Assembly (NCBI GenBank): GCA_010672825.2
Contig: JAAHFU020000003.1
Span: forward strand, 806,001-870,000
Reading direction: 5' to 3'
Source of the DNA: Leptolyngbya sp. SIO1E4
Lineage (GTDB): Bacteria; Cyanobacteriota; Cyanobacteriia; Phormidesmidales; Phormidesmidaceae
Length of the DNA stretch: 64,000 nucleotides
Shown: piece by piece, positions 1 to 64,000 of the stretch
Layout: the number at the start of each line of letters is the position of its first letter
Position numbering within the stretch: position 1 is the stretch's first letter
Notes under the pieces: generated by a model
What the model was told of the DNA's origin: nothing
Databases searched by the model: none
What the model saw: the letters and a program-made list of their open reading frames with translations, nothing else
Program-made: the position numbers and the translations under genes

Positions 1-2
1 AT

Positions 3-641
3 CTATCAAACAATCCAGATGTGGCCGCAGGCGTGACTGCCGGTACACTTAGCTCTGGGTATGAACACTTCGTCGGGTTCGGTCTGGCGGAAGGGCGCGA
101 CCCCAGCATTCTCTTCGATGAAGCGTTTTACTTAGAGACTAACCCTGATGTAGCGCAGTCCGTGGAAGACGGCCTTGTCGCTAATGGTCTGGTGCATTTC
201 CTCAATTTTGGAAGTGATGAGGGACGCGACCCGAGTGGGGCGTTCGATCAGGAAGATTACTTGACGGACAATCCAGATATTGCAGTCGCGATCGAGGAAG
301 GGCTCGTTCAGAATGCTTTCACGCACTATGTTGAGTTTGGGGCGAATGAAAATCGACTTCCTAGCTTGGCTCTGTACAACGAAGCCTTTTACTTAGAGAC
401 CAACCCGGATGTGGCTGAGGCTGTCGCGGCAGACGAAACCCTCACCAGTGGATTTGTCCACTATGTCAGCTTTGGTCAAGGAGAAGGGCGTGATCCGAGT
501 GCGCTGTTTGATGAAAGTGCTTATTTAGAGGCCAACCCGGATGTGGCAACAGCCGTCTCCGAAGGCTTGTTTAGCAGCGGGTTTGAGCAATTCATTAAGG
601 TTGGGCGAGCTGAGGGGCGTGATGCGATCGCAGTCGCTTAG
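3..641 (+). CDS. Repeat-rich surface or secreted protein, C-terminal part (5' end outside window)
   Basis: The reading frame is open from the window edge and ends in TAG, so only the last 212 residues are visible. They form five repeats of about 43 residues. Each has YLETNPDVA (or a close variant), an acidic helix, then a HYVxFG element and EGRDPS. Such NPDVA repeats recur in cyanobacterial extracellular proteins, often beside calcium-binding or adhesion domains; that role is family knowledge and no catalytic site is seen here. The GTG at 21 is internal to a repeat and is not the start. A strong hairpin follows the stop. Function unknown; an adhesin-like or cell-surface role is an inference. 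Confidence 0.75.
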   Translation, partial: LSNNPDVAAGVTAGTLSSGYEHFVGFGLAEGRDPSILFDEAFYLETNPDVAQSVEDGLVANGLVHFLNFGSDEGRDPSGAFDQEDYLTDNPDIAVAIEEGLVQNAFTHYVEFGANENRLPSLALYNEAFYLETNPDVAEAVAADETLTSGFVHYVSFGQGEGRDPSALFDESAYLEANPDVATAVSEGLFSSGFEQFIKVGRAEGRDAIAVA

Positions 642-658
642 ATCGGTATAGATCAGAC

Positions 659-685
659 TGAGGTGGGTGCTGAGCACCCACCTCA
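659..685. terminator. Bidirectional hairpin terminator between convergent genes
   Basis: A perfect 12-bp stem (TGAGGTGGGTGC with its complement) and a 3-nt TGA loop lie 18 bases after the repeat-protein stop. A T-run follows on the plus strand at 694-698. The DUF3370 gene ends at 732 on the other strand, so one hairpin could serve both genes. Confidence 0.7.
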
Positions 686-731
686 GTGAGCCATTTTTGT
701 TCTTCGTGAGTGGGTCTGAAAAAAATAGCGC

Positions 732-2501
732 CTATTCAGCCACCGTCTCAGCCATATTGGCGCCGGTAGTGCTGGGGTCAGAGACCTCCGTCGTCGGGGC
801 TTCTTCAAGAGCTGCTTCAGGGGCTTCTTCAGGGACTTCTTCAGAAACTTCTACTTCTAACGTCTCGGCAGCGACAGGAATCGTTTCCGTAGGCTCAGCT
901 GCCTCAGCGTCGGGGGCTGTCCTGTTAACTTCTAAAAAGTCGGGATTGTTGAGGGTCGTCACCGTTAAAACTTGGGGGGGAGTCGCATCCGGCGGGTAGA
1001 TAAAATCTACATCCACGGTTCGCAGATCCCCCGGTGGCAACGTTAACTGGAGCAGGGTTTCGCCCTCTTGCCCTTGACGTTGCACTAGATGCACATAGCG
1101 TGACTGAGTGACCCCAAGACCATTGCTATAGCGCAATCGTACTGTCCCCCTGAAGAAAATTCGATCGCTGGGGCGACGGCGGAACCGCAGCCCAGACTCT
1201 AGGGTCTCATCTTGAAGGGGAGTTTGCAGCTTGATCGCCACTCGCTGGAAATCATCCGTATTGTTATGCAACGGCAGCAAGACCTGATAATGAACCCCAT
1301 AATTACCATGGGCACGATAGGCCGTATCGGGATATCGCACCAACATCGGGGCACTTTGAATTTGCTCAGTCCCAAAGGTGTTCTGATCAACCGTGCTAAT
1401 GACGTAGGAAAGAGAATCGCCGGGCTCTGGAATGGTGAGTTCAAACCCATCTGGTTCGTCAGCAACTCGGCTAGTCCACTGAGAGCCTTGAGCAACGCCT
1501 GCTACCCGGCCATAGAAAAATCGTTCGTTTTGGTTGCTCTTACGAAACTCTTCTGGATCCGTGGGGGCAATATCCCGAGGCCCTGCCAAATCACCATTGA
1601 CAAGCAGCGATAGCCATTCTTGCAAAGTAGGAGCCCGCTCTTGTCCATTCGTCGTTTGGGGCGCATACATTGACAGACTCGCTACGTACACGGGGCCACT
1701 ACTCGACAAATACAGCAATGCAGAGCGGCCATTGCTGGGGAGTTGGCGATTTCTAACGGTAGGGAGATTTCCAGGAGGTGCCGCAGAAGCAAGGGCCGTG
1801 TCAGTAGAATCGTTCACCGGAATTGACGGCAGCACAGAACCAGGAGGTAAGGTGGCATCAACCGAAAATGGAAGTCGCCGCAGTGGAATCGGCGCATTCA
1901 TCAATAAATAAGCCTGACGCGGAGGAATGGTTACCTGCTCAGGCCATTGAGACTGATTGCGCCCTTGCAAAATATCTGTAACGGTGCGGCTGCCAGGCCC
2001 TGCAAATACGCTGCCGCTGGGGTTAGCGACTAAGGACGGCAAATTATTAAAGGGAGCCTCCTGACTGAGGTAGCTGACCCCTTGCAGAATTTCGAGGGTG
2101 ACGGGCTCAGAGCTGGGATTGTAGACCACTGCTCCAACGAACAAAGTGCGGCGGTCGTCGTAGCTCAGCCCCCGAGCGATATGGTGCGCAAAAAAGTCAA
2201 ACCGCCCTTCAAAGGGAAAGTTGAGGTGGATTTCCCCATTTAGCATATCGTCGGGGGGAAACGTGGATAGCAAAACCCCTTCTTGCTGAACGAGCTCTGG
2301 GCTGTTGCTGTTAAAGACTGGAACCTCGTCTAGCTGCCCCGGCAGCGGACGCACTTCTTGGTGTCGAATGACCTCACCAGGAAACGCAGGTGCAGCTTCG
2401 CCCTCTGAAGCCGGCACCGATGCTAGCAGCATAGGCTCTGGAGCCAAAGGAGCGATCGCTGCAACCTGAGAAAAAGTGAGCCATGCAAATGCAATCAGCA
2501 T
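732..2501 (-). CDS. DUF3370-family exported protein
   Basis: This 589-residue protein starts with a hydrophobic N-terminus (MLIAFAWLTF then alanine-rich), read as a signal peptide. It has the family's conserved stretch near residues 50-110: VRPLPGQLDEVPVFNSNSPE, LLSTFPP, then HLNFPFEGRFDFFAHHIARG. The rest is beta-rich with no recognised catalytic motif. The last 70 residues are acidic and low in complexity (Glu, Ala, Thr), probably disordered. DUF3370 proteins are mainly cyanobacterial and their function is not established. It converges with the repeat protein and shares its terminator. Confidence 0.8.
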   Translation of the reverse strand: MLIAFAWLTFSQVAAIAPLAPEPMLLASVPASEGEAAPAFPGEVIRHQEVRPLPGQLDEVPVFNSNSPELVQQEGVLLSTFPPDDMLNGEIHLNFPFEGRFDFFAHHIARGLSYDDRRTLFVGAVVYNPSSEPVTLEILQGVSYLSQEAPFNNLPSLVANPSGSVFAGPGSRTVTDILQGRNQSQWPEQVTIPPRQAYLLMNAPIPLRRLPFSVDATLPPGSVLPSIPVNDSTDTALASAAPPGNLPTVRNRQLPSNGRSALLYLSSSGPVYVASLSMYAPQTTNGQERAPTLQEWLSLLVNGDLAGPRDIAPTDPEEFRKSNQNERFFYGRVAGVAQGSQWTSRVADEPDGFELTIPEPGDSLSYVISTVDQNTFGTEQIQSAPMLVRYPDTAYRAHGNYGVHYQVLLPLHNNTDDFQRVAIKLQTPLQDETLESGLRFRRRPSDRIFFRGTVRLRYSNGLGVTQSRYVHLVQRQGQEGETLLQLTLPPGDLRTVDVDFIYPPDATPPQVLTVTTLNNPDFLEVNRTAPDAEAAEPTETIPVAAETLEVEVSEEVPEEAPEAALEEAPTTEVSDPSTTGANMAETVAE

Positions 2502-2880
2502 AAGTCAATACGGATAGGACAATGAAACGCCATAAATCGGGGCAGCGGAGCTGCCATGATTAGGCCAGCTAGGGCGCAAGAACCCAGATATGTGTGCTGC
2601 TCGGATTTAGCGGTAGAAGCTAGTCATTCAAGATACGGTGGCTGATTATACTGATCGGGATCAAACGCTTATTCTTTCGTTAGTTGAATTACTGAATCTA
2701 AAAATATCATTACGATTGCACTGTATCCAGACTCAGCGAGTGTATTTACCGTTTCTTTGAGAAATTGGGAGCAAGATTATGGGTCTAGTGCAGGCTACCA
2801 GACTTTAGCGCTAAGTGGTATGGAAATTTGGGGGATGCCAACGTGTTCTAGCCAAATGGAACCCTCAAACCACGAGAATA

Positions 2881-2940
2881 TAACCTTGTTCAGTTGAATC
2901 CAAGACATGTGAATCAAGACAGGGACTAGGGTTTGGAGTC
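2881..2940 (+). repeat. Dispersed repeat A, copy 1
   Basis: About 60 bases starting ACCTTGTTCAG and ending AGGGTTTGGAGTC, an imperfect reverse complement of copy 2 at 3475-3531. Similarity to copy 3 seems to run on to about 2985 through a shared GCAAACGGCT element. Confidence 0.6.
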
Positions 2941-3474
2941 TCGGGTGCGCTTTATCTGCACGCAAACGGCTCTAGATTCCTACGCCTTGTCAATATGCCC
3001 ACAATTAAGAAACTTGCTGTCAAGGAACACTGCCAATTCCCGTTGCAGGACTACAATTCTGCCCTGGTCACGAGACTTTCGTTGGGGGGTTTGTTGACGG
3101 ATATGTAGCGGCAATTTTATGAATTTACAGCGCTAATAAACTGTTCTCGCTGCGGAATATCAATTTCCATGGAAGCGCGCTGTGGCTGTGGGTAGAGTCC
3201 ACAACCATAGCACTCTGTAAATGTAGATCATGTATTCCTCAAATAGCTGCAGCTTTGCAGAGAGAAGAGGCAATGCTGATGACCCTACGTAATGTCGTTA
3301 TCAAAATAACGGTGCGAGCTTGTTGAAAACCCCTGACTCCCCCAGGATTAGGGAAGGCTGATTCTCTAATGAGAGGAAATCGTATTGCCGCGCTCTGAGA
3401 AGAGGTAGAAATACCCATGCTCCAAAGCAGGGCTACCTATAGCGGTATGCAGGCTAATCAAGCACACCCTAAAT

Positions 3475-3531
3475 CCCAAACCCTAGCCCCTGCCTTGACC
3501 CAGATGTACTGGACTCACCTGAACAAGGCTA
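3475..3531 (-). repeat. Dispersed repeat A, copy 2 (inverted)
   Basis: Reads CCCAAACCCTAGCCCCTGCC, then the ACATCTGGGTCAA complement, and ends GAACAAGGCTAT, the reverse complement of copy 1 with scattered differences. It abuts the truncated repeat B at 3533. Confidence 0.6.
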
Positions 3532-3532
3532 T

Positions 3533-3840
3533 ATCGCCACCCCACCGACTGCGGCAACTCCCCTTAGCAAACTGCCGCTTATACACAAGTCCTTGTCTGA
3601 TCTAGAAGCGTACTGAAGACCCCCTCTAACTCTCTCTTACCAAAGGGGAAAACTGGGTTGCCTTCCTTGAGAAGGAGAGATTAAGGGGGGTGATTCAGCG
3701 TTTCCCTCTTTGAGAAGGAGGGATTAAGGGAGGTGATTCAGCATTGAGGTTTATCCATTTGAGATGTGTATAAACCGCAGCCTTAGCAAAGGAAGGTTGG
3801 GAGGGATCTGATCGGTAGCTTTAGAAAGGAGAACTGGTAT
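3533..3840 (+). repeat. Dispersed repeat B, copy 1, split by a MITE
   Basis: The left part (3533-3571, ATCGCCACCCCACCGACTGC onward) and right part (3781-3840, ending GAGAACTGGTAT) match the compact copy at 12146-12262. The 209 bases between them are a separate insertion. The left terminal repeat seen in the other copy is missing here. Confidence 0.6.
3572..3780. mobile_element. 209-bp MITE with 16-bp terminal inverted repeats and 10-bp target duplication
   Basis: The ends are CTGCCGCTTATACACA and TGTGTATAAACCGCAG, inverted repeats with 14 of 16 matches. The 10-mer CCTTAGCAAA occurs directly on both sides (3562-3571 and 3781-3790), as expected of a target duplication. There is no coding capacity. 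The interior has two near-identical direct repeats ending GGTGATTCAGC (about 3667-3700 and 3713-3747). A 10-bp duplication would fit mobilisation by an IS4-type transposase, which is inference. Confidence 0.7.
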
Positions 3841-3987
3841 ATTGCACCTGAAGTGCTGGTTAGGACAGCTAAATCTCCTGAAATCCTTATGCAGCAAGAC
3901 TTTGATTTCTGCCTTCTGCCTTCTGATTTCTGCCTTTTGCTGTAACACCTTCGGCAAGGGCAGCAAGGTGCGTCGTTTTAGATTGTG

Positions 3988-4458
3988 TCAGGAAACTTTG
4001 ACGAGAACCAGATCCGCTTCGATCTTGGCCTCAAAAATTCCGAGGGGGGCTGTGGCCGGCCCTTGGGCAACGCTACCGTCACTATTGAATGTAGACCCAT
4101 GGCATGGGCAGGCAAAGGTGCTCGCCCCGCTGTCCCACTCGACGCTGCATCCTTGGTGAGTGCAGAGAGAGTCTACCGCTAGCACTGCTGCCTCATCAGC
4201 TGGGTTGCGAATGACCACCACCTGGCTACCCTGAAAGCTTTTGTCAGAGATAAACCCGGCTTCATCCAGCGCGGCAACTGTTCCCACCGCTGCAAAACCA
4301 TCCTCGCGCCGGGTAGAGTCGACTTCGGTCTCACTTTCTGCAGGGGCACCGTCAGGGGCAGACGCTGTATCAGAGGATCGACAAGCGGCGATCGCCACCG
4401 GCAGCGAACTTGCGAGCGCCCCCAGGCCTACCCAATTAATGAATTCTCGTCGTTTCAT
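3988..4458 (-). CDS. Rieske [2Fe-2S] protein with Tat/lipoprotein-type signal
   Basis: 156 residues. The chosen start (MKRREFINW) follows GGGGAAACTGCC and gives a twin-arginine N-terminus (RREFINWVGLGALASS) ending in a possible lipobox, AIAAC; the longer frame from 4515 adds 19 residues of no apparent value. The C-terminal half carries both cluster-binding boxes, CTHQGC and CPCHGSTF, whose two Cys and two His bind a Rieske cluster. It should sit on the periplasmic or lumenal face and pass electrons. It lies downstream of the CcsA-like and ResB genes on the same strand. Whether it belongs to a cytochrome bc complex is unknown; the cytochrome-b-like gene at 12473 is a possible partner. Confidence 0.85.
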   Translation of the reverse strand: MKRREFINWVGLGALASSLPVAIAACRSSDTASAPDGAPAESETEVDSTRREDGFAAVGTVAALDEAGFISDKSFQGSQVVVIRNPADEAAVLAVDSLCTHQGCSVEWDSGASTFACPCHGSTFNSDGSVAQGPATAPLGIFEAKIEADLVLVKVS

Positions 4459-4596
4459 GGCAGTTTCCCCATTAGGTTCAGCGTGGGCGTTGATGCAAAA
4501 GGTGATGCAAAACAAAATTCTGTAGAGGAAAGACGGGCCGCAGAAGTCTGGTCTGACCGCCCGAAAGAACTGGCGCCCGTCTTACCGATACTTGGC

Positions 4597-6300
4597 TTAT
4601 AGGTTTTCAGCCGTCGTCAACGAACCAGGACGACCCAGCCAACCGTAATGGCGGGCAGCTGAGATCGCCACAAACAGCAGATCCGCTGCCACCACTCCCC
4701 CGATGAGCAATTCTGAGCCCCCTGTGCCAAAACCGTAGCTGTGGAGACCAGTACCCAGCACAAAATTGACACCGTACCAGGCCATCAGCACGGCATTAAA
4801 GGCCACTACACTGGCGACGTTGATACCGAAGTCCCCGATCCAGCCCACCAGACGCCCATGCAGGGGGGCCAAATAGCACAGCAGTGCAATTAAAGCCCAG
4901 GTTTCTTTCGGATCCCAGCCCCAGAAACGACCCCAAGAGAAGTGAGCCCAGATGCCACCGAGGATGATGCCCGTTGTTAGCAGCAACACGCCCACCTGCA
5001 GCACCCGATAGGTGAGCTGAGACAGGGTCTTGATCCGTTGGCGCGCATTCGGCGTCCATAGATAGTTGCCCAAGGCTACATGGCCGATTCCCAAAGCCAA
5101 GGCAAAACTGGCATAGCTCAGGGCAATAGTGGGCACATGAATACTGAGCCAGAAATTATCTCGCAGAACCGGCACCAGAGGGGCAATGCTGGGGTCTAGC
5201 ACAGCCGGCAGGCTGTCTGCCAAAATCAGGCACATCACCGATAGGGGTGCCGCCGCCAGCAGATAATAGCGGCTGCGAGAAATGAGTTCAAACGTGAGGG
5301 CGATCGCCGCAATCCCAAACCCGACCCACACCACTGACTCATACATATTGGTCACGGGAGGCCGACCGGCAATCTGCATCCTCAGGAAGAATCCATAGCT
5401 CTGCACGGCAATCCCCGTGGTGAACAGGCCAATCGCGCTCCAGTAGAGGTTCCAAGGTTTTACCCAGAGGCTGATTAGCATCACGACAAAGGCGATCGCG
5501 TACAGCTGCCAAGCCTTGGCAAAGGGGTGGAAGTGGTTAAAGTGTACTTCCCGATTTAGCGTCGCATTAGAGGGATAAACCATTGGGCTAAGCTGCTGCA
5601 GCCCCATTTTCAGCTCCTCGGCAAAGGCCCCAACCATCGACAAATGGGAGGTTCCCCCTCGCAATAGGGTCTGTTGCATCAGGGCAAACTGGGCCAGGAG
5701 TGGGGCAAGGGTTTCAGGGGCATAGAGCCGTTGCGCCTCATTCAGCCCTGCCCACTTACCTTTCATTGCTTCTGGGTGAGGCACAATCGGTAGACCGTTA
5801 TCCCCAACAGCCTGATACAGCAGGTTGAGACGATCTTCTACGGTCAGCGCCTCTCGTTCATTGCGGCTCAGGTCTTCGTCATTAAGCGCCTTCTGGTGGG
5901 CCTGCCCAACGAGCGCAATCAGCTCCCTATGGGTCATCAGCTCCTGGAAAGTAAAATGCTTGCGCTCCAAATCTAGCCCTACTGCCTCTTTGAGGGGGCG
6001 ATAGCTGACTAAAACGAAGGGTTCTTCGTTCCAGTTGCGAGTATTGAACCACATCGTCAGATAGGTGCTGAGGGGACCCGCTTGACTGCCGTCAGCCTGT
6101 TGATAAGTAGTGGAACCGTGAATTTTAGCGACAGTCTCTTGGGCAACCGTATCGAGGGGCTTTTTGCGCCCGTCTAGCTGCACCGCCAGAGTCCGCAGCG
6201 ACTCTAGACCGTCTGGCTGAAACTGGCTCAAGGGCATGAGTAGCAAGAGGCTACCTAAACACAGGCCAACGAAGAATTTAATCAGGGATATGCCTTTCAT
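4597..6300 (-). CDS. ccsA: CcsA/ResC-like cytochrome c maturation membrane protein (long form)
   Basis: 567 residues from the start MKGISLIKF. Upstream in-frame codons lie in dispersed repeat A, so the earlier start is rejected. The C-terminal half is the System II haem-handling protein: many membrane helices and the tryptophan-rich motif WGRFWGWDPKETWALI near residues 470-485, which handles haem before its attachment to CxxCH apocytochromes. The N-terminal 250 residues form an extra, largely extracytoplasmic region after one membrane helix, making it longer than the usual 300-350-residue CcsA. ResB lies just upstream. The pair probably matures the multihaem cytochromes encoded divergently at 9829-12054. 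Confidence 0.85.
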   Translation of the reverse strand: MKGISLIKFFVGLCLGSLLLLMPLSQFQPDGLESLRTLAVQLDGRKKPLDTVAQETVAKIHGSTTYQQADGSQAGPLSTYLTMWFNTRNWNEEPFVLVSYRPLKEAVGLDLERKHFTFQELMTHRELIALVGQAHQKALNDEDLSRNEREALTVEDRLNLLYQAVGDNGLPIVPHPEAMKGKWAGLNEAQRLYAPETLAPLLAQFALMQQTLLRGGTSHLSMVGAFAEELKMGLQQLSPMVYPSNATLNREVHFNHFHPFAKAWQLYAIAFVVMLISLWVKPWNLYWSAIGLFTTGIAVQSYGFFLRMQIAGRPPVTNMYESVVWVGFGIAAIALTFELISRSRYYLLAAAPLSVMCLILADSLPAVLDPSIAPLVPVLRDNFWLSIHVPTIALSYASFALALGIGHVALGNYLWTPNARQRIKTLSQLTYRVLQVGVLLLTTGIILGGIWAHFSWGRFWGWDPKETWALIALLCYLAPLHGRLVGWIGDFGINVASVVAFNAVLMAWYGVNFVLGTGLHSYGFGTGGSELLIGGVVAADLLFVAISAARHYGWLGRPGSLTTAENL

Positions 6301-6368
6301 GATGGAGGGTGAATCGTCACTAGACGGCGGGCAGGTTAAGAACAGGGTTTGCAGACATCGATACCCCG

Positions 6369-6421
6369 GCTCAGTTGAGTGCAGAACATCTGGGTCAAGA
6401 CAGGAAACAGGGTATGGAGGC
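6369..6421 (+). repeat. Dispersed repeat A, copy 3
   Basis: CTCAGTTGAGTGCAGAACAT, then CTGGGTCAAGACAGG and GGTATGGAGG, same orientation as copy 1. It fills the gap between the ResB stop and the CcsA-like start, so the operon carries a repeat between its two genes. Confidence 0.55.
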
Positions 6422-6456
6422 CGTGCTCTATGTGAATGCAAACGGCTACCGTGCGC

Positions 6457-8238
6457 CTACTTGCTAAATACAGCCAGAATCGGAATCACAGTGGCCTCGT
6501 TTTCGGCGGGGGCTTCTGTCTCAGGAACCCCAGCATCAAACCGTCGCCGGAACTTCTTCACAAGGCCAGGTCCGTAAAACATGGTGCCGATGCCAAGCAC
6601 AACCATGAGCGATCCGCTCCAGGTGAGCGCGGTCACCCACCAAGGTTCTCGTTTGAGCTGCAGGGTAGATTGCTTCAGATCACCAGGATTCCACGAAGCC
6701 TGAGCCAGTTTCCAACCTCTAAACCAGGTGGGATGATTCATCCACACGGTACGGTGAGCGGCGGTATCCGTTTGTGGATCAAAGACTGTCACCTGACTAG
6801 TCCACATGGCAACAGATTCGCTCCCTTCATTGCGCTCCACAATGAAGTCGTCCAGCTTCACATAAAACGGGAGCTGCAGCATCTTGGGACTAAAGGCAGC
6901 AAAGTACTCTCCGTCAGCAGTTTCCAGGCTGGTGGGCTCTCCCCAAGGCAACCAAAAATCTTGCCCTGCAGTGGTGGCAACGTGCAGCGCGGGCGCGCCT
7001 TCAGCAACTAAGGTACCGGCGGCCACTGGCGTCATCGGCACCACCTGCCGCTGCATCCTAGCTTTATCTAAACGCTCAGTCAGAGAGATCTGAAAATCAG
7101 CCCAGCCAGGCGTCACGGCCTGGCCAGGGCGGAACTCGCCTGCCTGAAACCCTTTAGAAGATGAGGCTGCATAGAATAGCTGGTGATCCGGGGAAGCCAC
7201 AACCCGAAAGTAGTTCGTCGTAACGGAGCGAGGGGCATCGTAGGTTACCTCAACGGCAATCTCATCCCCCGATCGCACCGGCTCAAACCCTGGTTGAGCA
7301 AAGACAAACCAGCGTTCGTAGGTCTCTCCCTGCCTCAGCATTAACTGCACGGCGGGGTTCCGAAACTGCGCTGAGGCTGAGGTGGGCTGGCTGTTTTCAT
7401 CCAAACGAAAATCCGGCCAAATATTCACCACCTCTACCGTCAGGCCATCCTGCAGAGGCAAGGTTTGCCCCAACGCTGCCTGTACGGAGATGGTGCGATC
7501 GCCCACCTGCAAGTGTCCATAGGTGTCTGACTCTGTATCCGGTGGACTCAAAAGCTGCCGCAGTTCCGCCTCATCTCCAGCTTGGAAGATTTCGAGATGG
7601 GCGGGGCCAATATCCAGCTGGCTATAGCCGACTGGAGCAACGGCCAACCAGCGCTCTAGAGTCTGGCCCATGCGATCGCTCTGCAGCTGCACTTTCACCG
7701 CCAGATTATCCACCGTTCCCCCCTCGGCAAAGCGAACCGTCTTAATGGCGTCATCGCTATAGCCCAACAAAGTCAGCCCCGCGAAAGTTGGTGGATAGAC
7801 CGAGCCATCAGACTTGATGAAGATATCCGTTTGCTGTTGGGTTTGGTCAGGGGTAACGATCTCCAGCAAATCTCCTTCCACCCGCACCTGGTTATTCGGC
7901 CCGCCATCGGTACGCACGAGTAACATGCCCTCAGTACTGAGGTGAATCACCGCAGCAGAGCCCGCAATAATGACGACCAAGCCCCAGTGGGTCAGGGCAA
8001 ACCCAATTTTACGAGGCCCTCTCCAGGGGTATCGACTAAGGGTAGAAATGCCTAAATTAATCGCCAAAAGAAATATCAGCGCACCAAACCAGGCACTCTT
8101 ATAAATTTCTCTTTGAACAGTGGCTGTTCCCACATTTGATTCATAAAAAGTGGCCCCAATCAGAATGACTGCGATCGCCGCTAAAAGCGTTACTGCCAAT
8201 CGAATTGAGCCTAAAAATCGAACGATTTTAGGTGTCAT
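6457..8238 (-). CDS. resB: ResB-like cytochrome c biogenesis protein
   Basis: 593 residues. It starts with the family pattern FLGSIRLAVTLLAAIAVILI (first membrane helix), has further helices near residues 50-105 (GALIFLLAINLGISTLSRYPWRGPRKIGFALTHWG as separate helical parts), a long periplasmic domain of about 400 residues, and a last helix near 545-570 followed by a basic cytoplasmic tail. ResB (Ccs1/CcsB) proteins work with the CcsA partner in System II to deliver haem and keep apocytochrome cysteines reduced. It is separated from the CcsA-like gene by 156 bases containing repeat A. It is divergent from the globin-cytochrome operon across a 528-bp gap. Confidence 0.87.
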   Translation of the reverse strand: MTPKIVRFLGSIRLAVTLLAAIAVILIGATFYESNVGTATVQREIYKSAWFGALIFLLAINLGISTLSRYPWRGPRKIGFALTHWGLVVIIAGSAAVIHLSTEGMLLVRTDGGPNNQVRVEGDLLEIVTPDQTQQQTDIFIKSDGSVYPPTFAGLTLLGYSDDAIKTVRFAEGGTVDNLAVKVQLQSDRMGQTLERWLAVAPVGYSQLDIGPAHLEIFQAGDEAELRQLLSPPDTESDTYGHLQVGDRTISVQAALGQTLPLQDGLTVEVVNIWPDFRLDENSQPTSASAQFRNPAVQLMLRQGETYERWFVFAQPGFEPVRSGDEIAVEVTYDAPRSVTTNYFRVVASPDHQLFYAASSSKGFQAGEFRPGQAVTPGWADFQISLTERLDKARMQRQVVPMTPVAAGTLVAEGAPALHVATTAGQDFWLPWGEPTSLETADGEYFAAFSPKMLQLPFYVKLDDFIVERNEGSESVAMWTSQVTVFDPQTDTAAHRTVWMNHPTWFRGWKLAQASWNPGDLKQSTLQLKREPWWVTALTWSGSLMVVLGIGTMFYGPGLVKKFRRRFDAGVPETEAPAENEATVIPILAVFSK

Positions 8239-8766
8239 AGCGATCCCAAACAGCTATGGAAACTTGTTGAACAATTTTTAGGATTTCTGATTATCAAATT
8301 GCAGTAATTGATACGAAATCGCTCTGCATTATGTAAAAATCGCTCAGATTCAATGATTAAATTGCATACCTTATTTTGCTTGAGAAAGATATGTGTTTAT
8401 TGCATCATTCTCATGCAAGAGTCGAATATACAAAGGCAAAGGTGTATTTTATTTGACAAAAAATAGCGATTTCCTTGCCTATCTTCTAGCTCAGATAGCG
8501 CTTTTGCTCGAGCGGCCCAGTATTTGAGCAGAAGATTTTTATCTTTTTGTTTGAGAGCGTAGCTGACTGAAGGTTGCCGTTTTTACTGCTTCCTGCCTTT
8601 GAATTTCATTGGCAGTTGTCTAGCAGTGAGAATGGTTCTCCTCCAAGATCTGTCGAGTTCAGATGCTTATTTTTTCAATAGGCGTCCTGCAAGGAGCTGG
8701 CAATTATTTAAGAGTTTTACGTCCGCAAAGCGGGCCTTATTACGTTGCTAGGAGATTGACAAAACA
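8239..8766. promoter_or_regulatory. Divergent AT-rich promoter region between resB and the globin-cytochrome operon
   Basis: 528 bases without a gene, clearly AT-rich against its neighbours. It must hold promoters for both directions. A ribosome-binding site TAGGAG sits at about 8749-8754 before the globin ATG. I looked for the NtcA pattern GTA-N8-TAC and for a clear FNR/CRP palindrome and found neither. Confidence 0.5.
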
Positions 8767-9798
8767 ATGAACTCAAATGTTAGCGGTGCTTCATCAGGCA
8801 CTGCACTTCAGATTGCTCTTTTAGAGCAAAGTTTCGAAAAAATAAAGCCTCGGGCTAACGATTTTGTAGGCAGCTTTTACCACAATTTATTCACCGACTA
8901 TCCTGCTGCCGAACCCTTATTTACCCACACCAACATGACAGAGCAGGGTAAGAAACTGCTGACGTCCCTCGTGTTTGTGGTCGAAAATCTAAAGCAGCCG
9001 GGTGCACTCACCGAGGTTCTGCAGGGCTTAGGCGCTCGCCATATCCGGTATGGGGCTTTGCCCGAGCACTATCCCCTGGTGGGGAACTCTCTGCTGAAAA
9101 CCTTTGAGCAGTATTTAGGGGCTGACTGGACGCCGGATGTGAAACAAGCTTGGGTGGATGCCTATAGCCTGATCACCGAAGTCATGTTAGAGGGGGCAGA
9201 CTATTCTCAAGCGCAAATCCAGCTAGACCCCTCAGCCCTGGAAGTAGACGAGGCAACTGGGCTGAAGGTGAAGTTGCTAGAAGACAGTTTCGCAAAAGCC
9301 AAGCCCCACGCCGAAGCATTTGTCACCAGTTTTTACGACAACTTATTTACTGACTACCCGGCGGCCAAGCCTCTGTTTGCCCATAGCGACATGAAAGTGC
9401 AAGGCAATAAGCTGCTGATGTCTTTGGTCTTTGTCATCGACAACTTACGGAATCCTGGGGAGCTGACCAAGGCGTTGCAAGGGCTAGGGGCTCGTCATGT
9501 GAAGTATGGCGCCCTGCCTGAGCACTATCCGCTGGTGGGCAACACACTACTGAAAACCTTTGAGCAGTACCTGGGGGCCGACTGGACACCGGATGTGAAG
9601 CAGGCGTGGATCGATGCCTATGGTCTGATCACCGAAGTCATGCTAGAGGGCGCAGATTATTCTCCTGAAGCGGTACACCTCGACCCCTCAACCCCAGCGG
9701 ACATTGAGGTGCCCGAGAGCAATATCAAACCTGGGACTGCAACGGGTCTCATTGGCGGGGGGTTGATTGCTCTCATCATTATGTTTCTGTTGGTTTGA
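8767..9798 (+). CDS. Tandem two-domain globin with C-terminal membrane anchor
   Basis: 343 residues with two copies of a bacterial globin domain (about 10-145 and 162-297), strongly alike. Each has the SFYxNLFTDYP B-helix with its Tyr (38 and 190), the LGARHxxYGALPEHYPLVG F-helix with the likely proximal His (92 and 244), and the LLKTFEQYLGADWTPDVKQA segment. Residues 321-343 (GLIGGGLIALIIMFLLV) form one membrane helix. No signal peptide is present, so I infer a tail-anchored protein with globins on the cytoplasmic face. Globins of this type bind O2 or NO; an NO-detoxifying or electron-linked role is inference. Good RBS; operon head, 30 bases before the pentahaem gene. Confidence 0.85.
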   Translation: MNSNVSGASSGTALQIALLEQSFEKIKPRANDFVGSFYHNLFTDYPAAEPLFTHTNMTEQGKKLLTSLVFVVENLKQPGALTEVLQGLGARHIRYGALPEHYPLVGNSLLKTFEQYLGADWTPDVKQAWVDAYSLITEVMLEGADYSQAQIQLDPSALEVDEATGLKVKLLEDSFAKAKPHAEAFVTSFYDNLFTDYPAAKPLFAHSDMKVQGNKLLMSLVFVIDNLRNPGELTKALQGLGARHVKYGALPEHYPLVGNTLLKTFEQYLGADWTPDVKQAWIDAYGLITEVMLEGADYSPEAVHLDPSTPADIEVPESNIKPGTATGLIGGGLIALIIMFLLV

Positions 9799-9828
9799 TC
9801 CCTGAAGACACGCCTAGGAGAGTTATTG

Positions 9829-10476
9829 ATGGCCTGGAATCGGGGGCGAGTCTTCCACTGGCGCTCCGTAATTAATTTAAGGGTGGCGATCGCACTGGTT
9901 TGTGTTGCACTGATTGGCTGGTTTGCCGCTGCCTTTGCGCTAGATAACAAGCAGGTATTTTTGCCTGGAGAAACCTCCGTCGGCCACTACTTGTTTGAAA
10001 CCTCTTGTAGCTCCTGCCATGAAGGCTTTAAGCCTGTCACCAACGACACCTGCATGCGCTGCCACGAAGCCGAAATGGCCGAAGATGCCCACGGCACTCA
10101 AAAATTTCTCGACCCCCGCTGGGCGGGAGAACTGGAAAAACTGGCGGTGCTGACCTGTACAACCTGCCATAACGAGCATGTCCACATGTTTGGTCGCGGT
10201 GTTCATCTGCAGCCAGACCTGTGCATGACTTGCCACGAGGGGATTATCAATGGCGACTTGAAGAGCCACGATGGGTTTGCCACTGATGGCTGCTGGACAG
10301 CCGGATGCCACAACTACCATGACCACCGTTCGATCTCGACGGGCTTCTTAAGACAGAACCTTGATCAACCCCCAATGCTGCCTATACAGGTACTCCCCGA
10401 GCGAACCGTACTCACCCAATTAGAAACAGCTCCAGCACCAGATCTAAACCAAGAATTTCTGGGAGGGGGGACATGA
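9829..10476 (+). CDS. Membrane-anchored pentahaem c-type cytochrome
   Basis: 215 residues. An uncleaved-looking membrane helix (about 17-37) is followed by a periplasmic part with five haem sites: CSSCH (60-64), CMRCH (75-79), CTTCH (110-114), CMTCH (132-136) and a wider CWTAGCH (155-161), the CX4CH spacing known from some cytochrome c3-type proteins. Many extra His could be distal ligands. It resembles NapC/NirT- or c3-like electron carriers, but I cannot place it in a named family. ATG 9829 is preferred over TTG 9826 because AGGAGAG lies at the right distance. Its stop overlaps the next start by four bases. Confidence 0.85.
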   Translation: MAWNRGRVFHWRSVINLRVAIALVCVALIGWFAAAFALDNKQVFLPGETSVGHYLFETSCSSCHEGFKPVTNDTCMRCHEAEMAEDAHGTQKFLDPRWAGELEKLAVLTCTTCHNEHVHMFGRGVHLQPDLCMTCHEGIINGDLKSHDGFATDGCWTAGCHNYHDHRSISTGFLRQNLDQPPMLPIQVLPERTVLTQLETAPAPDLNQEFLGGGT

Positions 10477-11264
10477 AAGGACTGCTAACGGGCCTGCTTG
10501 TCTTCCTGTTACTGCTAGGTTGGGCAACCCCCGCCTGGGGAGATGGGGTGGATCAAGCTGGAATCGATGAGCGCACTCAGCAATGGCAAAGTAGCACCCA
10601 CGCTCTGAACCAGGTGAATTGCTCTAGCTGTCACCAAAATGCAGAAACCCAAGACTTTGTGGCCCACCCTGATCAGGAAAGCTGCCGCACCTGCCATGAG
10701 CAGGCAGTAGACACCTTTCTCCTGGGTAAACACGGTATTCGCCTACTAGAAGGAGGCACCCCGCTGCAGCCAGCAATGGCGCGGTTGCCCATGCAAGCAG
10801 CCGCCCACGATTTACAAATGACCTGTGGCACCTGCCACGATGTCCACTCAGTGAATACGGTGCAGGCAGCCGTGGATTCTTGTCTCACCTGCCATAGCGA
10901 CCCCCATTCCCTGAATTACGAAAACTCTCAGCATGCTCAGCTGTTTGCCGCTGATCGCAGTCTGCCCCGACCAACGGGTACCTCTGTCAGCTGCGCCACT
11001 TGCCATCTGCCTCGCCATGAAGTCAAAGCCGGTGAGGGTAGCATCACCCGGGTGAATCACAACAACACCTACACGCTGCTGCCCCGCGATCGCATGGTGC
11101 AGGAGGTGTGCATGAACTGCCACGGCGTGGAATACAGCTACAACAGCATTTTTGACGATGACCTGGTGGAGGCCAATTTTGATCATCCCCCCAGCCTGTC
11201 GCTAGAAACCTTTGACCTGGTGCGGGCCCTTGAAGAACGGCGCACCAGCCAGGGCAGTGAATAG
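10473..11264 (+). CDS. Periplasmic hexahaem c-type cytochrome
   Basis: 263 residues. A cleavable signal peptide (1-23, ending PAWG) is followed by six CxxCH sites: CSSCH (50), CRTCH (71), CGTCH (118), CLTCH (137), CATCH (174) and CMNCH (213). The pattern of long spacers with HGIR, HDVHS and VNHNNTYTLLPRDRM segments is reminiscent of the octahaem/hydroxylamine-oxidoreductase and cytochrome c554 superfamily. No crosslinking Tyr or Lys-type catalytic haem (CXXCK) is seen, so electron transfer is more likely than catalysis. The ATGA overlap with the pentahaem gene suggests coupled translation and a complex of eleven haems. Confidence 0.82.
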   Translation: MKGLLTGLLVFLLLLGWATPAWGDGVDQAGIDERTQQWQSSTHALNQVNCSSCHQNAETQDFVAHPDQESCRTCHEQAVDTFLLGKHGIRLLEGGTPLQPAMARLPMQAAAHDLQMTCGTCHDVHSVNTVQAAVDSCLTCHSDPHSLNYENSQHAQLFAADRSLPRPTGTSVSCATCHLPRHEVKAGEGSITRVNHNNTYTLLPRDRMVQEVCMNCHGVEYSYNSIFDDDLVEANFDHPPSLSLETFDLVRALEERRTSQGSE

Positions 11265-11397
11265 CGGCGATCGTCCAATCCAGCGTTCGCATCGACGAAC
11301 TTCCTCACCCGCTATGCGCTCACGGTTGCGCTACTCAGCAACGAGGTTGAACTTCTGTAAGACATCACTCACGCTCTAAATTAAGGAGATTACTTCC

Positions 11398-12054
11398 ATG
11401 GCAATTGTAGAAAGGTGGATGGGGGCTATCCGCACCCGTACCGTTGCGTTTATCGCCATTATTCTGGCAGTGGCAATAACGGCAATTTCCTGTAGCAGCA
11501 GTGGGGGGCCTACCGCCACTGCCAGCACCGGCATCGCACCTGAACTCGTTGTTGATTACATTCACGCCGTCCTTGAAGCAGACCGTACGGCCTACACCAA
11601 ACACGTGGTAAACCGGGCTCAGGTGCTGGAAGGGAAGTCTAAAGAGGACGGTGTTTTGACCATTGAAGCCACGGAAGGATGGCAGCAAACGGGCGGAATT
11701 CCTCTGCCAGCTCAAATGTTCCGCCTTGGTTCAGAGATTGCAAATGAGTCCGGGTACTTTACCTACAACCTCATTTCTCCCTGGTACATCAACGATAGTC
11801 ATGCCCCTAAGAGCGAATTCGAGCAAACCGCAATGGACGCCGTGATTGAGACCGGTGAACCCTATAAAGACTACCAGGAGGCCGGTGGTCAGCAGTTCTT
11901 TTCTGCCATCTATCCAGACGTAGCGGTTGCCGAAGCTTGTGTCTCTTGCCACAACACCCATCCGATTCACCTAGAGCGGTATCCCGACAAGCAGTTTGTC
12001 ATGGATGAAGTCATGGGCGGCGTCGTCATCAATATTCCCCTAGCGGGAACTTAG
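11398..12054 (+). CDS. Tll0287-like (DUF3365) monohaem c-type lipoprotein
   Basis: 218 residues. An N-terminal membrane segment ends in the lipobox-like AISC (about 34), so it is probably a lipoprotein on the periplasmic or lumenal side. The Tll0287-like domain spans about 55-215, with a YFTYNLISPWYIND core and a single haem site CVSCH near residue 180. Tll0287 of Thermosynechococcus is a PAS-like cytochrome with unusual axial ligation, thought to act in redox signalling. A strong AAGGAG lies before the ATG. It follows the hexahaem gene by 133 bases on the same strand. Confidence 0.85.
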   Translation: MAIVERWMGAIRTRTVAFIAIILAVAITAISCSSSGGPTATASTGIAPELVVDYIHAVLEADRTAYTKHVVNRAQVLEGKSKEDGVLTIEATEGWQQTGGIPLPAQMFRLGSEIANESGYFTYNLISPWYINDSHAPKSEFEQTAMDAVIETGEPYKDYQEAGGQQFFSAIYPDVAVAEACVSCHNTHPIHLERYPDKQFVMDEVMGGVVINIPLAGT

Positions 12055-12472
12055 GCGCGAGTTACCAAGCGACTAGCAGGTGACGCGCCGCGTGATCTGA
12101 GCTGGGAATGGGGGGGCAATTCCCTTACCATTCTCCAGCTCATTTATACCAATTCTCCAAATCAGCGCTACACATCGCCACCCCACCGCCTGCGGCACCT
12201 CCCCTTGGAAAGGGGAGGCTGGGAGGGGTCTGATCTGTCGCTTTAGAAACGAGAACTGGTATTACCCCGCCTTTGTGGGTTTTTTGCCGCCATGATCCCA
12301 GTTGGTAGCCATAGAGAGATCGGGCGGTAGAAGATGCCGTGACGTAGCCTGACGCACCATCTTGTAAAGCTTGATGGGTTAGGCTGGCGCGCAACGCAGT
12401 TGATGAAGTAATGAAGGCGCCTGACTGAGATTTAGAAATTTTGTACTTACAGATTTTGATATTCCCAGGCCA
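12055..12472. other. Intergenic region carrying repeat B
   Basis: 418 bases without a credible gene. It contains the compact repeat B (12146-12262). The rest (12263-12472) shows nothing I can name; a 118-codon minus frame across it looks like a shadow. Promoter elements for the cytochrome-b-like gene are expected near 12430-12460 but none is clear. Confidence 0.5.
12146..12262. repeat. Dispersed repeat B, copy 2 (MITE-like, 117 bp)
   Basis: The ends ATACCAATTCTC and GAGAACTGGTAT are inverted repeats with 11 of 12 matches. The centre has a hairpin (CCTCCCC with GGGGAGG). It matches the interrupted copy at 3533-3840, including CATCGCCACCCCACCGC near the left end and CTTTAGAAA near the right end. 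Confidence 0.6.
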
Positions 12473-13210
12473 ATGAGCAGATTTCGCCGCCCACACCGCA
12501 CCCTTGATTCTCAGGAACCGCTCTCTTCAGGGCGCGATCGCACGGCTGGAGAGCCCGTCTCCTCCCCTGACCTGGGAGCGATCGCCCCGCAGCGGCGATC
12601 GCCCAAGCGACCTCGGGGCATTCAACCTGGGTTCAAAACCCTGATTGGCCTAACGTTGCTGACGGCGGCGTTGCTGCTGCCCTTTGTGTTCAGCGCCCGC
12701 TACCTAGACCTGCTGCGGGAAAACTCCATTGACCTGCATCAGTTTCTGCGCGGGGAGTGGTACAAGCAAGGGACGGGCTATGTTGGCCTCGGGTTTGTCC
12801 TGTTAGAGGGGATGCTCACCGCCCGCAAACGCAGCCGTAGCTGGATTGGCCAACTCAAAATTCCAGGCTCCATGCTGCTGTGGCGCAGCATTCACATCTT
12901 TTCAGGGGTGGCGCTAGTCGGTGTGGTGCTCATCCACACGATAGGCGCCAACGGTCTCAATTTTAATGCCCTCTTTTTATGGGTTTTCTTTGCCACCACC
13001 CTCACAGCGCTGGTCGGTGTGGTAGCTGAAACCGGAATTTTGGAATCTACCCGCAGCCGTTTCGGCCAGCTGCCTGGTGGCGCAGTGCTCACCAAGGGAC
13101 CCCTGATTCGAGGGTTGCGCTCGATCTGGTTGGCCAGTCACATTTTCTTTGTCTGTGTGTTTGCCGTGATGCTAGTTTTCCACATCATTCTGGCCTACTA
13201 CTACCAATAA
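12473..13210 (+). CDS. Cytochrome-b-like four-helix membrane protein
   Basis: 245 residues. A basic, low-complexity N-terminus of about 50 residues is followed by four hydrophobic segments (about 57-75, 98-115, 140-160 with RSIHIFSG, 164-185, and 225-245). Paired His lie in helices: RSIHIFSGVALVGVVLIH in one and LASHIFFVCVFAVMLVFHI in the last, the spacing expected for two bis-His haems b. It resembles the cytochrome b561/ferric-reductase-like transmembrane fold. In this position it could move electrons between the quinone pool and the periplasmic multihaem proteins (inference). The start is uncertain; no clear Shine-Dalgarno is seen. Confidence 0.65.
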   Translation: MSRFRRPHRTLDSQEPLSSGRDRTAGEPVSSPDLGAIAPQRRSPKRPRGIQPGFKTLIGLTLLTAALLLPFVFSARYLDLLRENSIDLHQFLRGEWYKQGTGYVGLGFVLLEGMLTARKRSRSWIGQLKIPGSMLLWRSIHIFSGVALVGVVLIHTIGANGLNFNALFLWVFFATTLTALVGVVAETGILESTRSRFGQLPGGAVLTKGPLIRGLRSIWLASHIFFVCVFAVMLVFHIILAYYYQ

Positions 13211-13372
13211 CAGCTGTCTGTAGGCACTCTCTACCCTGTTAAACCCGCCCAGGCGATTGCTGAGATCTCCTCTATTCAGCACATGCCCCTCCTGCTGAGG
13301 CAGGTTTCGCCAAAGTCACCGTTTTTTTACCCCCCAAAATCTTCTAGTTCAGACATTCAGAGGTCGGACACG

Positions 13373-13855
13373 ATGACTGTTAAGCCCCTATCGGATACCC
13401 CTCGAAAAAACAAAGCCAGTTTGTTGGCGATCGCAGTGGTGGCAACGTTTGCGATTGCCGCGTACCTACTGACCCTCCCTGACCCCTCTGTACAAAGTCT
13501 CTCACCCATCTCAGGGCTGATGACCTTGAAAACCACCACCCAGGAAGCGATTCCCTACCCAGTGGCGATGGTCACCCCAAAGCCCACGCTTGTCGAGTTC
13601 TATGCAGACTGGTGCACCACCTGTCAGGCCCTGGCGCCAACCCTGCAAGCTATCCATCACCAGTTTGGCAATCAGATCAACTTCGTCATGCTGAACATTG
13701 ACGATCCCCAGTGGCGAGAACAGGTGCAGCAGTTTCAAGTGAGTGGCGTTCCCCATTTGGCGCTTCTCAATTCAGACCAGACCCTTGCCGATACCTTCAT
13801 CGGTAAGGTTCCCAAGCAGATCATTGCTGACCGCGTCGCTGATTTACTTGGCTAG
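13373..13855 (+). CDS. Membrane-anchored thioredoxin-like protein (HCF164/TxlA type)
   Basis: 160 residues from the ATG after GAGGTCGG; the longer frame from 13283 adds 30 unlikely residues. One membrane helix (about 17-35) is followed by a thioredoxin fold: VEFYADWCTTCQALAPT with the redox CTTC pair, the DDPQW region, and the cis-Pro loop SGVPHLALL. HCF164/TxlA proteins feed reducing power to cytochrome c assembly on the lumenal side, keeping apocytochrome cysteines reduced. That role fits the System II genes and multihaem cytochromes nearby. Confidence 0.82.
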   Translation: MTVKPLSDTPRKNKASLLAIAVVATFAIAAYLLTLPDPSVQSLSPISGLMTLKTTTQEAIPYPVAMVTPKPTLVEFYADWCTTCQALAPTLQAIHHQFGNQINFVMLNIDDPQWREQVQQFQVSGVPHLALLNSDQTLADTFIGKVPKQIIADRVADLLG

Positions 13856-13906
13856 GGCTTACGTTCGACTCACCTATGCTGTGCATCCCTTTAGGAGTCC
13901 CATTAC

Positions 13907-14125
13907 ATGGCGCTACTCAATCGGTTTCTTCGACTGCTAGAACTGCTGGAACAGGCCACTGATGTGGTTGAGTTTTTGACCACCCCCGCAGGCATCGCGA
14001 TCGCGACTTGTCTACTCAGCTATCAGGCATTGCTGGTGATTGGCTGCGATGGGCCTTCCGCCGCAATTCTCGCCAGTGCCACTGCCCTGACCTTACACTG
14101 TGGGTTAAATCGCCCCAAGTTTTAA
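13907..14125 (+). CDS. Small membrane protein, unknown
   Basis: 72 residues with a good ribosome-binding site (TAGGAGTCC before the ATG). An amphipathic N-terminus (LNRFLRLLELLEQATDVVEF) is followed by a hydrophobic stretch, about residues 29-62, that could form one or two helices. Two Cys (35 and 47) and one more near the end are present. No family is recognised. It lies 51 bases after the thioredoxin gene and five bases before the ChaN-like gene, so it is probably cotranscribed with them. Confidence 0.6.
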   Translation: MALLNRFLRLLELLEQATDVVEFLTTPAGIAIATCLLSYQALLVIGCDGPSAAILASATALTLHCGLNRPKF

Positions 14126-14130
14126 CCCCT

Positions 14131-15012
14131 ATGGCCAAACGATTTTATCAAGGGCACCTGTGCTGGATTGCCCTGAGCAGTGCTCTCCTTTTAATCCCCC
14201 CTGTGGCCTGTTCTGCCAGTGATCCTCCACGGACGATGCAGGAAACTGAGTTGGCTGATCGCCAATCCGAGGATTTTCAACGGCTGCTGAATTCAGATGT
14301 CGTATATCTGGGAGAACAGCACGATAGTGTGGCCGACCACACCGCTCAGCTAGAGATTATTGAGGCCATCTATGCGGAAAATCCAGATATTGCGATCGGG
14401 TTGGAAATGTTTCAACGCCCTTTTCAACCGGTCATCGATCGCTATCTCGCGGGGGAGATTTCTGAGGCTGAACTGGTTGAACAAAGCGAGTACGAGCAGC
14501 GCTGGGGGTTTCCCTGGGAATATTACGCCCCGATTCTACGATTCGCGCAGACACACCAGCTACCGGTGCTGGCCCTGAATGCCCCCGGCGAAGTCGTGCG
14601 TCAGGTTGCCCGAGAAGGGCTCGATAGCCTAGAAGATGACGACTTTCGCGATATCCCTCCCTTGGCCGAGATTGATACGAGCAACACCGACTATCAGGAT
14701 TTTGTCAGAGTTGCTTTCGGAAGCCACGGTAGCCACGGCAATTTCAATTTTGAGAATTTCTTTGCGGCTCAAGTCGTCTGGGATGAAACGATGGCCATGA
14801 GCATTGCAGATTTTAGGCAAGCCCAACCCGATACGCAAGTGGTGGTATTGGCAGGCCAGGGACATGTCATTTATGGCTATGGCATTCCCGATCGCGTCGC
14901 CCGCCGCTTGGGAGACTCTTTACAGCAGACCAAAGTGCTACTCAATTTTCCTGAAGAGCTGCTGACAGAATCGTCAGACGGAATCGCCGATATCTTTTGG
15001 GACAGTGAATAG
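14131..15012 (+). CDS. ChaN-like haem-binding lipoprotein
   Basis: 293 residues from the ATG directly after the small membrane gene; the frame from 14008 would overlap that gene. The signal sequence ends in VACS (lipobox). The body carries ChaN hallmarks: VVYLGEQHDSVADHTAQLEI, then IGLEMFQRPFQPVIDRYL, and later VVVLAGQGHVIYGYGIPDR. ChaN-family lipoproteins (haem-binding uptake, Tiki-like) bind haem dimers at the outer membrane of some bacteria. In this cluster it could bind or ferry haem (inference). Confidence 0.8.
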   Translation: MAKRFYQGHLCWIALSSALLLIPPVACSASDPPRTMQETELADRQSEDFQRLLNSDVVYLGEQHDSVADHTAQLEIIEAIYAENPDIAIGLEMFQRPFQPVIDRYLAGEISEAELVEQSEYEQRWGFPWEYYAPILRFAQTHQLPVLALNAPGEVVRQVAREGLDSLEDDDFRDIPPLAEIDTSNTDYQDFVRVAFGSHGSHGNFNFENFFAAQVVWDETMAMSIADFRQAQPDTQVVVLAGQGHVIYGYGIPDRVARRLGDSLQQTKVLLNFPEELLTESSDGIADIFWDSE

Positions 15013-15378
15013 TCTAATAATGACCCCTAATTTCATACCCAAAGCACTCCGAATTTGGGAAGTTGAATGGTTGCGGCGCGAGACAACCTATCCCGAAAGG
15101 ACTTCAAGGATCTTTATTGAGGGTAAGCATCCGGACTTGATATCAGTTGCGATCGCCACCAACATCCTTGTAGCCAACTGCACCGACACAACAGCAAGCT
15201 CCACTACAGACCTGAATGTTGCTAGCGATCGCGTGTTTGATTCAGGATTCGATGCAATTCAGCCAGACAGCCACGTCAGACTTCAACATCCACACCGGGG
15301 ATGGAGAGTTCGTCAAGCAGTTCGTCAAATGGCCCAGCGATAACTAGCAAGACCCAACACACGATTACATGGGCACAT
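15013..15378. other. Intergenic region, nothing recognised
   Basis: 366 bases between the convergent ChaN-like and pentapeptide genes. A 112-codon plus frame (15005-15343) overlaps the ChaN-like stop and has no family pattern; I take it as noncoding. Two HIP1-like octamers or near-octamers are present. No clear terminator hairpin was found. Confidence 0.45.
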
Positions 15379-16305
15379 TCAGCGCGTAACATTTAACGCG
15401 CCGTGGCGTTTTAACCACTGCCGTTGGGCCAGCGACAGCCCGGTAACATTGGTAAACAACGCGCCAACCACTTGGCAACCGTCTAAGCAGACACCATCTA
15501 GCTGTGCATTTTCCAGATTGGCATTGCGCAGGTCAGCCCCACTCAGGTTCGCGCCGCTCAGGTTGGCAAATTCTAGGGTGGCCCCATATAGTGAGGCTTG
15601 CCTCAAATCTGCCTGCATCAATACCGCATTCCAAAAATCAGCCCAGTCTAACTGGGTACTCCGCAGAGTCGCAGCGGTGAGGTCAGCTTCTTGAAAACAA
15701 GCGCTGAGCGCGCGGGCTTCAGACAAGTTAGCCCCAACCAAAATCGCTGCCGTCAGATTAGCCTGGGCCAGATCAGCCATCACAAACGAAACACCCGATA
15801 GGGTTGCCTGTTGCCATCCTGAGCGGCTGAGTCGAGCCCCCTCAAAACTTGACTGACTAAAATTGGCGCCATCGAGCCAGGCTTCCACTAAATTGGCATA
15901 TTTGAAGCGAGCTTGCGGCCCACTAGCTTCCCGAAAATCAGCACGCTCTAAACAGGCATGGGAGGCGTTTAAATAATCCAGCTGCGCTCCATAAAATTGA
16001 GCCGCCACTGCCACTGCCCGTTGTAAATTCACGTTGTCAAGACGGGCTTGAGTTAATACGGCTTGGGTTAGCTGGCCTTCTACCCAACAGCTCTCTGACA
16101 GCTCAGCCAACATCAAGTTTGCCTTAGAAAAGTTCGCGCCCTGACAGGAGGCGTGGTTTAGTCGAGCCTGACGCAGGTAAGCTGCTGAACAATCCACTCG
16201 ATCTAGACAAACTTCGCTGAGATCAATGCCGCTAAGTTCTGCTTTGCTTAAAGACTTGCCAGCTCGAATACTTGCCAGAACGTCAGAAACCGTGAGTTGA
16301 GCCAT
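15379..16305 (-). CDS. Pentapeptide repeat protein
   Basis: 308 residues from the second Met (MAQLTVSDVL). After an N-terminal helix of about 20 residues, nearly the whole chain is A(D/N)LxxA-type pentapeptides, such as SKANL, AQANL, SGANL, SGADL and RNANL, predicted to form a right-handed beta-helix. Two short breaks (about 70-90 and 285-308) interrupt the pattern; the C-terminal tail LSLAQRQWLKRHGA is typical. Such proteins are abundant in cyanobacteria and mostly of unknown function; mimicry of DNA applies only to a few. The shadow frames in it reflect the 15-base periodicity. Confidence 0.85.
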   Translation of the reverse strand: MAQLTVSDVLASIRAGKSLSKAELSGIDLSEVCLDRVDCSAAYLRQARLNHASCQGANFSKANLMLAELSESCWVEGQLTQAVLTQARLDNVNLQRAVAVAAQFYGAQLDYLNASHACLERADFREASGPQARFKYANLVEAWLDGANFSQSSFEGARLSRSGWQQATLSGVSFVMADLAQANLTAAILVGANLSEARALSACFQEADLTAATLRSTQLDWADFWNAVLMQADLRQASLYGATLEFANLSGANLSGADLRNANLENAQLDGVCLDGCQVVGALFTNVTGLSLAQRQWLKRHGALNVTR

Positions 16306-16634
16306 AGAACACAATAAGCAGCACAGGGAACATCATAAAATCTTTCTGTATTGAGAGATACAGTTTTCACTTTAGTTTTCCCAAGTTTTTGGGTTTTCTT
16401 AAGAAATTACGACTGCTTCTTAAGAAATTACGGCGGCGGCTGTGTATTTTTTAAAGCGGGAGAAGTCAAACTGTTACTTTGGATACAGTAGAGAATTTTT
16501 ACCCGTGCAGCTCCCTGTCATTTTGCCCAGGCGATCGCATTAGCACAGCCAGGCATCATCCCTCGTTGCCGCGATCGCGTCAGTTTTTAGCCCCCCGGCG
16601 TTCGTGAATATCGTCGTCTAGCCTCCATAGAATT
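16306..16634. promoter_or_regulatory. Divergent intergenic region with two in-phase copies of a palindromic motif
   Basis: 329 bases between divergent genes. The 16-mer TTCTTAAGAAATTACG occurs twice as a direct repeat (16396-16411 and 16417-16432) with a 21-base period, two helical turns; each copy contains the palindrome TTCTTAAGAA. This looks like a pair of regulator sites. The sites are closer to the pentapeptide gene, so I assign them to it tentatively. HIP1 octamers lie at about 16531 and 16571. Confidence 0.45.
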
Positions 16635-17153
16635 ATGAGTTACGCCCCTGAACAGGCCTTTCGTGAAATTGTGATGGCGGACTTGGCCGCTGTGATTTTA
16701 ATCGTCCCCACTGACACGGTTATCCCGCCCCGTCCCCAAACGCCTCTGGGTATCCCTATGCCTAAGCGCATCTATAGCGAACAGGGCTGGGCGTTTCAAC
16801 AAAATCAACTCATCGGCACTATCGAAGGGCTAAAACTCAACTCCTCAGGCCCAGAAGATTCACCTTTCCAAATCAGCCAGCGACTCACCCTGGGGGTTCC
16901 GCTGTCTTTTGAACTCAGCAGTGAACAGCATCTGCCAGCGGTGATCGCGGCTAAAGCACGCTTCCTTTATCAGTTCGAGCCAGCTCCGAGCCAGCATTAC
17001 GGCCTATTTCAAGACTTAGTGCCCCAATTTGTAAGAATTTATCCGTTTAAATCAGCACAGCAGTTTTCTGCCCAAATCACGCAGTTTCTAGCGGCAGAGC
17101 AAGCCTTCTGGCAACAGCGGCATCGGTTATCCCTGAAGAATGAGCTGCCTTAA
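16635..17153 (+). CDS. Conserved-looking hypothetical protein
   Basis: 172 residues. I do not recognise the family. The sequence has mixed alpha/beta character with a Pro-rich stretch near residue 30 (PTDTVIPPRPQTPLGIP), an aromatic-rich middle, and a C-terminal helix (SAQITQFLAAEQAFWQQRHR). No signal peptide, membrane helix or catalytic motif is evident. The start is uncertain; inner ATGs at about 16674 and 16758 are possible. It stands alone, followed by a rhodanese gene after 116 bases. Confidence 0.6.
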   Translation: MSYAPEQAFREIVMADLAAVILIVPTDTVIPPRPQTPLGIPMPKRIYSEQGWAFQQNQLIGTIEGLKLNSSGPEDSPFQISQRLTLGVPLSFELSSEQHLPAVIAAKARFLYQFEPAPSQHYGLFQDLVPQFVRIYPFKSAQQFSAQITQFLAAEQAFWQQRHRLSLKNELP

Positions 17154-17269
17154 GCCACCGTGTCAGCCGCATTTACATTCAGGACGGCATCAGGACTGGT
17201 CTAGGGTTAGGCAATCGCAGTAAAATTCTATGCAAGCCTGAAAGATACTTGAAAAATATCAATATAGAC

Positions 17270-17635
17270 ATGCCAACGATTCCATTCCCTCCTGAGTCAG
17301 CCTCCCAAGACATTGATGTGCAAGCCCTCGCCCAAAAATTATCAGCCGGTACAGACACCCTGCAACTGATCGATGTTCGTGAACCATGGGAAGTCGAAAC
17401 GGCTGCGATCGCGGGGTTTGCCAACTTGCCGTTGAGTCAGTTTGCACAGTGGGAGACACAAATTCACAGTCATTTGGATGCAGAGGTCGAAACCATTGTG
17501 ATGTGTCACCACGGCATTCGCTCAGCCCAAATGTGTCAGTGGTTGAGGGAACAAGGGTTTACCCACGCGAGAAACTTGGTGGGCGGCATTGATGCTTATG
17601 CCGCTCTGGTTGATCCGTCCGTGCCCCGTTATTAA
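17270..17635 (+). CDS. Single-domain rhodanese-like protein
   Basis: 121 residues from the ATG (MPTIPFPPE); the TTG at 17249 is an alternative. It contains the rhodanese fold signatures LIDVREPWEVETAAIAGFANLP and the active-site loop MCHHGIRSAQM, with the Cys of the C-X4-R loop present, then NLVGGIDAY. Such proteins transfer sulfane sulfur or bind it as a persulfide. Length is normal for a stand-alone domain. No neighbour gives the partner. Confidence 0.85.
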   Translation: MPTIPFPPESASQDIDVQALAQKLSAGTDTLQLIDVREPWEVETAAIAGFANLPLSQFAQWETQIHSHLDAEVETIVMCHHGIRSAQMCQWLREQGFTHARNLVGGIDAYAALVDPSVPRY

Positions 17636-18431
17636 GTCTCGTGATTAGAGGCAATCGATACACTCAATGCAATTGATAGAAAAAGGATGCATTGCATTGA
17701 GATGCGAGTGTCGATAGTCATTGAGTTGGATTAAAACATGGCTGGCTAACAATCTCTGACAAAGGGTAAATCTTTAGGGGACGTTTTCTAGAACCCATAG
17801 AGGTGGGAACCTCAAAGGCGTATTCAGCATCCATATCAATGCAGGGCTTGACCCGAATCACATCCAGATTCGAAGTTTTTAGTTATCGTTATTTCATCGT
17901 CAAATCAGCTTGCTTTCATAAAAGGTTTTCTGAGCGCAGGTAAGTTGACATAAGACCATGATTGATTCGATTTCTTCCTGACCTTACGTCCCCTTTAGCC
18001 ACAGTTTCTTATGTGGATGCACCGACTCACTGCGTTGGCGATCGTAACGATGTTCTCGGCGGTTCTACGTGTCAACGTTATCCCTACCCTAGACAAATTA
18101 CTCCCTCCTCCGCAAGCTAAAGCCTCAATCTCACTGGGCGTTACCTTAAAGTCAATTGCTTGGATACAAGATTGCTATTTCAAGGAGGTCTCTGAGGTCT
18201 CTTTTGAGACGACGCGTCGTTCTAGCCCAAGGGGCTAAGGTCATCTAGCAGGGTCGGCTTTAGGGAGACTCAGCGTTTATAGATGAGATCTGTAGATGAA
18301 ATTTGAAGATGAAATTTTACGCTTAGATTCTCAAAATTAAATGCGCCGTTATTCTAAGCTTTCAAATAGCAACAAAGTCAACAATCCATGTCATTGAGAT
18401 TTGGGCTTAAAGCCGTACAAAGGGTGTGAGA
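17636..18431. other. Long intergenic region with an imperfect hairpin
   Basis: About 796 bases. An imperfect long hairpin at about 17654-17716 pairs ATCGATACACTC and AATGCAAT with ATTGCATT and GAGTGTCGAT; it has no T-run. The 75-codon frame at 18011-18238 starts with a signal-peptide-like stretch but has no family pattern, and I do not call it. Nothing else is recognised. Confidence 0.4.
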
Positions 18432-18869
18432 ATGGTTGAACCTAGGGTCATGGTAGAGGGGTTTTCAGTGGCGCCTCAGCTAACGGAGGCTGACTTTCCT
18501 GAGTTGGCAGCAGCCGGGTATAAAACGATCATCAATAATCGCCCAGATGGTGAAGAACCTGGTCAGTTGACCACCGAGGTTGCCAAAGCGCTAGCAGCAG
18601 CCAATGGGCTGAACTATGTCTACATCCCAATAGTTTTCTCTGAGCTAAACTCGGCAATTGTTGATCAATTTGCAGAAGCTTTAAAGACAAATTCTGGCCC
18701 GATTCTCGCCCACTGCAAAACGGGGACACGAAGCTGCATTGTATGGTCAATGGCGACTGCTAAAGACAACACCATGACCGTTGATGAACTGTTGATGTGC
18801 GCGGCTAAGGGCGGCTATGACTTGAGTCGGATGCGTCCTTTAATCGAACAATACATGGGTACAGGCTAG
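18432..18869 (+). CDS. DUF442 / TIGR01244-type phosphatase-like sulfur transferase domain protein
   Basis: 145 residues. It shows the family pattern: FSVAPQLTEADFPELAAAGYKTIINNRPDGE at the start and the catalytic P-loop AHCKTGTRSCIVW (Cys, then Arg after five residues), as in the cysteine-phosphatase-like domain found alone or fused to beta-lactamase-fold proteins (Blh, SQR-linked). Family members are linked to sulfide oxidation or persulfide handling. The rhodanese gene upstream makes a sulfur role plausible, but the 800-base gap argues against an operon. Confidence 0.75.
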   Translation: MVEPRVMVEGFSVAPQLTEADFPELAAAGYKTIINNRPDGEEPGQLTTEVAKALAAANGLNYVYIPIVFSELNSAIVDQFAEALKTNSGPILAHCKTGTRSCIVWSMATAKDNTMTVDELLMCAAKGGYDLSRMRPLIEQYMGTG

Positions 18870-18907
18870 CCCAGCCCAGCAGGGGTGATTTCTCCTGTAA
18901 AAAAGCC

Positions 18908-18935
18908 CTGCCTCGAATGGGGCAGAGCTGTGAGG
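18908..18935. terminator. Possible terminator between convergent genes
   Basis: AGCCCTGCC and GGGGCAGAGCT can pair around a TCGAAT loop with one mismatch, and A- and T-rich flanks lie on both sides. It sits between the DUF442 stop and the nrdJ stop. The stem is modest. Confidence 0.4.
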
Positions 18936-18973
18936 TAGGCTACAAAAAAGGAACACCAAACCTACAAAGCTAA

Positions 18974-21157
18974 TCAATCAGGTTTTTTCTCCGGCAACAG
19001 GCACTTGTCCGAATCACACCCTGCAGGCCCCGCTTCAATCAGGTCACCTCTGTCGTAAAGCGCTAAAGCAGCATGGAAATCTTCTGTGCTGCGACGAGCC
19101 TTGACCTGAGCCACCATGGCCTCATACGTTACTTTATCAATCGGCTCGAATGGCAGGCGAGGAAAGGTTTGCAGGTCGTCGAAACGGGCGAGAAGGGCGG
19201 CGGAGATATAGCCTTCATCACTTTGAATCGCGTCGTAAATGCGCTGCCCTAACCGTTCTATTTCATGCTCCCGCAATTCAATCGTGGCGGAGGTGTTGTG
19301 GCTGGTGTAATGCTTTTGCACCTGCATGTAGAAGTCGAACTGTGCCAGCGCCGAAAACTTCTCAATTGAGACCTCATCGGCACCCGGCAGGTTCGCCCAG
19401 GAAACCTCTACCGGCATTTCTACCAGCCACTCTGTGCAGCGCGGATCAAACGGATCATCCAAGAGATTACCCTGCTCGTCCTTGTCGGATTGGGAGGGCA
19501 CGACTGAATAGCCATAGTCAATGCAGGCCATAGCCACGGGGTCATTTTTGCGGAAGGTGATGCGGCGGAGGTAGCGCTGCGCTTTGGGGGGGTGCCAACC
19601 GGGGCTGGCACCGGTGAGCAGTGACTTGGTGCCAGCGGGTTGTACCGTAGTGCAGCGATTGGGACGCTTGAGACCGTGGCGATCGCAATAGTCCCACACG
19701 ACGCGATTCACAATCGCTTTCCAGCGACTTAGATATGCCTGCTCTTGGGCCTTAAACTCTAAGCCCTGCATGGTGTTTGGACGACCCGCTTCCCACCATT
19801 TCAGCCATTCCACCCCAAACGCCTTCACAAAGAAGTCGAAAAGGCCTGTAAAGGAGACCCCCACAATGGGGTCTTCTTCACGAGATTGGCGATAGCGAGA
19901 CTCGACAAAGTGATGATTGAGCAAGCTGGCGACAGCCAGCGCCCCAGCGGTAAAGGCATCTTCCTGCTCTTGTTCGTTGTTGGGATCAAGCTGGTTCAGG
20001 TGAATCTCCGCCAGATTGCAATGGAAGTCCTGACCTAGAATTTCACCGCAGGGATTCAACCCATAACGCCCTTTCCCCCCAGCGCGCCGCTCGGCCTCAC
20101 CGGCCCACTGAATGGCTCCTTCACCGGAATAGAACTGCTTTCGAACCGCGTCAATACATTCCGCCAGCGTCGGCTTGTGATGAAACACTCGGGTGTGATT
20201 GGCCATGCGCAAAACATCCCGATCAGGGTCGATGCGCCAGTTACCGTTCTCGTCTTGCTGCCACAGATTATCTTTGGCGGTTGCCGCTAAAGAATCGTCG
20301 CTGGCAAACTGACGCATCCCCGCTGATCGGCGAATATTGCCTGCCACCACACAGGCAGCGGCTTCATCAATGAGCAAACAGCATTCCACAGACGTTAGCT
20401 GCCGCCCGATCGCCCGATTCAAAATATGGGCACAGCGCTCGTACAAAGTGGGCAACTTGACTGGATTGGCCACACCACCAAAGCCCTTGAGCTTCTCCCC
20501 AGCAGGGCGCACATCCCTCAGGTCGACCGTCACCTCAACATCACCCGTGAAGCGATCGTCGCCCGCTAGCTCCAGAATTGTCTGATACGACTTGACCCAG
20601 CCTTGGCGACTATCACCCACATGAATCTGAACCTGGTTGCCGCGGATCACCACATCTGTGGCTTCGCGGCGTTCTTGCACAGGCGTAGTGCCGATCGCCC
20701 CCACCTGCTTTACGATCAGGCGATTGCGAATGACGGGTAACTGGGTGAGGTATTGAGGTTCTAACACCGCCCCCGTGCCGCAGCCCATCATCGCCAGATC
20801 CATCATCAGGCCAAAGGCCCGCCAATCTACCACGTTGGTGCTGGTACAGTTGTAGGCTCCTGAAAAGTTCTCCGGCCGCTTACTCCACGCCGTTCCCCCC
20901 ACCCACAACCAGCGACCAGACGACAGGGCCTTGATTTCTCGCTGCATCCGTGCAATTAGCCGTTGCTCATCAGCTGTCAGCTGCCCCAGCTCTGCCAGAC
21001 CCGCCAGCGTGCGATCGCACACCTGCTGCCACGTTTCACGCTCCCCATTTGCAGTTTCATCTTTGCGGCTATAGGTGCGGTAAAACACTGGATATGCCGT
21101 AGGAGCCGATGCCGGAAAGGCACCTTGAAATCGAGTCCGGGGGAGTTCTTGAACCAT
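18974..21157 (-). CDS. nrdJ: Adenosylcobalamin-dependent ribonucleoside-triphosphate reductase (class II, monomeric)
   Basis: 727 residues, full length for the Lactobacillus-leichmannii-type RTPR. It reduces ribonucleotides using a 5'-deoxyadenosyl radical from coenzyme B12. Visible hallmarks are YNCTSTNVVDWRAFGLMMDL and MMGCGTGAVLEP near residues 115-145 (first active-site Cys), NIRRSAGMRQF, the loop GLNPCGEILG with the catalytic Cys and Glu, and the PAGTKSLLTGASPGWHPP motif. The C-terminus ends CDSDKCLLPEKKPD, carrying the shuttling Cys pair. It is divergent from a MerR-like gene. No B12 riboswitch was recognised upstream. Confidence 0.92.
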   Translation of the reverse strand: MVQELPRTRFQGAFPASAPTAYPVFYRTYSRKDETANGERETWQQVCDRTLAGLAELGQLTADEQRLIARMQREIKALSSGRWLWVGGTAWSKRPENFSGAYNCTSTNVVDWRAFGLMMDLAMMGCGTGAVLEPQYLTQLPVIRNRLIVKQVGAIGTTPVQERREATDVVIRGNQVQIHVGDSRQGWVKSYQTILELAGDDRFTGDVEVTVDLRDVRPAGEKLKGFGGVANPVKLPTLYERCAHILNRAIGRQLTSVECCLLIDEAAACVVAGNIRRSAGMRQFASDDSLAATAKDNLWQQDENGNWRIDPDRDVLRMANHTRVFHHKPTLAECIDAVRKQFYSGEGAIQWAGEAERRAGGKGRYGLNPCGEILGQDFHCNLAEIHLNQLDPNNEQEQEDAFTAGALAVASLLNHHFVESRYRQSREEDPIVGVSFTGLFDFFVKAFGVEWLKWWEAGRPNTMQGLEFKAQEQAYLSRWKAIVNRVVWDYCDRHGLKRPNRCTTVQPAGTKSLLTGASPGWHPPKAQRYLRRITFRKNDPVAMACIDYGYSVVPSQSDKDEQGNLLDDPFDPRCTEWLVEMPVEVSWANLPGADEVSIEKFSALAQFDFYMQVQKHYTSHNTSATIELREHEIERLGQRIYDAIQSDEGYISAALLARFDDLQTFPRLPFEPIDKVTYEAMVAQVKARRSTEDFHAALALYDRGDLIEAGPAGCDSDKCLLPEKKPD

Positions 21158-21484
21158 GAATATCTGCCCTATGACACTGAACGACGGCTAACAATACATC
21201 ACGAACGAAGAGGCTACTTACACACCTAATGGACAATCATCATAGGTCACATCTAGGGGAATGATGCGAATAAAAACAAAGATTACGCTATCGCTAGAGT
21301 GATTAGCTAGACACACCCTAAAAACGCTTACACGATAGCACAACGTTTACAAAGGTGTACGTGCGCTATAGTAAGACCATCATTCCCGAACAGTTGAGGC
21401 TTTGAAGTCCAAAGATGGAGCCATCACCGGGGCGATCGCCCCACCATCGACTGCGGCTGCAAACACTATCCTTAGCGTTGCAAA
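21158..21484. promoter_or_regulatory. Divergent promoter region of nrdJ and a MerR-like gene
   Basis: 327 bases. I searched for the B12-box sequence of cobalamin riboswitches on the nrdJ side and did not find it. A partial inverted repeat joins CGTTTACAAAGGTGTACG and CTTACACGATAGC near 21330-21362, suggestive only. A TATAGTAAG element at 21368-21376 may be part of a promoter for the MerR-like gene. Confidence 0.35.
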
Positions 21485-21979
21485 ATGGACGGTTTCACAC
21501 GTCAAGAAACCCTGGCATTAACCCAAACCACTTCCAGCCGGTTAGCGTATCTAGACCGCACCAGTGTGGTGGTGCCGCAAAAATATGGCAACCCGAAGAA
21601 GCCAACCGTTATTTATACGTGGGAACAGCTTTTGGAAATTCGCACCATCGCCACCCTACGCAAGCAAATCTCCTTACAAATGGTGCGGAAGCTGGTGCAT
21701 TTTTTAGACGAGCATGGTTTAGACCCAACGCTCCACGACAAACCGTTAGTGGCCACCGCCAATGAAGTGTTCATGGTTTTGCCTGACTGGTCTGATATGC
21801 CCCAGGTTATGAAAGTGGCCGATCGCGGCAATGAAGGCGTTGGGCAGTTGGTAATGCTCGTATTGCCACCACTCAATACCGTCATTCAAGATATCTGGGA
21901 GACTGCTCAGACCTCTAAATTGGTGGACTTTGAAAGCTTTAAGCAACGGGCAAAGACCCCTCCGGCCCAAGTCGGATAA
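21485..21979 (+). CDS. MerR-like DNA-binding protein
   Basis: 164 residues. The first 75 resemble the MerR winged helix: FTRQETLALTQTTSSRLAYL (recognition helix region), then VVVPQKYGNPKKPTVIYTWEQLLEIRTIATLRKQI. The rest is a mixed domain (FMVLPDWSDMPQVMK) without a metal-binding Cys pattern. Compared with classic MerR the effector domain is short and unlike known ones. The gene is divergent from nrdJ. A regulatory role is inferred from the fold only; the target is unknown. Confidence 0.6.
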   Translation: MDGFTRQETLALTQTTSSRLAYLDRTSVVVPQKYGNPKKPTVIYTWEQLLEIRTIATLRKQISLQMVRKLVHFLDEHGLDPTLHDKPLVATANEVFMVLPDWSDMPQVMKVADRGNEGVGQLVMLVLPPLNTVIQDIWETAQTSKLVDFESFKQRAKTPPAQVG

Positions 21980-22097
21980 CCGAGCAGACAACAGGGGCGG
22001 CTGATGCCTCGATTTGTCCCCAACAATATTCCAGCATCCGCAACGATTTCGACACTGACCGCTATTCTGGAATAAGTCCCAATTGCAAATAAATGTT

Positions 22098-23660
22098 ATG
22101 TCTAGCCAGCGTCCCGACATCCTCTTCATAGTCCTGGACACGCAGCGAGTCGATCGCCTCTCCTGCTATGGCTATCCCCTAAACACTACCCCTAATCTTG
22201 ACGCCTTTGCAGCCCAGTCCACCCGGTTTGCCATGGCGATCGCCCCCGCCCAGTGGACCGTCCCTTCCCACGCCTCTATGTTCACGGGTCTGTACCCCTC
22301 AGAACACACCATGACCCAGTCTTACTCGGTCATGCCGGAAGACATGACAACCCTGACTGAGCGCCTGCGAGACAACGGCTATTTCACCGCAGGCTTTTGC
22401 AATAATCCGCTGGTGGGTGTCATTAACAATGGCCTACGGCGAGGCTTTCAAAGCTTTTTGAACTACAGTGGCCTGCTCACCTCTCGTCCAAACCAGGCTG
22501 GGGTCTCTTCAGGGCCAGTTGGGCGCTATCGCCAGTGGTTTAAGCGGCAGCTTTCTGGCGTCATGACCAAAGTGCAGGATGCCTTTGCGCGATCAGATCG
22601 GTTACTAGCCCTGTCCTTTACCCCGCTGATGGTACCCCTGTGGCAAACGGCCCTGAGCTTCAAAGGCAACACAGCCAAATCGTTGGAGGATACGGCACGG
22701 CTGCTGTGCGATCGCACCGGCACCCAACCTGAGCAGCCCATCTTTGCCTTTGTGAACCTGATGGGCACCCACATGCCTTACCATCCCCCCCGCCCATATA
22801 TCGAAAAATATGCCCCCCACGTCCTGGAAGATCGGGACGCTCGGAGCTTTCTGCAGCGCTTTAATAATGATGTGTATGGCTGGCTTGCCCCCCTCACCGG
22901 GGCCTTAGATGACGACCAGAAGAAAACCCTAGACGGCATGTATGACGCCGAAGTGGCCTATCAGGATGCGCTGCTGGGCGACTTCTTCCGCACCCTAGAG
23001 CAGCGCGGTCGCCTCGACAATACCCTGGTGGTCATCTGCGCCGACCACGGCGAGCATCTGGGCGAAAAGCAACTCATGGGTCACAGCCTATCCATCTACA
23101 ACGAACTTGTCCGCGTCCCGCTGATTATCCGCCAGCCCAATCAGCCCAGCCAGCCTCAGACCTCCCCCCCTGTTATCGAAGACGTTGTGTCTACTCGCCG
23201 CCTGTTTCATACCGTACTCCATGGCGTTGATCTGGCGACCCCAGACGAACAAGCCTTGAGTCTCCTGCCACAGCAGCACCCCCTTCCCGACACCGACTAT
23301 GTTTTTGCTGAGGCCATTCCCCCACAAAACGTGGTGAACCTAATGCAGAAGCGGCAGCCAGACCTGGTGCGCGATCGCGCCTGCGACCAACCCCGCCGGG
23401 CCGTCTGGATGGGGCCTCACAAACTGATTGAAACGGGCGAAGCCTCCATCGAACTCTATGACGTGCGCGAAGATCCCCAAGAAACCCTCAATATCAGCGC
23501 CATCCTGCCCGAAAATGTAGAAGTTTTGCAGGAATGTCTGCAAGCCTTTGCGGGAGAAATTCAAGGCTACGGCACGGTTGTCGCCACTCGCCGCGCCCCT
23601 GGCTACGACGATCCTGACGTGCAGCGTCGGCTCCAAGATTTGGGATATTTGGAAGATTGA
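22098..23660 (+). CDS. Sulfatase-fold (alkaline phosphatase superfamily) enzyme lacking the formylglycine motif
   Basis: 520 residues from MSSQRPDILF. The N-terminal metal site is clear: DILFIVLDTQRVDRLSCYGY and TPNLDAFAAQSTRFAMA. At the position where sulfatases have C/S-x-P-x-R it reads WTVPSHASMFTGLYPSEH, so Thr replaces the formylglycine precursor and His replaces Arg. The second metal box VVICADHGEHLGEKQLMGHS is intact. This suggests a phospho- or transferase-type member rather than a true sulfatase, since Thr nucleophiles occur in such enzymes. No signal peptide is evident. Lgt follows 112 bases downstream. Confidence 0.8.
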   Translation: MSSQRPDILFIVLDTQRVDRLSCYGYPLNTTPNLDAFAAQSTRFAMAIAPAQWTVPSHASMFTGLYPSEHTMTQSYSVMPEDMTTLTERLRDNGYFTAGFCNNPLVGVINNGLRRGFQSFLNYSGLLTSRPNQAGVSSGPVGRYRQWFKRQLSGVMTKVQDAFARSDRLLALSFTPLMVPLWQTALSFKGNTAKSLEDTARLLCDRTGTQPEQPIFAFVNLMGTHMPYHPPRPYIEKYAPHVLEDRDARSFLQRFNNDVYGWLAPLTGALDDDQKKTLDGMYDAEVAYQDALLGDFFRTLEQRGRLDNTLVVICADHGEHLGEKQLMGHSLSIYNELVRVPLIIRQPNQPSQPQTSPPVIEDVVSTRRLFHTVLHGVDLATPDEQALSLLPQQHPLPDTDYVFAEAIPPQNVVNLMQKRQPDLVRDRACDQPRRAVWMGPHKLIETGEASIELYDVREDPQETLNISAILPENVEVLQECLQAFAGEIQGYGTVVATRRAPGYDDPDVQRRLQDLGYLED

Positions 23661-23772
23661 GCAGACGGCAGACAGCAGGGGCAATTCAAAACTCAAAACT
23701 CAAAACGCCTCCGCCTTCCCCCTATCTAGCCTCCTTCTCCCATCTACCCATCCACCCTCCTACTCTTCCACC

Positions 23773-24615
23773 ATGTACCCCCCTGTTGACCCCATCATCT
23801 TCGAATTTGGCCCCCTGACCCTGCGCTGGTATGGTCTGCTTATGCTGACTGCCATCTTGGCTGCGACCCAGATTGCCAGTCGCGAGGTTGCCCGCAAAGG
23901 CGAAAACTCAGAGAACTTGTGGGACATGCTGCTCTGGCTTTTGATTCCAGGGTTTTTAGGCGCACGGCTTTATTACGTGTTTATTCAATCGCCTCGGGGC
24001 GCATCTGGGCTTGGCTACTATCTACAAAATCCTGGCGAAATTCTCAGAATTTGGGGCGGGGGCATCCACATCTTTGGCGGCTTCATTTTTGGCGGTATTG
24101 CCCTTTGGCTCTTCACTCGCATCCGTCGGTTAAACCCGTTGCCTTACTTAGATGCGATCGCCCTGGGGTTACCTCTGGCCCAAGCCATTGGCCGCTGGGG
24201 CAACTTCATTAACCAAGAGCTATATGGCCCCCCCACAACGCTACCCTGGGGCTTACGCATTGATGGCCCGCATCGCCTTGCCCCCTACAACGATCTCAGT
24301 ACCTATCCAGATAGCACCCGCTTTCATCCCCTGTTTTTATACGAATCCCTCTGGAATTTCTTAGGATTTGCCCTCATTTTCTGGATTTCTCGTCGGTTTA
24401 ATACCAGCCTAAAAGACGGTGATATTGCCCTGCTTTATCTAATTTGGTATCCCCTAGGGCGCTTTTTTATCGAGTTCTTGCGCACCGATTCTTGGTTTTT
24501 CCCCGGGACGCCTTTTAACGTGGTGCACATCTTGTGTGCACTCGCGCTCGTTGTCGCGGCATCTGTGCTCTACCTGCGCCATCGCACACCGTCGACCGAT
24601 AACCAAAAGGCCTAA
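23773..24615 (+). CDS. lgt: Prolipoprotein diacylglyceryl transferase
   Basis: 280 residues from MYPPVDPIIFEFGP; the frame extends upstream into the sulfatase gene and that part is discarded. Lgt moves diacylglycerol from phosphatidylglycerol to the lipobox Cys of prolipoproteins in the plasma membrane. The signature GRWGNFINQELYGPPT is complete (about residues 138-153), with LRWYGLLML at the start, the GGGIHIFGGFIFGG helix and FLYESLWN later. Seven membrane segments are expected. It would modify the lipoproteins of this window, including the Tll0287-like and ChaN-like proteins. Confidence 0.94.
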   Translation: MYPPVDPIIFEFGPLTLRWYGLLMLTAILAATQIASREVARKGENSENLWDMLLWLLIPGFLGARLYYVFIQSPRGASGLGYYLQNPGEILRIWGGGIHIFGGFIFGGIALWLFTRIRRLNPLPYLDAIALGLPLAQAIGRWGNFINQELYGPPTTLPWGLRIDGPHRLAPYNDLSTYPDSTRFHPLFLYESLWNFLGFALIFWISRRFNTSLKDGDIALLYLIWYPLGRFFIEFLRTDSWFFPGTPFNVVHILCALALVVAASVLYLRHRTPSTDNQKA

Positions 24616-24622
24616 CTCTGCA

Positions 24623-25204
24623 TCACGGTAAAACCGACTCGATCTCTAGGGTAGATAACGCGTTTTGCAGAATCGGGTTTTGAGTTGGCCCCGACACCGT
24701 AATCAAGGTTTGCCCATCTTCAGACAGCAGAGAAATATTCAGAATGGGTAGCTCATAGATTTCGTTCGTATATTCGTATTGAATTGCGGGACGACCTGCA
24801 ATTTCGAGAGGAATATATTCAGGACTGTAAAAATCTACCCAGGGCCGTTTTTGGCGCACAACCTGAACCAAATCTGTGCCGGGGCTCACCCCCTTATACA
24901 CCTCAAGGGCAGCATAGGGCGGTACCGCACCGTATTCCCCCGTGCGCACTAAGCACTGAATAAATTCAAAGCTGCTGGGGTCGTGAAAGGAAATATGCCC
25001 ACTACTGCGCAACATAGAACGATAGTTGCTGGGAATATCCAGCGATAGACCCAGTTCGGCACTCCGGAATTCTCGCGTCTCAGCACTCGGGGGCACGAGC
25101 GGAATTGCCTGACAAGTTCTTGCCAGTACGGGGGCCGGCAACCAGGAAAGTGCTATCCCGATCGCAGCCCCCATGCCACCGCAGATACCGGTATTTTTGT
25201 TCAT
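24623..25204 (-). CDS. Exported hypothetical protein
   Basis: 193 residues with a strong AAGGAG before the ATG. An N-terminal signal peptide (about 1-29, ending PVLARTC) is followed by a beta-rich domain that includes ELGLSLDIPSNYRSMLRS and PAIQYEYTNEIYELPIL and ends LSTLEIESVLP, a layout like small secreted or PsbP-like folds. I do not recognise a family. It converges with lgt with only seven bases between the stops. Confidence 0.65.
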   Translation of the reverse strand: MNKNTGICGGMGAAIGIALSWLPAPVLARTCQAIPLVPPSAETREFRSAELGLSLDIPSNYRSMLRSSGHISFHDPSSFEFIQCLVRTGEYGAVPPYAALEVYKGVSPGTDLVQVVRQKRPWVDFYSPEYIPLEIAGRPAIQYEYTNEIYELPILNISLLSEDGQTLITVSGPTQNPILQNALSTLEIESVLP

Positions 25205-25347
25205 GCCTGTCAGACTCCTTCAGCACGTAGAGTGGCGATCGCCTCAATCACACATCCTTGCGGAATAGGCACCTCTCCGGCAAGCTTCTGTCGCAAAGGA
25301 CAGGAAGGATGCATGAAAAGCCTGATGAGAGGAACGCAGCACCTCGC

Positions 25348-26679
25348 TCAAGAGTCTATCTGCTGGAGGCGAGCCTGTATTGCTTGTATGAGCTGTTGCG
25401 CAGACTCATACACAGTCGTACCTTCTTCAACTTTGCCGAGGTCATTCAAAATGCTCTGGAGTTCGCTTGCATACTGGGCTGTGTTGAGCTGCGTTTGTTC
25501 TACACGGGCCGTAAGGCTAACGTTCTTAAACTGAGCCGACTCAAGGGCAGCTTGCGATCGCTGTTCCTGGATCAGCCTCGCTTCTACAACACCCAACTTA
25601 TTCTGATACTCCGCAAGTATTCTTTGTGCTTCGGTGTAGCCTGAATCTTCAACGGGTACTTGCTCCAGGCGATCAATCGCCTGCTGCCACAACCCAGCAA
25701 TCCGTTGCCAAACTTCAGGGGGGAAAGGGGCATCCTGAGCTTCCGTAGACGCCGTCCAAGCAAATTCCTTAGCCGCTTGTATCAAAGTAGCAGCACGATT
25801 ACCGCCCGCCAGCGTCCCTGTAACCTCTTCTAGATCTCGTCGATAGGCTTTTAGTTTGCTCTGGGCGATGCGGCCTGCCAACGTTTCCGGAGGAATCTCA
25901 TTGAGGGTATCTATACCAGCCTGCCAGGCTACAGTCGCATCAGTTTTCTCCGATGGGCTGGTGGCATCTTCATACTGCTGTTGGGCGGCTTCAACAGCAT
26001 CAATCCCTGCATCCAAGCCATCTAAAGCATTTTGCTCCTGGAAAAGCTGAGCTTCCATGCGCCCGATATCTTTACGGGCAATTTCAAACTCATCGTAGGT
26101 GAACCGCCAGGTACAGCTAATCCAAGAGCAGTAAGCCTGAGGGTAGTACCCCAAGAACCAGACAGGCAAGCGGTCTAAGTGTTTCTGAGACTGTTGGACT
26201 CTTTCAGCGCCCAGTTCAATATCTTGAGCGCTGGTGGCTTGATTCACCAACTGATCGGCCTGTTGCACCAAAGAAATCGCCTGACGATAATTGTGATCCA
26301 TACTCATAAAGCTAGGAAGCAGCAGAATCGGGGCAACTCTAGAGACTGGCCAGCGAATCATCGGATATGGCAGGTTCACGAGCCATAAGCTCCCGGCGGC
26401 TACAGCAGTGCTGATCGCCACAGTTTTAATGCGGCCTAATATGCCCAACCCTCGATTCACTCGGGCAGCCTTTTTAAGAACCTTGTCATCAAACTCGGGA
26501 AAAACGTCCTCAATTTCAGCTTTCAGCTCTGCATAAGTCAGGGGCGTTCCTTCCTGAAGGCAAAACTTGGTCAGACGCCGTAGGACAATATCCTTACGGA
26601 CTTCTTCTAGCGGTCCCTTGACCAACCGTTTGACCTCTGCGGTCAGCATTTCGTAGGCGCTATCGTTTAAGCGGCGCAT
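25348..26679 (-). CDS. Coiled-coil membrane protein, hypothetical
   Basis: 443 residues. A helical N-terminal domain of about 75 residues is followed by a single membrane segment near 85-105 (TVAISTAVAAGSLWLVNLPY), possibly a second at 115-130. A long helical part with heptad-like Gln/Glu/Ala patterns runs to the end. Two similar units are visible (WQAGIDTLNEIPPETLAG and WQQAIDRLEQVPVEDSGY), suggesting duplicated helical hairpins. No enzyme motif. Divergent from the ParA-like gene. I do not recognise a function. Confidence 0.65.
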   Translation of the reverse strand: MRRLNDSAYEMLTAEVKRLVKGPLEEVRKDIVLRRLTKFCLQEGTPLTYAELKAEIEDVFPEFDDKVLKKAARVNRGLGILGRIKTVAISTAVAAGSLWLVNLPYPMIRWPVSRVAPILLLPSFMSMDHNYRQAISLVQQADQLVNQATSAQDIELGAERVQQSQKHLDRLPVWFLGYYPQAYCSWISCTWRFTYDEFEIARKDIGRMEAQLFQEQNALDGLDAGIDAVEAAQQQYEDATSPSEKTDATVAWQAGIDTLNEIPPETLAGRIAQSKLKAYRRDLEEVTGTLAGGNRAATLIQAAKEFAWTASTEAQDAPFPPEVWQRIAGLWQQAIDRLEQVPVEDSGYTEAQRILAEYQNKLGVVEARLIQEQRSQAALESAQFKNVSLTARVEQTQLNTAQYASELQSILNDLGKVEEGTTVYESAQQLIQAIQARLQQIDS

Positions 26680-26900
26680 TGTTTGGAAAGTGGGTGTAGC
26701 GAATTAACCAGACAATCCCAGATTGCCCAAGAAATAGATACAGGAGGCGACCCCTAAACTTCGGCTCTCTGCAAAGGGTTTCCTTCCCCAAAATAAGGGG
26801 GGAATCCGAACCCAGTATTTTGATCGCAGTATCCATTCAGACCTTAACAATCAGAGACAATGAAAGCGAAGAGTGCAAAGAGACCTGCTGTTGTAAGTCC

Positions 26901-27509
26901 ATGATCGTCACGGTTACAAGCTTTAAAGGTGGCGTTGGTAAAACAACGACAGCAATTCACCTCGCCACCTTTTTTCAGGGGCATGCAGAGACGCTCCTCA
27001 TTGATGCAGATCCCAACGGTTCTGCCCTAGGGTGGGCCAGTCGCGGAGAACTGCCATTCCCAGTCGTTGATGAGTGGAATACAGATCTTCTGAATACTGA
27101 GTTTCAACATATCGTCATTGATACCCAAGCACGCCCAACTCAAGAAGACTTGGCAACCCTAACGGCCAATTGTGATCTACTGGTATTGCCGACGACACCA
27201 GACATTTTGGCGTTAGAGGCACTGGTGTTAACAATAGACCATCTTCAGTCCTTGCAGACCACTCAATATCGGATTCTGCTGACGGCCATCCCACCCAAGC
27301 CCAGCAAAGCTGAAGAAGAGGTGCGATCGCTCTTAGAAGACGCCCATCTGCCCATCTTCAGGCAGGGAATTCGACGCTATGCCGTTTTCCAGAAGGCCGC
27401 AGTGACGGGGGTTCCTGTCTATGCTGTGAAAGATCCTAAAGCAGAAGTCGCTTGGCAAAACTATGAAGCCGTTGGACGAGAAATTCTCCAGCGTGAAACT
27501 CCTAGCTAA
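26901..27509 (+). CDS. ParA/Soj-like P-loop ATPase
   Basis: 202 residues from MIVTVTSFKGG; the upstream 27 codons lack family resemblance. It has the deviant Walker A of the MinD/ParA class (FKGGVGKTTTAIHLA), the LLIDADPNGSALGWAS switch, and a QHIVIDTQARPTQEDLA region in place of the usual IIIDTPP. It resembles short ParA-like proteins from plasmids and chromosomes that act alone or with unlinked partners; no ParB is adjacent. Possible roles are positioning of a cargo or DNA segregation. Confidence 0.8.
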   Translation: MIVTVTSFKGGVGKTTTAIHLATFFQGHAETLLIDADPNGSALGWASRGELPFPVVDEWNTDLLNTEFQHIVIDTQARPTQEDLATLTANCDLLVLPTTPDILALEALVLTIDHLQSLQTTQYRILLTAIPPKPSKAEEEVRSLLEDAHLPIFRQGIRRYAVFQKAAVTGVPVYAVKDPKAEVAWQNYEAVGREILQRETPS

Positions 27510-28106
27510 ATAAAACGTCTAGCCTTCTAACTTAAAATCAAGGGTTCGCAAGACGCAGCTAGGCCAAAACGTCTGAGCATCTCGCGTACAAAATACCCTG
27601 GAACCCTAAAACCATTCGCAACGTCTTTAAACGCACATCATAAGTGTCAGTTCTTTGTAGGAATCTCAATTTCCCTGAGCCTCCAGCGCCCAAGAAGTTC
27701 AACTCTTTTCAGTATTTCTATTGAGACAACACTCTATTCTTGAACATCAAAAACTAAGCCCTATTCTTTCGAAAAGCCCCTATAAAAAGACTCCAAATCC
27801 ATGGTAGTCTCCCAATTCATCCTCATCAAAAGCTCTTTATGATGAGGGGTGGCACCCCTCATCATAGGGGGCCTGACCCCCTATGCTTTTAGAAACTATA
27901 TTGCTTTCGTAAAGGTATGATTTTTCTCGGAAAATAAGATAATTTTTCGGCAAAATGAAAGTCAATGAGAGGTTTCATAACAGTATGCATCAGGTGTTAT
28001 AGCCCTGTTCTACATGACGAGTTTTTGCTTCTGAATGAGACTGTATGAATTTTCCAGGGATTACTGTTTAAAGGTGAAGCCTTCATAGCGTTAGTGGTGC
28101 TTTAGT
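27510..28106. other. AT-rich intergenic region with a double hairpin
   Basis: 597 bases without a credible gene. It contains the tandem hairpins at 27839-27884. The stretch from 27885 to 28106 is AT-rich and should hold the promoter of the gene at 28107; no clear consensus elements stand out. Confidence 0.45.
27839..27884 (+). terminator. Two tandem GC-rich hairpins sharing a base step
   Basis: The first has stem ATGATGAGGGGT with ACCCCTCATCAT and loop GGC (27839-27865). The second has stem ATAGGGGG with CCCCCTAT and a 5-base loop (27864-27884). They share the AT at 27864-27865, so the two stems compete for it. GCTTTT follows. It could terminate ParA-like transcription, though that gene ends 330 bases upstream, or be a small RNA's 3' end. 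Confidence 0.55.
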
Positions 28107-28871
28107 ATGAAAAGGGTGTTAGTCATTACGAATGATATTCAACGGCAAAATAGCCTCCCGTTCTCCTTGAAATTCGATAAAACCGTTCACGTTACAGCGA
28201 TAGATGTCCGGCAGATTAGCACCAAGCGCTTAAGCCAGAGTTTAAGATCACTTCGCAGAACAGACCTCATCATCTTTGAAAAAAGCCTCAATGATTCAGG
28301 TCGGCCAACGTCAGATGGGCTGCTTTCATCTCTGCAAGCAACAGGCATCCCCATTATGGTGTTGTCACCCAATACCCGCGAAGCAGAGTCTACAGAAGAG
28401 CCTCTAGTCCTTAATTGGTCAGAGCAAAATGCTGCTCAGTCTGGATTGAAGGGGTTGCTTCGCGAAATCTGGGTTCAGCATACCCGGGTTAATACCGAAG
28501 AACCTGATAACGATCTTGCCGCTTCGCCGGTTATCGCTGCCTCTGAGAACTCAGTCAACGAGCTAGAATTACCCCCTCAAACAACCGATCATAATTCCCT
28601 TCATCAGCAGGCTCGGCAAAGCGACAATTACAGCAAAGTCACCAATGCGTTAATCTCTATTCGCCGCATTTCTAATCAATTGCGGGAACCCTTATCTAAT
28701 ATGAATTTAGCCATTCATATGTTGGGGCAGGTTCAGTCAGCGGCTGAACGAGAACGTTATCTCAAGCTTCTCCGCGAAGAGTACAATCGGGAACTGCAAC
28801 TTCTTAATCAGCTCGATAATCTACAGGCTAACCTACCGCCTGTCATTGGTTCTACTAATGGCAAAAGGTAA
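28107..28871 (+). CDS. Receiver-like plus histidine-kinase dimerisation-like protein without kinase domain
   Basis: 254 residues. The N-terminal 120 (RVLVITNDIQRQNSLP, TDLIIFEKSLNDSG, GIPIMVLSPNT) follow the receiver fold, but the aspartate phosphorylation site is not convincing. A linker of about 60 residues follows. The C-terminus (about 180-240) resembles the HisKA two-helix hairpin: RISNQLREPLSNMNLAIHML, where the H-box HELRxPL is replaced by NQLREPL, so the phospho-accepting His is absent. No ATP-binding domain follows. It may be a regulatory or scaffold pseudo-kinase. Confidence 0.55.
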   Translation: MKRVLVITNDIQRQNSLPFSLKFDKTVHVTAIDVRQISTKRLSQSLRSLRRTDLIIFEKSLNDSGRPTSDGLLSSLQATGIPIMVLSPNTREAESTEEPLVLNWSEQNAAQSGLKGLLREIWVQHTRVNTEEPDNDLAASPVIAASENSVNELELPPQTTDHNSLHQQARQSDNYSKVTNALISIRRISNQLREPLSNMNLAIHMLGQVQSAAERERYLKLLREEYNRELQLLNQLDNLQANLPPVIGSTNGKR

Positions 28872-29123
28872 TATCACCCCTCAAAACAACAAACAGAGGC
28901 TCAGTCAGAGTTGTCGAGATTGTTGATTGGTTCCGCCAGAAAGTGCGATCGCCAGCAGCTAAAATAACTTGAAGGCAGCACTCAAGGTCATCGAGAGTAA
29001 GGCGGTTGGAGAAATTCTGAAAAGCGATCGGCAACGGTGACTTTTGCCATGGGTTGATTGCCGTTCCCAAGAAAACTGGTCAGGAAATCTAGAGGGGCTC
29101 CTGGATCATCTACATAGCAGGTG

Positions 29124-29588
29124 CTACGAAGCCGCTTTTTTCGGGGTCAACCGCCCACTGAGCGTTAACCCATCGCGAATACTCAAGACTATCAGAGCCA
29201 GGTTTACGGGGCCAGCAACCAGCTCTAGGGCTTGGATAGCATAAAATTTGGCGTCAAACAGCCCTTGACTAGCCAGCCAGTACAAGGACAACGCACAGGG
29301 CACCAAAACAAACACTCCGTTCGCCGCAATCAACACCATGCGTTTTTTCTTGATAGCAACCAGTCCACGCTGCTGATGGCCTGCCAGCTTTGCACCAGAA
29401 ATTCCCAGGACAGCCATGGTGGGCAGTAGCAACAGCACCCCCCAGGCGATATCACGTTTGACCCAAGCGATCATCGTGAAGCTGCCGCTAATTTCAGCAA
29501 CGAGGGTGGCTGTAAAGAAAGCCAAAATTAGCAGCGGAGCAATTATTCCAGCGATCGCATGCATGGTTTGAAGAAGCTTTCTAGACAT
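29124..29588 (-). CDS. Four-helix membrane protein under MarR-type control
   Basis: 154 residues with GGAGG before the ATG. Four hydrophobic segments are predicted (about 10-32, 45-66, 83-106 and 115-140), separated by basic loops (GHQQRGLVAIKKKR). No Cys/His metal site. I do not recognise the family. A perfect-pattern MarR operator lies at 29611-29628 between it and the marR-like gene, so it is probably the regulated target, perhaps involved in stress or drug response (inference). Confidence 0.65.
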   Translation of the reverse strand: MSRKLLQTMHAIAGIIAPLLILAFFTATLVAEISGSFTMIAWVKRDIAWGVLLLLPTMAVLGISGAKLAGHQQRGLVAIKKKRMVLIAANGVFVLVPCALSLYWLASQGLFDAKFYAIQALELVAGPVNLALIVLSIRDGLTLSGRLTPKKAAS

Positions 29589-29610
29589 GAGGTATCCTCC
29601 AATAGGTATT

Positions 29611-29628
29611 TAGTTGTTCAGACAACTA
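29611..29628. promoter_or_regulatory. MarR-type operator, site 3
   Basis: TAGTTGTTCAGACAACTA is a perfect inverted repeat of TAGTTG around six bases, the same half-site as the two copies upstream of the regulator. It lies 23 bases before the membrane-protein start. Confidence 0.7.
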
Positions 29629-29652
29629 TTTCAACAAAAAATTTTCTGCCCC

Positions 29653-30105
29653 CTAGCTGATATCGCCTAGCCGATGGCGCAGTTTTTTGAGTAGATACAG
29701 AAGTTCTTCCGCCTCGCCTGTCCCAAGTTCGCTCAAGATATCAGCAAAGTGCCGATGGAGTTTGCTGGGAACTTCGTGACGCAGCGTCTTGGCTTGATCA
29801 GTGGGAGCCACAATGTAAGCTCGCGCATCCGTTGGATGGGGGTGTTTCTTGATCCAACCGTCTCGCTCCAGGCGGGCCAAGATGCGAGATACGGTGTGTT
29901 TGTCCCGCAGTGTGAGATGAGCAACATCATTTTGGGTAAGCTGGCCCTCCGTCGACCACAGCGTTTGCATGACTTGCCACTGCTCAGGCGTCATGCGGTA
30001 GTCAGACAGCGCTTTCATCAGTTCTTTGCGAAATAGCAAAGCCACTCGGTAAATGTTGAAACCGAGGGCATTATCAAGCTCTGGCGATATCCGACGGGAA
30101 CCCAT
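29653..30105 (-). CDS. MarR-family transcriptional regulator
   Basis: 150 residues, normal for the family. The winged-helix core reads MTPEQWQVMQTLWSTEGQLT, then LTLRDKHTVSRILARLERDG (recognition helix) and WIKKHPHPTDARAYIVAPT (wing). N- and C-terminal helices should form the dimer interface. The regulator binds palindromic DNA and is released by a ligand or oxidant; the ligand is unknown and no Cys pair suggests redox sensing. Two operators upstream indicate autorepression, and a third lies before the downstream membrane gene. Confidence 0.85.
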   Translation of the reverse strand: MGSRRISPELDNALGFNIYRVALLFRKELMKALSDYRMTPEQWQVMQTLWSTEGQLTQNDVAHLTLRDKHTVSRILARLERDGWIKKHPHPTDARAYIVAPTDQAKTLRHEVPSKLHRHFADILSELGTGEAEELLYLLKKLRHRLGDIS

Positions 30106-30119
30106 AGCTTCAGAAAAAC

Positions 30120-30137
30120 TAGTTGCATAGACAACTA
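30120..30137. promoter_or_regulatory. MarR-type operator, site 1
   Basis: TAGTTG, six bases (CATAGA), CAACTA: a perfect palindromic half-site pair 15 bases before the marR-like start. Confidence 0.75.
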
Positions 30138-30150
30138 TACTTCAAAGATA

Positions 30151-30168
30151 CAGTTGTCTATGCAACTA
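30151..30168. promoter_or_regulatory. MarR-type operator, site 2
   Basis: CAGTTG, six bases (TCTATG), CAACTA: one base off the perfect pattern and read in the opposite sense to site 1. Its start is 31 bases from that of site 1, about three helical turns, so two dimers could bind the same face. Confidence 0.7.
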
Positions 30169-30196
30169 TGTCAACAAGACCGGTTGTGATGTGTAT

Positions 30197-30266
30197 TTGG
30201 ATAAAGCACACTCTAAACCCCGTCTTGCTCCAAATGTGCTGCACACAGCTGCACAAGGCTATATAC
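30197..30266 (-). repeat. Dispersed repeat A, copy 5 (divergent)
   Basis: AAAGCACACTCTAAACCCC at one end and CACAAGGCTATA at the other match the two ends of copy 2 with many changes between. Confidence 0.4.
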
Positions 30267-30295
30267 AGCGTTTCTCACTCTGATGCATTACTAGC

Positions 30296-30361
30296 CTTAG
30301 ACCCCAGACCCTAGCCCCTATTGCGACCAGGATGTACCTGACTCAGCTAAAAAAGGCTGTA
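30296..30361 (-). repeat. Dispersed repeat A, copy 4
   Basis: CCTTAGACCCCAGACCCTAG onward to GACTCAGCTAAAAAAGGCTGT, same orientation as copy 2. Confidence 0.5.
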
Positions 30362-30600
30362 GACCCGGCAAGAAAATAGATGGCGTTGCCTGACCCACTC
30401 TAGTCAGCCGGTGAGAACTAACGTGGACGTGCCATGCACCCCTAAATTTTCAGCGCGTTGGGGTTACCCGCATCCCCTTGATAAGCTCTCAGCAAGCGGC
30501 AACGTTGATGGGCGTATCGAACCCCAGAATTACCCGTGAGGCAATTCCTCAGTTATCGCAGTCAGCATTTGCGGACTGACGTCTGTTGCTGTTGAGCTAG

Positions 30601-30856
30601 TTAGTCGTCCCTGAAAAACCTCATTAACCCTTGCATAGCAAGGGTTTTAGCTTCAAAATCCGGGTTCAGAATCGCAAGGAAATGCTCCAATCCTTGCAAA
30701 ACCTGGCGAAATGCGAGTGTTTGGGCGCAGCTCAAATACCCATTCTCCCGTAGTGTCCAAAATCCAGGCTGCTGAAGTAGACCGCTGAAGCCCTTGGGAC
30801 AAGGGCGTTGGTGTCCCAGCACCTCAAAAAGTGGGGAGTATTTCAGGGACGACTAA
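30601..30856. mobile_element. 256-bp IS remnant or MITE with perfect 16-bp terminal inverted repeats
   Basis: The ends TTAGTCGTCCCTGAAA and TTTCAGGGACGACTAA are perfect inverted repeats. A minus frame (30601-30822, 73 codons) ends ...RFFRDD with its stop codon inside the terminal repeat, as is common for transposase C-termini. So this looks like an IS that lost its centre, keeping the transposase tail. The sequence before the first Met gives no usable start, so I do not call a CDS. It sits 33 bases outside the tRNA-derived repeat at 30889. Confidence 0.6.
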
Positions 30857-30888
30857 TTAACGTGCAAACACTTAAAAGGCTGAAACGC

Positions 30889-30910
30889 AACGGAGAGGGA
30901 GGGATTCGAA
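30889..30910 (-). other. tRNA-Ser 3' fragment, candidate attachment site
   Basis: 22 bases identical to 37187-37208. On the minus strand they read as the T-loop and acceptor end of a tRNA-Ser (TTCGAA, then CCCTCCCTCTCCG). No tRNA body is attached here. Together with the copy at 37187 it brackets a 6.3-kb island containing a tyrosine recombinase. Confidence 0.6.
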
Positions 30911-31001
30911 TCCTGTAGGGGGATCTCCAGAAGGCTGGTGAAATAAGCGCTTCGCAATCGTAAAGAATTGTAATGCCTACAAAGTGTCCTAGGGCGTGTC
31001 A

Positions 31002-31472
31002 TCAATTAAGCCAGATGACAACAGCAGCGAGATGAACAGCACTCAAGAAGTTGCGAGCCGTCTTGTCGTAGCGCGTTGCAATCGCCCGGTATTGCTTCAA
31101 CTTAGCGAAAAAGTTCTCTATCAAATGCCGCACTTTGTAGAGGTGTTTGTCGTAGTCAATCGATTCGTTGCGATGCGACTTACTGGGAATGACTGGCTCG
31201 ATATCTTGTGCTTTGAGCACTGCTCTCACCCGCTCGTCGGCATCATACACTTTATCGGCCAGTAGCACCTCAGCCTCGATATCAGCGATTAAGACATCGG
31301 CACCTTGCAAATCATGGGCCTGACCCGCCGTCAGAAAGAACCCGGTTGGATTGCCCAACGCATCACAGGTGGCATGAAGCTTCGTGCTCAGTCCACCCAC
31401 TGACCGACCGATGGCTTCATCGCCCCCCTTTTGCCCCCGCCGCATGCTGATGGGCACGCACAATGGTTGCAT
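31002..31472 (-). CDS. IS5-family transposase, second frame (OrfB)
   Basis: 156 codons in the frame that overlaps the first one by 56 bases. It carries GGDEAIGRSVGGLSTKLHA, the second catalytic Asp in LLADKVYDADERVRA, and the Glu in HLIENFFAKLKQYRAIATRYDK. IS427-group elements make the full DDE transposase by a programmed frameshift from OrfA. The frame's first Met has no independent ribosome-binding site that I can see. Confidence 0.85.
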   Translation of the reverse strand: MQPLCVPISMRRGQKGGDEAIGRSVGGLSTKLHATCDALGNPTGFFLTAGQAHDLQGADVLIADIEAEVLLADKVYDADERVRAVLKAQDIEPVIPSKSHRNESIDYDKHLYKVRHLIENFFAKLKQYRAIATRYDKTARNFLSAVHLAAVVIWLN

Positions 31473-31758
31473 CGATCATTTGATGTTCGTTGTCGCTATC
31501 CTCACAAAGGAGGGAAAATATTCGTAGCCATATCCCTTTCTTCGCCCACCGACTGAAGCGCGTGTGGATAACGTTGAACTTGCCGAAGCGCTCAGGGATA
31601 TCGCGCCAGGAAATACCGGTTCGGTACCGATACAACACAGCTTCGACAAACAAACGATTGTCCTTCGCGGTCACCCCGACATCGCCGGGTTTACCGGGAA
31701 GCATGTCTTTTATCCGTTCCCATTGGTCATCGCGCAGCGCATAGCGTCGGGTCGTCAT
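31417..31758 (-). CDS. IS5-family transposase, first frame (OrfA)
   Basis: 113 residues starting MTTRRYALRDDQWERIKDML, the usual DUF4096-like N-terminus. It has GISWRDIPERFGKFNVIHTRFSRWAKKG and the first catalytic Asp in MIDATIVRAHQHAAGAKGG. It ends as the second frame takes over; together they cover a complete DDE enzyme, so the IS may be active. Confidence 0.85.
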   Translation of the reverse strand: MTTRRYALRDDQWERIKDMLPGKPGDVGVTAKDNRLFVEAVLYRYRTGISWRDIPERFGKFNVIHTRFSRWAKKGIWLRIFSLLCEDSDNEHQMIDATIVRAHQHAAGAKGGR

Positions 31759-31818
31759 CGTCCTCTTATCGTGATCAGCACCTTGATGATAAAAACGCCT
31801 GACAATTTTTTCCTCTCT

Positions 31819-32487
31819 CTAATTGGTGACATGCCCTAAGTACTCTTCAACTAAATGGTGAACTGGAACCTCATGGTACTTACCCCTTTTCTCATGGAGT
31901 CTTAGCCAATACCGTTTCCCCTTAGGAAAGTAGTCGCTGAACTTCATGCCAAGTACCGCCCCGATTCTGGCAAAGCTAAAAAACATCGTGGCGATCAGCG
32001 CTCGATCGCGTAGCCCCACCACATGGGAGATATCAATAGAGTCAAGCAACTCCCGCATCTCATCATCGGTGAGAACCGGCGTTTTCCCTTTCTTAACCCG
32101 ATGGGTTGGTCCCTTGACCTCAGAAGCAGGGTTTCTCTGAAGTATGCCACCTGACACCATCCAAGCAAACAGCGACCTAATTGCTGCAAGATGCTGATTA
32201 ATTGTAGGGGCTGAGCTAGGATGCCGCTCGATATATGCGGCCACAACTAACGAACTGATATCAGCAAACCTGAGACCGCGCTCATCGCACCAGTTGAGAA
32301 ACTGCCTGATCGCTTGAGCATAAGCCGTTCGGGTATTTTTGTTCCGTATGCTGACTAGGAAAAATTCAACGAAGCGTCGAGCTGTGTCGCTATCAGCTTC
32401 AGCGATGATTGCAGGGAGCTGTATCCCTGAGGGGCTCACTGGCACGAGTTCAGACGAACGATTTTTGACTGGGAATACATTGTTCAT
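31819..32487 (-). pseudogene. Tyrosine recombinase (integrase) truncated by the IS
   Basis: The ATG at 32487 (MNNVFPVKN) is used. The N-terminal SAM-like domain (NTRTAYAQAIRQFLNWCDERG) and the start of the catalytic domain are present, including the first catalytic Arg (FFSFARIGAVLGM). The chain then enters the IS: its last residues, LGHVTN, and the stop are IS-encoded. The HxxR, H/W and Tyr boxes are missing. On the far side of the IS the frame continues as about 30 codons that lack those boxes, so the C-terminus was also deleted. Not functional as an integrase. Confidence 0.85.
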
Positions 32488-32539
32488 GAGCAACTCGGGT
32501 TAGAGGCTTGATTTTAGTAGTTCTTACGTACTCTAAAAT

Positions 32540-32568
32540 ATATGACATAAAGAGGAATTATGTCATAT
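32540..32568. promoter_or_regulatory. Perfect 11-bp palindrome before the integrase gene
   Basis: ATATGACATAA and TTATGTCATAT are separated by seven bases, 53 bases upstream of the integrase start. It could be an operator, or an extra stem after the neighbouring terminator. Confidence 0.45.
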
Positions 32569-32569
32569 A

Positions 32570-32615
32570 AAAAGCCAGGTGAGAGACCACTTCTTTAGAA
32601 CTCTGGTGGTCTCTC
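32570..32615 (-). terminator. Rho-independent terminator of the nuclease-NTPase gene
   Basis: GAGAGACCAC and GTGGTCTCTC form a perfect 10-bp stem around the stop codon region. On the minus strand it is followed by ACCTGGCTTTTTATA, a T-run. Confidence 0.75.
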
Positions 32616-33869
32616 ATCAAAGAAATCTTGCCAGGTCTGCCTCCACTTCTCAGTCAGACTATATAGTTTTTTTCTTTCTGCTAGATGGTTGGTTCTGAGC
32701 CAGTCTCGTGATTGAAGCTTTGGACCTCTCAAAGATCTTGATATATTGGTAGGCTCAACTTTATGTAGGTCATCACAAAGATGACTATTGATAACTCTTG
32801 TAACTTCTGACCCTGTTGTCTCAATTTCACCTTGTGCAGTCAAGTACACTAACGCCCAGAAAATTTTTGGTTCATGTCCATACTGTTTCAAAAAACCATT
32901 GCTGATTTTTGAAGGTACTACTATCGTAGTTTCTTCCTGACCGTGCTCAGGATCAGTTATAGAGAGACCTGTATCTTGAAACAAAGGTAACTGTGCGTTA
33001 ACAGTAGCCTGTTTTGAAGTGTAAGGCTTCTGGTCTTTATTTTCTTCTTCTACTACGACTTCGGGGTAAATCTGTTTAAATTTATTGACTGATCGTCTTA
33101 TCTTCTCTTCAGTCTTTGCAACTTCAGGAGTATATAAGTTCGGCGTACCTATTGGTGATTCTATCTCCAAAGCTTCTATCAGATATTGTGCAACGATGGA
33201 GCCTAAATTCTTGTCATAAATCACCTTGACTCCAGACCTATCAAAGCCCACTTCAGCCAAAAGATCTAAAGTCCCTCGCGCTTCACCCAGAAACCTTTTG
33301 TAAGAATCCTCTTGACAGAAGGGAAGTAGATTTCCTAGTAATGCTAAGTAAACTGGGTCAAACTGAACATACTCCAATAATGTAAAAGCAAGTGGTGAAG
33401 CTCTATAAGAGTGATCTTCTTCAACTTCATAGTCTTTAGTATATTCAGCGGCAGCCGGAACCTCCAGACATTCAAGAAGTCTATTCCTTACCATTTCCTC
33501 AATTGCTGTGCGAGTCCATCTTTCTTGATACCTATAAGAACGGCAAAATGAGATGATAGATCGCAAGCTAGCACCTTGAAGCCTCTCTGATTGTTTACGT
33601 CCAAACAAGAGCATTGCAAGGATCCGGACTTTCAGGAAATAACAGGGAAACCTCTCATGTGGAGGCATATACACGTCTGCCAGTCCAGACGAATGAGCTA
33701 TAATTTGCTTTGAAAGCATCAAAGCAGTGATCACCTCTGACATAGACCACTTTTCTTCGCTTCCGAGCAGCGCATGAATAGACCTAAGACAGGCTAAAAA
33801 ATATCGAACATCATTCCAAGCAATGGACGCCAAAAAATCTAGTAGCTTATGTTCCTTTTCAGTCTCCAA
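32595..33869 (-). CDS. C-terminal part of an interrupted nuclease-NTPase protein
   Basis: The frame is exactly continuous with the upstream gene at 33954-35606; a single TGA (33954-33956) separates them. Read through it, the sequence runs on without a gap (ADY-stop-RKVWRNSNNWEEL), so 32595-35606 is one former gene of 1004 codons. This part is 424 residues from a TTG that has no ribosome-binding site, mostly helical, with no recognised enzyme motif; its last 120 residues could hold a winged-helix-like fold. Independent translation is doubtful. It may act as a sensor or effector region of the parental protein. Confidence 0.6.
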   Translation of the reverse strand: METEKEHKLLDFLASIAWNDVRYFLACLRSIHALLGSEEKWSMSEVITALMLSKQIIAHSSGLADVYMPPHERFPCYFLKVRILAMLLFGRKQSERLQGASLRSIISFCRSYRYQERWTRTAIEEMVRNRLLECLEVPAAAEYTKDYEVEEDHSYRASPLAFTLLEYVQFDPVYLALLGNLLPFCQEDSYKRFLGEARGTLDLLAEVGFDRSGVKVIYDKNLGSIVAQYLIEALEIESPIGTPNLYTPEVAKTEEKIRRSVNKFKQIYPEVVVEEENKDQKPYTSKQATVNAQLPLFQDTGLSITDPEHGQEETTIVVPSKISNGFLKQYGHEPKIFWALVYLTAQGEIETTGSEVTRVINSHLCDDLHKVEPTNISRSLRGPKLQSRDWLRTNHLAERKKLYSLTEKWRQTWQDFFDERPPEF

Positions 33870-33953
33870 AAAAGTTGCTTTGAGAACGCTTATATGAGAC
33901 TTGATGTGAGAAACAAGTTCCTCCCAGTTATTGGAATTACGCCAAACTTTTCT

Positions 33954-35606
33954 TCAGTAGTCTGCTTTCTTACCCTCAGCAAGCCCTTCTGAGCTAACCT
34001 GCACTCCTGCATACTGAAGTCGTTTGGAAAGAATCTGAACCAGATCGGGTGATCTGAGATAGTAAACTTTATCATCACTTCTTACGTCAAGAAAACCAAA
34101 CTCCTTTCCTCTGAAGAAGGTTACTTCACGCATTGTGACAATGACTGTCACCCCTGTTTTTCGAGCAAGCTTATGAGCGAACGCATAAGTTAGCTTTTGA
34201 TACTCTTCAGAAGCTCTATCGATGTTATCGAGAAAAACAACAATGCCCTTGCCCTCAACTCTTGAGTAATAATCCCAACTCGCCTGGAGGAAATCTTCTG
34301 GTGAATCAATTAGAGAGTTAAGAAGCTCCGATCTTCTTTTAAGAAAAGCTGCCTCATCAAGGTCAAAAAGATCTTCATCAGGACCTTCTCTGAGTGCCTT
34401 TATTTGACGGCTGAAAGTCTTTTTCAGCACTTTAGAGCTAATTGCGCTTGGGAATCTTTCTTTCCAGCCTTTTGCTACCTCATCCCAGAGGAATTTCTTG
34501 AAGGTATCAGGATCTCCCTTAGTCTCATCAATCAAGTTGATAAAAACACTTTCCAGTCTTCTTTCGCTTCTGGCTTCAATAAGTGTTTTTGTAACGAAGG
34601 TCGTTTTTCCACATCCAACCGAACCAGTAACAAGTATTACTCGTCCCTTCTTATCTCCCGTTCCACCCGGAATAAAGCACCTTCTATCATCTGGGCTCAA
34701 GTCTTCTGCGTCGGCCATGTAAGCTGGAACAGAATCGCGAAGAATCCTTCGCAAATCGCCTTGATACTGGTCAAGGGCATCACTGGAAACAAAACAGTGC
34801 TCAAGCATGAGTCGTCTAGACTCATCAGTAATCTCATTGAGAAAATAGTCATATAACTCTTGGAGATATAAGGACTTCTCCTTCTCTGGAGTCCACTCAA
34901 TCTCTCCAAGTTCATTCTCAGGAATCCGGCAAAACTCAGAAAACTCAACATTCAGTTCTGAAAAATAGTTTGCCAGATTTCCATCCAACACAGAGTCTTT
35001 AGAAAGTAGTTCCCAGAAGAATTCAAAACCAGCTTCCGGCGCAAGAATATTTCCAAAGTAAACGCAATTTAAATCTTCCGGCTTCTGAGTGCCGAAAGGG
35101 ATGGTCTGAAGAACAATCCATTCAACACCATTCGTAACCACCGCGTAGGGAATACATATGCTTTCTGAATATCGTGTGGCTTGCTCAATGACTTCATTAA
35201 CAGTTGGGCCAAAAGCCGTCCTTATATAATTTAGCTTGTAGCTTTTTTTCTTTAGATTTACTCGAAGCGAGTGCCCAAACGTAGTACCTCGCTTTTTTGC
35301 TTCGACCACAAACTGTGGTTCCTTATCATATGAAACCAAGTAGTCAATAAATCCTGGATCGTTACTTAGTGAGTGCTCAGGGTTGAAGTTTTCAAGTTCC
35401 CATCCCAATAACTGCAAAATACGATCAATTAAAAGGAGTCTTGTTGTGGCTTCGTTTTCTCCAGCAAGCTTCTCAGCATCATAGCCGTGCTGTTCACGGA
35501 GTTCCTCTAGGGCTTCAAGAGCTGCTTCACGAGTGCGAGGCTTCGTTTTAGTTTTTTGTGTTTTCCGCTTTTTAAGCATAGCCAAATTCTTTTGATCTGC
35601 TACCAC
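33954..35606 (-). CDS. PD-(D/E)XK nuclease fused to P-loop NTPase, N-terminal part before an in-frame TGA
   Basis: 550 residues from a GTG preceded by AGGAATAG. After a basic stretch, residues 50-200 resemble the HsdR N-terminal nuclease domain: RLLLIDRILQLLGWELENFN, PGFIDYLVSYDKEPQFVVEAKKRG (catalytic D, E-x-K). The NTPase starts near 325 with Walker A VTGSVGCGKTTFV and has Walker B IVVFLDNIDRASE near 470. The order nuclease-NTPase-helical sensor resembles STAND/AAA-type defence proteins; antiphage function is inference. TGA at 33954 then cuts the gene. The first 92 codons are duplicated upstream. Confidence 0.7.
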   Translation of the reverse strand: MVADQKNLAMLKKRKTQKTKTKPRTREAALEALEELREQHGYDAEKLAGENEATTRLLLIDRILQLLGWELENFNPEHSLSNDPGFIDYLVSYDKEPQFVVEAKKRGTTFGHSLRVNLKKKSYKLNYIRTAFGPTVNEVIEQATRYSESICIPYAVVTNGVEWIVLQTIPFGTQKPEDLNCVYFGNILAPEAGFEFFWELLSKDSVLDGNLANYFSELNVEFSEFCRIPENELGEIEWTPEKEKSLYLQELYDYFLNEITDESRRLMLEHCFVSSDALDQYQGDLRRILRDSVPAYMADAEDLSPDDRRCFIPGGTGDKKGRVILVTGSVGCGKTTFVTKTLIEARSERRLESVFINLIDETKGDPDTFKKFLWDEVAKGWKERFPSAISSKVLKKTFSRQIKALREGPDEDLFDLDEAAFLKRRSELLNSLIDSPEDFLQASWDYYSRVEGKGIVVFLDNIDRASEEYQKLTYAFAHKLARKTGVTVIVTMREVTFFRGKEFGFLDVRSDDKVYYLRSPDLVQILSKRLQYAGVQVSSEGLAEGKKADY

Positions 35607-36307
35607 CTCTATTCCTCTGCCACCAATTTTGGCTTACATACTACTTGAATGTCATCAGGACTACACATCCAGGATCTTTTGGGTTAGTCTGTGACTTCAC
35701 TAACCGGTCTAAAGTCAATGGTCAATCCGACCGCATAGAGCACAGAAGCTAGCGTCTCTAGTGTCGGATTGCCGTTCCCACTCAAGAGTCGGTGTAGGTG
35801 TTGCCTTGATATATCAGCTGAAACCAAGTAGTCAATAAATCCTGGATCGTTACTTAGTGAGTGCTCAGGGTTGAAGTTTTCAAGTTCCCATCCCAATAAC
35901 TGCAAAATACGATCAATTAAAAGGAGTCTTGTTGTGGCTTCGTTTTCTCCAGCAAGCTTCTCAGCATCATAGCCGTGCTGTTCACGGAGTTCCTCTAGGG
36001 CTTCAAGAGCTGCTTCACGAGTGCGAGGCTTCGTTTTAGTTTTTTGTGTTTTCCGCTTTTTAAGCATAGCCAAATTCTTTTGATCTGCTACCACCTCTAT
36101 TCCTCTGCCACCAATTTTGGCTTACATACTACTTGAATGTCATCAGGACTACACATCCAGGATCTTTTGGGTTAGTCTGTGACTTCACTAACCGGTCTAA
36201 AGTCAATGGTCAATCCGACCGCATAGAGCACAGAAGCTAGCGTCTCTAGTGTCGGATTGCCGTTCCCACTCAAGAGTCGGTGTAGGTGTTGCCTTGATAT
36301 ATCAGCT
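35332..36307. repeat. Perfect tandem duplication of a 488-bp unit
   Basis: 35332-35819 and 35820-36307 appear identical base for base. The unit spans the 5' end of the nuclease gene, the intergenic gap and the 3' end of the antitoxin gene. Its junction at 35819/35820 joins antitoxin sequence to nuclease sequence. No divergence was noticed, so the event is recent. Confidence 0.9.
35684..36094 (-). CDS. Chimeric ORF: nuclease N-terminus fused to antitoxin C-terminus
   Basis: 136 residues made by the 488-bp duplication. Residues 1-92 equal the N-terminus of the nuclease-NTPase, and from ADISRQHLHR on they equal the last 44 residues of the antitoxin. The fusion is in frame. It keeps the recognition part of the antitoxin helix-turn-helix but not its first helices, and only the first catalytic Asp of the nuclease. 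It has the same start and ribosome-binding site as the full nuclease gene, so it is probably translated. A function is not expected, but interference with either parent is possible. Confidence 0.75.
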   Translation of the reverse strand: MVADQKNLAMLKKRKTQKTKTKPRTREAALEALEELREQHGYDAEKLAGENEATTRLLLIDRILQLLGWELENFNPEHSLSNDPGFIDYLVSADISRQHLHRLLSGNGNPTLETLASVLYAVGLTIDFRPVSEVTD

Positions 36308-36486
36308 TCTCGTGCTACCTCTTGAACTGGCCCCTTGGCATCCACAATATTTCTCAGTGCAAGCAGAAAGGCTTCCATATTGCCGTCCTCAAGAGTCTCG
36401 TCCAGCGCAGCCTTGAGATAGTGAGACGAGTATTCAGGATTAGCAAGTCTTACCAGAAGGTCATCTCGATAATTAGTTGTGGGCAT
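36172..36486 (-). CDS. Antitoxin of a type II toxin-antitoxin pair (addiction-module antidote, HTH)
   Basis: 104 residues. The HTH is read in VQEVAREADISRQHLHRLLSGNGNPTLETLASVLYAVGL, the pattern of the HigA-like antidote family (TIGR02684). The N-terminal 50 residues probably cover the toxin. It lies 12 bases after the toxin stop, in the toxin-first order of HigBA modules. It should neutralise the toxin and repress the operon. Its 3' part is repeated in the chimeric ORF downstream. Confidence 0.85.
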   Translation of the reverse strand: MPTTNYRDDLLVRLANPEYSSHYLKAALDETLEDGNMEAFLLALRNIVDAKGPVQEVAREADISRQHLHRLLSGNGNPTLETLASVLYAVGLTIDFRPVSEVTD

Positions 36487-36498
36487 CGTGGCTCCTCC

Positions 36499-36834
36499 CT
36501 ACTGCTGTTCACGCTGAAACGCTTTCCAAAATTTCTGGGCTGCTTTGATGTCTCGATTCTGCCCTTTCTTAGAGCCTCCGATCAGTAAGAGCACAACTCG
36601 ACCATCGACAGTTCCGTAGTAAATCCGGAATCCAGGCCCGAAAGTAAACCGTAGCTCAGAGACACCCTCTCCTACGCTTTTATGATCTCCGAAGTTACCA
36701 AGACTCACCCGATCAAGGCGGACATCGATCCTCGCTTGGACCTGAGAAGTCAGGGTTTCAAACCACTCATCAAAGGGGCACACACCGCCTTCGGTGATGT
36801 ATTTCTGGATTGTCCAGTTTTGCGCTTGGCTCAT
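36499..36834 (-). CDS. RelE/ParE-superfamily toxin (addiction-module killer, HigB-like)
   Basis: 111 residues with the TIGR02683 pattern: CPFDEWFETLTSQVQARIDV, then VSLGNFGDHKSVGEGVSELR, FGPGFRIYYGTVDGRVVLLL and GGSKKGQNRDIKAAQKFWK. Such toxins are usually ribosome-dependent mRNA interferases. The upstream region (36835-36888) is AT-rich and probably holds the operon promoter and the antitoxin's operator. The pair would stabilise the island that carries it. Confidence 0.87.
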   Translation of the reverse strand: MSQAQNWTIQKYITEGGVCPFDEWFETLTSQVQARIDVRLDRVSLGNFGDHKSVGEGVSELRFTFGPGFRIYYGTVDGRVVLLLIGGSKKGQNRDIKAAQKFWKAFQREQQ

Positions 36835-36888
36835 ACTAGCCCTTACTTATAGTTTGTCTCATATATGCGACAAACTCAACAATTAAAT

Positions 36889-37180
36889 CTAATTCAACGA
36901 AGATGCAACCTTTCCAGCAATTATTTTGATAGTTTGCTGGCTGTACGTTCTGACCGCACGCAGTACTGCTTTTCTTGTGGAACGAATAGCCCGTATCTGT
37001 CCGGCAAGTAGCCGACTTAACCCAATCATGCGATCGCGCAGGGCTTCATACTTTGTTTTCTCCAGATAACCCACCTCAAATGCTATTCTCAGCAGGCTTC
37101 TCATCTCACCTGCTGAACCTTTGGCGATACTCAGAAGATGAAGGGCTTTGAGGCTCAAAACCGTTGGTATACGGTAGGCT
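36889..37180 (-). pseudogene. Four-helix-bundle (23S rRNA-IVP-like) protein, N-terminus missing
   Basis: The C-terminal part LHLLSIAKGSAGEMRSLLRIAFEVGYLEKTKYEALRDR (given as the family's helices 3 and 4) fits the small four-helix-bundle family. Helices 1 and 2 (about 55 residues) are absent: upstream the frame runs into the tRNA-Ser-like sequence, giving the false VRIPPSPF stretch. So the gene was cut where the island joins the tRNA. The family also includes DGR Avd proteins, but no reverse transcriptase is present. Confidence 0.65.
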
Positions 37181-37186
37181 ATTTTG

Positions 37187-37208
37187 AACGGAGAGGGAGG
37201 GATTCGAA
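37187..37208 (-). other. tRNA-Ser 3' end, second candidate attachment site
   Basis: 22 bases identical to 30889-30910, here still attached to a tRNA-like body. With the distal copy it forms the expected attL/attR layout: the island lies on the 3' side of the tRNA. Confidence 0.6.
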
Positions 37209-37273
37209 CCCTCGGAAGGTGTGACCCTTCAATAGATTTCGAGTCTGCCACACCAGATCTCACAGCCCTCTTC
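37189..37273 (-). tRNA. tRNA-Ser(CGA)-like gene, possibly degenerate
   Basis: 85 bases. The T-arm (GAGGG-TTCGAAT-CCCTC), the long variable arm of class II tRNAs (GAAGG and CCTTC), anticodon loop CTCGAAA and discriminator G fit tRNA-Ser with anticodon CGA. Problems: the acceptor stem has an A-C mismatch at position 2, the anticodon stem GCAGA/TCTAT has one mismatch and one wobble, and the D-arm does not fold and lacks T8. It is either a phage- or island-type divergent tRNA or a pseudogene. Confidence 0.5.
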
Positions 37274-37405
37274 ATACAAGGGTTTAGAGGATAATCATTT
37301 TTCCCTGAGCTAGATTTGAGCTATTTTGAACCCCAAACTGAAGAGACTTAAAAGGGGTGGGCACAATCCGCCTGGGTGCGTTTCCGCAGAACTCAGGTAC
37401 TCCCC

Positions 37406-37546
37406 ATGAACTGGACTCAGGCGACGATCGTTGGGCTGATTGTAGGCGGCTACGTCGCGATCTCCTACCGCGCCCCTCAATGCTCAGCTCCCCAGCCTCA
37501 GGCAACCATTGTAGAAGCGCCAGAGGCTAGCGAGGCCAAGAATTAA
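37406..37546 (+). CDS. Small single-helix membrane protein
   Basis: 46 residues: MNWTQATIVGLIVGGYVAIS, then a Pro- and Ala-rich tail. The first 20 residues form a membrane helix. It runs against its minus-strand neighbours. No convincing ribosome-binding site precedes it (AGGTACTCCCC at best). Small phage membrane proteins such as holin-associated peptides look like this, but that is a guess. Confidence 0.4.
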   Translation: MNWTQATIVGLIVGGYVAISYRAPQCSAPQPQATIVEAPEASEAKN

Positions 37547-37676
37547 GCCGCTCGCTTTGAAGCGATCGCGTCCTCCGCCAGCAATCGTTCTACGGTGAAT
37601 AATCGCTTGAGGCGCTCCACTTCGATTTGCGCTTCAGTGGCAGCGTCCTTGGCCCCTGAGAGGCTCTGCAATAGCT

Positions 37677-37880
37677 TTAGGTACGTTGGGTTAACTCCAA
37701 TTCGGCCCTTGCCGCCTTACGGCGGGCCTCATTGGTGAGTGATTCATCACGGGCCACCATGGCCCCGAAATCAGATTTGCGCACCTCCACCGCTTCAGCC
37801 AGGCGTCGCACTTCTTGCAGGGCTGTGAGGTGGGCCAGCTCAGAGGAGGCGATCGCGTCGGGGAAATCTTGCAGGTTCAT
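37677..37880 (-). CDS. Phage-type coiled-coil protein, possible -1 frameshift extension
   Basis: 67 residues, helical (ELAHLTALQEVRRLAEAVEV, later EARRKAARAELELTQRT). In the -1 frame the sequence continues as NPTYLKLLQSLSGAKDAATE and on to a TAA at 37543, a coiled coil of the same style and with no start codon of its own. So either a frameshift mutation split one gene or a programmed -1 shift makes a longer form, as tail-assembly chaperones do. It overlaps the upstream gene by four bases (ATGA). I do not recognise a named family. Confidence 0.55.
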   Translation of the reverse strand: MNLQDFPDAIASSELAHLTALQEVRRLAEAVEVRKSDFGAMVARDESLTNEARRKAARAELELTQRT

Positions 37881-38152
37881 GGCTTTGGTTTCTCTGGTGG
37901 AATGAACCAGTGGCCGCTGAAGCCGGTGGGAACTAAGACCTGTCTGAGCCCGACTCGCCTGAGACTGGCTTGCTGCCCATCCATCACCTGTTGAGTGATG
38001 CCGCAGTGCAACACCGCCACACTGGCGACCAGGGCCAGGGCATCTCGTTGGGTGCTGGCGATGTCGTCAGGGTTGTTGAGAGCGATCGCGAACAAAACCT
38101 GTTCAATCGCTTCGTGCAGGTCTTTGAGGTCTTCTAGGAGTTCCTCTGGCAT
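37877..38152 (-). CDS. Small phage-like protein, unknown
   Basis: 91 residues from MPEELLEDLKDLHEAIEQVL; the longer frame from 38194 is not favoured. The first 70 residues are helical, and the end (FSGHWFIPPEKPKP) is Pro-rich. Its TGA overlaps the next ATG by four bases, suggesting translational coupling. No function can be assigned. Confidence 0.55.
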   Translation of the reverse strand: MPEELLEDLKDLHEAIEQVLFAIALNNPDDIASTQRDALALVASVAVLHCGITQQVMDGQQASLRRVGLRQVLVPTGFSGHWFIPPEKPKP

Positions 38153-38235
38153 AGGTGGCCTCTGGTGGCTGTGGCGAGAGTTCCACCAAAGCAAAAACCC
38201 CCAGGGGTGGCTGGGGGCTGGGTGAAGAGACGTGA

Positions 38236-39285
38236 TTATTTAGGGCAGTCGCGATCGGGATCCAGGGTTATGCCGTCGGGAAGTTTGGTGTGGCAAAGTC
38301 TAGCGGCATCAAGGTTGGCCTCACTGAGGTCGGCCCCACTGAGGTCGGCCCCACTGAGATTGGCCCCACTGAGATTGGCCCCATCGAGGAAGGCCTCACT
38401 GAGGTCGGCCCCACTGAGGTCGGCCCTACTGAGGATGGCCCCACTGAGGTCGGCCCCGAGGTTGGCCCCACGGAGGTTGGTCTCACTGAGGTTGGCCCTA
38501 CTGAGGATGGCCCTACTGAGGTTGGCCCTACTGAGGTCAGCCCTACTGAGGTCAGCCCAAATGAGGATGGCCCCACTGAGGCCAGCCCCACTGAGGTCAG
38601 CCCCACTGAGGTCAGCCCCAAAGAGGTCGGCCCCACTGAGGTCGGCCAAGCTGAGGTCGGCCCCACTGAGGTTGGCTCTATTGAGACTAAGTTTTGCCTT
38701 ACTAATCACCTCAGCCTCTATCAAAAATCGGATGACGCTGCTTTTCCGTTCTGAGTCAGCCTCAAATCTACGCAAGATAGATAATGTGCGCGCTCGAATC
38801 ACATCGACAGCTGCATCTAAAAGCTCTTGCTGTTCAGGAGATGCTTCTTTTGCGTAGACCTTGGCGGCGATCGCTAATAAATTCTTATCAACTAAAAGTG
38901 TGGATAATCGGTCAAAGTAAACCTGTAGAACTTCTTCCCTAGCTTCTGCTGCTGAAATCTCTCTTTGCTCTTTAGAAGCGACTTCAGCACGTTGCTGTTG
39001 CTGTTGCTGGAACAAATAACCCAAAACAGCTAACGACAGTGGTACGCCTAACAGGCTGAGCCAATCCCAGAGGGTTTTGCCTGGCTCGGGGGTTACCGTC
39101 TCAACCGTCTTGACAACATTTCCTGCAGCGTCTTTCTCCGTAGTGATAGAGATAGATTCTCCCTCTCCAACCCCTGCCCAATCCACCTGATAAAGCAGAG
39201 TCACAATGGCGATGCCGACTATGCTTGCAGCGATACCAATGAAGGGTTTGATAAAAGCTAAGCTACGCTTCCGGCTCCAAGGCAT
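38236..39285 (-). CDS. Membrane-anchored pentapeptide repeat protein
   Basis: 349 residues. Two membrane segments (about 12-32 and 73-90) flank an extracytoplasmic loop. A Gln-rich stretch (QQQQQQ) and a helical linker with EVLQVYFDRLSTLLVD follow. Residues 195-335 are tandem pentapeptides of the SGADL/SGANL/SRADL type, forming a beta-helix. The DNA is a 15-base periodic repeat (GGTCGGCCCCACTGA on the plus strand), so all six frames stay open here. Cyanobacterial proteins of this layout are common; function unknown. It is unlike the phage-size genes around it and may be cargo. Confidence 0.8.
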   Translation of the reverse strand: MPWSRKRSLAFIKPFIGIAASIVGIAIVTLLYQVDWAGVGEGESISITTEKDAAGNVVKTVETVTPEPGKTLWDWLSLLGVPLSLAVLGYLFQQQQQQRAEVASKEQREISAAEAREEVLQVYFDRLSTLLVDKNLLAIAAKVYAKEASPEQQELLDAAVDVIRARTLSILRRFEADSERKSSVIRFLIEAEVISKAKLSLNRANLSGADLSLADLSGADLFGADLSGADLSGAGLSGAILIWADLSRADLSRANLSRAILSRANLSETNLRGANLGADLSGAILSRADLSGADLSEAFLDGANLSGANLSGADLSGADLSEANLDAARLCHTKLPDGITLDPDRDCPK

Positions 39286-39362
39286 CGCTAGGCATCATCT
39301 CAACTAGCAATAGCTTTACCCAAAAAAAGAAATTTTGATAGAGTCGGCAGGACAGAGCCTTT

Positions 39363-39608
39363 TTACATCGCCCCAAAATCAGGCAGTAGCTCTTCAATCA
39401 ATCCATCCTCACCAAACTCTGTGATTAGGTCAGCCACCATCGGCTCATCATGATCAACGTAGAGAAGGGCCAAATCAGGGCGTAGCTGGCGTATTAGTGC
39501 TGCCAGAACGCGAGCCAAGCGATCGCGCTCATCCTGCAGGTCTTCACCCGCCTCTGCAGCCTGACCCTCCAGGGCTGCTAGGGCGGCATCGTAGTAATCA
39601 CTCTGCAT
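39363..39608 (-). CDS. Small acidic protein, unknown
   Basis: 81 residues, acidic and helical (EGQAAEAGEDLQDERDRLAR), ending GLIEELLPDFGAM. No family recognised. Its start overlaps the stop of the upstream gene by 11 bases, so it belongs to the same run of small coupled genes. Confidence 0.55.
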   Translation of the reverse strand: MQSDYYDAALAALEGQAAEAGEDLQDERDRLARVLAALIRQLRPDLALLYVDHDEPMVADLITEFGEDGLIEELLPDFGAM

Positions 39609-39819
39609 GGCTTAGCCCTCTCAACTCAGCGATCGCTGCCCTGATTTCAGGCGATTCATGTACCGTCAGGGCCTCCGCCGCGATCGCGCGTTGGATGACA
39701 ACCTCTGCAAATTCCTTCACGAGGGGCTCAACGTCCGCGACACGAGCATTGGCAGCTTTCATCTTGATTTCGTCGAGGCGTTTTCCCGTCTCAAGGTAGA
39801 TTCGTATAGCTTGATCCAT
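39598..39819 (-). CDS. Small helical protein, unknown
   Basis: 73 residues from MDQAIRIYLETGKRLDEIKM (the earlier Met adds six residues). Helical throughout; contains VADVEPLVKEFAEVVIQRAI. No family recognised. It overlaps the C-terminal frame of the preceding gene and the start of the following one. Confidence 0.5.
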   Translation of the reverse strand: MDQAIRIYLETGKRLDEIKMKAANARVADVEPLVKEFAEVVIQRAIAAEALTVHESPEIRAAIAELRGLSHAE

Positions 39820-40318
39820 AAGGCTTTCGACCTCCATTTGGATGAGCTGGAGAGCGAGGCGGTGCTCTCCTGGGTGAGAACTGAGGCGCGACCTTTAATG
39901 TCTGGGGCCTTAAAAGCCCCAAAGTGACGGCAGTTGTTGACCGGGTCGCGATCGCCACTCCGGTTAATGCATCGACCTTGGCCTGCACTTGGGCTGCTGC
40001 TTCGAGCAGCACTCCCAGCGTGGCCTGGGTTGTGGCGGGCTCTGCCTGCGCGGGTTGTTGCTCTTCCAGTGTTCGCTGCAGCCAGAACAGGGCAGTTTCT
40101 CGGGTTCGCTGTTCTGCTAGCAAAGCCTTGGCTTTGGCCTTACTGATGGGCATCTCCAACCGCAAGGCGCGCTCCATGACGTTCAGGGCCGCAGCGATTT
40201 CAGCAAGGCGGCCCTTCATATCGGTGATGTAGTCCTTTAGCTCCGCTTCACTGTGAAAGCGATCGGGAAGTAGGGCTACACAAGCCGCGTTGGTTTTGGG
40301 CTTTAAAGTCGTAATCAT
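39791..40318 (-). CDS. Helical phage-like protein, unknown
   Basis: 175 residues from MITTLKPKTNAACVALLPDR. Residues 20-120 are predicted long helices (ITDMKGRLAEIAAALNVMER, AKAKALLAEQRTRETALFWL). The last 45 residues (RRAPPRSPAHPNGGRKPY) are basic, Pro-rich and overlap the next gene, so a frameshift or false extension at the end is possible. No family recognised. Confidence 0.5.
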   Translation of the reverse strand: MITTLKPKTNAACVALLPDRFHSEAELKDYITDMKGRLAEIAAALNVMERALRLEMPISKAKAKALLAEQRTRETALFWLQRTLEEQQPAQAEPATTQATLGVLLEAAAQVQAKVDALTGVAIATRSTTAVTLGLLRPQTLKVAPQFSPRRAPPRSPAHPNGGRKPYGSSYTNLP

Positions 40319-40363
40319 TTTTCTCGGGGGCGAGATTGGGGACGGGGAACACACACGACCGAC

Positions 40364-40906
40364 TTAGAACTGAGCATCTGAAACGTTGGTCTTGGCCCGT
40401 TCTAGGAGGAAGCGAAACGCTGCGGCTTCGTCTTCTTTGGGCCATGCGGTCCGGATAGGAGCACCCTGCTGATAAAGCCGACAGAATAACACTTTCTCGT
40501 CATCCTGGCTGGCCTGTGGGCAAACCGTAATGGGGGATTGCAGTTGCTCTGGCGTTAGTGATGCCAGGGCCAGGATTAGCCCCTTCGAGAACACGGAAGT
40601 GGCCCCGGCTTCCAAAACAAACGAGCGATTGTGACACTCCAGTACCAACTGCAGATGATAGGCGGGTTTGTTTTTGTACTCGCTCTGCGTAATGCGCAGC
40701 TCACGAGCATAGCCGCTGATGGCTTCATGAGCGATCGGTTCTGCTCCTTCCGGGCCATTCCAGAAGTACCAGAGACACTCTTCACGGCGTTTGCAATGAA
40801 TCGTGCGGGTTACTGGGGCAGGGCCAAAGCCAAGTTGAGATCGCGCTTCGAGTTTATTGAGGCGCTCTAAAAGCAGGTTGAGGGTGTAGTGATCCGTGGT
40901 GGCCAT
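40364..40906 (-). CDS. Module gene d (copy 1), unknown
   Basis: 180 residues. It has HCKRREECLWYFWNGPEGAE, followed by a beta-rich middle (KPAYHLQLVLECHNRSFVLE) and a C-terminal part ending AAAFRFLLERAKTNVSDAQF. Motif content suggests a small DNA- or RNA-associated phage protein, but no family is recognised. A close second copy starts at 63705 on the other strand, preceded by the same genes, and shows conservative substitutions only, which supports real coding. Confidence 0.7.
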   Translation of the reverse strand: MATTDHYTLNLLLERLNKLEARSQLGFGPAPVTRTIHCKRREECLWYFWNGPEGAEPIAHEAISGYARELRITQSEYKNKPAYHLQLVLECHNRSFVLEAGATSVFSKGLILALASLTPEQLQSPITVCPQASQDDEKVLFCRLYQQGAPIRTAWPKEDEAAAFRFLLERAKTNVSDAQF

Positions 40907-40908
40907 CG

Positions 40909-41097
40909 CTAGTCATCCCCCAACAACGAATAGGGCATCAAGCTGGCGATGTAGAGCATCTCGTGGCGAAACATTGCCCAGGTGAGGGGATGGCTGACAT
41001 CGAGTTCATGTTTCAGTGCCCAGCCACGATAGGGCTTTCGGTAGCCCACCTTCAGCCCTGCTGCCATATCGAGGGGGATCAGGTCGTCATGCGTCAT
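40909..41097 (-). CDS. Module gene c (copy 1), unknown
   Basis: 62 residues: MTHDDLIPLDMAAGLKVGYR, then PYRGWALKHELDVSHPLTWA and a hydrophobic end. It differs from the copy at 63514-63702 by a single K/E change among 62 residues. Overlaps gene b by 11 bases. No function known. Confidence 0.7.
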   Translation of the reverse strand: MTHDDLIPLDMAAGLKVGYRKPYRGWALKHELDVSHPLTWAMFRHEMLYIASLMPYSLLGDD

Positions 41098-41401
41098 CAG
41101 CTACCCCCTCAACTTCTCCCTCGATGCTGGCTTCTTCCACGATTTCGGCTTCAAAACACTTGCCTACCAGGTCTTCTAAGGGCTTGCCGATACCGGCTTC
41201 GTGGCGGATCTCGTATTGCCAGCCACAGGTACCAAACCCTTCTGCCAGGGCAACAGCCGGGCTGATATACCCCATGCCGGTGATGACACCTTCGGTAGAT
41301 TTAGGCTTGGCGGTATACCGAACTCGTTGAAACAGTCGGTATTTAGGGGCTAAGACACCCTCAGGCAGCGTGATCGAAAGTCGCATTGGCAAAAGTTGCA
41401 T
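41087..41401 (-). CDS. Module gene b (copy 1), unknown
   Basis: 104 residues from the ATG at 41401 (MQLLPMRLSITLPEGVLAP). The middle block VRYTAKPKSTEGVITGMGYI and SPAVALAEGFGTCGWQYEIR is strongly conserved in the second copy (63234-63524), while the N- and C-terminal ends vary. Probably a small beta-barrel-like protein; no family recognised. Confidence 0.7.
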   Translation of the reverse strand: MQLLPMRLSITLPEGVLAPKYRLFQRVRYTAKPKSTEGVITGMGYISPAVALAEGFGTCGWQYEIRHEAGIGKPLEDLVGKCFEAEIVEEASIEGEVEGVADDA

Positions 41402-41413
41402 TGACAAAGTCCT

Positions 41414-41482
41414 CTACATCAGAAGCGATAAAAGAAAGGCGATCGCGACGATTACCGCGATCGCCTGAATCAGCCAACTCAT
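41414..41482 (-). CDS. 22-residue hydrophobic peptide between module genes a and b (copy 1)
   Basis: Reads MSWLIQAIAVIVAIAFLLSL plus LM. Its ATG overlaps the TGA of gene a (TGATG), the arrangement of reinitiation. The same peptide with AIATITAI in place of AIAVIVAI is present in copy 2. Too short for most gene finders; conservation of the frame, start and stop in both copies is the main support. Confidence 0.45.
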   Translation of the reverse strand: MSWLIQAIAVIVAIAFLLSLLM

Positions 41483-41796
41483 CAGAAATGCTCAGCTACC
41501 GTCTGGTAGCCTTCGCCCCAAGTGACCATTGGCTTGACCGACTTGGTACCGGTGGGGATATTGCGTTTCGCCATGTCTTCCAGGCGATCGCGGTAGCCCT
41601 GCATGTAGGTATCACTCAAGGTGTATCGGGGGCGATCGCCGAAGTGGGCGTCATTTGCCCCTAGGCAGCGCAGCTCTTTGCGGTCATAAAGAAAATCCAG
41701 CAGGTCATCGTCTGTCAGCGTGGACTGACGTAGCTCGGCTACAATCATTTGCCCCTGCTGGGTTGTTTCACGAATTTGATCCAGTGTTAGACTCAT
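41482..41796 (-). CDS. Module gene a (copy 1), unknown
   Basis: 104 residues from MSLTLDQIRETTQQGQMIVA. The second half, DLLDFLYDRKELRCLGANDA then HFGDRPRYTLSDTYMQGYRD and GEGYQTVAEHF, is nearly identical to copy 2 (62848-63156), while the N-terminal 30 residues are unrelated. So the conserved part starts near the DDLL helix. No family recognised; head gene of the module. Confidence 0.7.
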   Translation of the reverse strand: MSLTLDQIRETTQQGQMIVAELRQSTLTDDDLLDFLYDRKELRCLGANDAHFGDRPRYTLSDTYMQGYRDRLEDMAKRNIPTGTKSVKPMVTWGEGYQTVAEHF

Positions 41797-42073
41797 GGGC
41801 AATAACCTTCCAAGGGTTTGCGAAGAAGGGCGTGCCGGGGTGAGACTGGGCTGCCCTTCTTTTGCTGTTTGTAGATGCCCCTTTCAGGGGTTACATGACT
41901 TCCTCCTCTTTTGAGCTCAACACCAGGCATTTCACCCTGGCTCGGCTTAGCTCGGCGTCCCCACCTTTTCGGACGGTGGCCCCGGCTCCCGGTCTCTGCC
42001 CTTGGGCTACGGGAGACTTAAAGCCCAGCCCTGGCATTGCACCAGGGCTGGCGGCTTGGTTGCCGCGTGGGCG
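41797..42073. other. Intergenic region packed with stem-loops
   Basis: 277 bases before module gene a. Clear stems: AAGAAGGGC with GCCCTTCTT (41823-41861, then T-run on plus), CCCC-TTTCA-GGGG (41879-41891), and CCAGCCCTGG with CCAGGGCTGG around a 7-base loop (42025-42051). CACCAGG and CCTGG lie between. No gene is seen. It could be a structured RNA, a terminator array or part of a replication origin. Confidence 0.5.
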
Positions 42074-42343
42074 TTAGAGACCTAGCTTCGCTCTTAGCGC
42101 CTCAAGGTCTTCTTCCTCAACGGTGAGGCAATTGCCAGAAGCCATTGAGACCTCCCAGCACCCGTCGCAGACATCAATATCTGAAATCTGAGACAGGTTG
42201 ATTACGCACTCTCCGCCTTGAATCACTAGAAACATTGGATCCTCCTTGGGTTGGTCGTATCCATCAACTCGGGCAGCCACCTCCTCAAAGCGCTGCCAGA
42301 TATCAGCCCACTCGGCGTTGGACTGTTCAACGAAATCGGACAT
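42074..42343 (-). CDS. Small acidic protein, unknown
   Basis: 89 residues: MSDFVEQSNAEWADIWQRFE at the start, then a beta part with FLVIQGGECVINLSQISDID and CDGCWEVSMASGNCLTVEEE, four Cys in all. AGGAAA lies before the ATG. Small phage anti-host or regulatory proteins can look like this; no family recognised. Confidence 0.55.
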   Translation of the reverse strand: MSDFVEQSNAEWADIWQRFEEVAARVDGYDQPKEDPMFLVIQGGECVINLSQISDIDVCDGCWEVSMASGNCLTVEEEDLEALRAKLGL

Positions 42344-42404
42344 CGAAAATTTCCTAACTCAACAAATGGCGTACCCGCCGCGCTGAGTTGTTGGTGAGAA
42401 GGTG

Positions 42405-42623
42405 AGAAGCGGTTCTGAGGGGCCGCCCGTCTTTCCCCTTCGGCCATCCTCAAGCCATTTGAAGGGTCTTTCCAGGTTTGGCGTCTGTTCCAAGTTCGCC
42501 TCCTCCTACGGGGCCTCGTTATCCCGCCTCGGATTGTCATTATCTGGTGAGGGTTATCGCCTTGACCTTCCCCCTCTCTCGGCATGCGTTAGTTCCCTTG
42601 GCAGCCCCTCAGAACCGCTTCTC
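42405..42623. repeat. 219-bp element bounded by a perfect 20-bp inverted repeat
   Basis: GAGAAGCGGTTCTGAGGGGC at the left and its exact reverse complement at the right. The enclosed 179 bases have no reading frame I can support. Candidate structured RNA or inverted-repeat element. Confidence 0.55.
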
Positions 42624-42730
42624 TGTTGCCGGTAACGCTCGTTGGCTTATGCCCCGGTGACCTTCTCGGTCTACCGCCTTGACCCCGGCGGGGGAGCGGC
42701 TATGACCGCCATGAATTAAATATAGCGTTA

Positions 42731-42780
42731 ACGTATCAATGTGTCAACACATTGACGTATCAATACAGGCGTGCTACTTT
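42731..42780 (+). promoter_or_regulatory. Promoter with overlapping palindromic operator
   Basis: The palindrome TCAATGTGT-CA-ACACATTGA (42736-42755) is flanked by two direct copies of ACGTATCAAT (42731 and 42755). A sigma70-like promoter overlaps it: TTGACG (42752-42757), 17 bases, TACTTT (42775-42780). A transcript would start about 20 bases before the regulator ATG, so this is probably its autoregulated operator. Confidence 0.6.
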
Positions 42781-42808
42781 TGGCCTACATTGAAGCGTTG
42801 AGGTGCCT

Positions 42809-43087
42809 ATGAGTCAGCACGTCAGTACACTAGCCATAGTTGAGCAAGGTGCGGCTGTGGCGAATTACATCGATCTGTCCAAATTCTGGCCCGAGGATTT
42901 CCCTATCTCCGAAGCAATTCGGCGCACAGGACTGGACAGACGTACCTTGTCATCAGCTAAGAAAGGCTTTCTAGATCGCTGTCAAATTGACACTTTGATT
43001 GCTCTCCAAAAGCTGGTCTCTGAACTTCGTGGAGAGAAAGTCTCGCTAGAGGAAATGATTGTTTTCAGGGAGGAAGGTGATGCTTAA
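42809..43087 (+). CDS. Cro/CI-like small DNA-binding regulator (left arm)
   Basis: 92 residues from the ATG after GAGG. The middle reads as a helix-turn-helix (ISEAIRRTGLDRRTLSSAKK), followed by a helix pair (LIALQKLVSELRGEKVSLEE). Its layout, YIDLSKFWPEDFPISEAIRR, matches that of the regulator at 62084-62377 (LDVSSFWPDGVTIEVAAKEL), so the two are distant paralogs. Overlaps the next gene by eight bases. Likely phage or plasmid immunity or copy control. Confidence 0.65.
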   Translation: MSQHVSTLAIVEQGAAVANYIDLSKFWPEDFPISEAIRRTGLDRRTLSSAKKGFLDRCQIDTLIALQKLVSELRGEKVSLEEMIVFREEGDA

Positions 43088-43640
43088 CCCCTCCGAGATC
43101 AACCCTGCCACGCTGCCATCAGTGGCACTGGAAAATAGAGCACGGCTACCAGAAGATTCGGGCATCTACCTTGCTATCGATGGTAAAGGTGTAGTTCATT
43201 ACATTGGCAGATCAGTAAACCTTCGCCGCAGATGGATCAACCATCATCGTTATAGGCAGCTCAAGAGCAAGGATGGAATCAAGATCTCGTACTTCAGTTG
43301 CCCCAAGAATTTGCTCTCAACGACGGAGCGGCTTCTGATTGGCCATTTCAAGCCAAAACTTAATGGGCCTGGAGGCGAGGAATTTCTAGGTCGTACTATC
43401 ACGATTCTCAAAGAGGTCTCAACATATGCACCTGGCTTGGGCGATCGCATCAAGGCTGCTCGTGAAAGAGATGAGCGCCCTCTGCATGAGATTGCCAGTG
43501 CAGCAGGAATGTCCTCTCAGAACTGGTATCGAATCGAGAAAGAGCGTCAGACCTTGCCGGTAGAGACCTTGAGGCTTATTGAGCAAGTGTTGGAAGTTGA
43601 TTTTGGCGTAAGTTTTGAGGAGGATGCGGCTAATGACTAG
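43080..43640 (+). CDS. GIY-YIG nuclease domain fused to an XRE-type helix-turn-helix
   Basis: 186 residues. Residues 20-105 carry the GIY-YIG core: SGIYLAIDGKGVVHYIGRSV with N-L-R-R-R-W after it (catalytic Tyr and Arg) and ERLLIGHFKPKLNG at its end. From about 120, LGDRIKAARERDERPLHEIA and AAGMSSQNWYRIEKERQTLP form an XRE helix-turn-helix. A nuclease joined to a Cro-like domain could cut and regulate at a specific site. Start overlaps the upstream regulator, stop overlaps the KilA-N gene. Confidence 0.8.
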   Translation: MLNPSEINPATLPSVALENRARLPEDSGIYLAIDGKGVVHYIGRSVNLRRRWINHHRYRQLKSKDGIKISYFSCPKNLLSTTERLLIGHFKPKLNGPGGEEFLGRTITILKEVSTYAPGLGDRIKAARERDERPLHEIASAAGMSSQNWYRIEKERQTLPVETLRLIEQVLEVDFGVSFEEDAAND

Positions 43641-44415
43641 CTCTGCCATCACCCTCACTCTGCGCGAGTACAACGGAATCCAGATCCCTCAACGCCCTGA
43701 TGGCTACATCAACGCCACGAAAATGTGTCAGGCATTTGGTAAGGAATGGGGTGGCTTTCACAGACAAGCTAAAAAGCCAGAAACCCAGTTGGGTAAATAC
43801 CTGAGCGCTTTAGAGGTAAACCTGCAAATTTGCAGAGATAGCCTGATCTCCTCTGAGAGTGGGCGTTTTGGGGAAACCTGGGTTCATCCCAAAATAGCGA
43901 TTCGCCTTGCTCAATGGCTGAGCCCTGAGTTTGCCGTCATTGTTGATGGCTGGGTGGAAGACATCATTCGGGGCAAGCAGCCCACTGCAAATCAACCAAC
44001 CGTCCCATCCCTCCCCAGTTCTGAAGAGCGATTGAGAACGATTCGGTTCGGCATGGATCTCCTTCAAGAGTTGGGCGGCATTGATGACCGGACGCGCCTG
44101 GCCTTGCAAGACCTCACTCGCAATATCCTGCTAGAAGACAGGCTGAAGCAACCTGCCCTGTCTGGTGGAGAGCGATTTGAGTGGAATATTTCTGACCGTT
44201 TGGCCCACCTCGGTTACCGGGCCAAAAGCGGCGACCTAACCAGGATTGGTAAAGTTGCGGCTCAGCTGTATCGCACAAGGCATGGAAAGAACCCGCCCAA
44301 GCGTGAGCAATATGTAGGCGGCACCACTCGGATGGTGAACTGCTACAGCAGTGCTGATTTGGATATTCTCGATGAAGCGATTTCTGATGTCTTGGGAGCA
44401 GTTCACCAGACTTGA
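43633..44415 (+). CDS. KilA-N domain protein
   Basis: 260 residues. The KilA-N domain is read at 8-110: REYNGIQIPQRPDGYINATK, MCQAFGKEWGGFHRQAKKPE, and TWVHPKIAIRLAQWLSPEFA with VIVDGWVEDII. The C-terminal part (ISDRLAHLGYRAKSGDLTRI) is a further DNA-binding-like domain. KilA-N proteins occur in phages and large DNA viruses and bind DNA. Overlaps the GIY-YIG gene by eight bases. Confidence 0.8.
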   Translation: MTSSAITLTLREYNGIQIPQRPDGYINATKMCQAFGKEWGGFHRQAKKPETQLGKYLSALEVNLQICRDSLISSESGRFGETWVHPKIAIRLAQWLSPEFAVIVDGWVEDIIRGKQPTANQPTVPSLPSSEERLRTIRFGMDLLQELGGIDDRTRLALQDLTRNILLEDRLKQPALSGGERFEWNISDRLAHLGYRAKSGDLTRIGKVAAQLYRTRHGKNPPKREQYVGGTTRMVNCYSSADLDILDEAISDVLGAVHQT

Positions 44416-44440
44416 CAGCTAATTCATTAGAGAAAGATCA

Positions 44441-44656
44441 ATGGATTTAATAGAAGCAACTAAACGATTTGAGGTAGCCCAAAAGCGACTGGGTGAGTCA
44501 ATTTCCTCAGAGCAGTTGGAAGATTTCAGGGTCATGCTACAGGCGTATACCTTTTCGATTGAATTGCATGCACGCAACGCTCAATTGATTGCAAGTATGC
44601 ATCGAGAGCTTGAAGCTCTCCGCGACTGCATTGGCCGGAGCAATGAAGACAGATAG
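44441..44656 (+). CDS. Small coiled-coil protein, unknown
   Basis: 71 residues: MDLIEATKRFEVAQKRLGES and on to LIASMHRELEALRDCIGRS. Helical throughout, no membrane segment. 26 bases after the KilA-N gene. No family recognised. Confidence 0.5.
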   Translation: MDLIEATKRFEVAQKRLGESISSEQLEDFRVMLQAYTFSIELHARNAQLIASMHRELEALRDCIGRSNEDR

Positions 44657-44850
44657 ACTGTCAGCCTAGTCTAGCTAAAAGAAGCCAAATCTCTGGGAAA
44701 TATCGCTGTATTTCGGAAATTTCCTAAGTTTTTAGGTTTTGTCGGCATGATAAAACCTCTTACGAGTCTCCGTAATTTTTCTGAACTTTCCTGATACCTT
44801 CGTAAATCCACTGGGAACAGCTAAGGATAGCTCTCACCCCCTGGTGATTT

Positions 44851-46188
44851 ATGATTTCAGAACTAGAAAAAGCTCTAAAAAGTCTGCCTCCAGCGGCAGA
44901 TGAAGCTATTGTTGAGCAGAATTTCTCCAAGCAGTTTTTAAAGGCTCTTGGCTATGGAGAACAAGAAATACGCCCTCAATTCCCAGTCGGCAAGAGATGG
45001 GTTGACCAGGCTGCTCGAAAAAATACAGAAGACGACATTTTTCTGCATACCGGCAATCGACCATACCTCTATATGGAGGTCAAGGGTAGAACAGCAAATC
45101 TGGCTGAAGGGCATCCTGACTATCGCAAGGCTGCTCTTCAACTCAAGCAATACCTGTTAAACCCGGCCTCAAAGTCAGTTCGATGGGGGATTCTCACCAA
45201 TTCAGTTGTTGCACAACTTTTCTGTAAACACGGCAAAGTGGTGCATCCAGTGACCCCCTGCCTGTCCTTTGAGGATGTTAAGCAGTTAGTTAAAGACATC
45301 AAAAAACGCATTGAGGCCCCACAAAAATCTCTGATTGTCACCGTCTATAACAACAAAGGTGGTGTCGGGAAAACCACTACCACATTGAATCTTGCTGCAA
45401 CGCTTTCAATGCTGAAAAGACGGGTGTTGGTAATCGACTTTGACCCAAACCAAAGCGACCTGGGAGATGCCCTCAACCTTTCCCCTAGCCGAGGAGAAAT
45501 GCGACGTATTTTAGAGGGCAAAAGTACTGATATCAGAGAAGTCATCAAAGCGTATCGATTCGAGCACCCCAAACTCAAAGAACCACTAGGGTTTGATGTG
45601 ATTCTGGCGGATGAGGAATTAGTCAGTGATATCGATGAAGTGAAGTTGCGGCAGAAGGTGAAACCTGCTGCCCTGCTCAGGGCATTAGAACTCATCAAGA
45701 CTGAATACGATTACATCTTGATCGATGCACCCCCTAACTGGCGAATCTTCTCCCAGCGCGCCATCTATGCTGCCGACGTTGTATTGATTCCGGCGAGGCA
45801 CGATAATCTGCATTCTCTCCAGAATGCGGCGATGGCAATCACTAAATTTATTCCAGAGGCTCAGCGAGAGCGTAATAAGGCCGGTGATGCTGGCCCAATA
45901 GCGCTTCCAGTCTTTATGAATAATGCCTTTAGGGTGTCAGAAGCTCAATTACAACTTATGCAAAATGCTATTGCGAGAATCATTAAAGATGCGAAGAAAG
46001 ATGGGTTTGATTTGACTTCGTATTTTTACCCTCGATTAAGGCGAGGGCATCGAGACTTGAGGATGATTAGCATCCCCTACATGGCTTATATCTCTAAGTC
46101 TGACTTCCTGCACGTCCCTGCAGCTTTTGCTTTTAAGAACGCCCGTGACCAGTATTTAAACTTAGCGAAGGAGTATTTTATCCAATGA
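44851..46188 (+). CDS. PD-(D/E)XK nuclease domain fused to ParA ATPase
   Basis: 445 residues. Residues 1-150 resemble the HsdR-type N-terminal nuclease: ALGYGEQEIRPQFPVGKRWV, a following D, then YLYMEVKGRTANLAEG with the E-x-K pair. From residue 160 comes a full ParA/Soj ATPase: VTVYNNKGGVGKTTTTLNLA (deviant Walker A), RVLVIDFDPNQSDLGDALNL, YDYILIDAPPNWRIFSQRAI and VVLIPARHDNLHSLQNA. ParA proteins segregate DNA with a ParB partner, and the overlapping downstream gene looks like one. A nuclease-ParA fusion could couple segregation to DNA cleavage; that is inference. Confidence 0.8.
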   Translation: MISELEKALKSLPPAADEAIVEQNFSKQFLKALGYGEQEIRPQFPVGKRWVDQAARKNTEDDIFLHTGNRPYLYMEVKGRTANLAEGHPDYRKAALQLKQYLLNPASKSVRWGILTNSVVAQLFCKHGKVVHPVTPCLSFEDVKQLVKDIKKRIEAPQKSLIVTVYNNKGGVGKTTTTLNLAATLSMLKRRVLVIDFDPNQSDLGDALNLSPSRGEMRRILEGKSTDIREVIKAYRFEHPKLKEPLGFDVILADEELVSDIDEVKLRQKVKPAALLRALELIKTEYDYILIDAPPNWRIFSQRAIYAADVVLIPARHDNLHSLQNAAMAITKFIPEAQRERNKAGDAGPIALPVFMNNAFRVSEAQLQLMQNAIARIIKDAKKDGFDLTSYFYPRLRRGHRDLRMISIPYMAYISKSDFLHVPAAFAFKNARDQYLNLAKEYFIQ

Positions 46189-46865
46189 GTTTTTCAGATG
46201 TTGGAAACTTAATGTGCCTCCCCTTCGATGAGATTGAACCTGGGGAACCAACAGAAGCGCCAGAGTATTTGATTCAAGCTTCAGCAAATTTGCTTGGCCC
46301 CGAGGGGCGGAACTGGATTCCTCTTATCGTCAGAGAAATAGGCCAGGATGAGTATTTAGTCATTGGCAATTCCTTTGTTTATGCAGTCGCAGCTGAGGCT
46401 GAACTCCAGGAGGTCTGGTGCATCATTGCAGATGATTCAGAGGAAACCCAGGCCATAACCAGCGCATTAGCTGGGGAGATGGTGCCTAAGACCAATCTGT
46501 CTACAGCTACTCGGGAAGAAATTTCTGCAGCCCTGGATTATCTCATCAACCAGCCAACCAGCCCTCTCAAGGGAGTCAACCTGGCTACTGCAGTGAACCG
46601 CATTGATGAGGCTCCCAGGCAGTACTGGGAGAGTCTGCAACCGATCACGAAGCTCGGCTGCAGAATTACAGCCGGTAAAAAGCTGAAGGCCCTAGAAGGT
46701 CTCTTTTACCTGACGCCTAAACCTATTCCTGAGGTGATTAGCGATCGCAGTTTGCTGGAATCCTTCAATACCAAGCAACTGAAGGATCTCGCGAAGAAAC
46801 GCAAGATGCGAGGATACTCCAAGATGACCAAATCTAAATTGATCGACATGTTGATTGCGGCATAG
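46185..46865 (+). CDS. ParB-like protein with C-terminal SAP/Rho-N-type domain
   Basis: 226 residues. The N-terminal half has a ParB/sulfiredoxin-like core (WIPLIVREIGQDEYLVIGNS, then EVWCIIADDSEETQAITSAL). A helical middle includes GVNLATAVNRIDEAPRQYWE. The C-terminus (SLLESFNTKQLKDLAKKRKM with SKMTKSKLIDMLIA) is a SAP/Rho-N-like DNA- or RNA-binding motif in place of a standard ParB dimer domain. The ATGA overlap with the nuclease-ParA gene indicates one operon. Confidence 0.7.
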   Translation: MSFSDVGNLMCLPFDEIEPGEPTEAPEYLIQASANLLGPEGRNWIPLIVREIGQDEYLVIGNSFVYAVAAEAELQEVWCIIADDSEETQAITSALAGEMVPKTNLSTATREEISAALDYLINQPTSPLKGVNLATAVNRIDEAPRQYWESLQPITKLGCRITAGKKLKALEGLFYLTPKPIPEVISDRSLLESFNTKQLKDLAKKRKMRGYSKMTKSKLIDMLIAA

Positions 46866-46902
46866 CAATCGAAAGCGTCCTGGGAGATCCCTAGGGCGCT
46901 TT

Positions 46903-46939
46903 GCGATCGCGGGCTTGGCAGCAAAAGCGATCGCTTTTT
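46903..46939. repeat. 37-bp inverted repeat, left copy
   Basis: GCGATCGCGGGCTTGGCAGC, then AAAAGCGATCGCTTTTT. It is the exact reverse complement of 58629-58665. It contains two HIP1 octamers, one inside the palindrome AAAAGCGATCGCTTTT, and lies 146 bases before the NACHT gene. Confidence 0.85.
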
Positions 46940-47084
46940 GCTTATCTGGCTCCATTAAAGCCTTGAGTCGCTAGAACAGCATCCCTAGAACACAATCTGG
47001 AAACTGCTCATCGAGTAGGAGGTGGCGGTTTGCCAAGCAGGGCGAGTATTTTTGATGTGAAGCGATCGTCTTGTGAGGTCAACC

Positions 47085-49262
47085 ATGCTGGAGAGCGCGA
47101 TCGGGGGAATTGCTGTTCCTGTTTTTGAAGGGCTTTTGGGTTATGTCGCTGGTCAGACCCAAAAAGCTCGCCAACAGGTTGAGCAAGTAGAGCAGCGTCA
47201 GAAAGCTCTAAAACAGGTTGAAGCAGCCTCGCAGGAGTATCACAACACATATCTGAATAGCCACGGGCAAGTCAAAATCATGCCGGGGTTGATGAAAGAG
47301 CCGTTGCCGCTGGATTCAATTTACACAGCGGTCAAGTTTCTGGATGAGGATAGTCTGCGCTACTTTGCTACCCCAGATGCCTTGGAGCAGACCTATCGCG
47401 AAAAAGGGCAGCGTCGCTTTCAGACATCTGAGAAGCGGCATGATGGCATGAACGTGGCTAAAGACAAACAATACCTGACGGTGTTGGGAGGGCCAGGAAT
47501 TGGCAAAAGTACGTTTTTACGCAAGTTGGGATTGGAAGCCCTTAAAGGCCAGAGGGGACAGCTGGCAAATGAACAGATTCCGGTATTTATTGAGCTGAAA
47601 ACCTTTCGAGGCAGTGACATTGACCTCAAAGCTGTGATTGCCCAAGAGTTTGAAGTTTGCGGATTCCCTGAGGCTGAAGCTTTTACAAGGTCTACGCTGA
47701 GTCAAGGCAAGCTGCTGATTTTACTGGATGGACTCGATGAAGTACCGACCCGTAATCTCAATTCAGTGATTGAGCACATTGAAGCCTTTGTCACTCAATA
47801 CAGTCGTAATACCTTCGTGGCTTCCTGCCGCACAGCCGCTTATCAGAGCTGCTTTAAGCAATTTACCGATGTCACCATTGCTGACTTTGATAATGAGCAA
47901 ATCGATCAATTTATCCGGCGATGGTTTAGCTCTGAACTAGATCAGGAAGCTGAAACCGCAGACCTTTACTGGAAGATGTTGCAAAAAGCTGAGAACAAAG
48001 CCACCAAGGAACTTGCCCAAACGCCACTGCTACTGACGTTTCTATGTTTAATCTACGACCGAGAACAGACGCTGCCCAGCAACCGAAGTACGCTTTATGG
48101 CGATGCCCTCAACATCTTATTAAAGGAGTGGTCAGCCCAGAAGCGATTAGAACAAGACCCCATCTATGAAGGCTTTCATCCCACTCTAGAGAAGGTGATG
48201 CTGAGCAAGATTGCTTATGACAGCTTCAAGGAAGATCGGCTGTTCTTTTCCAAGTCAAATATTACGAACCGCATCACGACATTTCTGGCAGATACATTGG
48301 ATGCCTCAGAACATTTAGATGGCGAAGCTGTTCTGACAGCGATCGAAAAACAACAGGGCATTGTTGTAGAGCGCGCAACAGATGCCTACTCGTTTTCTCA
48401 CCTGACGCTACAGGAATATCTCACGGCGCTGTATATCGTGAAAAAAGATCAACGCATTGACGAGTTGATTAATCAGCATTTGAGAGATCAACGCTGGCGT
48501 GAAGTCTTTTTATTGGTCGCTGGCCTAATGGAAGAGCGTAGTCATGAGCTGTTAGAGGCCATTGACCAGCAAGCCAGAACTTATATCAGCCAACAGCCCA
48601 AGATCTGTAAGCTCCTTCAGTGGGCAGATCGAGTAACCCAGAGCTCGAAGTCTCAATTAAGCGCTTTTGAGAAAAGAGCGATGGCTCTCGCCAGCGCCAG
48701 CGACATCGCCAGCGCCAGCGACATCGCCAGAGCCATCGCCAGCGCCAGAGCCAGCGACATCGCCAGAGCCAGCGCCAGAGTCATCGCCAGCGCCAGAGCC
48801 ATCGCCAGCGCCAGAGCCAGCGACATCGCCAGCGCCATCGCCATCGCCAGCGACAGCGCCAGAGCCATCGCCATCGCCAGCGCCCTCACCAGCGACAGCG
48901 CCAGCGACAGCGACATCGCCATCGCCAACGCCATCGCCAGCATCAACGAATCGATAACATGGCAGGTTTTTAGTCTGCAAGGATTGCAAGAGTTACCCGA
49001 TCAATTGCTAGCCCTCAAGGAAAAAATGCCTCCGTTGATTGCCCCTACTGCTGACTGGTATCGCTATGCCGATGACCTTGAAGCTACCTGGCTCAACGCC
49101 TTCGAGCTGACAGTTGAGGACATCTCGTTATCAGAAAAGGAATGGCAAATTTTCAGTGATTATCTCTATGCCAATGAACTCTTACTGCGCTGTAAGGATT
49201 CATCCATTGGTATCTCTCGCCAAGCCTGGGAAGCCCTGGAAGAGCGATTACTGAAGCTCTAA
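47085..49262 (+). CDS. NACHT-domain STAND NTPase with Ala/Ser-rich hexanucleotide repeat region
   Basis: 725 residues. An N-terminal helical region (about 1-110) precedes the NACHT domain: Walker A VLGGPGIGKSTFLRKLG (near 135), Walker B LLILLDGLDEVPTRN (near 215) and the usual LAQTPLLLTFLCLIYDRE element. A DYSFSHLTLQEYLTALYIV-like segment (about 435) closes the ATPase region. About residues 535-620 are a repeat of ASDIASARASDIARA type, read from 6-base units in the DNA. The last 110 residues form a separate domain. Bacterial NACHT proteins are known in antiphage defence; the effector here is not identified. Confidence 0.85.
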   Translation: MLESAIGGIAVPVFEGLLGYVAGQTQKARQQVEQVEQRQKALKQVEAASQEYHNTYLNSHGQVKIMPGLMKEPLPLDSIYTAVKFLDEDSLRYFATPDALEQTYREKGQRRFQTSEKRHDGMNVAKDKQYLTVLGGPGIGKSTFLRKLGLEALKGQRGQLANEQIPVFIELKTFRGSDIDLKAVIAQEFEVCGFPEAEAFTRSTLSQGKLLILLDGLDEVPTRNLNSVIEHIEAFVTQYSRNTFVASCRTAAYQSCFKQFTDVTIADFDNEQIDQFIRRWFSSELDQEAETADLYWKMLQKAENKATKELAQTPLLLTFLCLIYDREQTLPSNRSTLYGDALNILLKEWSAQKRLEQDPIYEGFHPTLEKVMLSKIAYDSFKEDRLFFSKSNITNRITTFLADTLDASEHLDGEAVLTAIEKQQGIVVERATDAYSFSHLTLQEYLTALYIVKKDQRIDELINQHLRDQRWREVFLLVAGLMEERSHELLEAIDQQARTYISQQPKICKLLQWADRVTQSSKSQLSAFEKRAMALASASDIASASDIARAIASARASDIARASARVIASARAIASARASDIASAIAIASDSARAIAIASALTSDSASDSDIAIANAIASINESITWQVFSLQGLQELPDQLLALKEKMPPLIAPTADWYRYADDLEATWLNAFELTVEDISLSEKEWQIFSDYLYANELLLRCKDSSIGISRQAWEALEERLLKL
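48683..48949 (+). repeat. Hexanucleotide repeat tract inside the NACHT gene
   Basis: About 44 units of GCCAGC, GCCAGA, GCCATC, GACATC and GACAGC in phase with the codons, encoding Ala/Ser/Asp/Ile/Arg repeats. All reading frames stay open here, so the opposite-strand ORFs are shadows. Such tracts expand and contract by slippage. Confidence 0.85.
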
Positions 49263-49324
49263 TGAAAACCCTAAGAGTTTTTTGAGCTAGGAACTCTCCC
49301 CACGGCTTGTAATGGGCGCACGCA

Positions 49325-49855
49325 GTGGCAGAGGGTGATTTAACCATAGGCATCCCAGGGGGCGGAGCAAGCGATTTCGCGGCAACGCCCGTCCCTGCGC
49401 TGACCCTCAACCTGTGGACGCGGGATGCCGGTGCTCCGATGCGCTCGGAGCTGGGCTATGCCGAACTATTGGGGCGCTCCAATCGAGGCACCCCGCAAAT
49501 TAGTGGCCCCGCCTACGGCATCACCTTTAGCTGGCCCGTAGCGGCCATGCTTACCCTGGATGAAGCGCTACAACTGGGCGCACTGGCCAAATGGCAAGAT
49601 AGCCAATATAAGGCCCAGAACAATGGCGCTCTAAGACTTGTTGACGAAATTGAATACCTCGACCCGGAGCCCAGCCCCCACAGCCGATCGCTGCTAGCTG
49701 CCCTCAATCCCTCTTGGAATGCTGGCTATGAGTACGGCTATGGGGTATTTACCGTCAAACTCCAGCTGCCCCAAGACTGGAAGCAGAATATCGGGCGCTG
49801 GACAGATTCAGGGGAATTAGCGCGGTTAGCCACCTTCGCGATCACGGAGGTGTAG
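49325..49855 (+). CDS. Phage tail-associated protein (distal-tail-like), unknown
   Basis: 176 residues from a GTG; no clear ribosome-binding site, and no ATG in frame nearby. Beta-rich, with SGPAYGITFSWPVAAMLTLD and NAGYEYGYGVFTVKLQLPQD. It precedes the large hub-like protein with only one base between them, which suggests a tail-tip or connector role by position. I cannot name a family. Confidence 0.55.
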   Translation: MAEGDLTIGIPGGGASDFAATPVPALTLNLWTRDAGAPMRSELGYAELLGRSNRGTPQISGPAYGITFSWPVAAMLTLDEALQLGALAKWQDSQYKAQNNGALRLVDEIEYLDPEPSPHSRSLLAALNPSWNAGYEYGYGVFTVKLQLPQDWKQNIGRWTDSGELARLATFAITEV

Positions 49856-49856
49856 C

Positions 49857-52667
49857 GTGGTCGCCAACGTTATCTCTCGCTCTCTGAGGGTGCTTATCGG
49901 TGCTGACCAGCAAGACTGGAGCACTGCTACTGGCACCTTCGTGGTCGGTCGCGACAGCTTGGCCAGCACTGGCATCCTGGCCAACACCGCAACGCTCACC
50001 CTGCAACAGAACTTACTCAACCCTGAAAGTCTTGATTCGTGGCTGAATCCAGGCCGCTGGCGACCGGGCAACCCGGTTAGGGTTCAGGTGCAAAACGATA
50101 CTCAGGCATGGGTAGATCACCCTAAGGGGCGATTATTTGTCCTTAGCGAACCGACACTAAACCGTAATTCCGGTTTGCTCACCTTGGAGTTGGGCTGCTG
50201 GCTGGCCTGGGGTGATTCCCAAGAACCCGCTGATGATGTCAGTGCTGTGGTGCTGGGTACTGCGACAGACTTTTCTGTGGTGTGCCAGCGCTATTTAGAG
50301 GCGGGTGGGATCCCACCCGCTTCCATTAATCTGGGTGGGCCATGGGGACATGCGATCGCGCGGCCACTCCCCAAGCTCAGCGGCTCTTACGTAGCTTTTG
50401 CCGGGCAACTTGCCTATGCTGCGGGCTACCGCTATCTCTACACCGATAGCGCGGGCATCGTGCGGTCTGCGCCATTGGATACCGCACCAGGTGCGCCGGG
50501 GGTGACTATCACCCTTGGTGCAGATGAGGTTCGCTATGACGACCTGATTGACCCACAGGAACCAGCAGAGCTGATCCGGGTCGTGGGCAATGGCTTTGAG
50601 GTGAGTGAGGTTGAGTCGCCGCAAACAGACCTCAGCTTTGATAGCGACTCTTTAACCTTCTCCAGCGAGGCTTATTACCTGACCCCAGTCACGTTGGGGG
50701 GTGTTGAGTGCGTGCGCCGGATAACGCGGCTCAAATTTGAGCAAACCAGCTCACTGGTGATGGAATTTCCGGTCAACCCTGGCAAAAAAGCCGTCGTGGA
50801 TGACACGACCGAAGTCCGCTACTACGAAATCACAGACGGGCCGCCCTATCCCCTTAAGCGCATCTGGCGCTACACCAATGTGGCCAGGGGCGTAATTAAT
50901 CCCGCTGACGGCAACACGACGACCACCCGGGCCAGGGATGTCTATATCGACTACACCCGTGATGAACAGGGGCGTGTCGTCAGGGTGCGAGAGCGAGAAT
51001 TCGCGGCTGAAATCGTATATGACCGCGCCTCTGAATCGCCCTACAACAACCGCCTAGTACGAGAGAAAGAACAGGAATGGATTGAAGAAGGGACCGATCG
51101 CTTCAAGTACAAATCCACGGAAAAGCTATCCCGCATCGCCTGGCAGCAGGATGCGGGGGCGAATGGTGGCAATGTGTGGTTTCGTACTCAGCCCCGACCG
51201 GCAGAGTTTCGGCCTGCACTGGGCAAAGGTGAAAATGCGCCGCCCTCACCCGATACCTGGGATGGGCCTTATTCAGAATCCGAGAAAACTTTTGAAGGCG
51301 AAGCGACCTGGACACATCGAGGGGGCGTGTCGGGCCGTGTCCGCAAGCGCGTCTTTCAGCTTCCCGAAGGACTTGCGATCAGTGATGCCCAATGCAGCGC
51401 GATCGCGGCGCTGGAGCGCGATCTATTGGTAGGCCGCAAGCGCGGCAAGCTTTTGCAGCTCCCCATCACCGATGCCCTGCTGGCCATTGATGCACCGCTT
51501 TTTCGGGTGGCGGTGGTGGATGGAGGCACCACCTATCAATACCTGGCGGATGCGATCGCCTGGGAACATCAGACGGATCGGGCCTTTGTCGAATGTGCCG
51601 GCATTCTCATCGATGATCCGTTGGCGGTAGGTATCACCGCCCTTGATGGCCGAGCGATCGCGCTTGCCAGTGCCACAGCCAGAGACACGATCGCCCGTGA
51701 ACTGAGCGGCCCTGCTGGGGCCATTGCGGTCAGTGGTGGCGTGGTAGCTGCGGTGTTGGTCGCTTCAACTGACTTGAATGGCAGTGCCAGTGCCGTGAGT
51801 GATGGGGTAGTGGTGGCAGCTGTTGGGCGATCGCTTGCCGGTGGAGCTGTGGCTGTGGGAGATGGGGCAGTAACGGCGGTGCTGGTCGCTTCAACCGATC
51901 TCAATGGCAGCGCCAGTGCCGTGGGTGATGGGGAAGTGGTGGCAGCCGTTGGGCGATCGCTTGCCGGTGGAGCTGTGGCGATTGGGGATGGGGAAGCGAT
52001 CGCGGAGGTGGCTAGCTTCGCCGATGTGGTGCTGTTGCTCCATATGGATGGCCCCAACGGCAGCACCACATTTACTGATAGCTCACTGAGCAACCACCCG
52101 ATCACGATCAATAACGATGCTGTTATCAGCACGGCCCAGAGCAAATTTGGCGGATCAAGCCTGGAAGTGGATGGCGGCGACGATTGGATTAGTGCCCCTG
52201 CTAGCCCCGACTGGGATTTCGGCACCGGCGATGTCACTTTTGAATGCTGGCTGCGACCCGACGATCCCAGTGACGCCGGGACATTCCTGAGTCAGTGGCG
52301 ATCCAGCAGCCTTGGATGGGAGCTGCGGATCTCCATCGACAGCACTGGCATATTCGATGTCATTTTTGCGTATCGCGGTAGTGGCACCAATATCACCAGC
52401 AACGACTTGATCGCCGTGAATACCTGGAATCACGTCGCTGGGGTACGCCAGGGCAACACTATTAAGCTCTTTGTGAACGGGATGTTGCAGACCGAGACAG
52501 CGACCTACACAGGAACGCTTGGGGAGCCCGATAGGGTCTTGCGAATTGGCTCACGTACCGCGACCGCCAACGAATACGACGGCTTCATTGATGAGGTGCG
52601 GATCACCAAGCGTGCCCTTTACACCGGAAACTTCACGCCTCCCACAGCGCCGTTCCCCGACTCCTAG
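49857..52667 (+). CDS. Large tail/baseplate-like protein with internal repeats and a LamG-like C-terminal domain
   Basis: 936 residues from a GTG. Residues 1-230 (LRVLIGADQQDWSTATGTFV and on) are reminiscent of tail-hub proteins. Residues 615-720 hold two repeats of about 42 residues with LVASTDLNGSASAV and VAAVGRSLAGGAVA. Residues 725-936 fit a LamG/concanavalin-like lectin domain (LLLHMDGPNGSTTFTDSSLS, NTWNHVAGVRQGNTIKLFVN, FIDEVRITKRALYTGNFTPP). The lectin part could bind cell-surface glycans, consistent with host recognition by a tail tip (inference). Confidence 0.7.
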   Translation: MVANVISRSLRVLIGADQQDWSTATGTFVVGRDSLASTGILANTATLTLQQNLLNPESLDSWLNPGRWRPGNPVRVQVQNDTQAWVDHPKGRLFVLSEPTLNRNSGLLTLELGCWLAWGDSQEPADDVSAVVLGTATDFSVVCQRYLEAGGIPPASINLGGPWGHAIARPLPKLSGSYVAFAGQLAYAAGYRYLYTDSAGIVRSAPLDTAPGAPGVTITLGADEVRYDDLIDPQEPAELIRVVGNGFEVSEVESPQTDLSFDSDSLTFSSEAYYLTPVTLGGVECVRRITRLKFEQTSSLVMEFPVNPGKKAVVDDTTEVRYYEITDGPPYPLKRIWRYTNVARGVINPADGNTTTTRARDVYIDYTRDEQGRVVRVREREFAAEIVYDRASESPYNNRLVREKEQEWIEEGTDRFKYKSTEKLSRIAWQQDAGANGGNVWFRTQPRPAEFRPALGKGENAPPSPDTWDGPYSESEKTFEGEATWTHRGGVSGRVRKRVFQLPEGLAISDAQCSAIAALERDLLVGRKRGKLLQLPITDALLAIDAPLFRVAVVDGGTTYQYLADAIAWEHQTDRAFVECAGILIDDPLAVGITALDGRAIALASATARDTIARELSGPAGAIAVSGGVVAAVLVASTDLNGSASAVSDGVVVAAVGRSLAGGAVAVGDGAVTAVLVASTDLNGSASAVGDGEVVAAVGRSLAGGAVAIGDGEAIAEVASFADVVLLLHMDGPNGSTTFTDSSLSNHPITINNDAVISTAQSKFGGSSLEVDGGDDWISAPASPDWDFGTGDVTFECWLRPDDPSDAGTFLSQWRSSSLGWELRISIDSTGIFDVIFAYRGSGTNITSNDLIAVNTWNHVAGVRQGNTIKLFVNGMLQTETATYTGTLGEPDRVLRIGSRTATANEYDGFIDEVRITKRALYTGNFTPPTAPFPDS

Positions 52668-52669
52668 CC

Positions 52670-53272
52670 ATGACCACCACCAGCCGACGATTCAGCAATG
52701 GGCAAGTTTTTGAGACCATCCGAGGCTCGGATGGTAGCGTGACGCAGCGTGTCCTTGATGCCGTTAATGGCCGTATTGAAGGCCAGGTAGAGGCAGCGGA
52801 AAAGGAACCCCTCAGCTATTTTGCCGGGGGCGGCAAAGTGAAACTCCTGGGAGCCAACAGCGCGATCGCGCCCCGGGGGATTCAGGCCAATGCAAACCTA
52901 GGTGTTGGGGATCCCGTGCAGCTCAACGGGGGTTTAGTCTCTGCGACGCCTGGCCTGGGGAGTACACAAGCTGAACTCGAGGCAATCATCAGCGAGCAGC
53001 AAAAGGCGATCGCCCGGCTTAGAAGCCTTCTCATTGATGAGCAAAATGGCGCGATCGAGAGCGTCCAAGACGGCGTCTACCCCATCATTCCAAGGGTGGA
53101 GATCCGCAGCAAAGTTGAGGATTTATTCACCAGCGGCAGCAGCGCCGCGACGGCAACCCTTTCGCCAGCGATCGGGGAAATCCTGGAGGTGGGCGATCGC
53201 CTCGATCTCAACATCTCGAACGCAGACGGACAATTACTCAGCTTCACAATCAAGCTACTTAGACTGCTATGA
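52670..53272 (+). CDS. Phage tail-region protein, unknown
   Basis: 200 residues: MTTTSRRFSNGQVFETIRGS, a Gly-rich stretch (YFAGGGKVKLLGANSA), a helix (QAELEAIISEQQKAIARLRS) and a beta end (LSPAIGEILEVGDRLDLNIS). Starts two bases after the hub-like stop and overlaps the next gene by four bases, so it is part of the tail operon. No family recognised. Confidence 0.55.
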   Translation: MTTTSRRFSNGQVFETIRGSDGSVTQRVLDAVNGRIEGQVEAAEKEPLSYFAGGGKVKLLGANSAIAPRGIQANANLGVGDPVQLNGGLVSATPGLGSTQAELEAIISEQQKAIARLRSLLIDEQNGAIESVQDGVYPIIPRVEIRSKVEDLFTSGSSAATATLSPAIGEILEVGDRLDLNISNADGQLLSFTIKLLRLL

Positions 53273-53820
53273 CCCGACGAGGATGGCTCTATTTTTCAGC
53301 AGCGCGTGACATCACGTTCGTTCGGATTGGGTACAAGGAAACGCCAGCCAGGCGCAATTTTTCTAGCCGCACTTGGCTATTCCCAAATCAGGCACTTCCA
53401 GGAGCCCTGGCCGGTTCTAATGAAGTGCTCGGAAATTTCCGGGCAGGCTTCAATCCCAACACACTGGTGGTTGGCTCACGCTATGCTCGCTATTCCATTT
53501 TTCCGGGGAATAACAATCAAAGCCAAATTGATATCAATCTGAAGAACTTTGAAGCGCTTGGCGGGGATCCCTCAGACATTCCTGTGGAGTTGCGAATCTT
53601 CTGGTTGGAGTCTGGCGCTGACAGCCAGATTGAAATAGTCGCCGAGGGTTGGGGCGCAATTACTAGCGAATTCGTGCCCGCTGGGCCAGTCATTGCGGGC
53701 ACCTCAATGATTGCTACTCCCACCACAACCGACAGCGATCCTGTCGGGCCAGACGGAGATTACGTCGGGCAGCTCAATATCACTCCCGATTCACTCGTTT
53801 TTACGCCTGCTGGGGTTTAA
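53269..53820 (+). CDS. Phage tail-region protein, unknown
   Basis: 183 residues with an ATGA overlap with the previous gene. Beta-rich (YARYSIFPGNNNQSQIDINL, PVELRIFWLESGADSQIEIV). Possibly a fibre-associated or decoration protein; nothing specific is visible. Confidence 0.5.
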   Translation: MTRRGWLYFSAARDITFVRIGYKETPARRNFSSRTWLFPNQALPGALAGSNEVLGNFRAGFNPNTLVVGSRYARYSIFPGNNNQSQIDINLKNFEALGGDPSDIPVELRIFWLESGADSQIEIVAEGWGAITSEFVPAGPVIAGTSMIATPTTTDSDPVGPDGDYVGQLNITPDSLVFTPAGV

Positions 53821-53915
53821 TCACATTCCCGTATTTTTTCAATAAACCCTCCGTACTTTCCCTGAAGTCAGTGCTCAGGGTAGGTAAGTTTTGGGTAAGT
53901 CTCAGGAACAAAATC

Positions 53916-54386
53916 ATGAAATATTTGTCAGCGCTTGCGATCGCTTTGGCTATGCTTCCCGTTCCTGCCCTGGCTCAGATGACCAGTGACTATACCTGCT
54001 GGATGGATATGGGTCAGGGCATTGTCGATATGGATCACCTCTGCCCTGAGTCAAGCGAGAGCAGCAATACCAACCCCTTTCCGTCGTGGCTTTTTGATGG
54101 AGACGCCAAGGATGCCTACGAAACAGGGACAGCTCACGGCGACAACTATGGCAGATGGATTTACAGCGATCGCTTTGTGATGACATTCAGGCAATGGCCC
54201 TTTGTCGCTACAGCATCCAATGAAACCGAATGGAGCTATGTAGACTGCCAAACGCTTTGGGTGGCTCATGAGTCCATTGGTCTAGCGGGTGGAGTAAACG
54301 ATTGGGCTCTATCGCCCGAAGATGCAACCAACCCCGCAACACACCGAGAGACCTACGGTGAACTATGCAGGCGGATGGGGATGTAG
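53916..54386 (+). CDS. Small secreted protein with a cyanobacterial-type signal peptide
   Basis: 156 residues from MKYLSALAIALAMLPVPALA, a clear signal peptide cleaved after ALA. The mature part holds four Cys (YTCWMDMGQG, DHLCPESSES, YVDCQTLWVA, ELCRRMGM), likely disulfides. Predicted extracellular. No family recognised. It follows the tail genes, so a moron-type host-cell-surface gene is possible. Confidence 0.65.
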   Translation: MKYLSALAIALAMLPVPALAQMTSDYTCWMDMGQGIVDMDHLCPESSESSNTNPFPSWLFDGDAKDAYETGTAHGDNYGRWIYSDRFVMTFRQWPFVATASNETEWSYVDCQTLWVAHESIGLAGGVNDWALSPEDATNPATHRETYGELCRRMGM

Positions 54387-54430
54387 GTTTCTAATTCTGA
54401 GAATCTCCCCACTTTTAAGGCGGAGAGATG

Positions 54431-57400
54431 TCAAAGCCCGCGTCGTCTGATCAAGGCTTTGAGTTGGGACGCCTGTAGCTCCGCGATCGCGCCATAAGGG
54501 TTCGATTCATTGATCAGGGTGTAGGAGTTGCCACCGACCTGTAGCTGGCGATCGCTGGCCACCATTTCAATGAGTTGATCGAGCCGCTGCTCAACACCCC
54601 GCATGGAAGCTCCCTGCACCTGGTTGGGCGATATCCCTGCGGTGATGGCAGGAACGCCCATCAGCGCTGCAGTTTCGCGGGCTGAGAGGGTTTCTCTGAC
54701 GATGGCCCTAGAATCGCGTTGATTCAGGATGGTGCCGTTCTGAGTAGGGACAAAGAATTCATCCTGATGCACCTGGTAAAGCCCTCCAGCTTCGACCGGG
54801 CCACCTTTCCTCAGGCTGACGGGAGAAGTTGTATTGCCTCTAATGCTGCTTTGCCGCTGGTTTTCTCGCGTGATTTTCTCTTCAACGTCGAGTTGCTCTT
54901 CCTTCAGTTTGTTGAGTTCTTCATTGGCCTTGCGAGCGTCATCGACTGCATCCAGTTCGTCTTTCCTGAGTCCCACCAACGCCTGAAGGTTGGCCAGTTC
55001 TTCACCGCTAGCACCTTCAGCGATCGCCTTTTGTAGGTTGATTTGCGCTTCAGTGAGGGCGATTTGGGCGGCAATCTCCTTTCTGCGAAGTTCAATCTCT
55101 GCCTGCTTTGCAGAGAGTTCTAACTGTTGCCGCTTAAACTCGAGTTCCTCTTCAGCGGCCTTCTTGTTTAGCTGAGTGATTTGCTGCCTAAACCTTTCCG
55201 CTTCAGCCTCATCCCCCGCCGCTTCAGCCTGGGCCAGTCGGGTTTCTAGCTTCTCTCGCTCCAGGTCAAGCTCAGAGCTGGCCAGACTTTGCTGTTCTGA
55301 GAGTAGCGATCGCTGCCGGGATAGCGCCTGCGCTTGAAGCTGGGCATTCCCAGCGATGAGGCTATTTAGCTCGCGTTCACGAGCCAGCCTCGCATCCAGC
55401 ACCTTGACGGCTTCGTTTTCGTCGTCTTGGGTGTTCTGGCTGAGTTCAGATTGCTTTTGCTCTTCTTCAGAGATGTCCTCTCGAATGTCGAGTTCTCTGG
55501 CCTTGAGGGCGTTGATCTCTCCGACCGTAGTAATCTCTTGGCTGGCTGCGTTTAATGCCTGCCTGCGGAGGTCAGCCACCTTCTGTAGATTGGTGATTTC
55601 CTCCTGTGAGGCTCCTTCAGCCTGAGCTTTTTGGATAGCAATTTCAGCTTCGGTGAGGGCAATTTCAGCCGTTATTTTTTGTCGCTCCGCATCCAGTATC
55701 GCTTGCCGACTGGTGAGTTCAAGGTTTTGGCGCTTGAATTCAAATTCCTGCTGAATCGCATCTCGATTGGCCTGGTTAATCTGCTGTTGGAGTTGCGCCG
55801 CTTCAGCCTCATCCCCCGCCGCTTCAGCCTGAGCCAGTCGGGTTTCTAGCTTCTCTCGCTCCAGGTCTAGGACGGCCTCAGATAGCCCCTGTTGTTGATT
55901 CAGTAGAGCCTGCTCATTCGCGATCGCGGAGGATTGCTGATCCAGCAGCGTCGTCCTGATATCAGCAACCTCTTGGGCTCGGGATAGGGTTTCGTTGAGG
56001 GCATCAATCTCAGCCTGCTTAGCCTCTTCAGCTAACTGGATCCTGGCAGCTGCAACTTCTTGGTCAGCCTGAAGAATTTGCTGTTGAACCTGCTGGGCAT
56101 CTTCGGGGCTGAGGGATTCTGTGTTAATAGCTTGCAATTCAGATAGTTTCTGACGAGCTTGGTTCAGCCGTTGCTCTAGCGCCTTCCTTTCGACCTCTGC
56201 GACTTCCTCTTGGCTTGCTCCTTGCTCCAGCAAGGCTGCTTTCTGGTTAGCTGTCTCCGCCTCCAGCTGAGCAGAGAGTTCAGCATACTCATCACCAACC
56301 TTCTGTAAGCCGCTGGATGCATTCTCAGCCAAGGTTTCGGTTGCTTGCTCAACCTGTTCTGTGTCTATGCCTTGACCAAATGAACCGAGAACCTCATTGC
56401 CCCGATCAATTTGATTGCTAATCAGGTCAATATCCTTCTGAATATTTGCTATGACCTGTTCTCGATTCTCGTCTGTGATATCGAACCCAGAGACCTCAAT
56501 TCCAGCTTCGGCATCGGCTTTGAGATCCTCCAGAAGTGCCTTCTGCTTTTCAGCCAGGCCAACCTTCTCTTCTAATAACTCTTTTTCCTCTGCTGATAGT
56601 CTGTTGCTCGCTTCGTAGGCATCGGCTAACTCATCAATTGCCTTGGCGGTCTGAAATGTCTTTTTGTTCAGGACATCTGACTGGGCAATAAAGCTCTCTA
56701 CCTGGTCATTTGCCTCTTCAACGCCCTGGACAAACTGATTCCACTTAATCGCCGCGATCGCTGCGCCAATTGCAATTAATGCAGGTGCCAATGCTGCTGC
56801 CGATATCGCTAACTTGCCAGTGGCAGCAGCAGCGGTACCCGCTGCGCCTGCAAGGCCCTGCAGGCCCGTAACGGCAGCTTGTAACTTCAGCAATGCGAAT
56901 CGAGCGGCTAAAAGTTGAATGGCAACTCCCAGTACCTCTGAATTTTCAGATGCAAATTGAACGACTGAAGCAAAGGCGCGAAGGATAGTCTCAGTTGCCT
57001 TCAGGGCATCGGCAAAAGTTTCGATCGCATCTCCAGCCCCGTCTACAGCATCTGCAGAGCTGACAAAGTTTGTAATCGCATCAATTCCGCTAGCAGCAAA
57101 ACTAATCGCTGCATCAGCTACCGTTGCCAAGGCTTCGCCCAGCCGCTGTACAAGCTCTGGATTGCCCTCTATAGCTTGCTTGAGGCGTTCTCCGGCATCC
57201 GCGATCGCGTCAAGCCCGTCACTCTGCTCACCCGCTTCAGCAAGGATGTCTACGAGCAGTTGCAATCCACCTTGAAGCACTGGCCCAAAGGCAATCCCAA
57301 TCTGCCGTAGCGTCTCCCCAAACTGCGTCTGGAGAGATTTCACTAGCCCGTCGATTGATGTGGCAACCTTTTCAAAGGCTTCGTCGCTCTCGCCAGCACT

Positions 57401-58501
57401 CTGGGCGCTAGCGTCAATGTTCTGTTGAAGGGTTTTGAAGCCCTCTCCAGCTGAAGGCGCGATCGCGGCAACCGCTTCGACGGAGCCAAACAATCGAGTA
57501 AGGATTTCTGGCGTATCTAGACCGCGAGCATTTAGCTCAGCCAAGATGCCAGAAAGGCCCTTAGTCCGTAGCGCTGCGGCATCGAATTGGATGCCCAGCT
57601 CTTCAGCAAAGGATGCAGCGTCACTGGTTGGCTTAAGAACAGCTGCTATCCCCTGCCTGAGGCCACTAAAGGAAGATTCGACCTGGACACCCTGAGCCGT
57701 TGCGGTTGCGATAAAACCATTGAGTTCATCCAGGGAAACACCTGCTTGTGCAGCGAGGGGCGCAACCTTACCAATCTGCTGAGCGTATTGATCTACGGTG
57801 ATTTTCCCGGCGTTCTGGGTAGCGATGAACTTGTCAACAATGGAGTCCACCTCATCCGCCGTTTCGCCATAGGCGTTGAGGACGGAAGTAGCCGCATCCG
57901 CTACGGTTCCAAAATCTGAAAAGCCCCCGATCGCACCTTTGACAGAAGCCTCAGTAATCTTGGCGGCATCAGCAGTGTCAGTGAATCCAGCAGAGAGAAT
58001 GTCGTAAGAGCCTTCTAGTAGCTCTGTTGTGCCGACCTGGTTACGAACTTCGCCTGTAACGTTCTCCAGGACTTCTGCTAGACCATCTGCATCATCAGTG
58101 AGGGTAGAAACTTTCGCCCTTGCAGCATCAAATGCATTACCTGCATCTATCGCCGCTGAAGCGAGTTCTTTGAACTGTGACACGGTGCTTCTGACGGCAT
58201 CTGTGGCAGTGCTGGTGAGCTGTTGCCCGATCCCTTGAGCAACGCCGTCAAAGATGTTGGCAAGCCCTCTGGCCTCGTTGCCTGCCTTGCGGGTCTCTGC
58301 CTGTACCCGCCTCAGCTCAGCGGCAACCTGAGCCGCTTCTTTCTCGCTGAGCTTGTATTCCTGGGCTAGCAACCCAGCAAGGCGAGAGGCTTTCTCGTTG
58401 TCTTTAGCAACCTGCCGGATCGCCTTCTCAACTTGCTTGATACCCCCGATCGCTTGGGTATCGGCATTGACTTTAATTCTCAGTTCGGTTTCAGCAGCCA
58501 C
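54431..58501 (-). CDS. Phage tail tape-measure protein (TP901-like)
   Basis: 1356 residues, strongly helical. It has the pattern of TP901-type tape measures: VEKAIRQVAKDNEKASRLAG near the N-terminus, then FKELASAAIDAGNAFDAARA, YDILSAGFTDTADAAKITEA and YAQQIGKVAPLAAQAGVSLD. A hydrophobic stretch around residues 555-585 (LAISAAALAPALIAIGAAIA) may insert into the host membrane. Residues 860-1260 are a long coiled coil with two closely related blocks (LDLEREKLETRLAQAEAAGD). The length sets the tail length. It lies on the strand opposite the other tail genes, which is unusual. Confidence 0.9.
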   Translation of the reverse strand: MAAETELRIKVNADTQAIGGIKQVEKAIRQVAKDNEKASRLAGLLAQEYKLSEKEAAQVAAELRRVQAETRKAGNEARGLANIFDGVAQGIGQQLTSTATDAVRSTVSQFKELASAAIDAGNAFDAARAKVSTLTDDADGLAEVLENVTGEVRNQVGTTELLEGSYDILSAGFTDTADAAKITEASVKGAIGGFSDFGTVADAATSVLNAYGETADEVDSIVDKFIATQNAGKITVDQYAQQIGKVAPLAAQAGVSLDELNGFIATATAQGVQVESSFSGLRQGIAAVLKPTSDAASFAEELGIQFDAAALRTKGLSGILAELNARGLDTPEILTRLFGSVEAVAAIAPSAGEGFKTLQQNIDASAQSAGESDEAFEKVATSIDGLVKSLQTQFGETLRQIGIAFGPVLQGGLQLLVDILAEAGEQSDGLDAIADAGERLKQAIEGNPELVQRLGEALATVADAAISFAASGIDAITNFVSSADAVDGAGDAIETFADALKATETILRAFASVVQFASENSEVLGVAIQLLAARFALLKLQAAVTGLQGLAGAAGTAAAATGKLAISAAALAPALIAIGAAIAAIKWNQFVQGVEEANDQVESFIAQSDVLNKKTFQTAKAIDELADAYEASNRLSAEEKELLEEKVGLAEKQKALLEDLKADAEAGIEVSGFDITDENREQVIANIQKDIDLISNQIDRGNEVLGSFGQGIDTEQVEQATETLAENASSGLQKVGDEYAELSAQLEAETANQKAALLEQGASQEEVAEVERKALEQRLNQARQKLSELQAINTESLSPEDAQQVQQQILQADQEVAAARIQLAEEAKQAEIDALNETLSRAQEVADIRTTLLDQQSSAIANEQALLNQQQGLSEAVLDLEREKLETRLAQAEAAGDEAEAAQLQQQINQANRDAIQQEFEFKRQNLELTSRQAILDAERQKITAEIALTEAEIAIQKAQAEGASQEEITNLQKVADLRRQALNAASQEITTVGEINALKARELDIREDISEEEQKQSELSQNTQDDENEAVKVLDARLARERELNSLIAGNAQLQAQALSRQRSLLSEQQSLASSELDLEREKLETRLAQAEAAGDEAEAERFRQQITQLNKKAAEEELEFKRQQLELSAKQAEIELRRKEIAAQIALTEAQINLQKAIAEGASGEELANLQALVGLRKDELDAVDDARKANEELNKLKEEQLDVEEKITRENQRQSSIRGNTTSPVSLRKGGPVEAGGLYQVHQDEFFVPTQNGTILNQRDSRAIVRETLSARETAALMGVPAITAGISPNQVQGASMRGVEQRLDQLIEMVASDRQLQVGGNSYTLINESNPYGAIAELQASQLKALIRRRGL

Positions 58502-58628
58502 GATGTGCCCTATTGCAAGCCGTGGGGAGAATTCCTATTGCCGCGCTTCACTGAAATTTGGGTGAGTTACAACAGCATCCTGAAATGCTCGTGTAACTAC
58601 TGAAGCTTTTGACAACCCTGTAATTGCA

Positions 58629-58665
58629 AAAAAGCGATCGCTTTTGCTGCCAAGCCCGCGATCGC
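58629..58665. repeat. 37-bp inverted repeat, right copy
   Basis: The exact reverse complement of 46903-46939. It lies between the tape-measure gene and the NB-ARC gene, 35 bases before the latter's start. Confidence 0.85.
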
Positions 58666-58700
58666 TTTTCTGAATTTGATGTTGAAGTTCTATTTTAACT

Positions 58701-61241
58701 ATGTATGATTCGTTGTCGTCTGAGGCCAGGCTAAAGCTGATTCAATGCCTCAATGGCTTGCCACAGACTCAGTTTGAGGAGTTAGTCTTTGCTTTAAATG
58801 TTGCTCTGGGTGTTCTTCCAGGGAAGGAAGCGGCTCATGGACTTCGCACTAAAGCCCTGATGGAATGGGTGGAAGGCCCAACCGGATCCGGACTGCGAGC
58901 TTTGCTCGACCTCCTTTCAAAGTATGTTGACCTCGAAACCACTCTCTCAGGTGCTATTCCTACCGATACCCATTGGTTGGTTCCCTATCCCCGCAATCCG
59001 TTCTTTACGGGGCGAGAGGATTTGCTTCAACAGATGTACGATACTCTGATCTGCCATCAACGGGCAGCCCTCACTCAACACAAACGAGCCGCTTTGAAGG
59101 GGTTAGGAGGCATCGGTAAGACTCAGACAGCGGTGGAGTATGTCTATCGCTATCAAAGCAAATACAAGCATATTTTCTGGGTCAGAGCTGAGCAAACAGA
59201 AGAGCTGCTCGCCAGCTACAGCAACATTGCTCAAGCCTTGCAATTACCGGGCTATGACCCGACTGATCGCCCTGCAGTGGTGGGATTAGTCAAGCGGTGG
59301 TTAGAAGCGAATGAGCGCTGGTTATTGGTCATCGATAACGCGGATGACCTGCGAGCCGTGCGACAATACCTTCCCCTTCGAGGGGCTGGACATCTGCTGC
59401 TCACGACACGGGCTCAAGCGCTCGGAGAAATCGCTCAGCCCCTGGAAGTGGCCAAAATGGGAGTGGATGAGGGGGCGTTATTTCTATTACGGCGATCCAA
59501 GGTGCTCTCAGAAGATGCGGATCTCTCTGCAGCATCTGAGGCGGATGTGGGGGTGGCGAGAGCGATCGTGGCGGAAATGGATGGTCTACCGCTCGCCCTG
59601 GATCAAGCGGGTGCTTATATCGAAGATCAGATACTGAGTCTCGAGGAGTATCGCGAGTATTTTCAAACTAAGAAAGCAGAGCTTCTCCAGGAAAGGGGGG
59701 GAGTCTCGGCTGATCATGACAGCGTCACAATCACCTTTAAATTGGCCTTTGAGAAAGTCGCTGACAAGAATGCAGCGGCGGCTGATTTACTACGAGTCTG
59801 TGCGTTTCTGGCTCCTGATGAGATTCCCGAGGAGATCTTTAGCGCAGGTGATGGACTGCTGGGAGAAGCCTTGAGCGTTGTGGCCCAGAGCAAACTGACC
59901 TTATCTAAGATCATTGCGAAAGCAGCTCGGTTTTCCTTGATTAGCCGTAATCCTCAGACCAAAACCTTAACCATTCATCGCCTGGTACAGGAGGTGTTGA
60001 GGGCTGAAATGGATGAGGAGAGCCAGAAACAATGGGCATCAGGGGTGGTAGAGGCTATTGCGAAGGTGTTTCCAAGTGCTAGTAAGCATGAAAATTGGCC
60101 GCAGTGCGATCGGGTGGCTGCCCATGCTCAGGTGGCTGCTCAATTGATGACTGACTATGGTTTGGCATCTGAGACCGCTGCGCAGCTGCTAAACAATACT
60201 GGTTACTACTTCAATGAGCAAGGGCGCTATGAGGAGGCCGAACCCCTCTACACCCAAGCCCTGGAAATGAACCAGCAGCTATTGGGAAAGAGCCATCCCT
60301 CTATCGCCCTCAATCTGAATAATCTTGCGGGGCTCTACCAGGCCCAAGGGCGCTATGAGGAGGCCGAACCCCTCTTAACCCAAGCTCTGGAAATGAACCA
60401 GCAGCAGTTGGGCCAGAGCCATCCCTCTATCGCCCTCAATCTGAATAATCTTGCGGGGCTCTATAAGGACCAAGGGCGCTATGAGGAGGCCGAACCCCTC
60501 TTAACCCAAGCCCTGGAAATGAGACAGCAGCTATTGGGAAAGAGCCATCCCCAGGTCGCTCTCAGCCTGAATAATCTCGCGTTGCTCTACCGAGACCAAG
60601 GACGCTATGAGGAAGCCGAACCCCTCTACACCCAAGCCCTGGAAATGTTCCAGCAGCTGTTGGGAAAGAGCCATCCCCAGGTCGCTCTCAGTCTGAATAA
60701 TCTCGCGGGGCTCTATAAGGACCAAGGGCGCTATGAGGAAGCCGAACCCCTCTGCATCCAAGCCCTGGAAATGTCCCAGCAGCTCTTGGGCCAGAGTCAT
60801 CCCCAGGTCGCTCTCAGTCTGAATAATCTCGCGATGCTCTACTCTGACCAAGGGCGCTATGAGGCCGCCGAACCCCTCTTAAACCAAGCCCTGGAAATGA
60901 GACAGCAGCTGTTGGGTCAGCGCCATCCCTCTGTCGCCACCAGTCTGAATGATCTCGCGGCGCTCTATAAGGACCAAGGGCGCTATGGGGAAGCCGAACC
61001 CCTCTACACCCAAGCCCTGGAGATGTTCCAGCAGCTATTGGGAAAGAGCCATCCCTCTATCGCCAGCAGCCTGAATAATCTTGCAGTGCTCTACGACGCC
61101 CAAGGGCGCTATGAAGAAGCCGAACCCCTCCACCTCCAAGCCCTGGCTATTTTTGAGCAGGTTCTAGGACTAGAACATCCTCATACTCAGACTGTGAAAA
61201 GGAACCTCCAAATCCTCTTAAAAAAGAAAGAATCGCCGTGA
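58701..61241 (+). CDS. STAND protein: effector-associated-type N-terminus, NB-ARC, TPR repeats
   Basis: 846 residues. The N-terminal 75 (SEARLKLIQCLNGLPQTQFE and on to GSGLRALLDLLSKY) look like a small helical death-like/effector-associated adaptor domain. NB-ARC follows: Walker A ALKGLGGIGKTQTAVEYVYR near 132, LLVIDNADDLRAVRQYLPLR, HLLLTTRAQALGEIAQPLEV and GLPLALDQAGAYIEDQ. From about 500 come eight or so 42-residue TPR units with YEEAEPLYTQALEM. Such proteins sense a ligand, oligomerise and activate an effector recruited through the adaptor; the effector is not in the window that I can see. Confidence 0.85.
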   Translation: MYDSLSSEARLKLIQCLNGLPQTQFEELVFALNVALGVLPGKEAAHGLRTKALMEWVEGPTGSGLRALLDLLSKYVDLETTLSGAIPTDTHWLVPYPRNPFFTGREDLLQQMYDTLICHQRAALTQHKRAALKGLGGIGKTQTAVEYVYRYQSKYKHIFWVRAEQTEELLASYSNIAQALQLPGYDPTDRPAVVGLVKRWLEANERWLLVIDNADDLRAVRQYLPLRGAGHLLLTTRAQALGEIAQPLEVAKMGVDEGALFLLRRSKVLSEDADLSAASEADVGVARAIVAEMDGLPLALDQAGAYIEDQILSLEEYREYFQTKKAELLQERGGVSADHDSVTITFKLAFEKVADKNAAAADLLRVCAFLAPDEIPEEIFSAGDGLLGEALSVVAQSKLTLSKIIAKAARFSLISRNPQTKTLTIHRLVQEVLRAEMDEESQKQWASGVVEAIAKVFPSASKHENWPQCDRVAAHAQVAAQLMTDYGLASETAAQLLNNTGYYFNEQGRYEEAEPLYTQALEMNQQLLGKSHPSIALNLNNLAGLYQAQGRYEEAEPLLTQALEMNQQQLGQSHPSIALNLNNLAGLYKDQGRYEEAEPLLTQALEMRQQLLGKSHPQVALSLNNLALLYRDQGRYEEAEPLYTQALEMFQQLLGKSHPQVALSLNNLAGLYKDQGRYEEAEPLCIQALEMSQQLLGQSHPQVALSLNNLAMLYSDQGRYEAAEPLLNQALEMRQQLLGQRHPSVATSLNDLAALYKDQGRYGEAEPLYTQALEMFQQLLGKSHPSIASSLNNLAVLYDAQGRYEEAEPLHLQALAIFEQVLGLEHPHTQTVKRNLQILLKKKESP

Positions 61242-61242
61242 A

Positions 61243-62097
61243 TTATACTCCTTCACCTAAATTCCGTTGCCTCTCCCCTTCCCCGCCATAAAAGTGATCA
61301 TCCAGTCGCCGCATTAGCTCACGGGGTAGCTTTTTGGTCACATGCGCTGCCGGTTCTTCAATCCAGTCTTCATCCCGAATGCCGACCGACCTCAACCATT
61401 CCCGACACTGTTGATTGGCTTTGCGGCCCTTACCAAACCCATAGCGCTTAGCTAGCTCAGTGATAGTGGCACCGTCGTAGCGCTCAGAGCGACCATAGGC
61501 GTCTGTGACAACCGTGACAGATCGTTCCACTTCAACCACTGCATCGGGTTTACCAAACGCTAGGGCGGGCAGAGACGGATTGATCAATGCCAAAACGTGG
61601 GTACTGGCAGCGAGCCTTTCGTTGGCAGTTGCGGCTCTTTCTTTGGCATAGGCTGTTCTCTCTTGAGCCCTGGCTAACTCTAGTTCTAGCTTCAGCTTTT
61701 CAATCTCATATTGCTGGGCAGGGATGACCGTCTCTGCCTCACGCGTCTTGATGGCGAAGTAACTTTGGGCCGCAGCGATTGCAGGCTTCCGAGGATCTCC
61801 ATTCTGGGCAACAAGGTAACAAGCGTATCGGGAGAGATGATAATCCTTAAGCGTTTTTGCCCCTCCGTTGGGCATTTGCGATGTTTTCCCGGAGCCGGGA
61901 AAATGGTCTTCTGGCTCAAATCCAGAGTTAAAACAAGCCACCTGCGCCCGATCAATAACTCCGTCAAACCTCTCCCATTTTCGATACCCCAAGGCTGGCA
62001 TCAATTCACGAGCCGACCAATACTCAACGTCGCCTTCTGAGTGCTTGAGATCTTCAAAAACAGCCTTGGCTTGTTCGGTAATACTAAGATTGCTCAT
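61243..62097 (-). CDS. BRO/DinD-type phage protein
   Basis: 284 residues. N-terminal BRO-like/DinD pattern: EYWSARELMPALGYRKWERF, DGVIDRAQVACFNSGFEPED, YHLSRYACYLVAQNGDPRKP and IAAAQSYFAIKTREAE. A coiled coil (LKLELELARAQERTAYAKER) follows, then a C-terminal winged-helix-like part (ITELAKRYGFGKGRKANQQC). Related proteins are DNA-damage-induced. It overlaps the small regulator by 14 bases, forming a right-arm regulator operon that parallels the KilA-N genes on the left. Confidence 0.8.
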   Translation of the reverse strand: MSNLSITEQAKAVFEDLKHSEGDVEYWSARELMPALGYRKWERFDGVIDRAQVACFNSGFEPEDHFPGSGKTSQMPNGGAKTLKDYHLSRYACYLVAQNGDPRKPAIAAAQSYFAIKTREAETVIPAQQYEIEKLKLELELARAQERTAYAKERAATANERLAASTHVLALINPSLPALAFGKPDAVVEVERSVTVVTDAYGRSERYDGATITELAKRYGFGKGRKANQQCREWLRSVGIRDEDWIEEPAAHVTKKLPRELMRRLDDHFYGGEGERQRNLGEGV

Positions 62098-62377
62098 TGT
62101 GGTTCACCTCTTGGCCAGGGTTATAGTCGTCATCTTCAATGACGAGCAGATCATCTATGGAAATCTGCTGACCGGTTCGATGCGTCAACCACCGAGAAAG
62201 CCTTACTAGGGTTTCCCAATTACCCCGCTCAGTACCCTTACGCATCGTTGTAATGCTCCTGGGATTCATTCCAAGTTCCTTGGCGGCGACTTCGATCGTG
62301 ACGCCATCTGGCCAGAAGGAGCTTACATCAAGGGTTACTTTCACTGGGGCGGTTCCTAAAATCATGACCACCTCCAA
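62084..62377 (-). CDS. Cro/CI-like small DNA-binding regulator (right arm)
   Basis: 97 residues; an inner Met at 62362 (MILGTAPVKV) may be the start. HTH-like core TIEVAAKELGMNPRSITTMR, then WETLVRLSRWLTHRTGQQIS. It shares layout with the regulator at 42809 (xDxSxFWPxG/D...). It is divergent from 62520 across an operator-promoter block with a perfect 15-bp inverted repeat, the layout of a phage lysogeny switch. Confidence 0.7.
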   Translation of the reverse strand: MEVVMILGTAPVKVTLDVSSFWPDGVTIEVAAKELGMNPRSITTMRKGTERGNWETLVRLSRWLTHRTGQQISIDDLLVIEDDDYNPGQEVNHNEQS

Positions 62378-62428
62378 AATTACAGGCGACTAGTCGGTTA
62401 CTCAAGGTAGCCAGACTATCTGACTAGA

Positions 62429-62490
62429 ATGATAACCCAAGATTTTAGGTAGTCAACTACTTGACATCTTAAGTAGTTGACTACCATAAT
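62429..62490. promoter_or_regulatory. Divergent overlapping promoters with a 15-bp operator palindrome
   Basis: GGTAGTCAACTACTT (62448-62462) and AAGTAGTTGACTACC (62471-62485) are a perfect inverted repeat. Rightward promoter: TTGACA (62461-62466), 18 bases, CATAAT (62485-62490). Leftward: TTGACT (62451-62456 on the minus strand), 16 bases, TATCAT (62429-62434). Both -35 boxes lie in or touch the palindrome, so one bound regulator would control both. Confidence 0.7.
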
Positions 62491-62519
62491 AAGGCAAGCA
62501 AGCAACCCACCTCACTGCT

Positions 62520-62753
62520 ATGAAACTCACCTCTAACAGCCCTATCAATCAGCTTCGCCAAGCGATTTACGAGCGCTGCGGTGTGCTTCATTTCAGTCGG
62601 GGTTATCGCTCCAAAAAGCTGCGCCAGGTCTGCCATCTCGCTAATGGCCTTGACCTACGCCGTAAAGCCGATGTGGTTTATCTGGCAGAGCGACTCAGCA
62701 TCGTCGATCGCACTGTCATCCACGTTGATTTTGGAGTGCAAGTGGCTGCTTAA
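62520..62753 (+). CDS. Small basic protein, unknown
   Basis: 77 residues: MKLTSNSPINQLRQAIYERC, then GYRSKKLRQVCHLANGLDLR and LAERLSIVDRTVIHVDFGVQ. First gene right of the switch, about 23 bases after the expected transcript start. Basic middle suggests nucleic-acid binding. No family recognised. Confidence 0.5.
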   Translation: MKLTSNSPINQLRQAIYERCGVLHFSRGYRSKKLRQVCHLANGLDLRRKADVVYLAERLSIVDRTVIHVDFGVQVAA

Positions 62754-62847
62754 AGCGGGCATCTACCAACCAAAAGAGGCGCTGCCACTGTCCGACCAAA
62801 GACCAGCAACGCCTCCCTGCAAACCCTTCAGCAAAGGATTTGACCTT

Positions 62848-63156
62848 ATGTTAACCGAAGCTCCACCGATCACCGTCCTTACCCCTGCGACGGCTGCCCC
62901 ATCCAGCCAACCCCGGTCGATTCTCACTGACGAGGATTTACTTTTCCTCTATGACCGCAAAGAGCTGCGTTGCCTAGGGGCAAATGACGCCCACTTCGGC
63001 GATCGCCCTCGCTATCCACTAAGCGTCGTCTACATGACGGGCTACCGCGATCGCCTGGAAGACATGGCGAAACGCAATATCCCCACCGGCACTCGGACAA
63101 ATCAACCGATGATCGCTTGGGGCGAAGGCTACCAGACGGTAGCTGAGCATTTCTGA
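62848..63156 (+). CDS. Module gene a (copy 2), unknown
   Basis: 102 residues from MLTEAPPITVLTPATAAPSS; the frame upstream to 62581 overlaps the preceding gene and is not used. From ILTDEDLLFLYDRKELRCLG on it is nearly identical to copy 1; the N-terminal 35 residues differ completely. A hairpin (GAGGCG with CGCCTC) lies just upstream. Function unknown. Confidence 0.7.
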   Translation: MLTEAPPITVLTPATAAPSSQPRSILTDEDLLFLYDRKELRCLGANDAHFGDRPRYPLSVVYMTGYRDRLEDMAKRNIPTGTRTNQPMIAWGEGYQTVAEHF

Positions 63157-63224
63157 TGAGTTGGCTGATTCAGGCGATCGCGACGATTACCGCGATCGCC
63201 TTTCTTTTATCGCTTCTGATGTAG
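63156..63224 (+). CDS. 22-residue hydrophobic peptide (copy 2)
   Basis: Reads MSWLIQAIATITAIAFLLSL plus LM, with a TGATG overlap to gene a. It differs from copy 1 only where the 10-bp spacer between two HIP1 octamers is inverted. The frame survived that change. Confidence 0.45.
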   Translation: MSWLIQAIATITAIAFLLSLLM

Positions 63225-63233
63225 AGGACTGAC

Positions 63234-63524
63234 ATGCAAGAACTTTCGATCGCGCTACCCAAGGACGTTCCAACCCCTAAATATCAACTGTTTCAGTGGG
63301 TTCGCTATACCGCTAAACCTAGACCTGCTGAGGGCGTCATCACCGGCATGGGGTATATCAGCCCGGCTGTTGCCCTAGCAGAAGGGTTTGGTACCTGCGG
63401 CTGGCAATACGAGATCCGCCACGAAGCCGGTATCGGTAAGCCCTTAGAAGACCTGGTAGGCAAATGCTTCGAGGCTGAGATTGTTGAAGAATCCAACATC
63501 GAGGGAATGGATGATGACGCATGA
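63234..63524 (+). CDS. Module gene b (copy 2), unknown
   Basis: 96 residues: MQELSIALPKDVPTPKYQLF, then the conserved block ITGMGYISPAVALAEGFGTC and GWQYEIRHEAGIGKPLEDLV shared with copy 1. The C-terminus is shorter by an acidic insert. Overlaps gene c. Confidence 0.7.
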   Translation: MQELSIALPKDVPTPKYQLFQWVRYTAKPRPAEGVITGMGYISPAVALAEGFGTCGWQYEIRHEAGIGKPLEDLVGKCFEAEIVEESNIEGMDDDA

Positions 63525-63702
63525 CGACCTGATCCCCCTCGATATGGCAGCAGGGCTGGAGGTTGGCTACCGAAAGCCCTATCGAGGCTGGGCACTGAAA
63601 CATGAACTCGATGTCAGTCATCCCCTCACCTGGGCAATGTTTCGCCACGAAATGCTCTACATCGCCAGTCTGATGCCCTATTCGTTGTTGGGGGATGACT
63701 AG
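63514..63702 (+). CDS. Module gene c (copy 2), unknown
   Basis: 62 residues, MTHDDLIPLDMAAGLEVGYR onward, one substitution from copy 1. It overlaps gene b by 11 bases as in copy 1, and gene d follows after two bases. Confidence 0.7.
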   Translation: MTHDDLIPLDMAAGLEVGYRKPYRGWALKHELDVSHPLTWAMFRHEMLYIASLMPYSLLGDD

Positions 63703-63704
63703 CG

Positions 63705-64000
63705 ATGGCCACCACGGATCACTACACCCTCAACCGGCTACTAGAGCGCCTCAATAAACTCGAAGCGCGATCGCAACTTGGCTTTGGCCCTGCCCCAGTA
63801 ACCCGCACAATTCATTGCAAACGTCGGGAAGAGTGCCTTTGGTACTTCTGGAATGGCCCAGAAGGAGCAGAACCGATCGCTCATGAAGCCATCACCGGCT
63901 ATGCCCGTGAACTCAGGGTTTCGGCCAGCGAGTACAAAAACAAACCCACCTATCACCTGCAACTGGTGCTGGAGTGTCACAATCGCTCGTTTGTTTTGGA
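63705..64000 (+). CDS. Module gene d (copy 2), cut by the window edge
   Basis: 98 residues visible. MATTDHYTLNRLLERLNKLE and HCKRREECLWYFWNGPEGAE match copy 1 with a few conservative changes (YARELRVSASEYKNKPTYHL against YARELRITQSEYKNKPAYHL). The frame is still open at 64000. Confidence 0.7.
   Translation, partial: MATTDHYTLNRLLERLNKLEARSQLGFGPAPVTRTIHCKRREECLWYFWNGPEGAEPIAHEAITGYARELRVSASEYKNKPTYHLQLVLECHNRSFVL

Follow-up and report, generated by a model that had tools for sequence, protein, structure and literature searches.

A putative nitrogen-controlled electron-transfer gene cluster with eleven multihaem sites and membrane-anchored globins in cyanobacteria

Here, we describe a block of about nine genes, found in a 64,000-nucleotide stretch of Leptolyngbya sp. 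SIO1E4 DNA (in its entirety referred to as the window), that is kept together across many cyanobacteria and occurs in related form among Planctomycetes and Acidobacteria. Its architecture, taken together with its nitrogen control, is assigned with good confidence. The chances are about even that the block represents an undescribed respiratory-type module common to the three groups, which would connect nitrogen assimilation with an extracytoplasmic wire of eleven haems and with arrays of membrane-anchored globins, and thereby provide cyanobacteria with an NtcA-controlled route that carries electrons between the cytosolic and the periplasmic or lumenal side and at the same time handles NO or O2. 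Our preferred, somewhat more tentative explanation is that of a nitrogen-controlled transmembrane electron-transfer module that serves nitrate/nitrite assimilation, most likely by handling NO via its membrane-anchored globins. The NO-handling purpose itself, an inference, is proposed with slightly greater reserve still.

Gene content and conservation

The genes form two divergent operons, one encoding the Rieske protein, CcsA and ResB, and the other the double globin, the penta- and hexa-haem cytochromes, the Tll0287-like protein, cytochrome b and thioredoxin, with ChaN added in some genomes (Table 1). All of these had been named in a sequence-only reading of the window and were located where it had placed them. 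Since gene order and content recur in dozens of genomes and, across 74 sequences drawn from several phyla, the 22 haem cysteines and 22 histidines (11 + 11) of the multihaem cytochromes vary hardly or not at all, the gene set is not a product of chance. The set is indeed uncommon among cyanobacteria, as that reading had held of such multihaem cytochromes, with 26 of 242 sampled genomes carrying the hexa-haem cluster. In these genomes, the hexa-haem gene co-occurs almost perfectly with the divergent ResB (24/26) and the five-helix cytochrome b (25/26), and the scattering of homologues that had been named as evidence against a joint pathway was not seen. The notion of an undescribed, dedicated redox set that comprises System II genes for maturing its own haems together with globins of the NO/O2 type is supported, and we found no description of the cluster in the open-access literature.

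Table 1. Features of the cluster, with positions in the window
Feature	Position	Strand	Remarks
Rieske [2Fe-2S] protein	3988..4458	-	PF00355, 2e-13; twin-arginine signal and lipobox
Long CcsA-type haem lyase subunit (System II)	4597..6300	-	PF01578, 4e-31; TIGR03144; WWD motif WGRFWGWDPKETW; conserved in cluster
Divergent ResB/Ccs1 (System II)	6457..8238	-	PF05140, 4e-15
Putative NtcA-type activator site GTATTTTATTTGAC	8444..8457	+	GTN10AC intact; consensus in PMC3898017
-10 box TATCTT (TAN3T)	8480..8485	+	22 bases after the NtcA-type site
Tail-anchored double globin	8767..9798	+	PF00042, 3e-39, two domains; C-terminal hydrophobic tail; closest solved globin HGbI (3s1i)
Penta-haem cytochrome	9829..10476	+	N-terminal membrane anchor; 4 CXXCH + 1 CX4CH
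Hexa-haem cytochrome	10473..11264	+	6 CXXCH
Tll0287-like (sCache_heme) mono-haem lipoprotein	11398..12054	+	PF11845, 1e-17
Five-helix membrane cytochrome b	12473..13210	+	Four invariant His (two b haems); weakly like DUF4405; AlphaFold2 pLDDT 83
Membrane-anchored thioredoxin	13283..13855	+	PF00085; conserved in most loci
ChaN-like lipoprotein	14131..15012	+	PF04187, 1e-71; accessory, in part of loci only

NtcA-type promoter and link to nitrate assimilation

The activator site in the window reads GTA N8 GAC, a five-out-of-six match to the NtcA consensus that keeps GTN10AC, the highly conserved part of NtcA sites as defined by ChIP (PMC3898017). Exact GTAN8TAC-like sites are present in 40 of 56 globin-operon upstream regions, compared to 9.4 expected, and the spacer between the NtcA-type site and the TAN3T box is exactly N22 in 34 of 54 loci (0.6 expected), with any other spacer occurring in zero to six loci each; 11 of the 54 have no NtcA-type site at the allowed spacings of 20-24. 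Upstream of the other cluster genes, the NtcA-type promoter was matched only 0-5 times in 31-65 regions. NtcA-type sites upstream of ResB were at background level, which upstream FNR- and CRP-type sites exceeded hardly or not at all. Judging from these sequence patterns, the globin operon appears to carry a canonical class II NtcA promoter and NtcA seems to switch the cluster on, which would tie the latter to nitrogen assimilation. This link to nitrogen control had been missed by the sequence-only reading.

In Planctomycetes, Acidobacteria, Gemmatimonadota and one gammaproteobacterium, the penta- and hexa-haem cytochromes are a single 11-haem protein (AlphaFold2 pLDDT 40), whose gene adjoins one that encodes the five-helix cytochrome b fused with an FAD/NAD(P)H reductase of the NirB type. 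The fusion covers NirB residues 1-472 (TIGR02374, 1.6e-134) and shares the FAD, NAD(P)H and BFD [2Fe-2S] domains with the N-terminal half of NirB and with the NADH:flavorubredoxin reductase NorW, yet the five-helix cytochrome b takes the place of the absent sirohaem half; the cyanobacterial version lacks a flavoprotein domain. The four histidines of cytochrome b are invariant in both the split and the fused form. The cluster lies next to nitrate-assimilation genes in three planctomycetes and runs straight into those for an Nrt transporter, NasA, NirA, a CysJ-like protein and MoaA, while among the loci examined, planctomycete-type loci L105, L106, L125 and L126 lack adjacent nitrate genes. The occurrence of the same core in planctomycete nitrate-assimilation clusters suggests a general solution rather than a cyanobacterial oddity.

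Multihaem wires characterise bacteria that respire metals or nitrogen compounds; in oxygenic phototrophs they have, to our knowledge, scarcely been described. If our reading is correct, a conserved, NtcA-controlled wire with its own maturation genes would constitute an added branch of cyanobacterial electron transport that is linked to nitrogen status, and would offer a direct test of NO handling by nitrate-assimilating phototrophs in mats and symbioses.

Haem wire, membrane cytochrome and haem maturation

The eleven multihaem sites counted in the sequence-only reading were recovered, except that one, CWTAGCH, follows the pattern CX4CH instead of CXXCH, and a twelfth c-haem site is present in the Tll0287-like protein. 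The penta- and hexa-haem reading frames overlap by 4 bases (ATGA) in the window, as they do in 48 of 59 cyanobacterial loci. In the alignment of both proteins, the 11 CX2-4CH haems are accompanied by 11 further conserved histidines, and a conserved second histidine for each haem points to an electron wire with no predicted catalytic haem. For the same reason, the hexa-haem protein is not akin to HAO or c554, with which a comparison had been proposed, and catalysis of the HAO, NrfA or octahaem nitrite reductase type was ruled out; similarity of the multihaem protein to ONR/NrfA is short and local only. Besides, the hexa-haem protein bears a weak, local similarity to decahaem proteins of the DmsE/MtrA type. 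With MtrA/DmsE and the pentahaem NrfB, the cluster has in common extracytoplasmic bis-His multihaem c proteins that receive electrons from a membrane protein, but it differs in its eleven haems, the penta-plus-hexa layout and the one CX4CH site, and no porin partner was recognised among homologues of window genes in the cyanobacterial loci. As for the membrane protein itself, a Foldseek search of the cytochrome b model against the PDB returned no significant match, b561 appearing at rank 7 (E = 2.3).

Wolinella NrfI and CcsA1 are dedicated System II synthases for unusual haem motifs (CXXCK or CX15CH). Here, too, an extra CcsA/ResB pair is encoded next to a multihaem cytochrome that has an atypical haem motif, but CcsA and ResB are separate and unfused, the motif is CX4CH, and dedication is putative. 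The pair combines a CcsA carrying the WWD motif with a ResB, the combination that marks a System II synthase. This ResB matches PF05140 over only ~70 profile positions and is a second copy in the genome, the standard ResB being encoded on contig C1. Together with the thioredoxin, a probable apocytochrome reductase, the pair would mature the c haems, including that at the conserved CX4CH site.

Globins and candidate functions

Tyr B10, Gln E7 and His F8 are found in all 102 aligned globin domains, as in flavohaemoglobins, while the third residue of the flavohaemoglobin catalytic triad (Glu) is variable. The cluster globins consist of repeats (one to five domains per protein across loci) and a tail anchor, and the FAD/NAD(P)H reductase domain of Hmp is missing on the chain. 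A role of the cluster as a flavohaemoglobin replacement was rejected, as an anticorrelation with FHb-type reductases was absent and no cyanobacterial match scored above the family cut-off.

According to our preferred explanation, the b-type protein would carry electrons across the membrane through its two b haems, from where they would enter a periplasmic or lumenal wire made up of the eleven bis-His c haems and the mono-haem Tll0287-like lipoprotein. Tail-anchored globin repeats on the cytosolic face, switched on by NtcA, would bind O2 or NO. The purpose might be to protect or support nitrate/nitrite assimilation, most likely through removal of by-product NO by globin-catalysed NO dioxygenation with electrons from the membrane chain. 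The cyanobacterial cluster encodes no cytosolic electron donor; candidates are ferredoxin/FNR or quinol, and in the other phyla the donor would be NAD(P)H via the fused flavoprotein. In Bradyrhizobium, the single-domain globin Bjgb and a flavoprotein reductase detoxify NO within a nitrate-assimilation operon (narK-bjgb-flp-nasC; PMC4724949). This system shares a flavohaemoglobin-like globin tied to nitrate assimilation and the NAD(P)H flavoprotein reductase feature, yet its globin is soluble and it has neither cytochrome b, multihaem c cytochromes and a Tll0287-like protein nor NtcA control. Retention of the eleven-haem extracytoplasmic wire is not accounted for by NO removal alone.

That the output of this wire lies outside the membrane would fit a possible, if rather doubtful, role in reductant export, in which the b protein and the wire would move cytosolic electrons to a periplasmic or outside acceptor (e.g. 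ferric iron for iron-rich nitrate/nitrite reductases, or an overflow sink during nitrogen stress) and the globins would be only O2 buffers or sensors. In other phyla, the succession of reductase, cytochrome b and multihaem protein is directed outwards, too, and the resemblance to DmsE/MtrA would agree. However, nearly every cyanobacterial locus retains globins, and a search of these loci confined to homologues of window genes recognised no conserved porin or outer-membrane cytochrome partner, whereas an Alginate_exp porin is present in the nitrate-linked planctomycete clusters.

Alternatively, the globin arrays might concentrate or scavenge O2 at the membrane for an oxidase or shield O2-sensitive enzymes, nitrogenase for example, with the cytochromes keeping the globins reduced. 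Varying domain numbers are what a binding-capacity function would predict, Hell's Gate globin I (HGbI, 3s1i) and Vitreoscilla haemoglobin are among the closest solved globins, and nitrogen fixation genes are under NtcA as well (PMC3898017). We nevertheless regard oxygen management as unlikely: the planctomycete copies adjoin nitrate assimilation, not nif, and nifH occurs in 11 of the 26 positive genomes, compared to 8.2 expected (P = 0.15), so that a link to nitrogen fixation was rejected.

The Tll0287-like protein shares its Pfam family and CXXCH with Tll0287 (PMC12889525), but it is a lipoprotein embedded in a gene cluster and has no Cys for Cys/His ligation, which suggests that its sixth haem site may be open or only loosely ligated; searches of PDB sequences with the single sequence and with an alignment found nothing. 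As sCache_heme domains of signalling proteins bind NO (PMC12889525), this protein and the globins could conceivably sense NO/O2 or redox state, relayed by the haem wire. Such a device is improbable, given that no output domain such as a kinase or cyclase is conserved in the loci and stand-alone sCache_heme proteins act as redox proteins (PMC12889525).

Least probable of all is a terminal oxidase or quinol chain with Rieske as its entry point, along the lines of the quinol-linked cytochrome b/Rieske chain of the sequence-only reading, for although the Rieske gene adjoins the cluster in most Leptolyngbya, Halomicronema and Moorena loci, it was not found beside it in Acaryochloris and several Xenococcaceae loci, its paralogue family is widespread (124 of 242 cyanobacterial genomes) and common where the cluster is missing, and a bc1/b6f-type chain is ruled out by a five-helix, four-His b protein with no Pfam cytochrome b match and only a weak one to DUF4405. 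By its distribution, the Rieske protein, whose RR and AAC motifs are conserved, is an accessory cluster member. The likely start codons of the Rieske, CcsA and ChaN genes lie slightly inside the longest open reading frames.

Gene content and conservation in cyanobacteria

Every gene named in the sequence-only reading was found in the window (G000:C3:806001-870000, from a cyanobacterial genome of 8.2 Mb). Its count of eleven multihaem sites stood as well, except that one of them is not CXXCH but CX4CH (CWTAGCH), a motif form (CxxxGCH) kept in 59/59 cyanobacterial and 13/14 other sequences. Since a standard ResB is also present elsewhere in this genome, the ResB of the cluster is an extra copy. 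Together with CcsA, it may be dedicated to the multihaem proteins that bear the CX4CH site.

Features of the window in and around the cluster
Feature	Position	Strand	Remark
DUF3370 protein	732-2501	minus	large; E = 1.5e-181; upstream of cluster
Rieske, CcsA, ResB	3988-8238	minus	
GTATTTTATTTGAC	8444-8457		NtcA-type site; GTN10AC intact, one consensus letter off
TATCTT	8480-8485		TAN3T partner of predicted NtcA site
Double globin, penta-haem, hexa-haem, Tll0287-like, membrane cytochrome b, thioredoxin, ChaN-like	8767-15012	plus	
Pentapeptide-repeat protein	15379-16314	minus	PF00805
Rhodanese domain protein	17249-17635	plus	
BLH_phosphatase protein	18426-18869	plus	DUF442

Among loci gathered by protein searches of relatives and from a collection of named genomes, this gene set and its order recur in Leptolyngbya, Halomicronema, Nodosilinea, Moorena, Symploca, Xenococcus, Hyella, Acaryochloris, Roseofilum, Spirulina, Prochloron and others; the position of the ResB/CcsA/Rieske operon varies somewhat between cyanobacterial loci. 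In an evenly drawn sample of 242 cyanobacterial genomes, the hexa-haem cytochrome, the divergent ResB and cytochrome b were each present in 26. The hexa-haem gene co-occurred with ResB in 24 genomes (2.8 expected; P about 1e-28) and with cytochrome b in 25 (P about 1e-31), both P values being optimistic because the genomes are related. Judged from gene order and co-occurrence, the cluster genes form a conserved unit. Several of the few exceptions are explained: in some (e.g. genome G023) the cluster reaches the contig end, and locus L117 (G172:C1:1390500-1407500) carries transposase-like ORFs at the expected place of globin to Tll0287. This degraded cluster retains ResB, CcsA, Rieske, ChaN, thioredoxin and cytochrome b, has lost globin, penta-haem, hexa-haem and Tll0287 genes, and now has a perfect NtcA-type promoter upstream of ResB.

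Rieske is accessory, because relatives occur in 124/242 genomes and several cluster loci lack it. ChaN and the pentapeptide-repeat protein are frequent yet optional neighbours, the latter adjoining most cyanobacterial loci, sometimes in at least two copies. The Halomicronema group carries an extra single globin gene between cytochrome b and thioredoxin (L039:12594, L040:4072, L041:4132). The DUF3370 protein is apparently unrelated. Rhodanese and BLH_phosphatase genes are frequently associated with the handling of sulfide/persulfide; the rhodanese neighbour is shared with only one other locus, L038.

NtcA-type promoters and the core in other phyla

The exact NtcA consensus (GTAN8TAC) lies upstream of the globin operon in 40/56 loci (9.4 expected). 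Under a stricter definition (GT..AC, at least 5/6 consensus letters, and a TAN3T box that follows after exactly 22 bases), 34/54 loci pass, with 0.6 expected from Markov controls and 0 to 6 loci for each of the other spacers from 10 to 35. This is the arrangement of the canonical NtcA-activated promoter (PMC3898017). The same definition was matched upstream of Rieske in 0/31, CcsA in 0/38, ResB in 1/41, hexa-haem in 0/60, Tll0287 in 1/65, cytochrome b in 5/61 and thioredoxin in 2/45 loci.

Outside cyanobacteria, the penta- and hexa-haem cytochromes form a single protein with 10 CXXCH and one CX4CH in Planctomycetes (Rhodopirellula, Roseiconus and others), Acidobacteria/Thermoanaerobaculia, one Gemmatimonadota bin and one gammaproteobacterial bin; in the tree of the 11-haem sequences, one fully supported branch splits cyanobacteria from the rest. 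Directly upstream lies a fusion of an N-terminal NirB-like and a C-terminal cytochrome b part. The former matches NirB residues 1-472 (TIGR02374, E = 1.6e-134), comprising FAD/NAD(P)H and BFD [2Fe-2S] domains without the sirohaem half. A Tll0287-like lipoprotein gene follows the 11-haem gene, in Planctomycetes accompanied by a single soluble globin. Small extra mono-haem cytochrome lipoproteins adjoin the 11-haem genes at planctomycete-type loci (L099:11902-12471, L125:10027-10455).

In a Rhodopirellula-like genome, this core continues into nitrate transporter genes, NasA, NirA, a CysJ-like flavoprotein and MoaA, a neighbourhood found in part at loci L097 and L101 and absent from L105, L106, L125 and L126. 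A link of the cluster to nitrogen is thus supported twice, by the predicted promoters in cyanobacteria and by the gene neighbourhood in planctomycetes. A link to nitrogen fixation was rejected (nifH in 11/26 positive genomes vs 8.2 expected).

A predicted eleven-haem wire

Besides the haem cysteines and proximal histidines, exactly eleven further histidines are conserved across 74 penta- plus hexa-haem sequences (five in penta, six in hexa), each in 73 or 74 of them. Eleven bis-His haems are therefore predicted, and the pair would be a wire, not an enzyme. The conserved second histidines argue against a catalytic haem of the HAO, NrfA or ONR type, so the hexa-haem protein, for which the sequence-only reading had proposed a comparison with HAO/c554, does not look HAO-like.

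Four histidines of cytochrome b (141, 155, 223, 237) are invariant whether the protein is split or fused; together with a five-helix model, they fit two b haems placed close to opposite faces of the membrane. As the flavoprotein domain sits at the cytosolic N-terminus of the fusion, electrons may pass from NAD(P)H via FAD, [2Fe-2S] and the b haems to periplasmic c haems, which suggests a cytosol-to-periplasm direction of flow.

Globins and possible purpose

Tyr B10, Gln E7 and His F8 are invariant over 102 globin domains, a pocket like that of flavohaemoglobins; among solved structures, Hell's Gate globin I, HGbRL and Vitreoscilla haemoglobin come closest. The cyanobacterial proteins carry one to five tandem domains, lack a signal peptide and mostly end in a hydrophobic tail, so the globins should face the cytosol.

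We favour NO handling during nitrate/nitrite assimilation as the purpose of the system, by analogy with Bradyrhizobium, where a globin and an NAD(P)H flavoprotein within a nitrate-assimilation operon have an experimentally supported role in NO detoxification (PMC4724949). A weak point is that cytosolic NO dioxygenation by itself needs no periplasmic wire of eleven haems. In the main rival reading, the system exports electrons to an acceptor in the periplasm or outside, which accounts for this wire better, yet for the globins worse, than NO handling.

No description of the cluster was found in open-access literature. Its parts are members of known families, and a membrane cytochrome b that passes electrons to an extracytoplasmic multihaem protein is of a known kind; what appears new is how the genes are combined, the layout of eleven haems, the fusion of NirB to cytochrome b, the globin arrays with a tail anchor, and control by NtcA. 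Globin copy number differs between relatives, with five and four tandem domains plus C-terminal anchor at L062:6762-9116 and L078:7377-9320, respectively.
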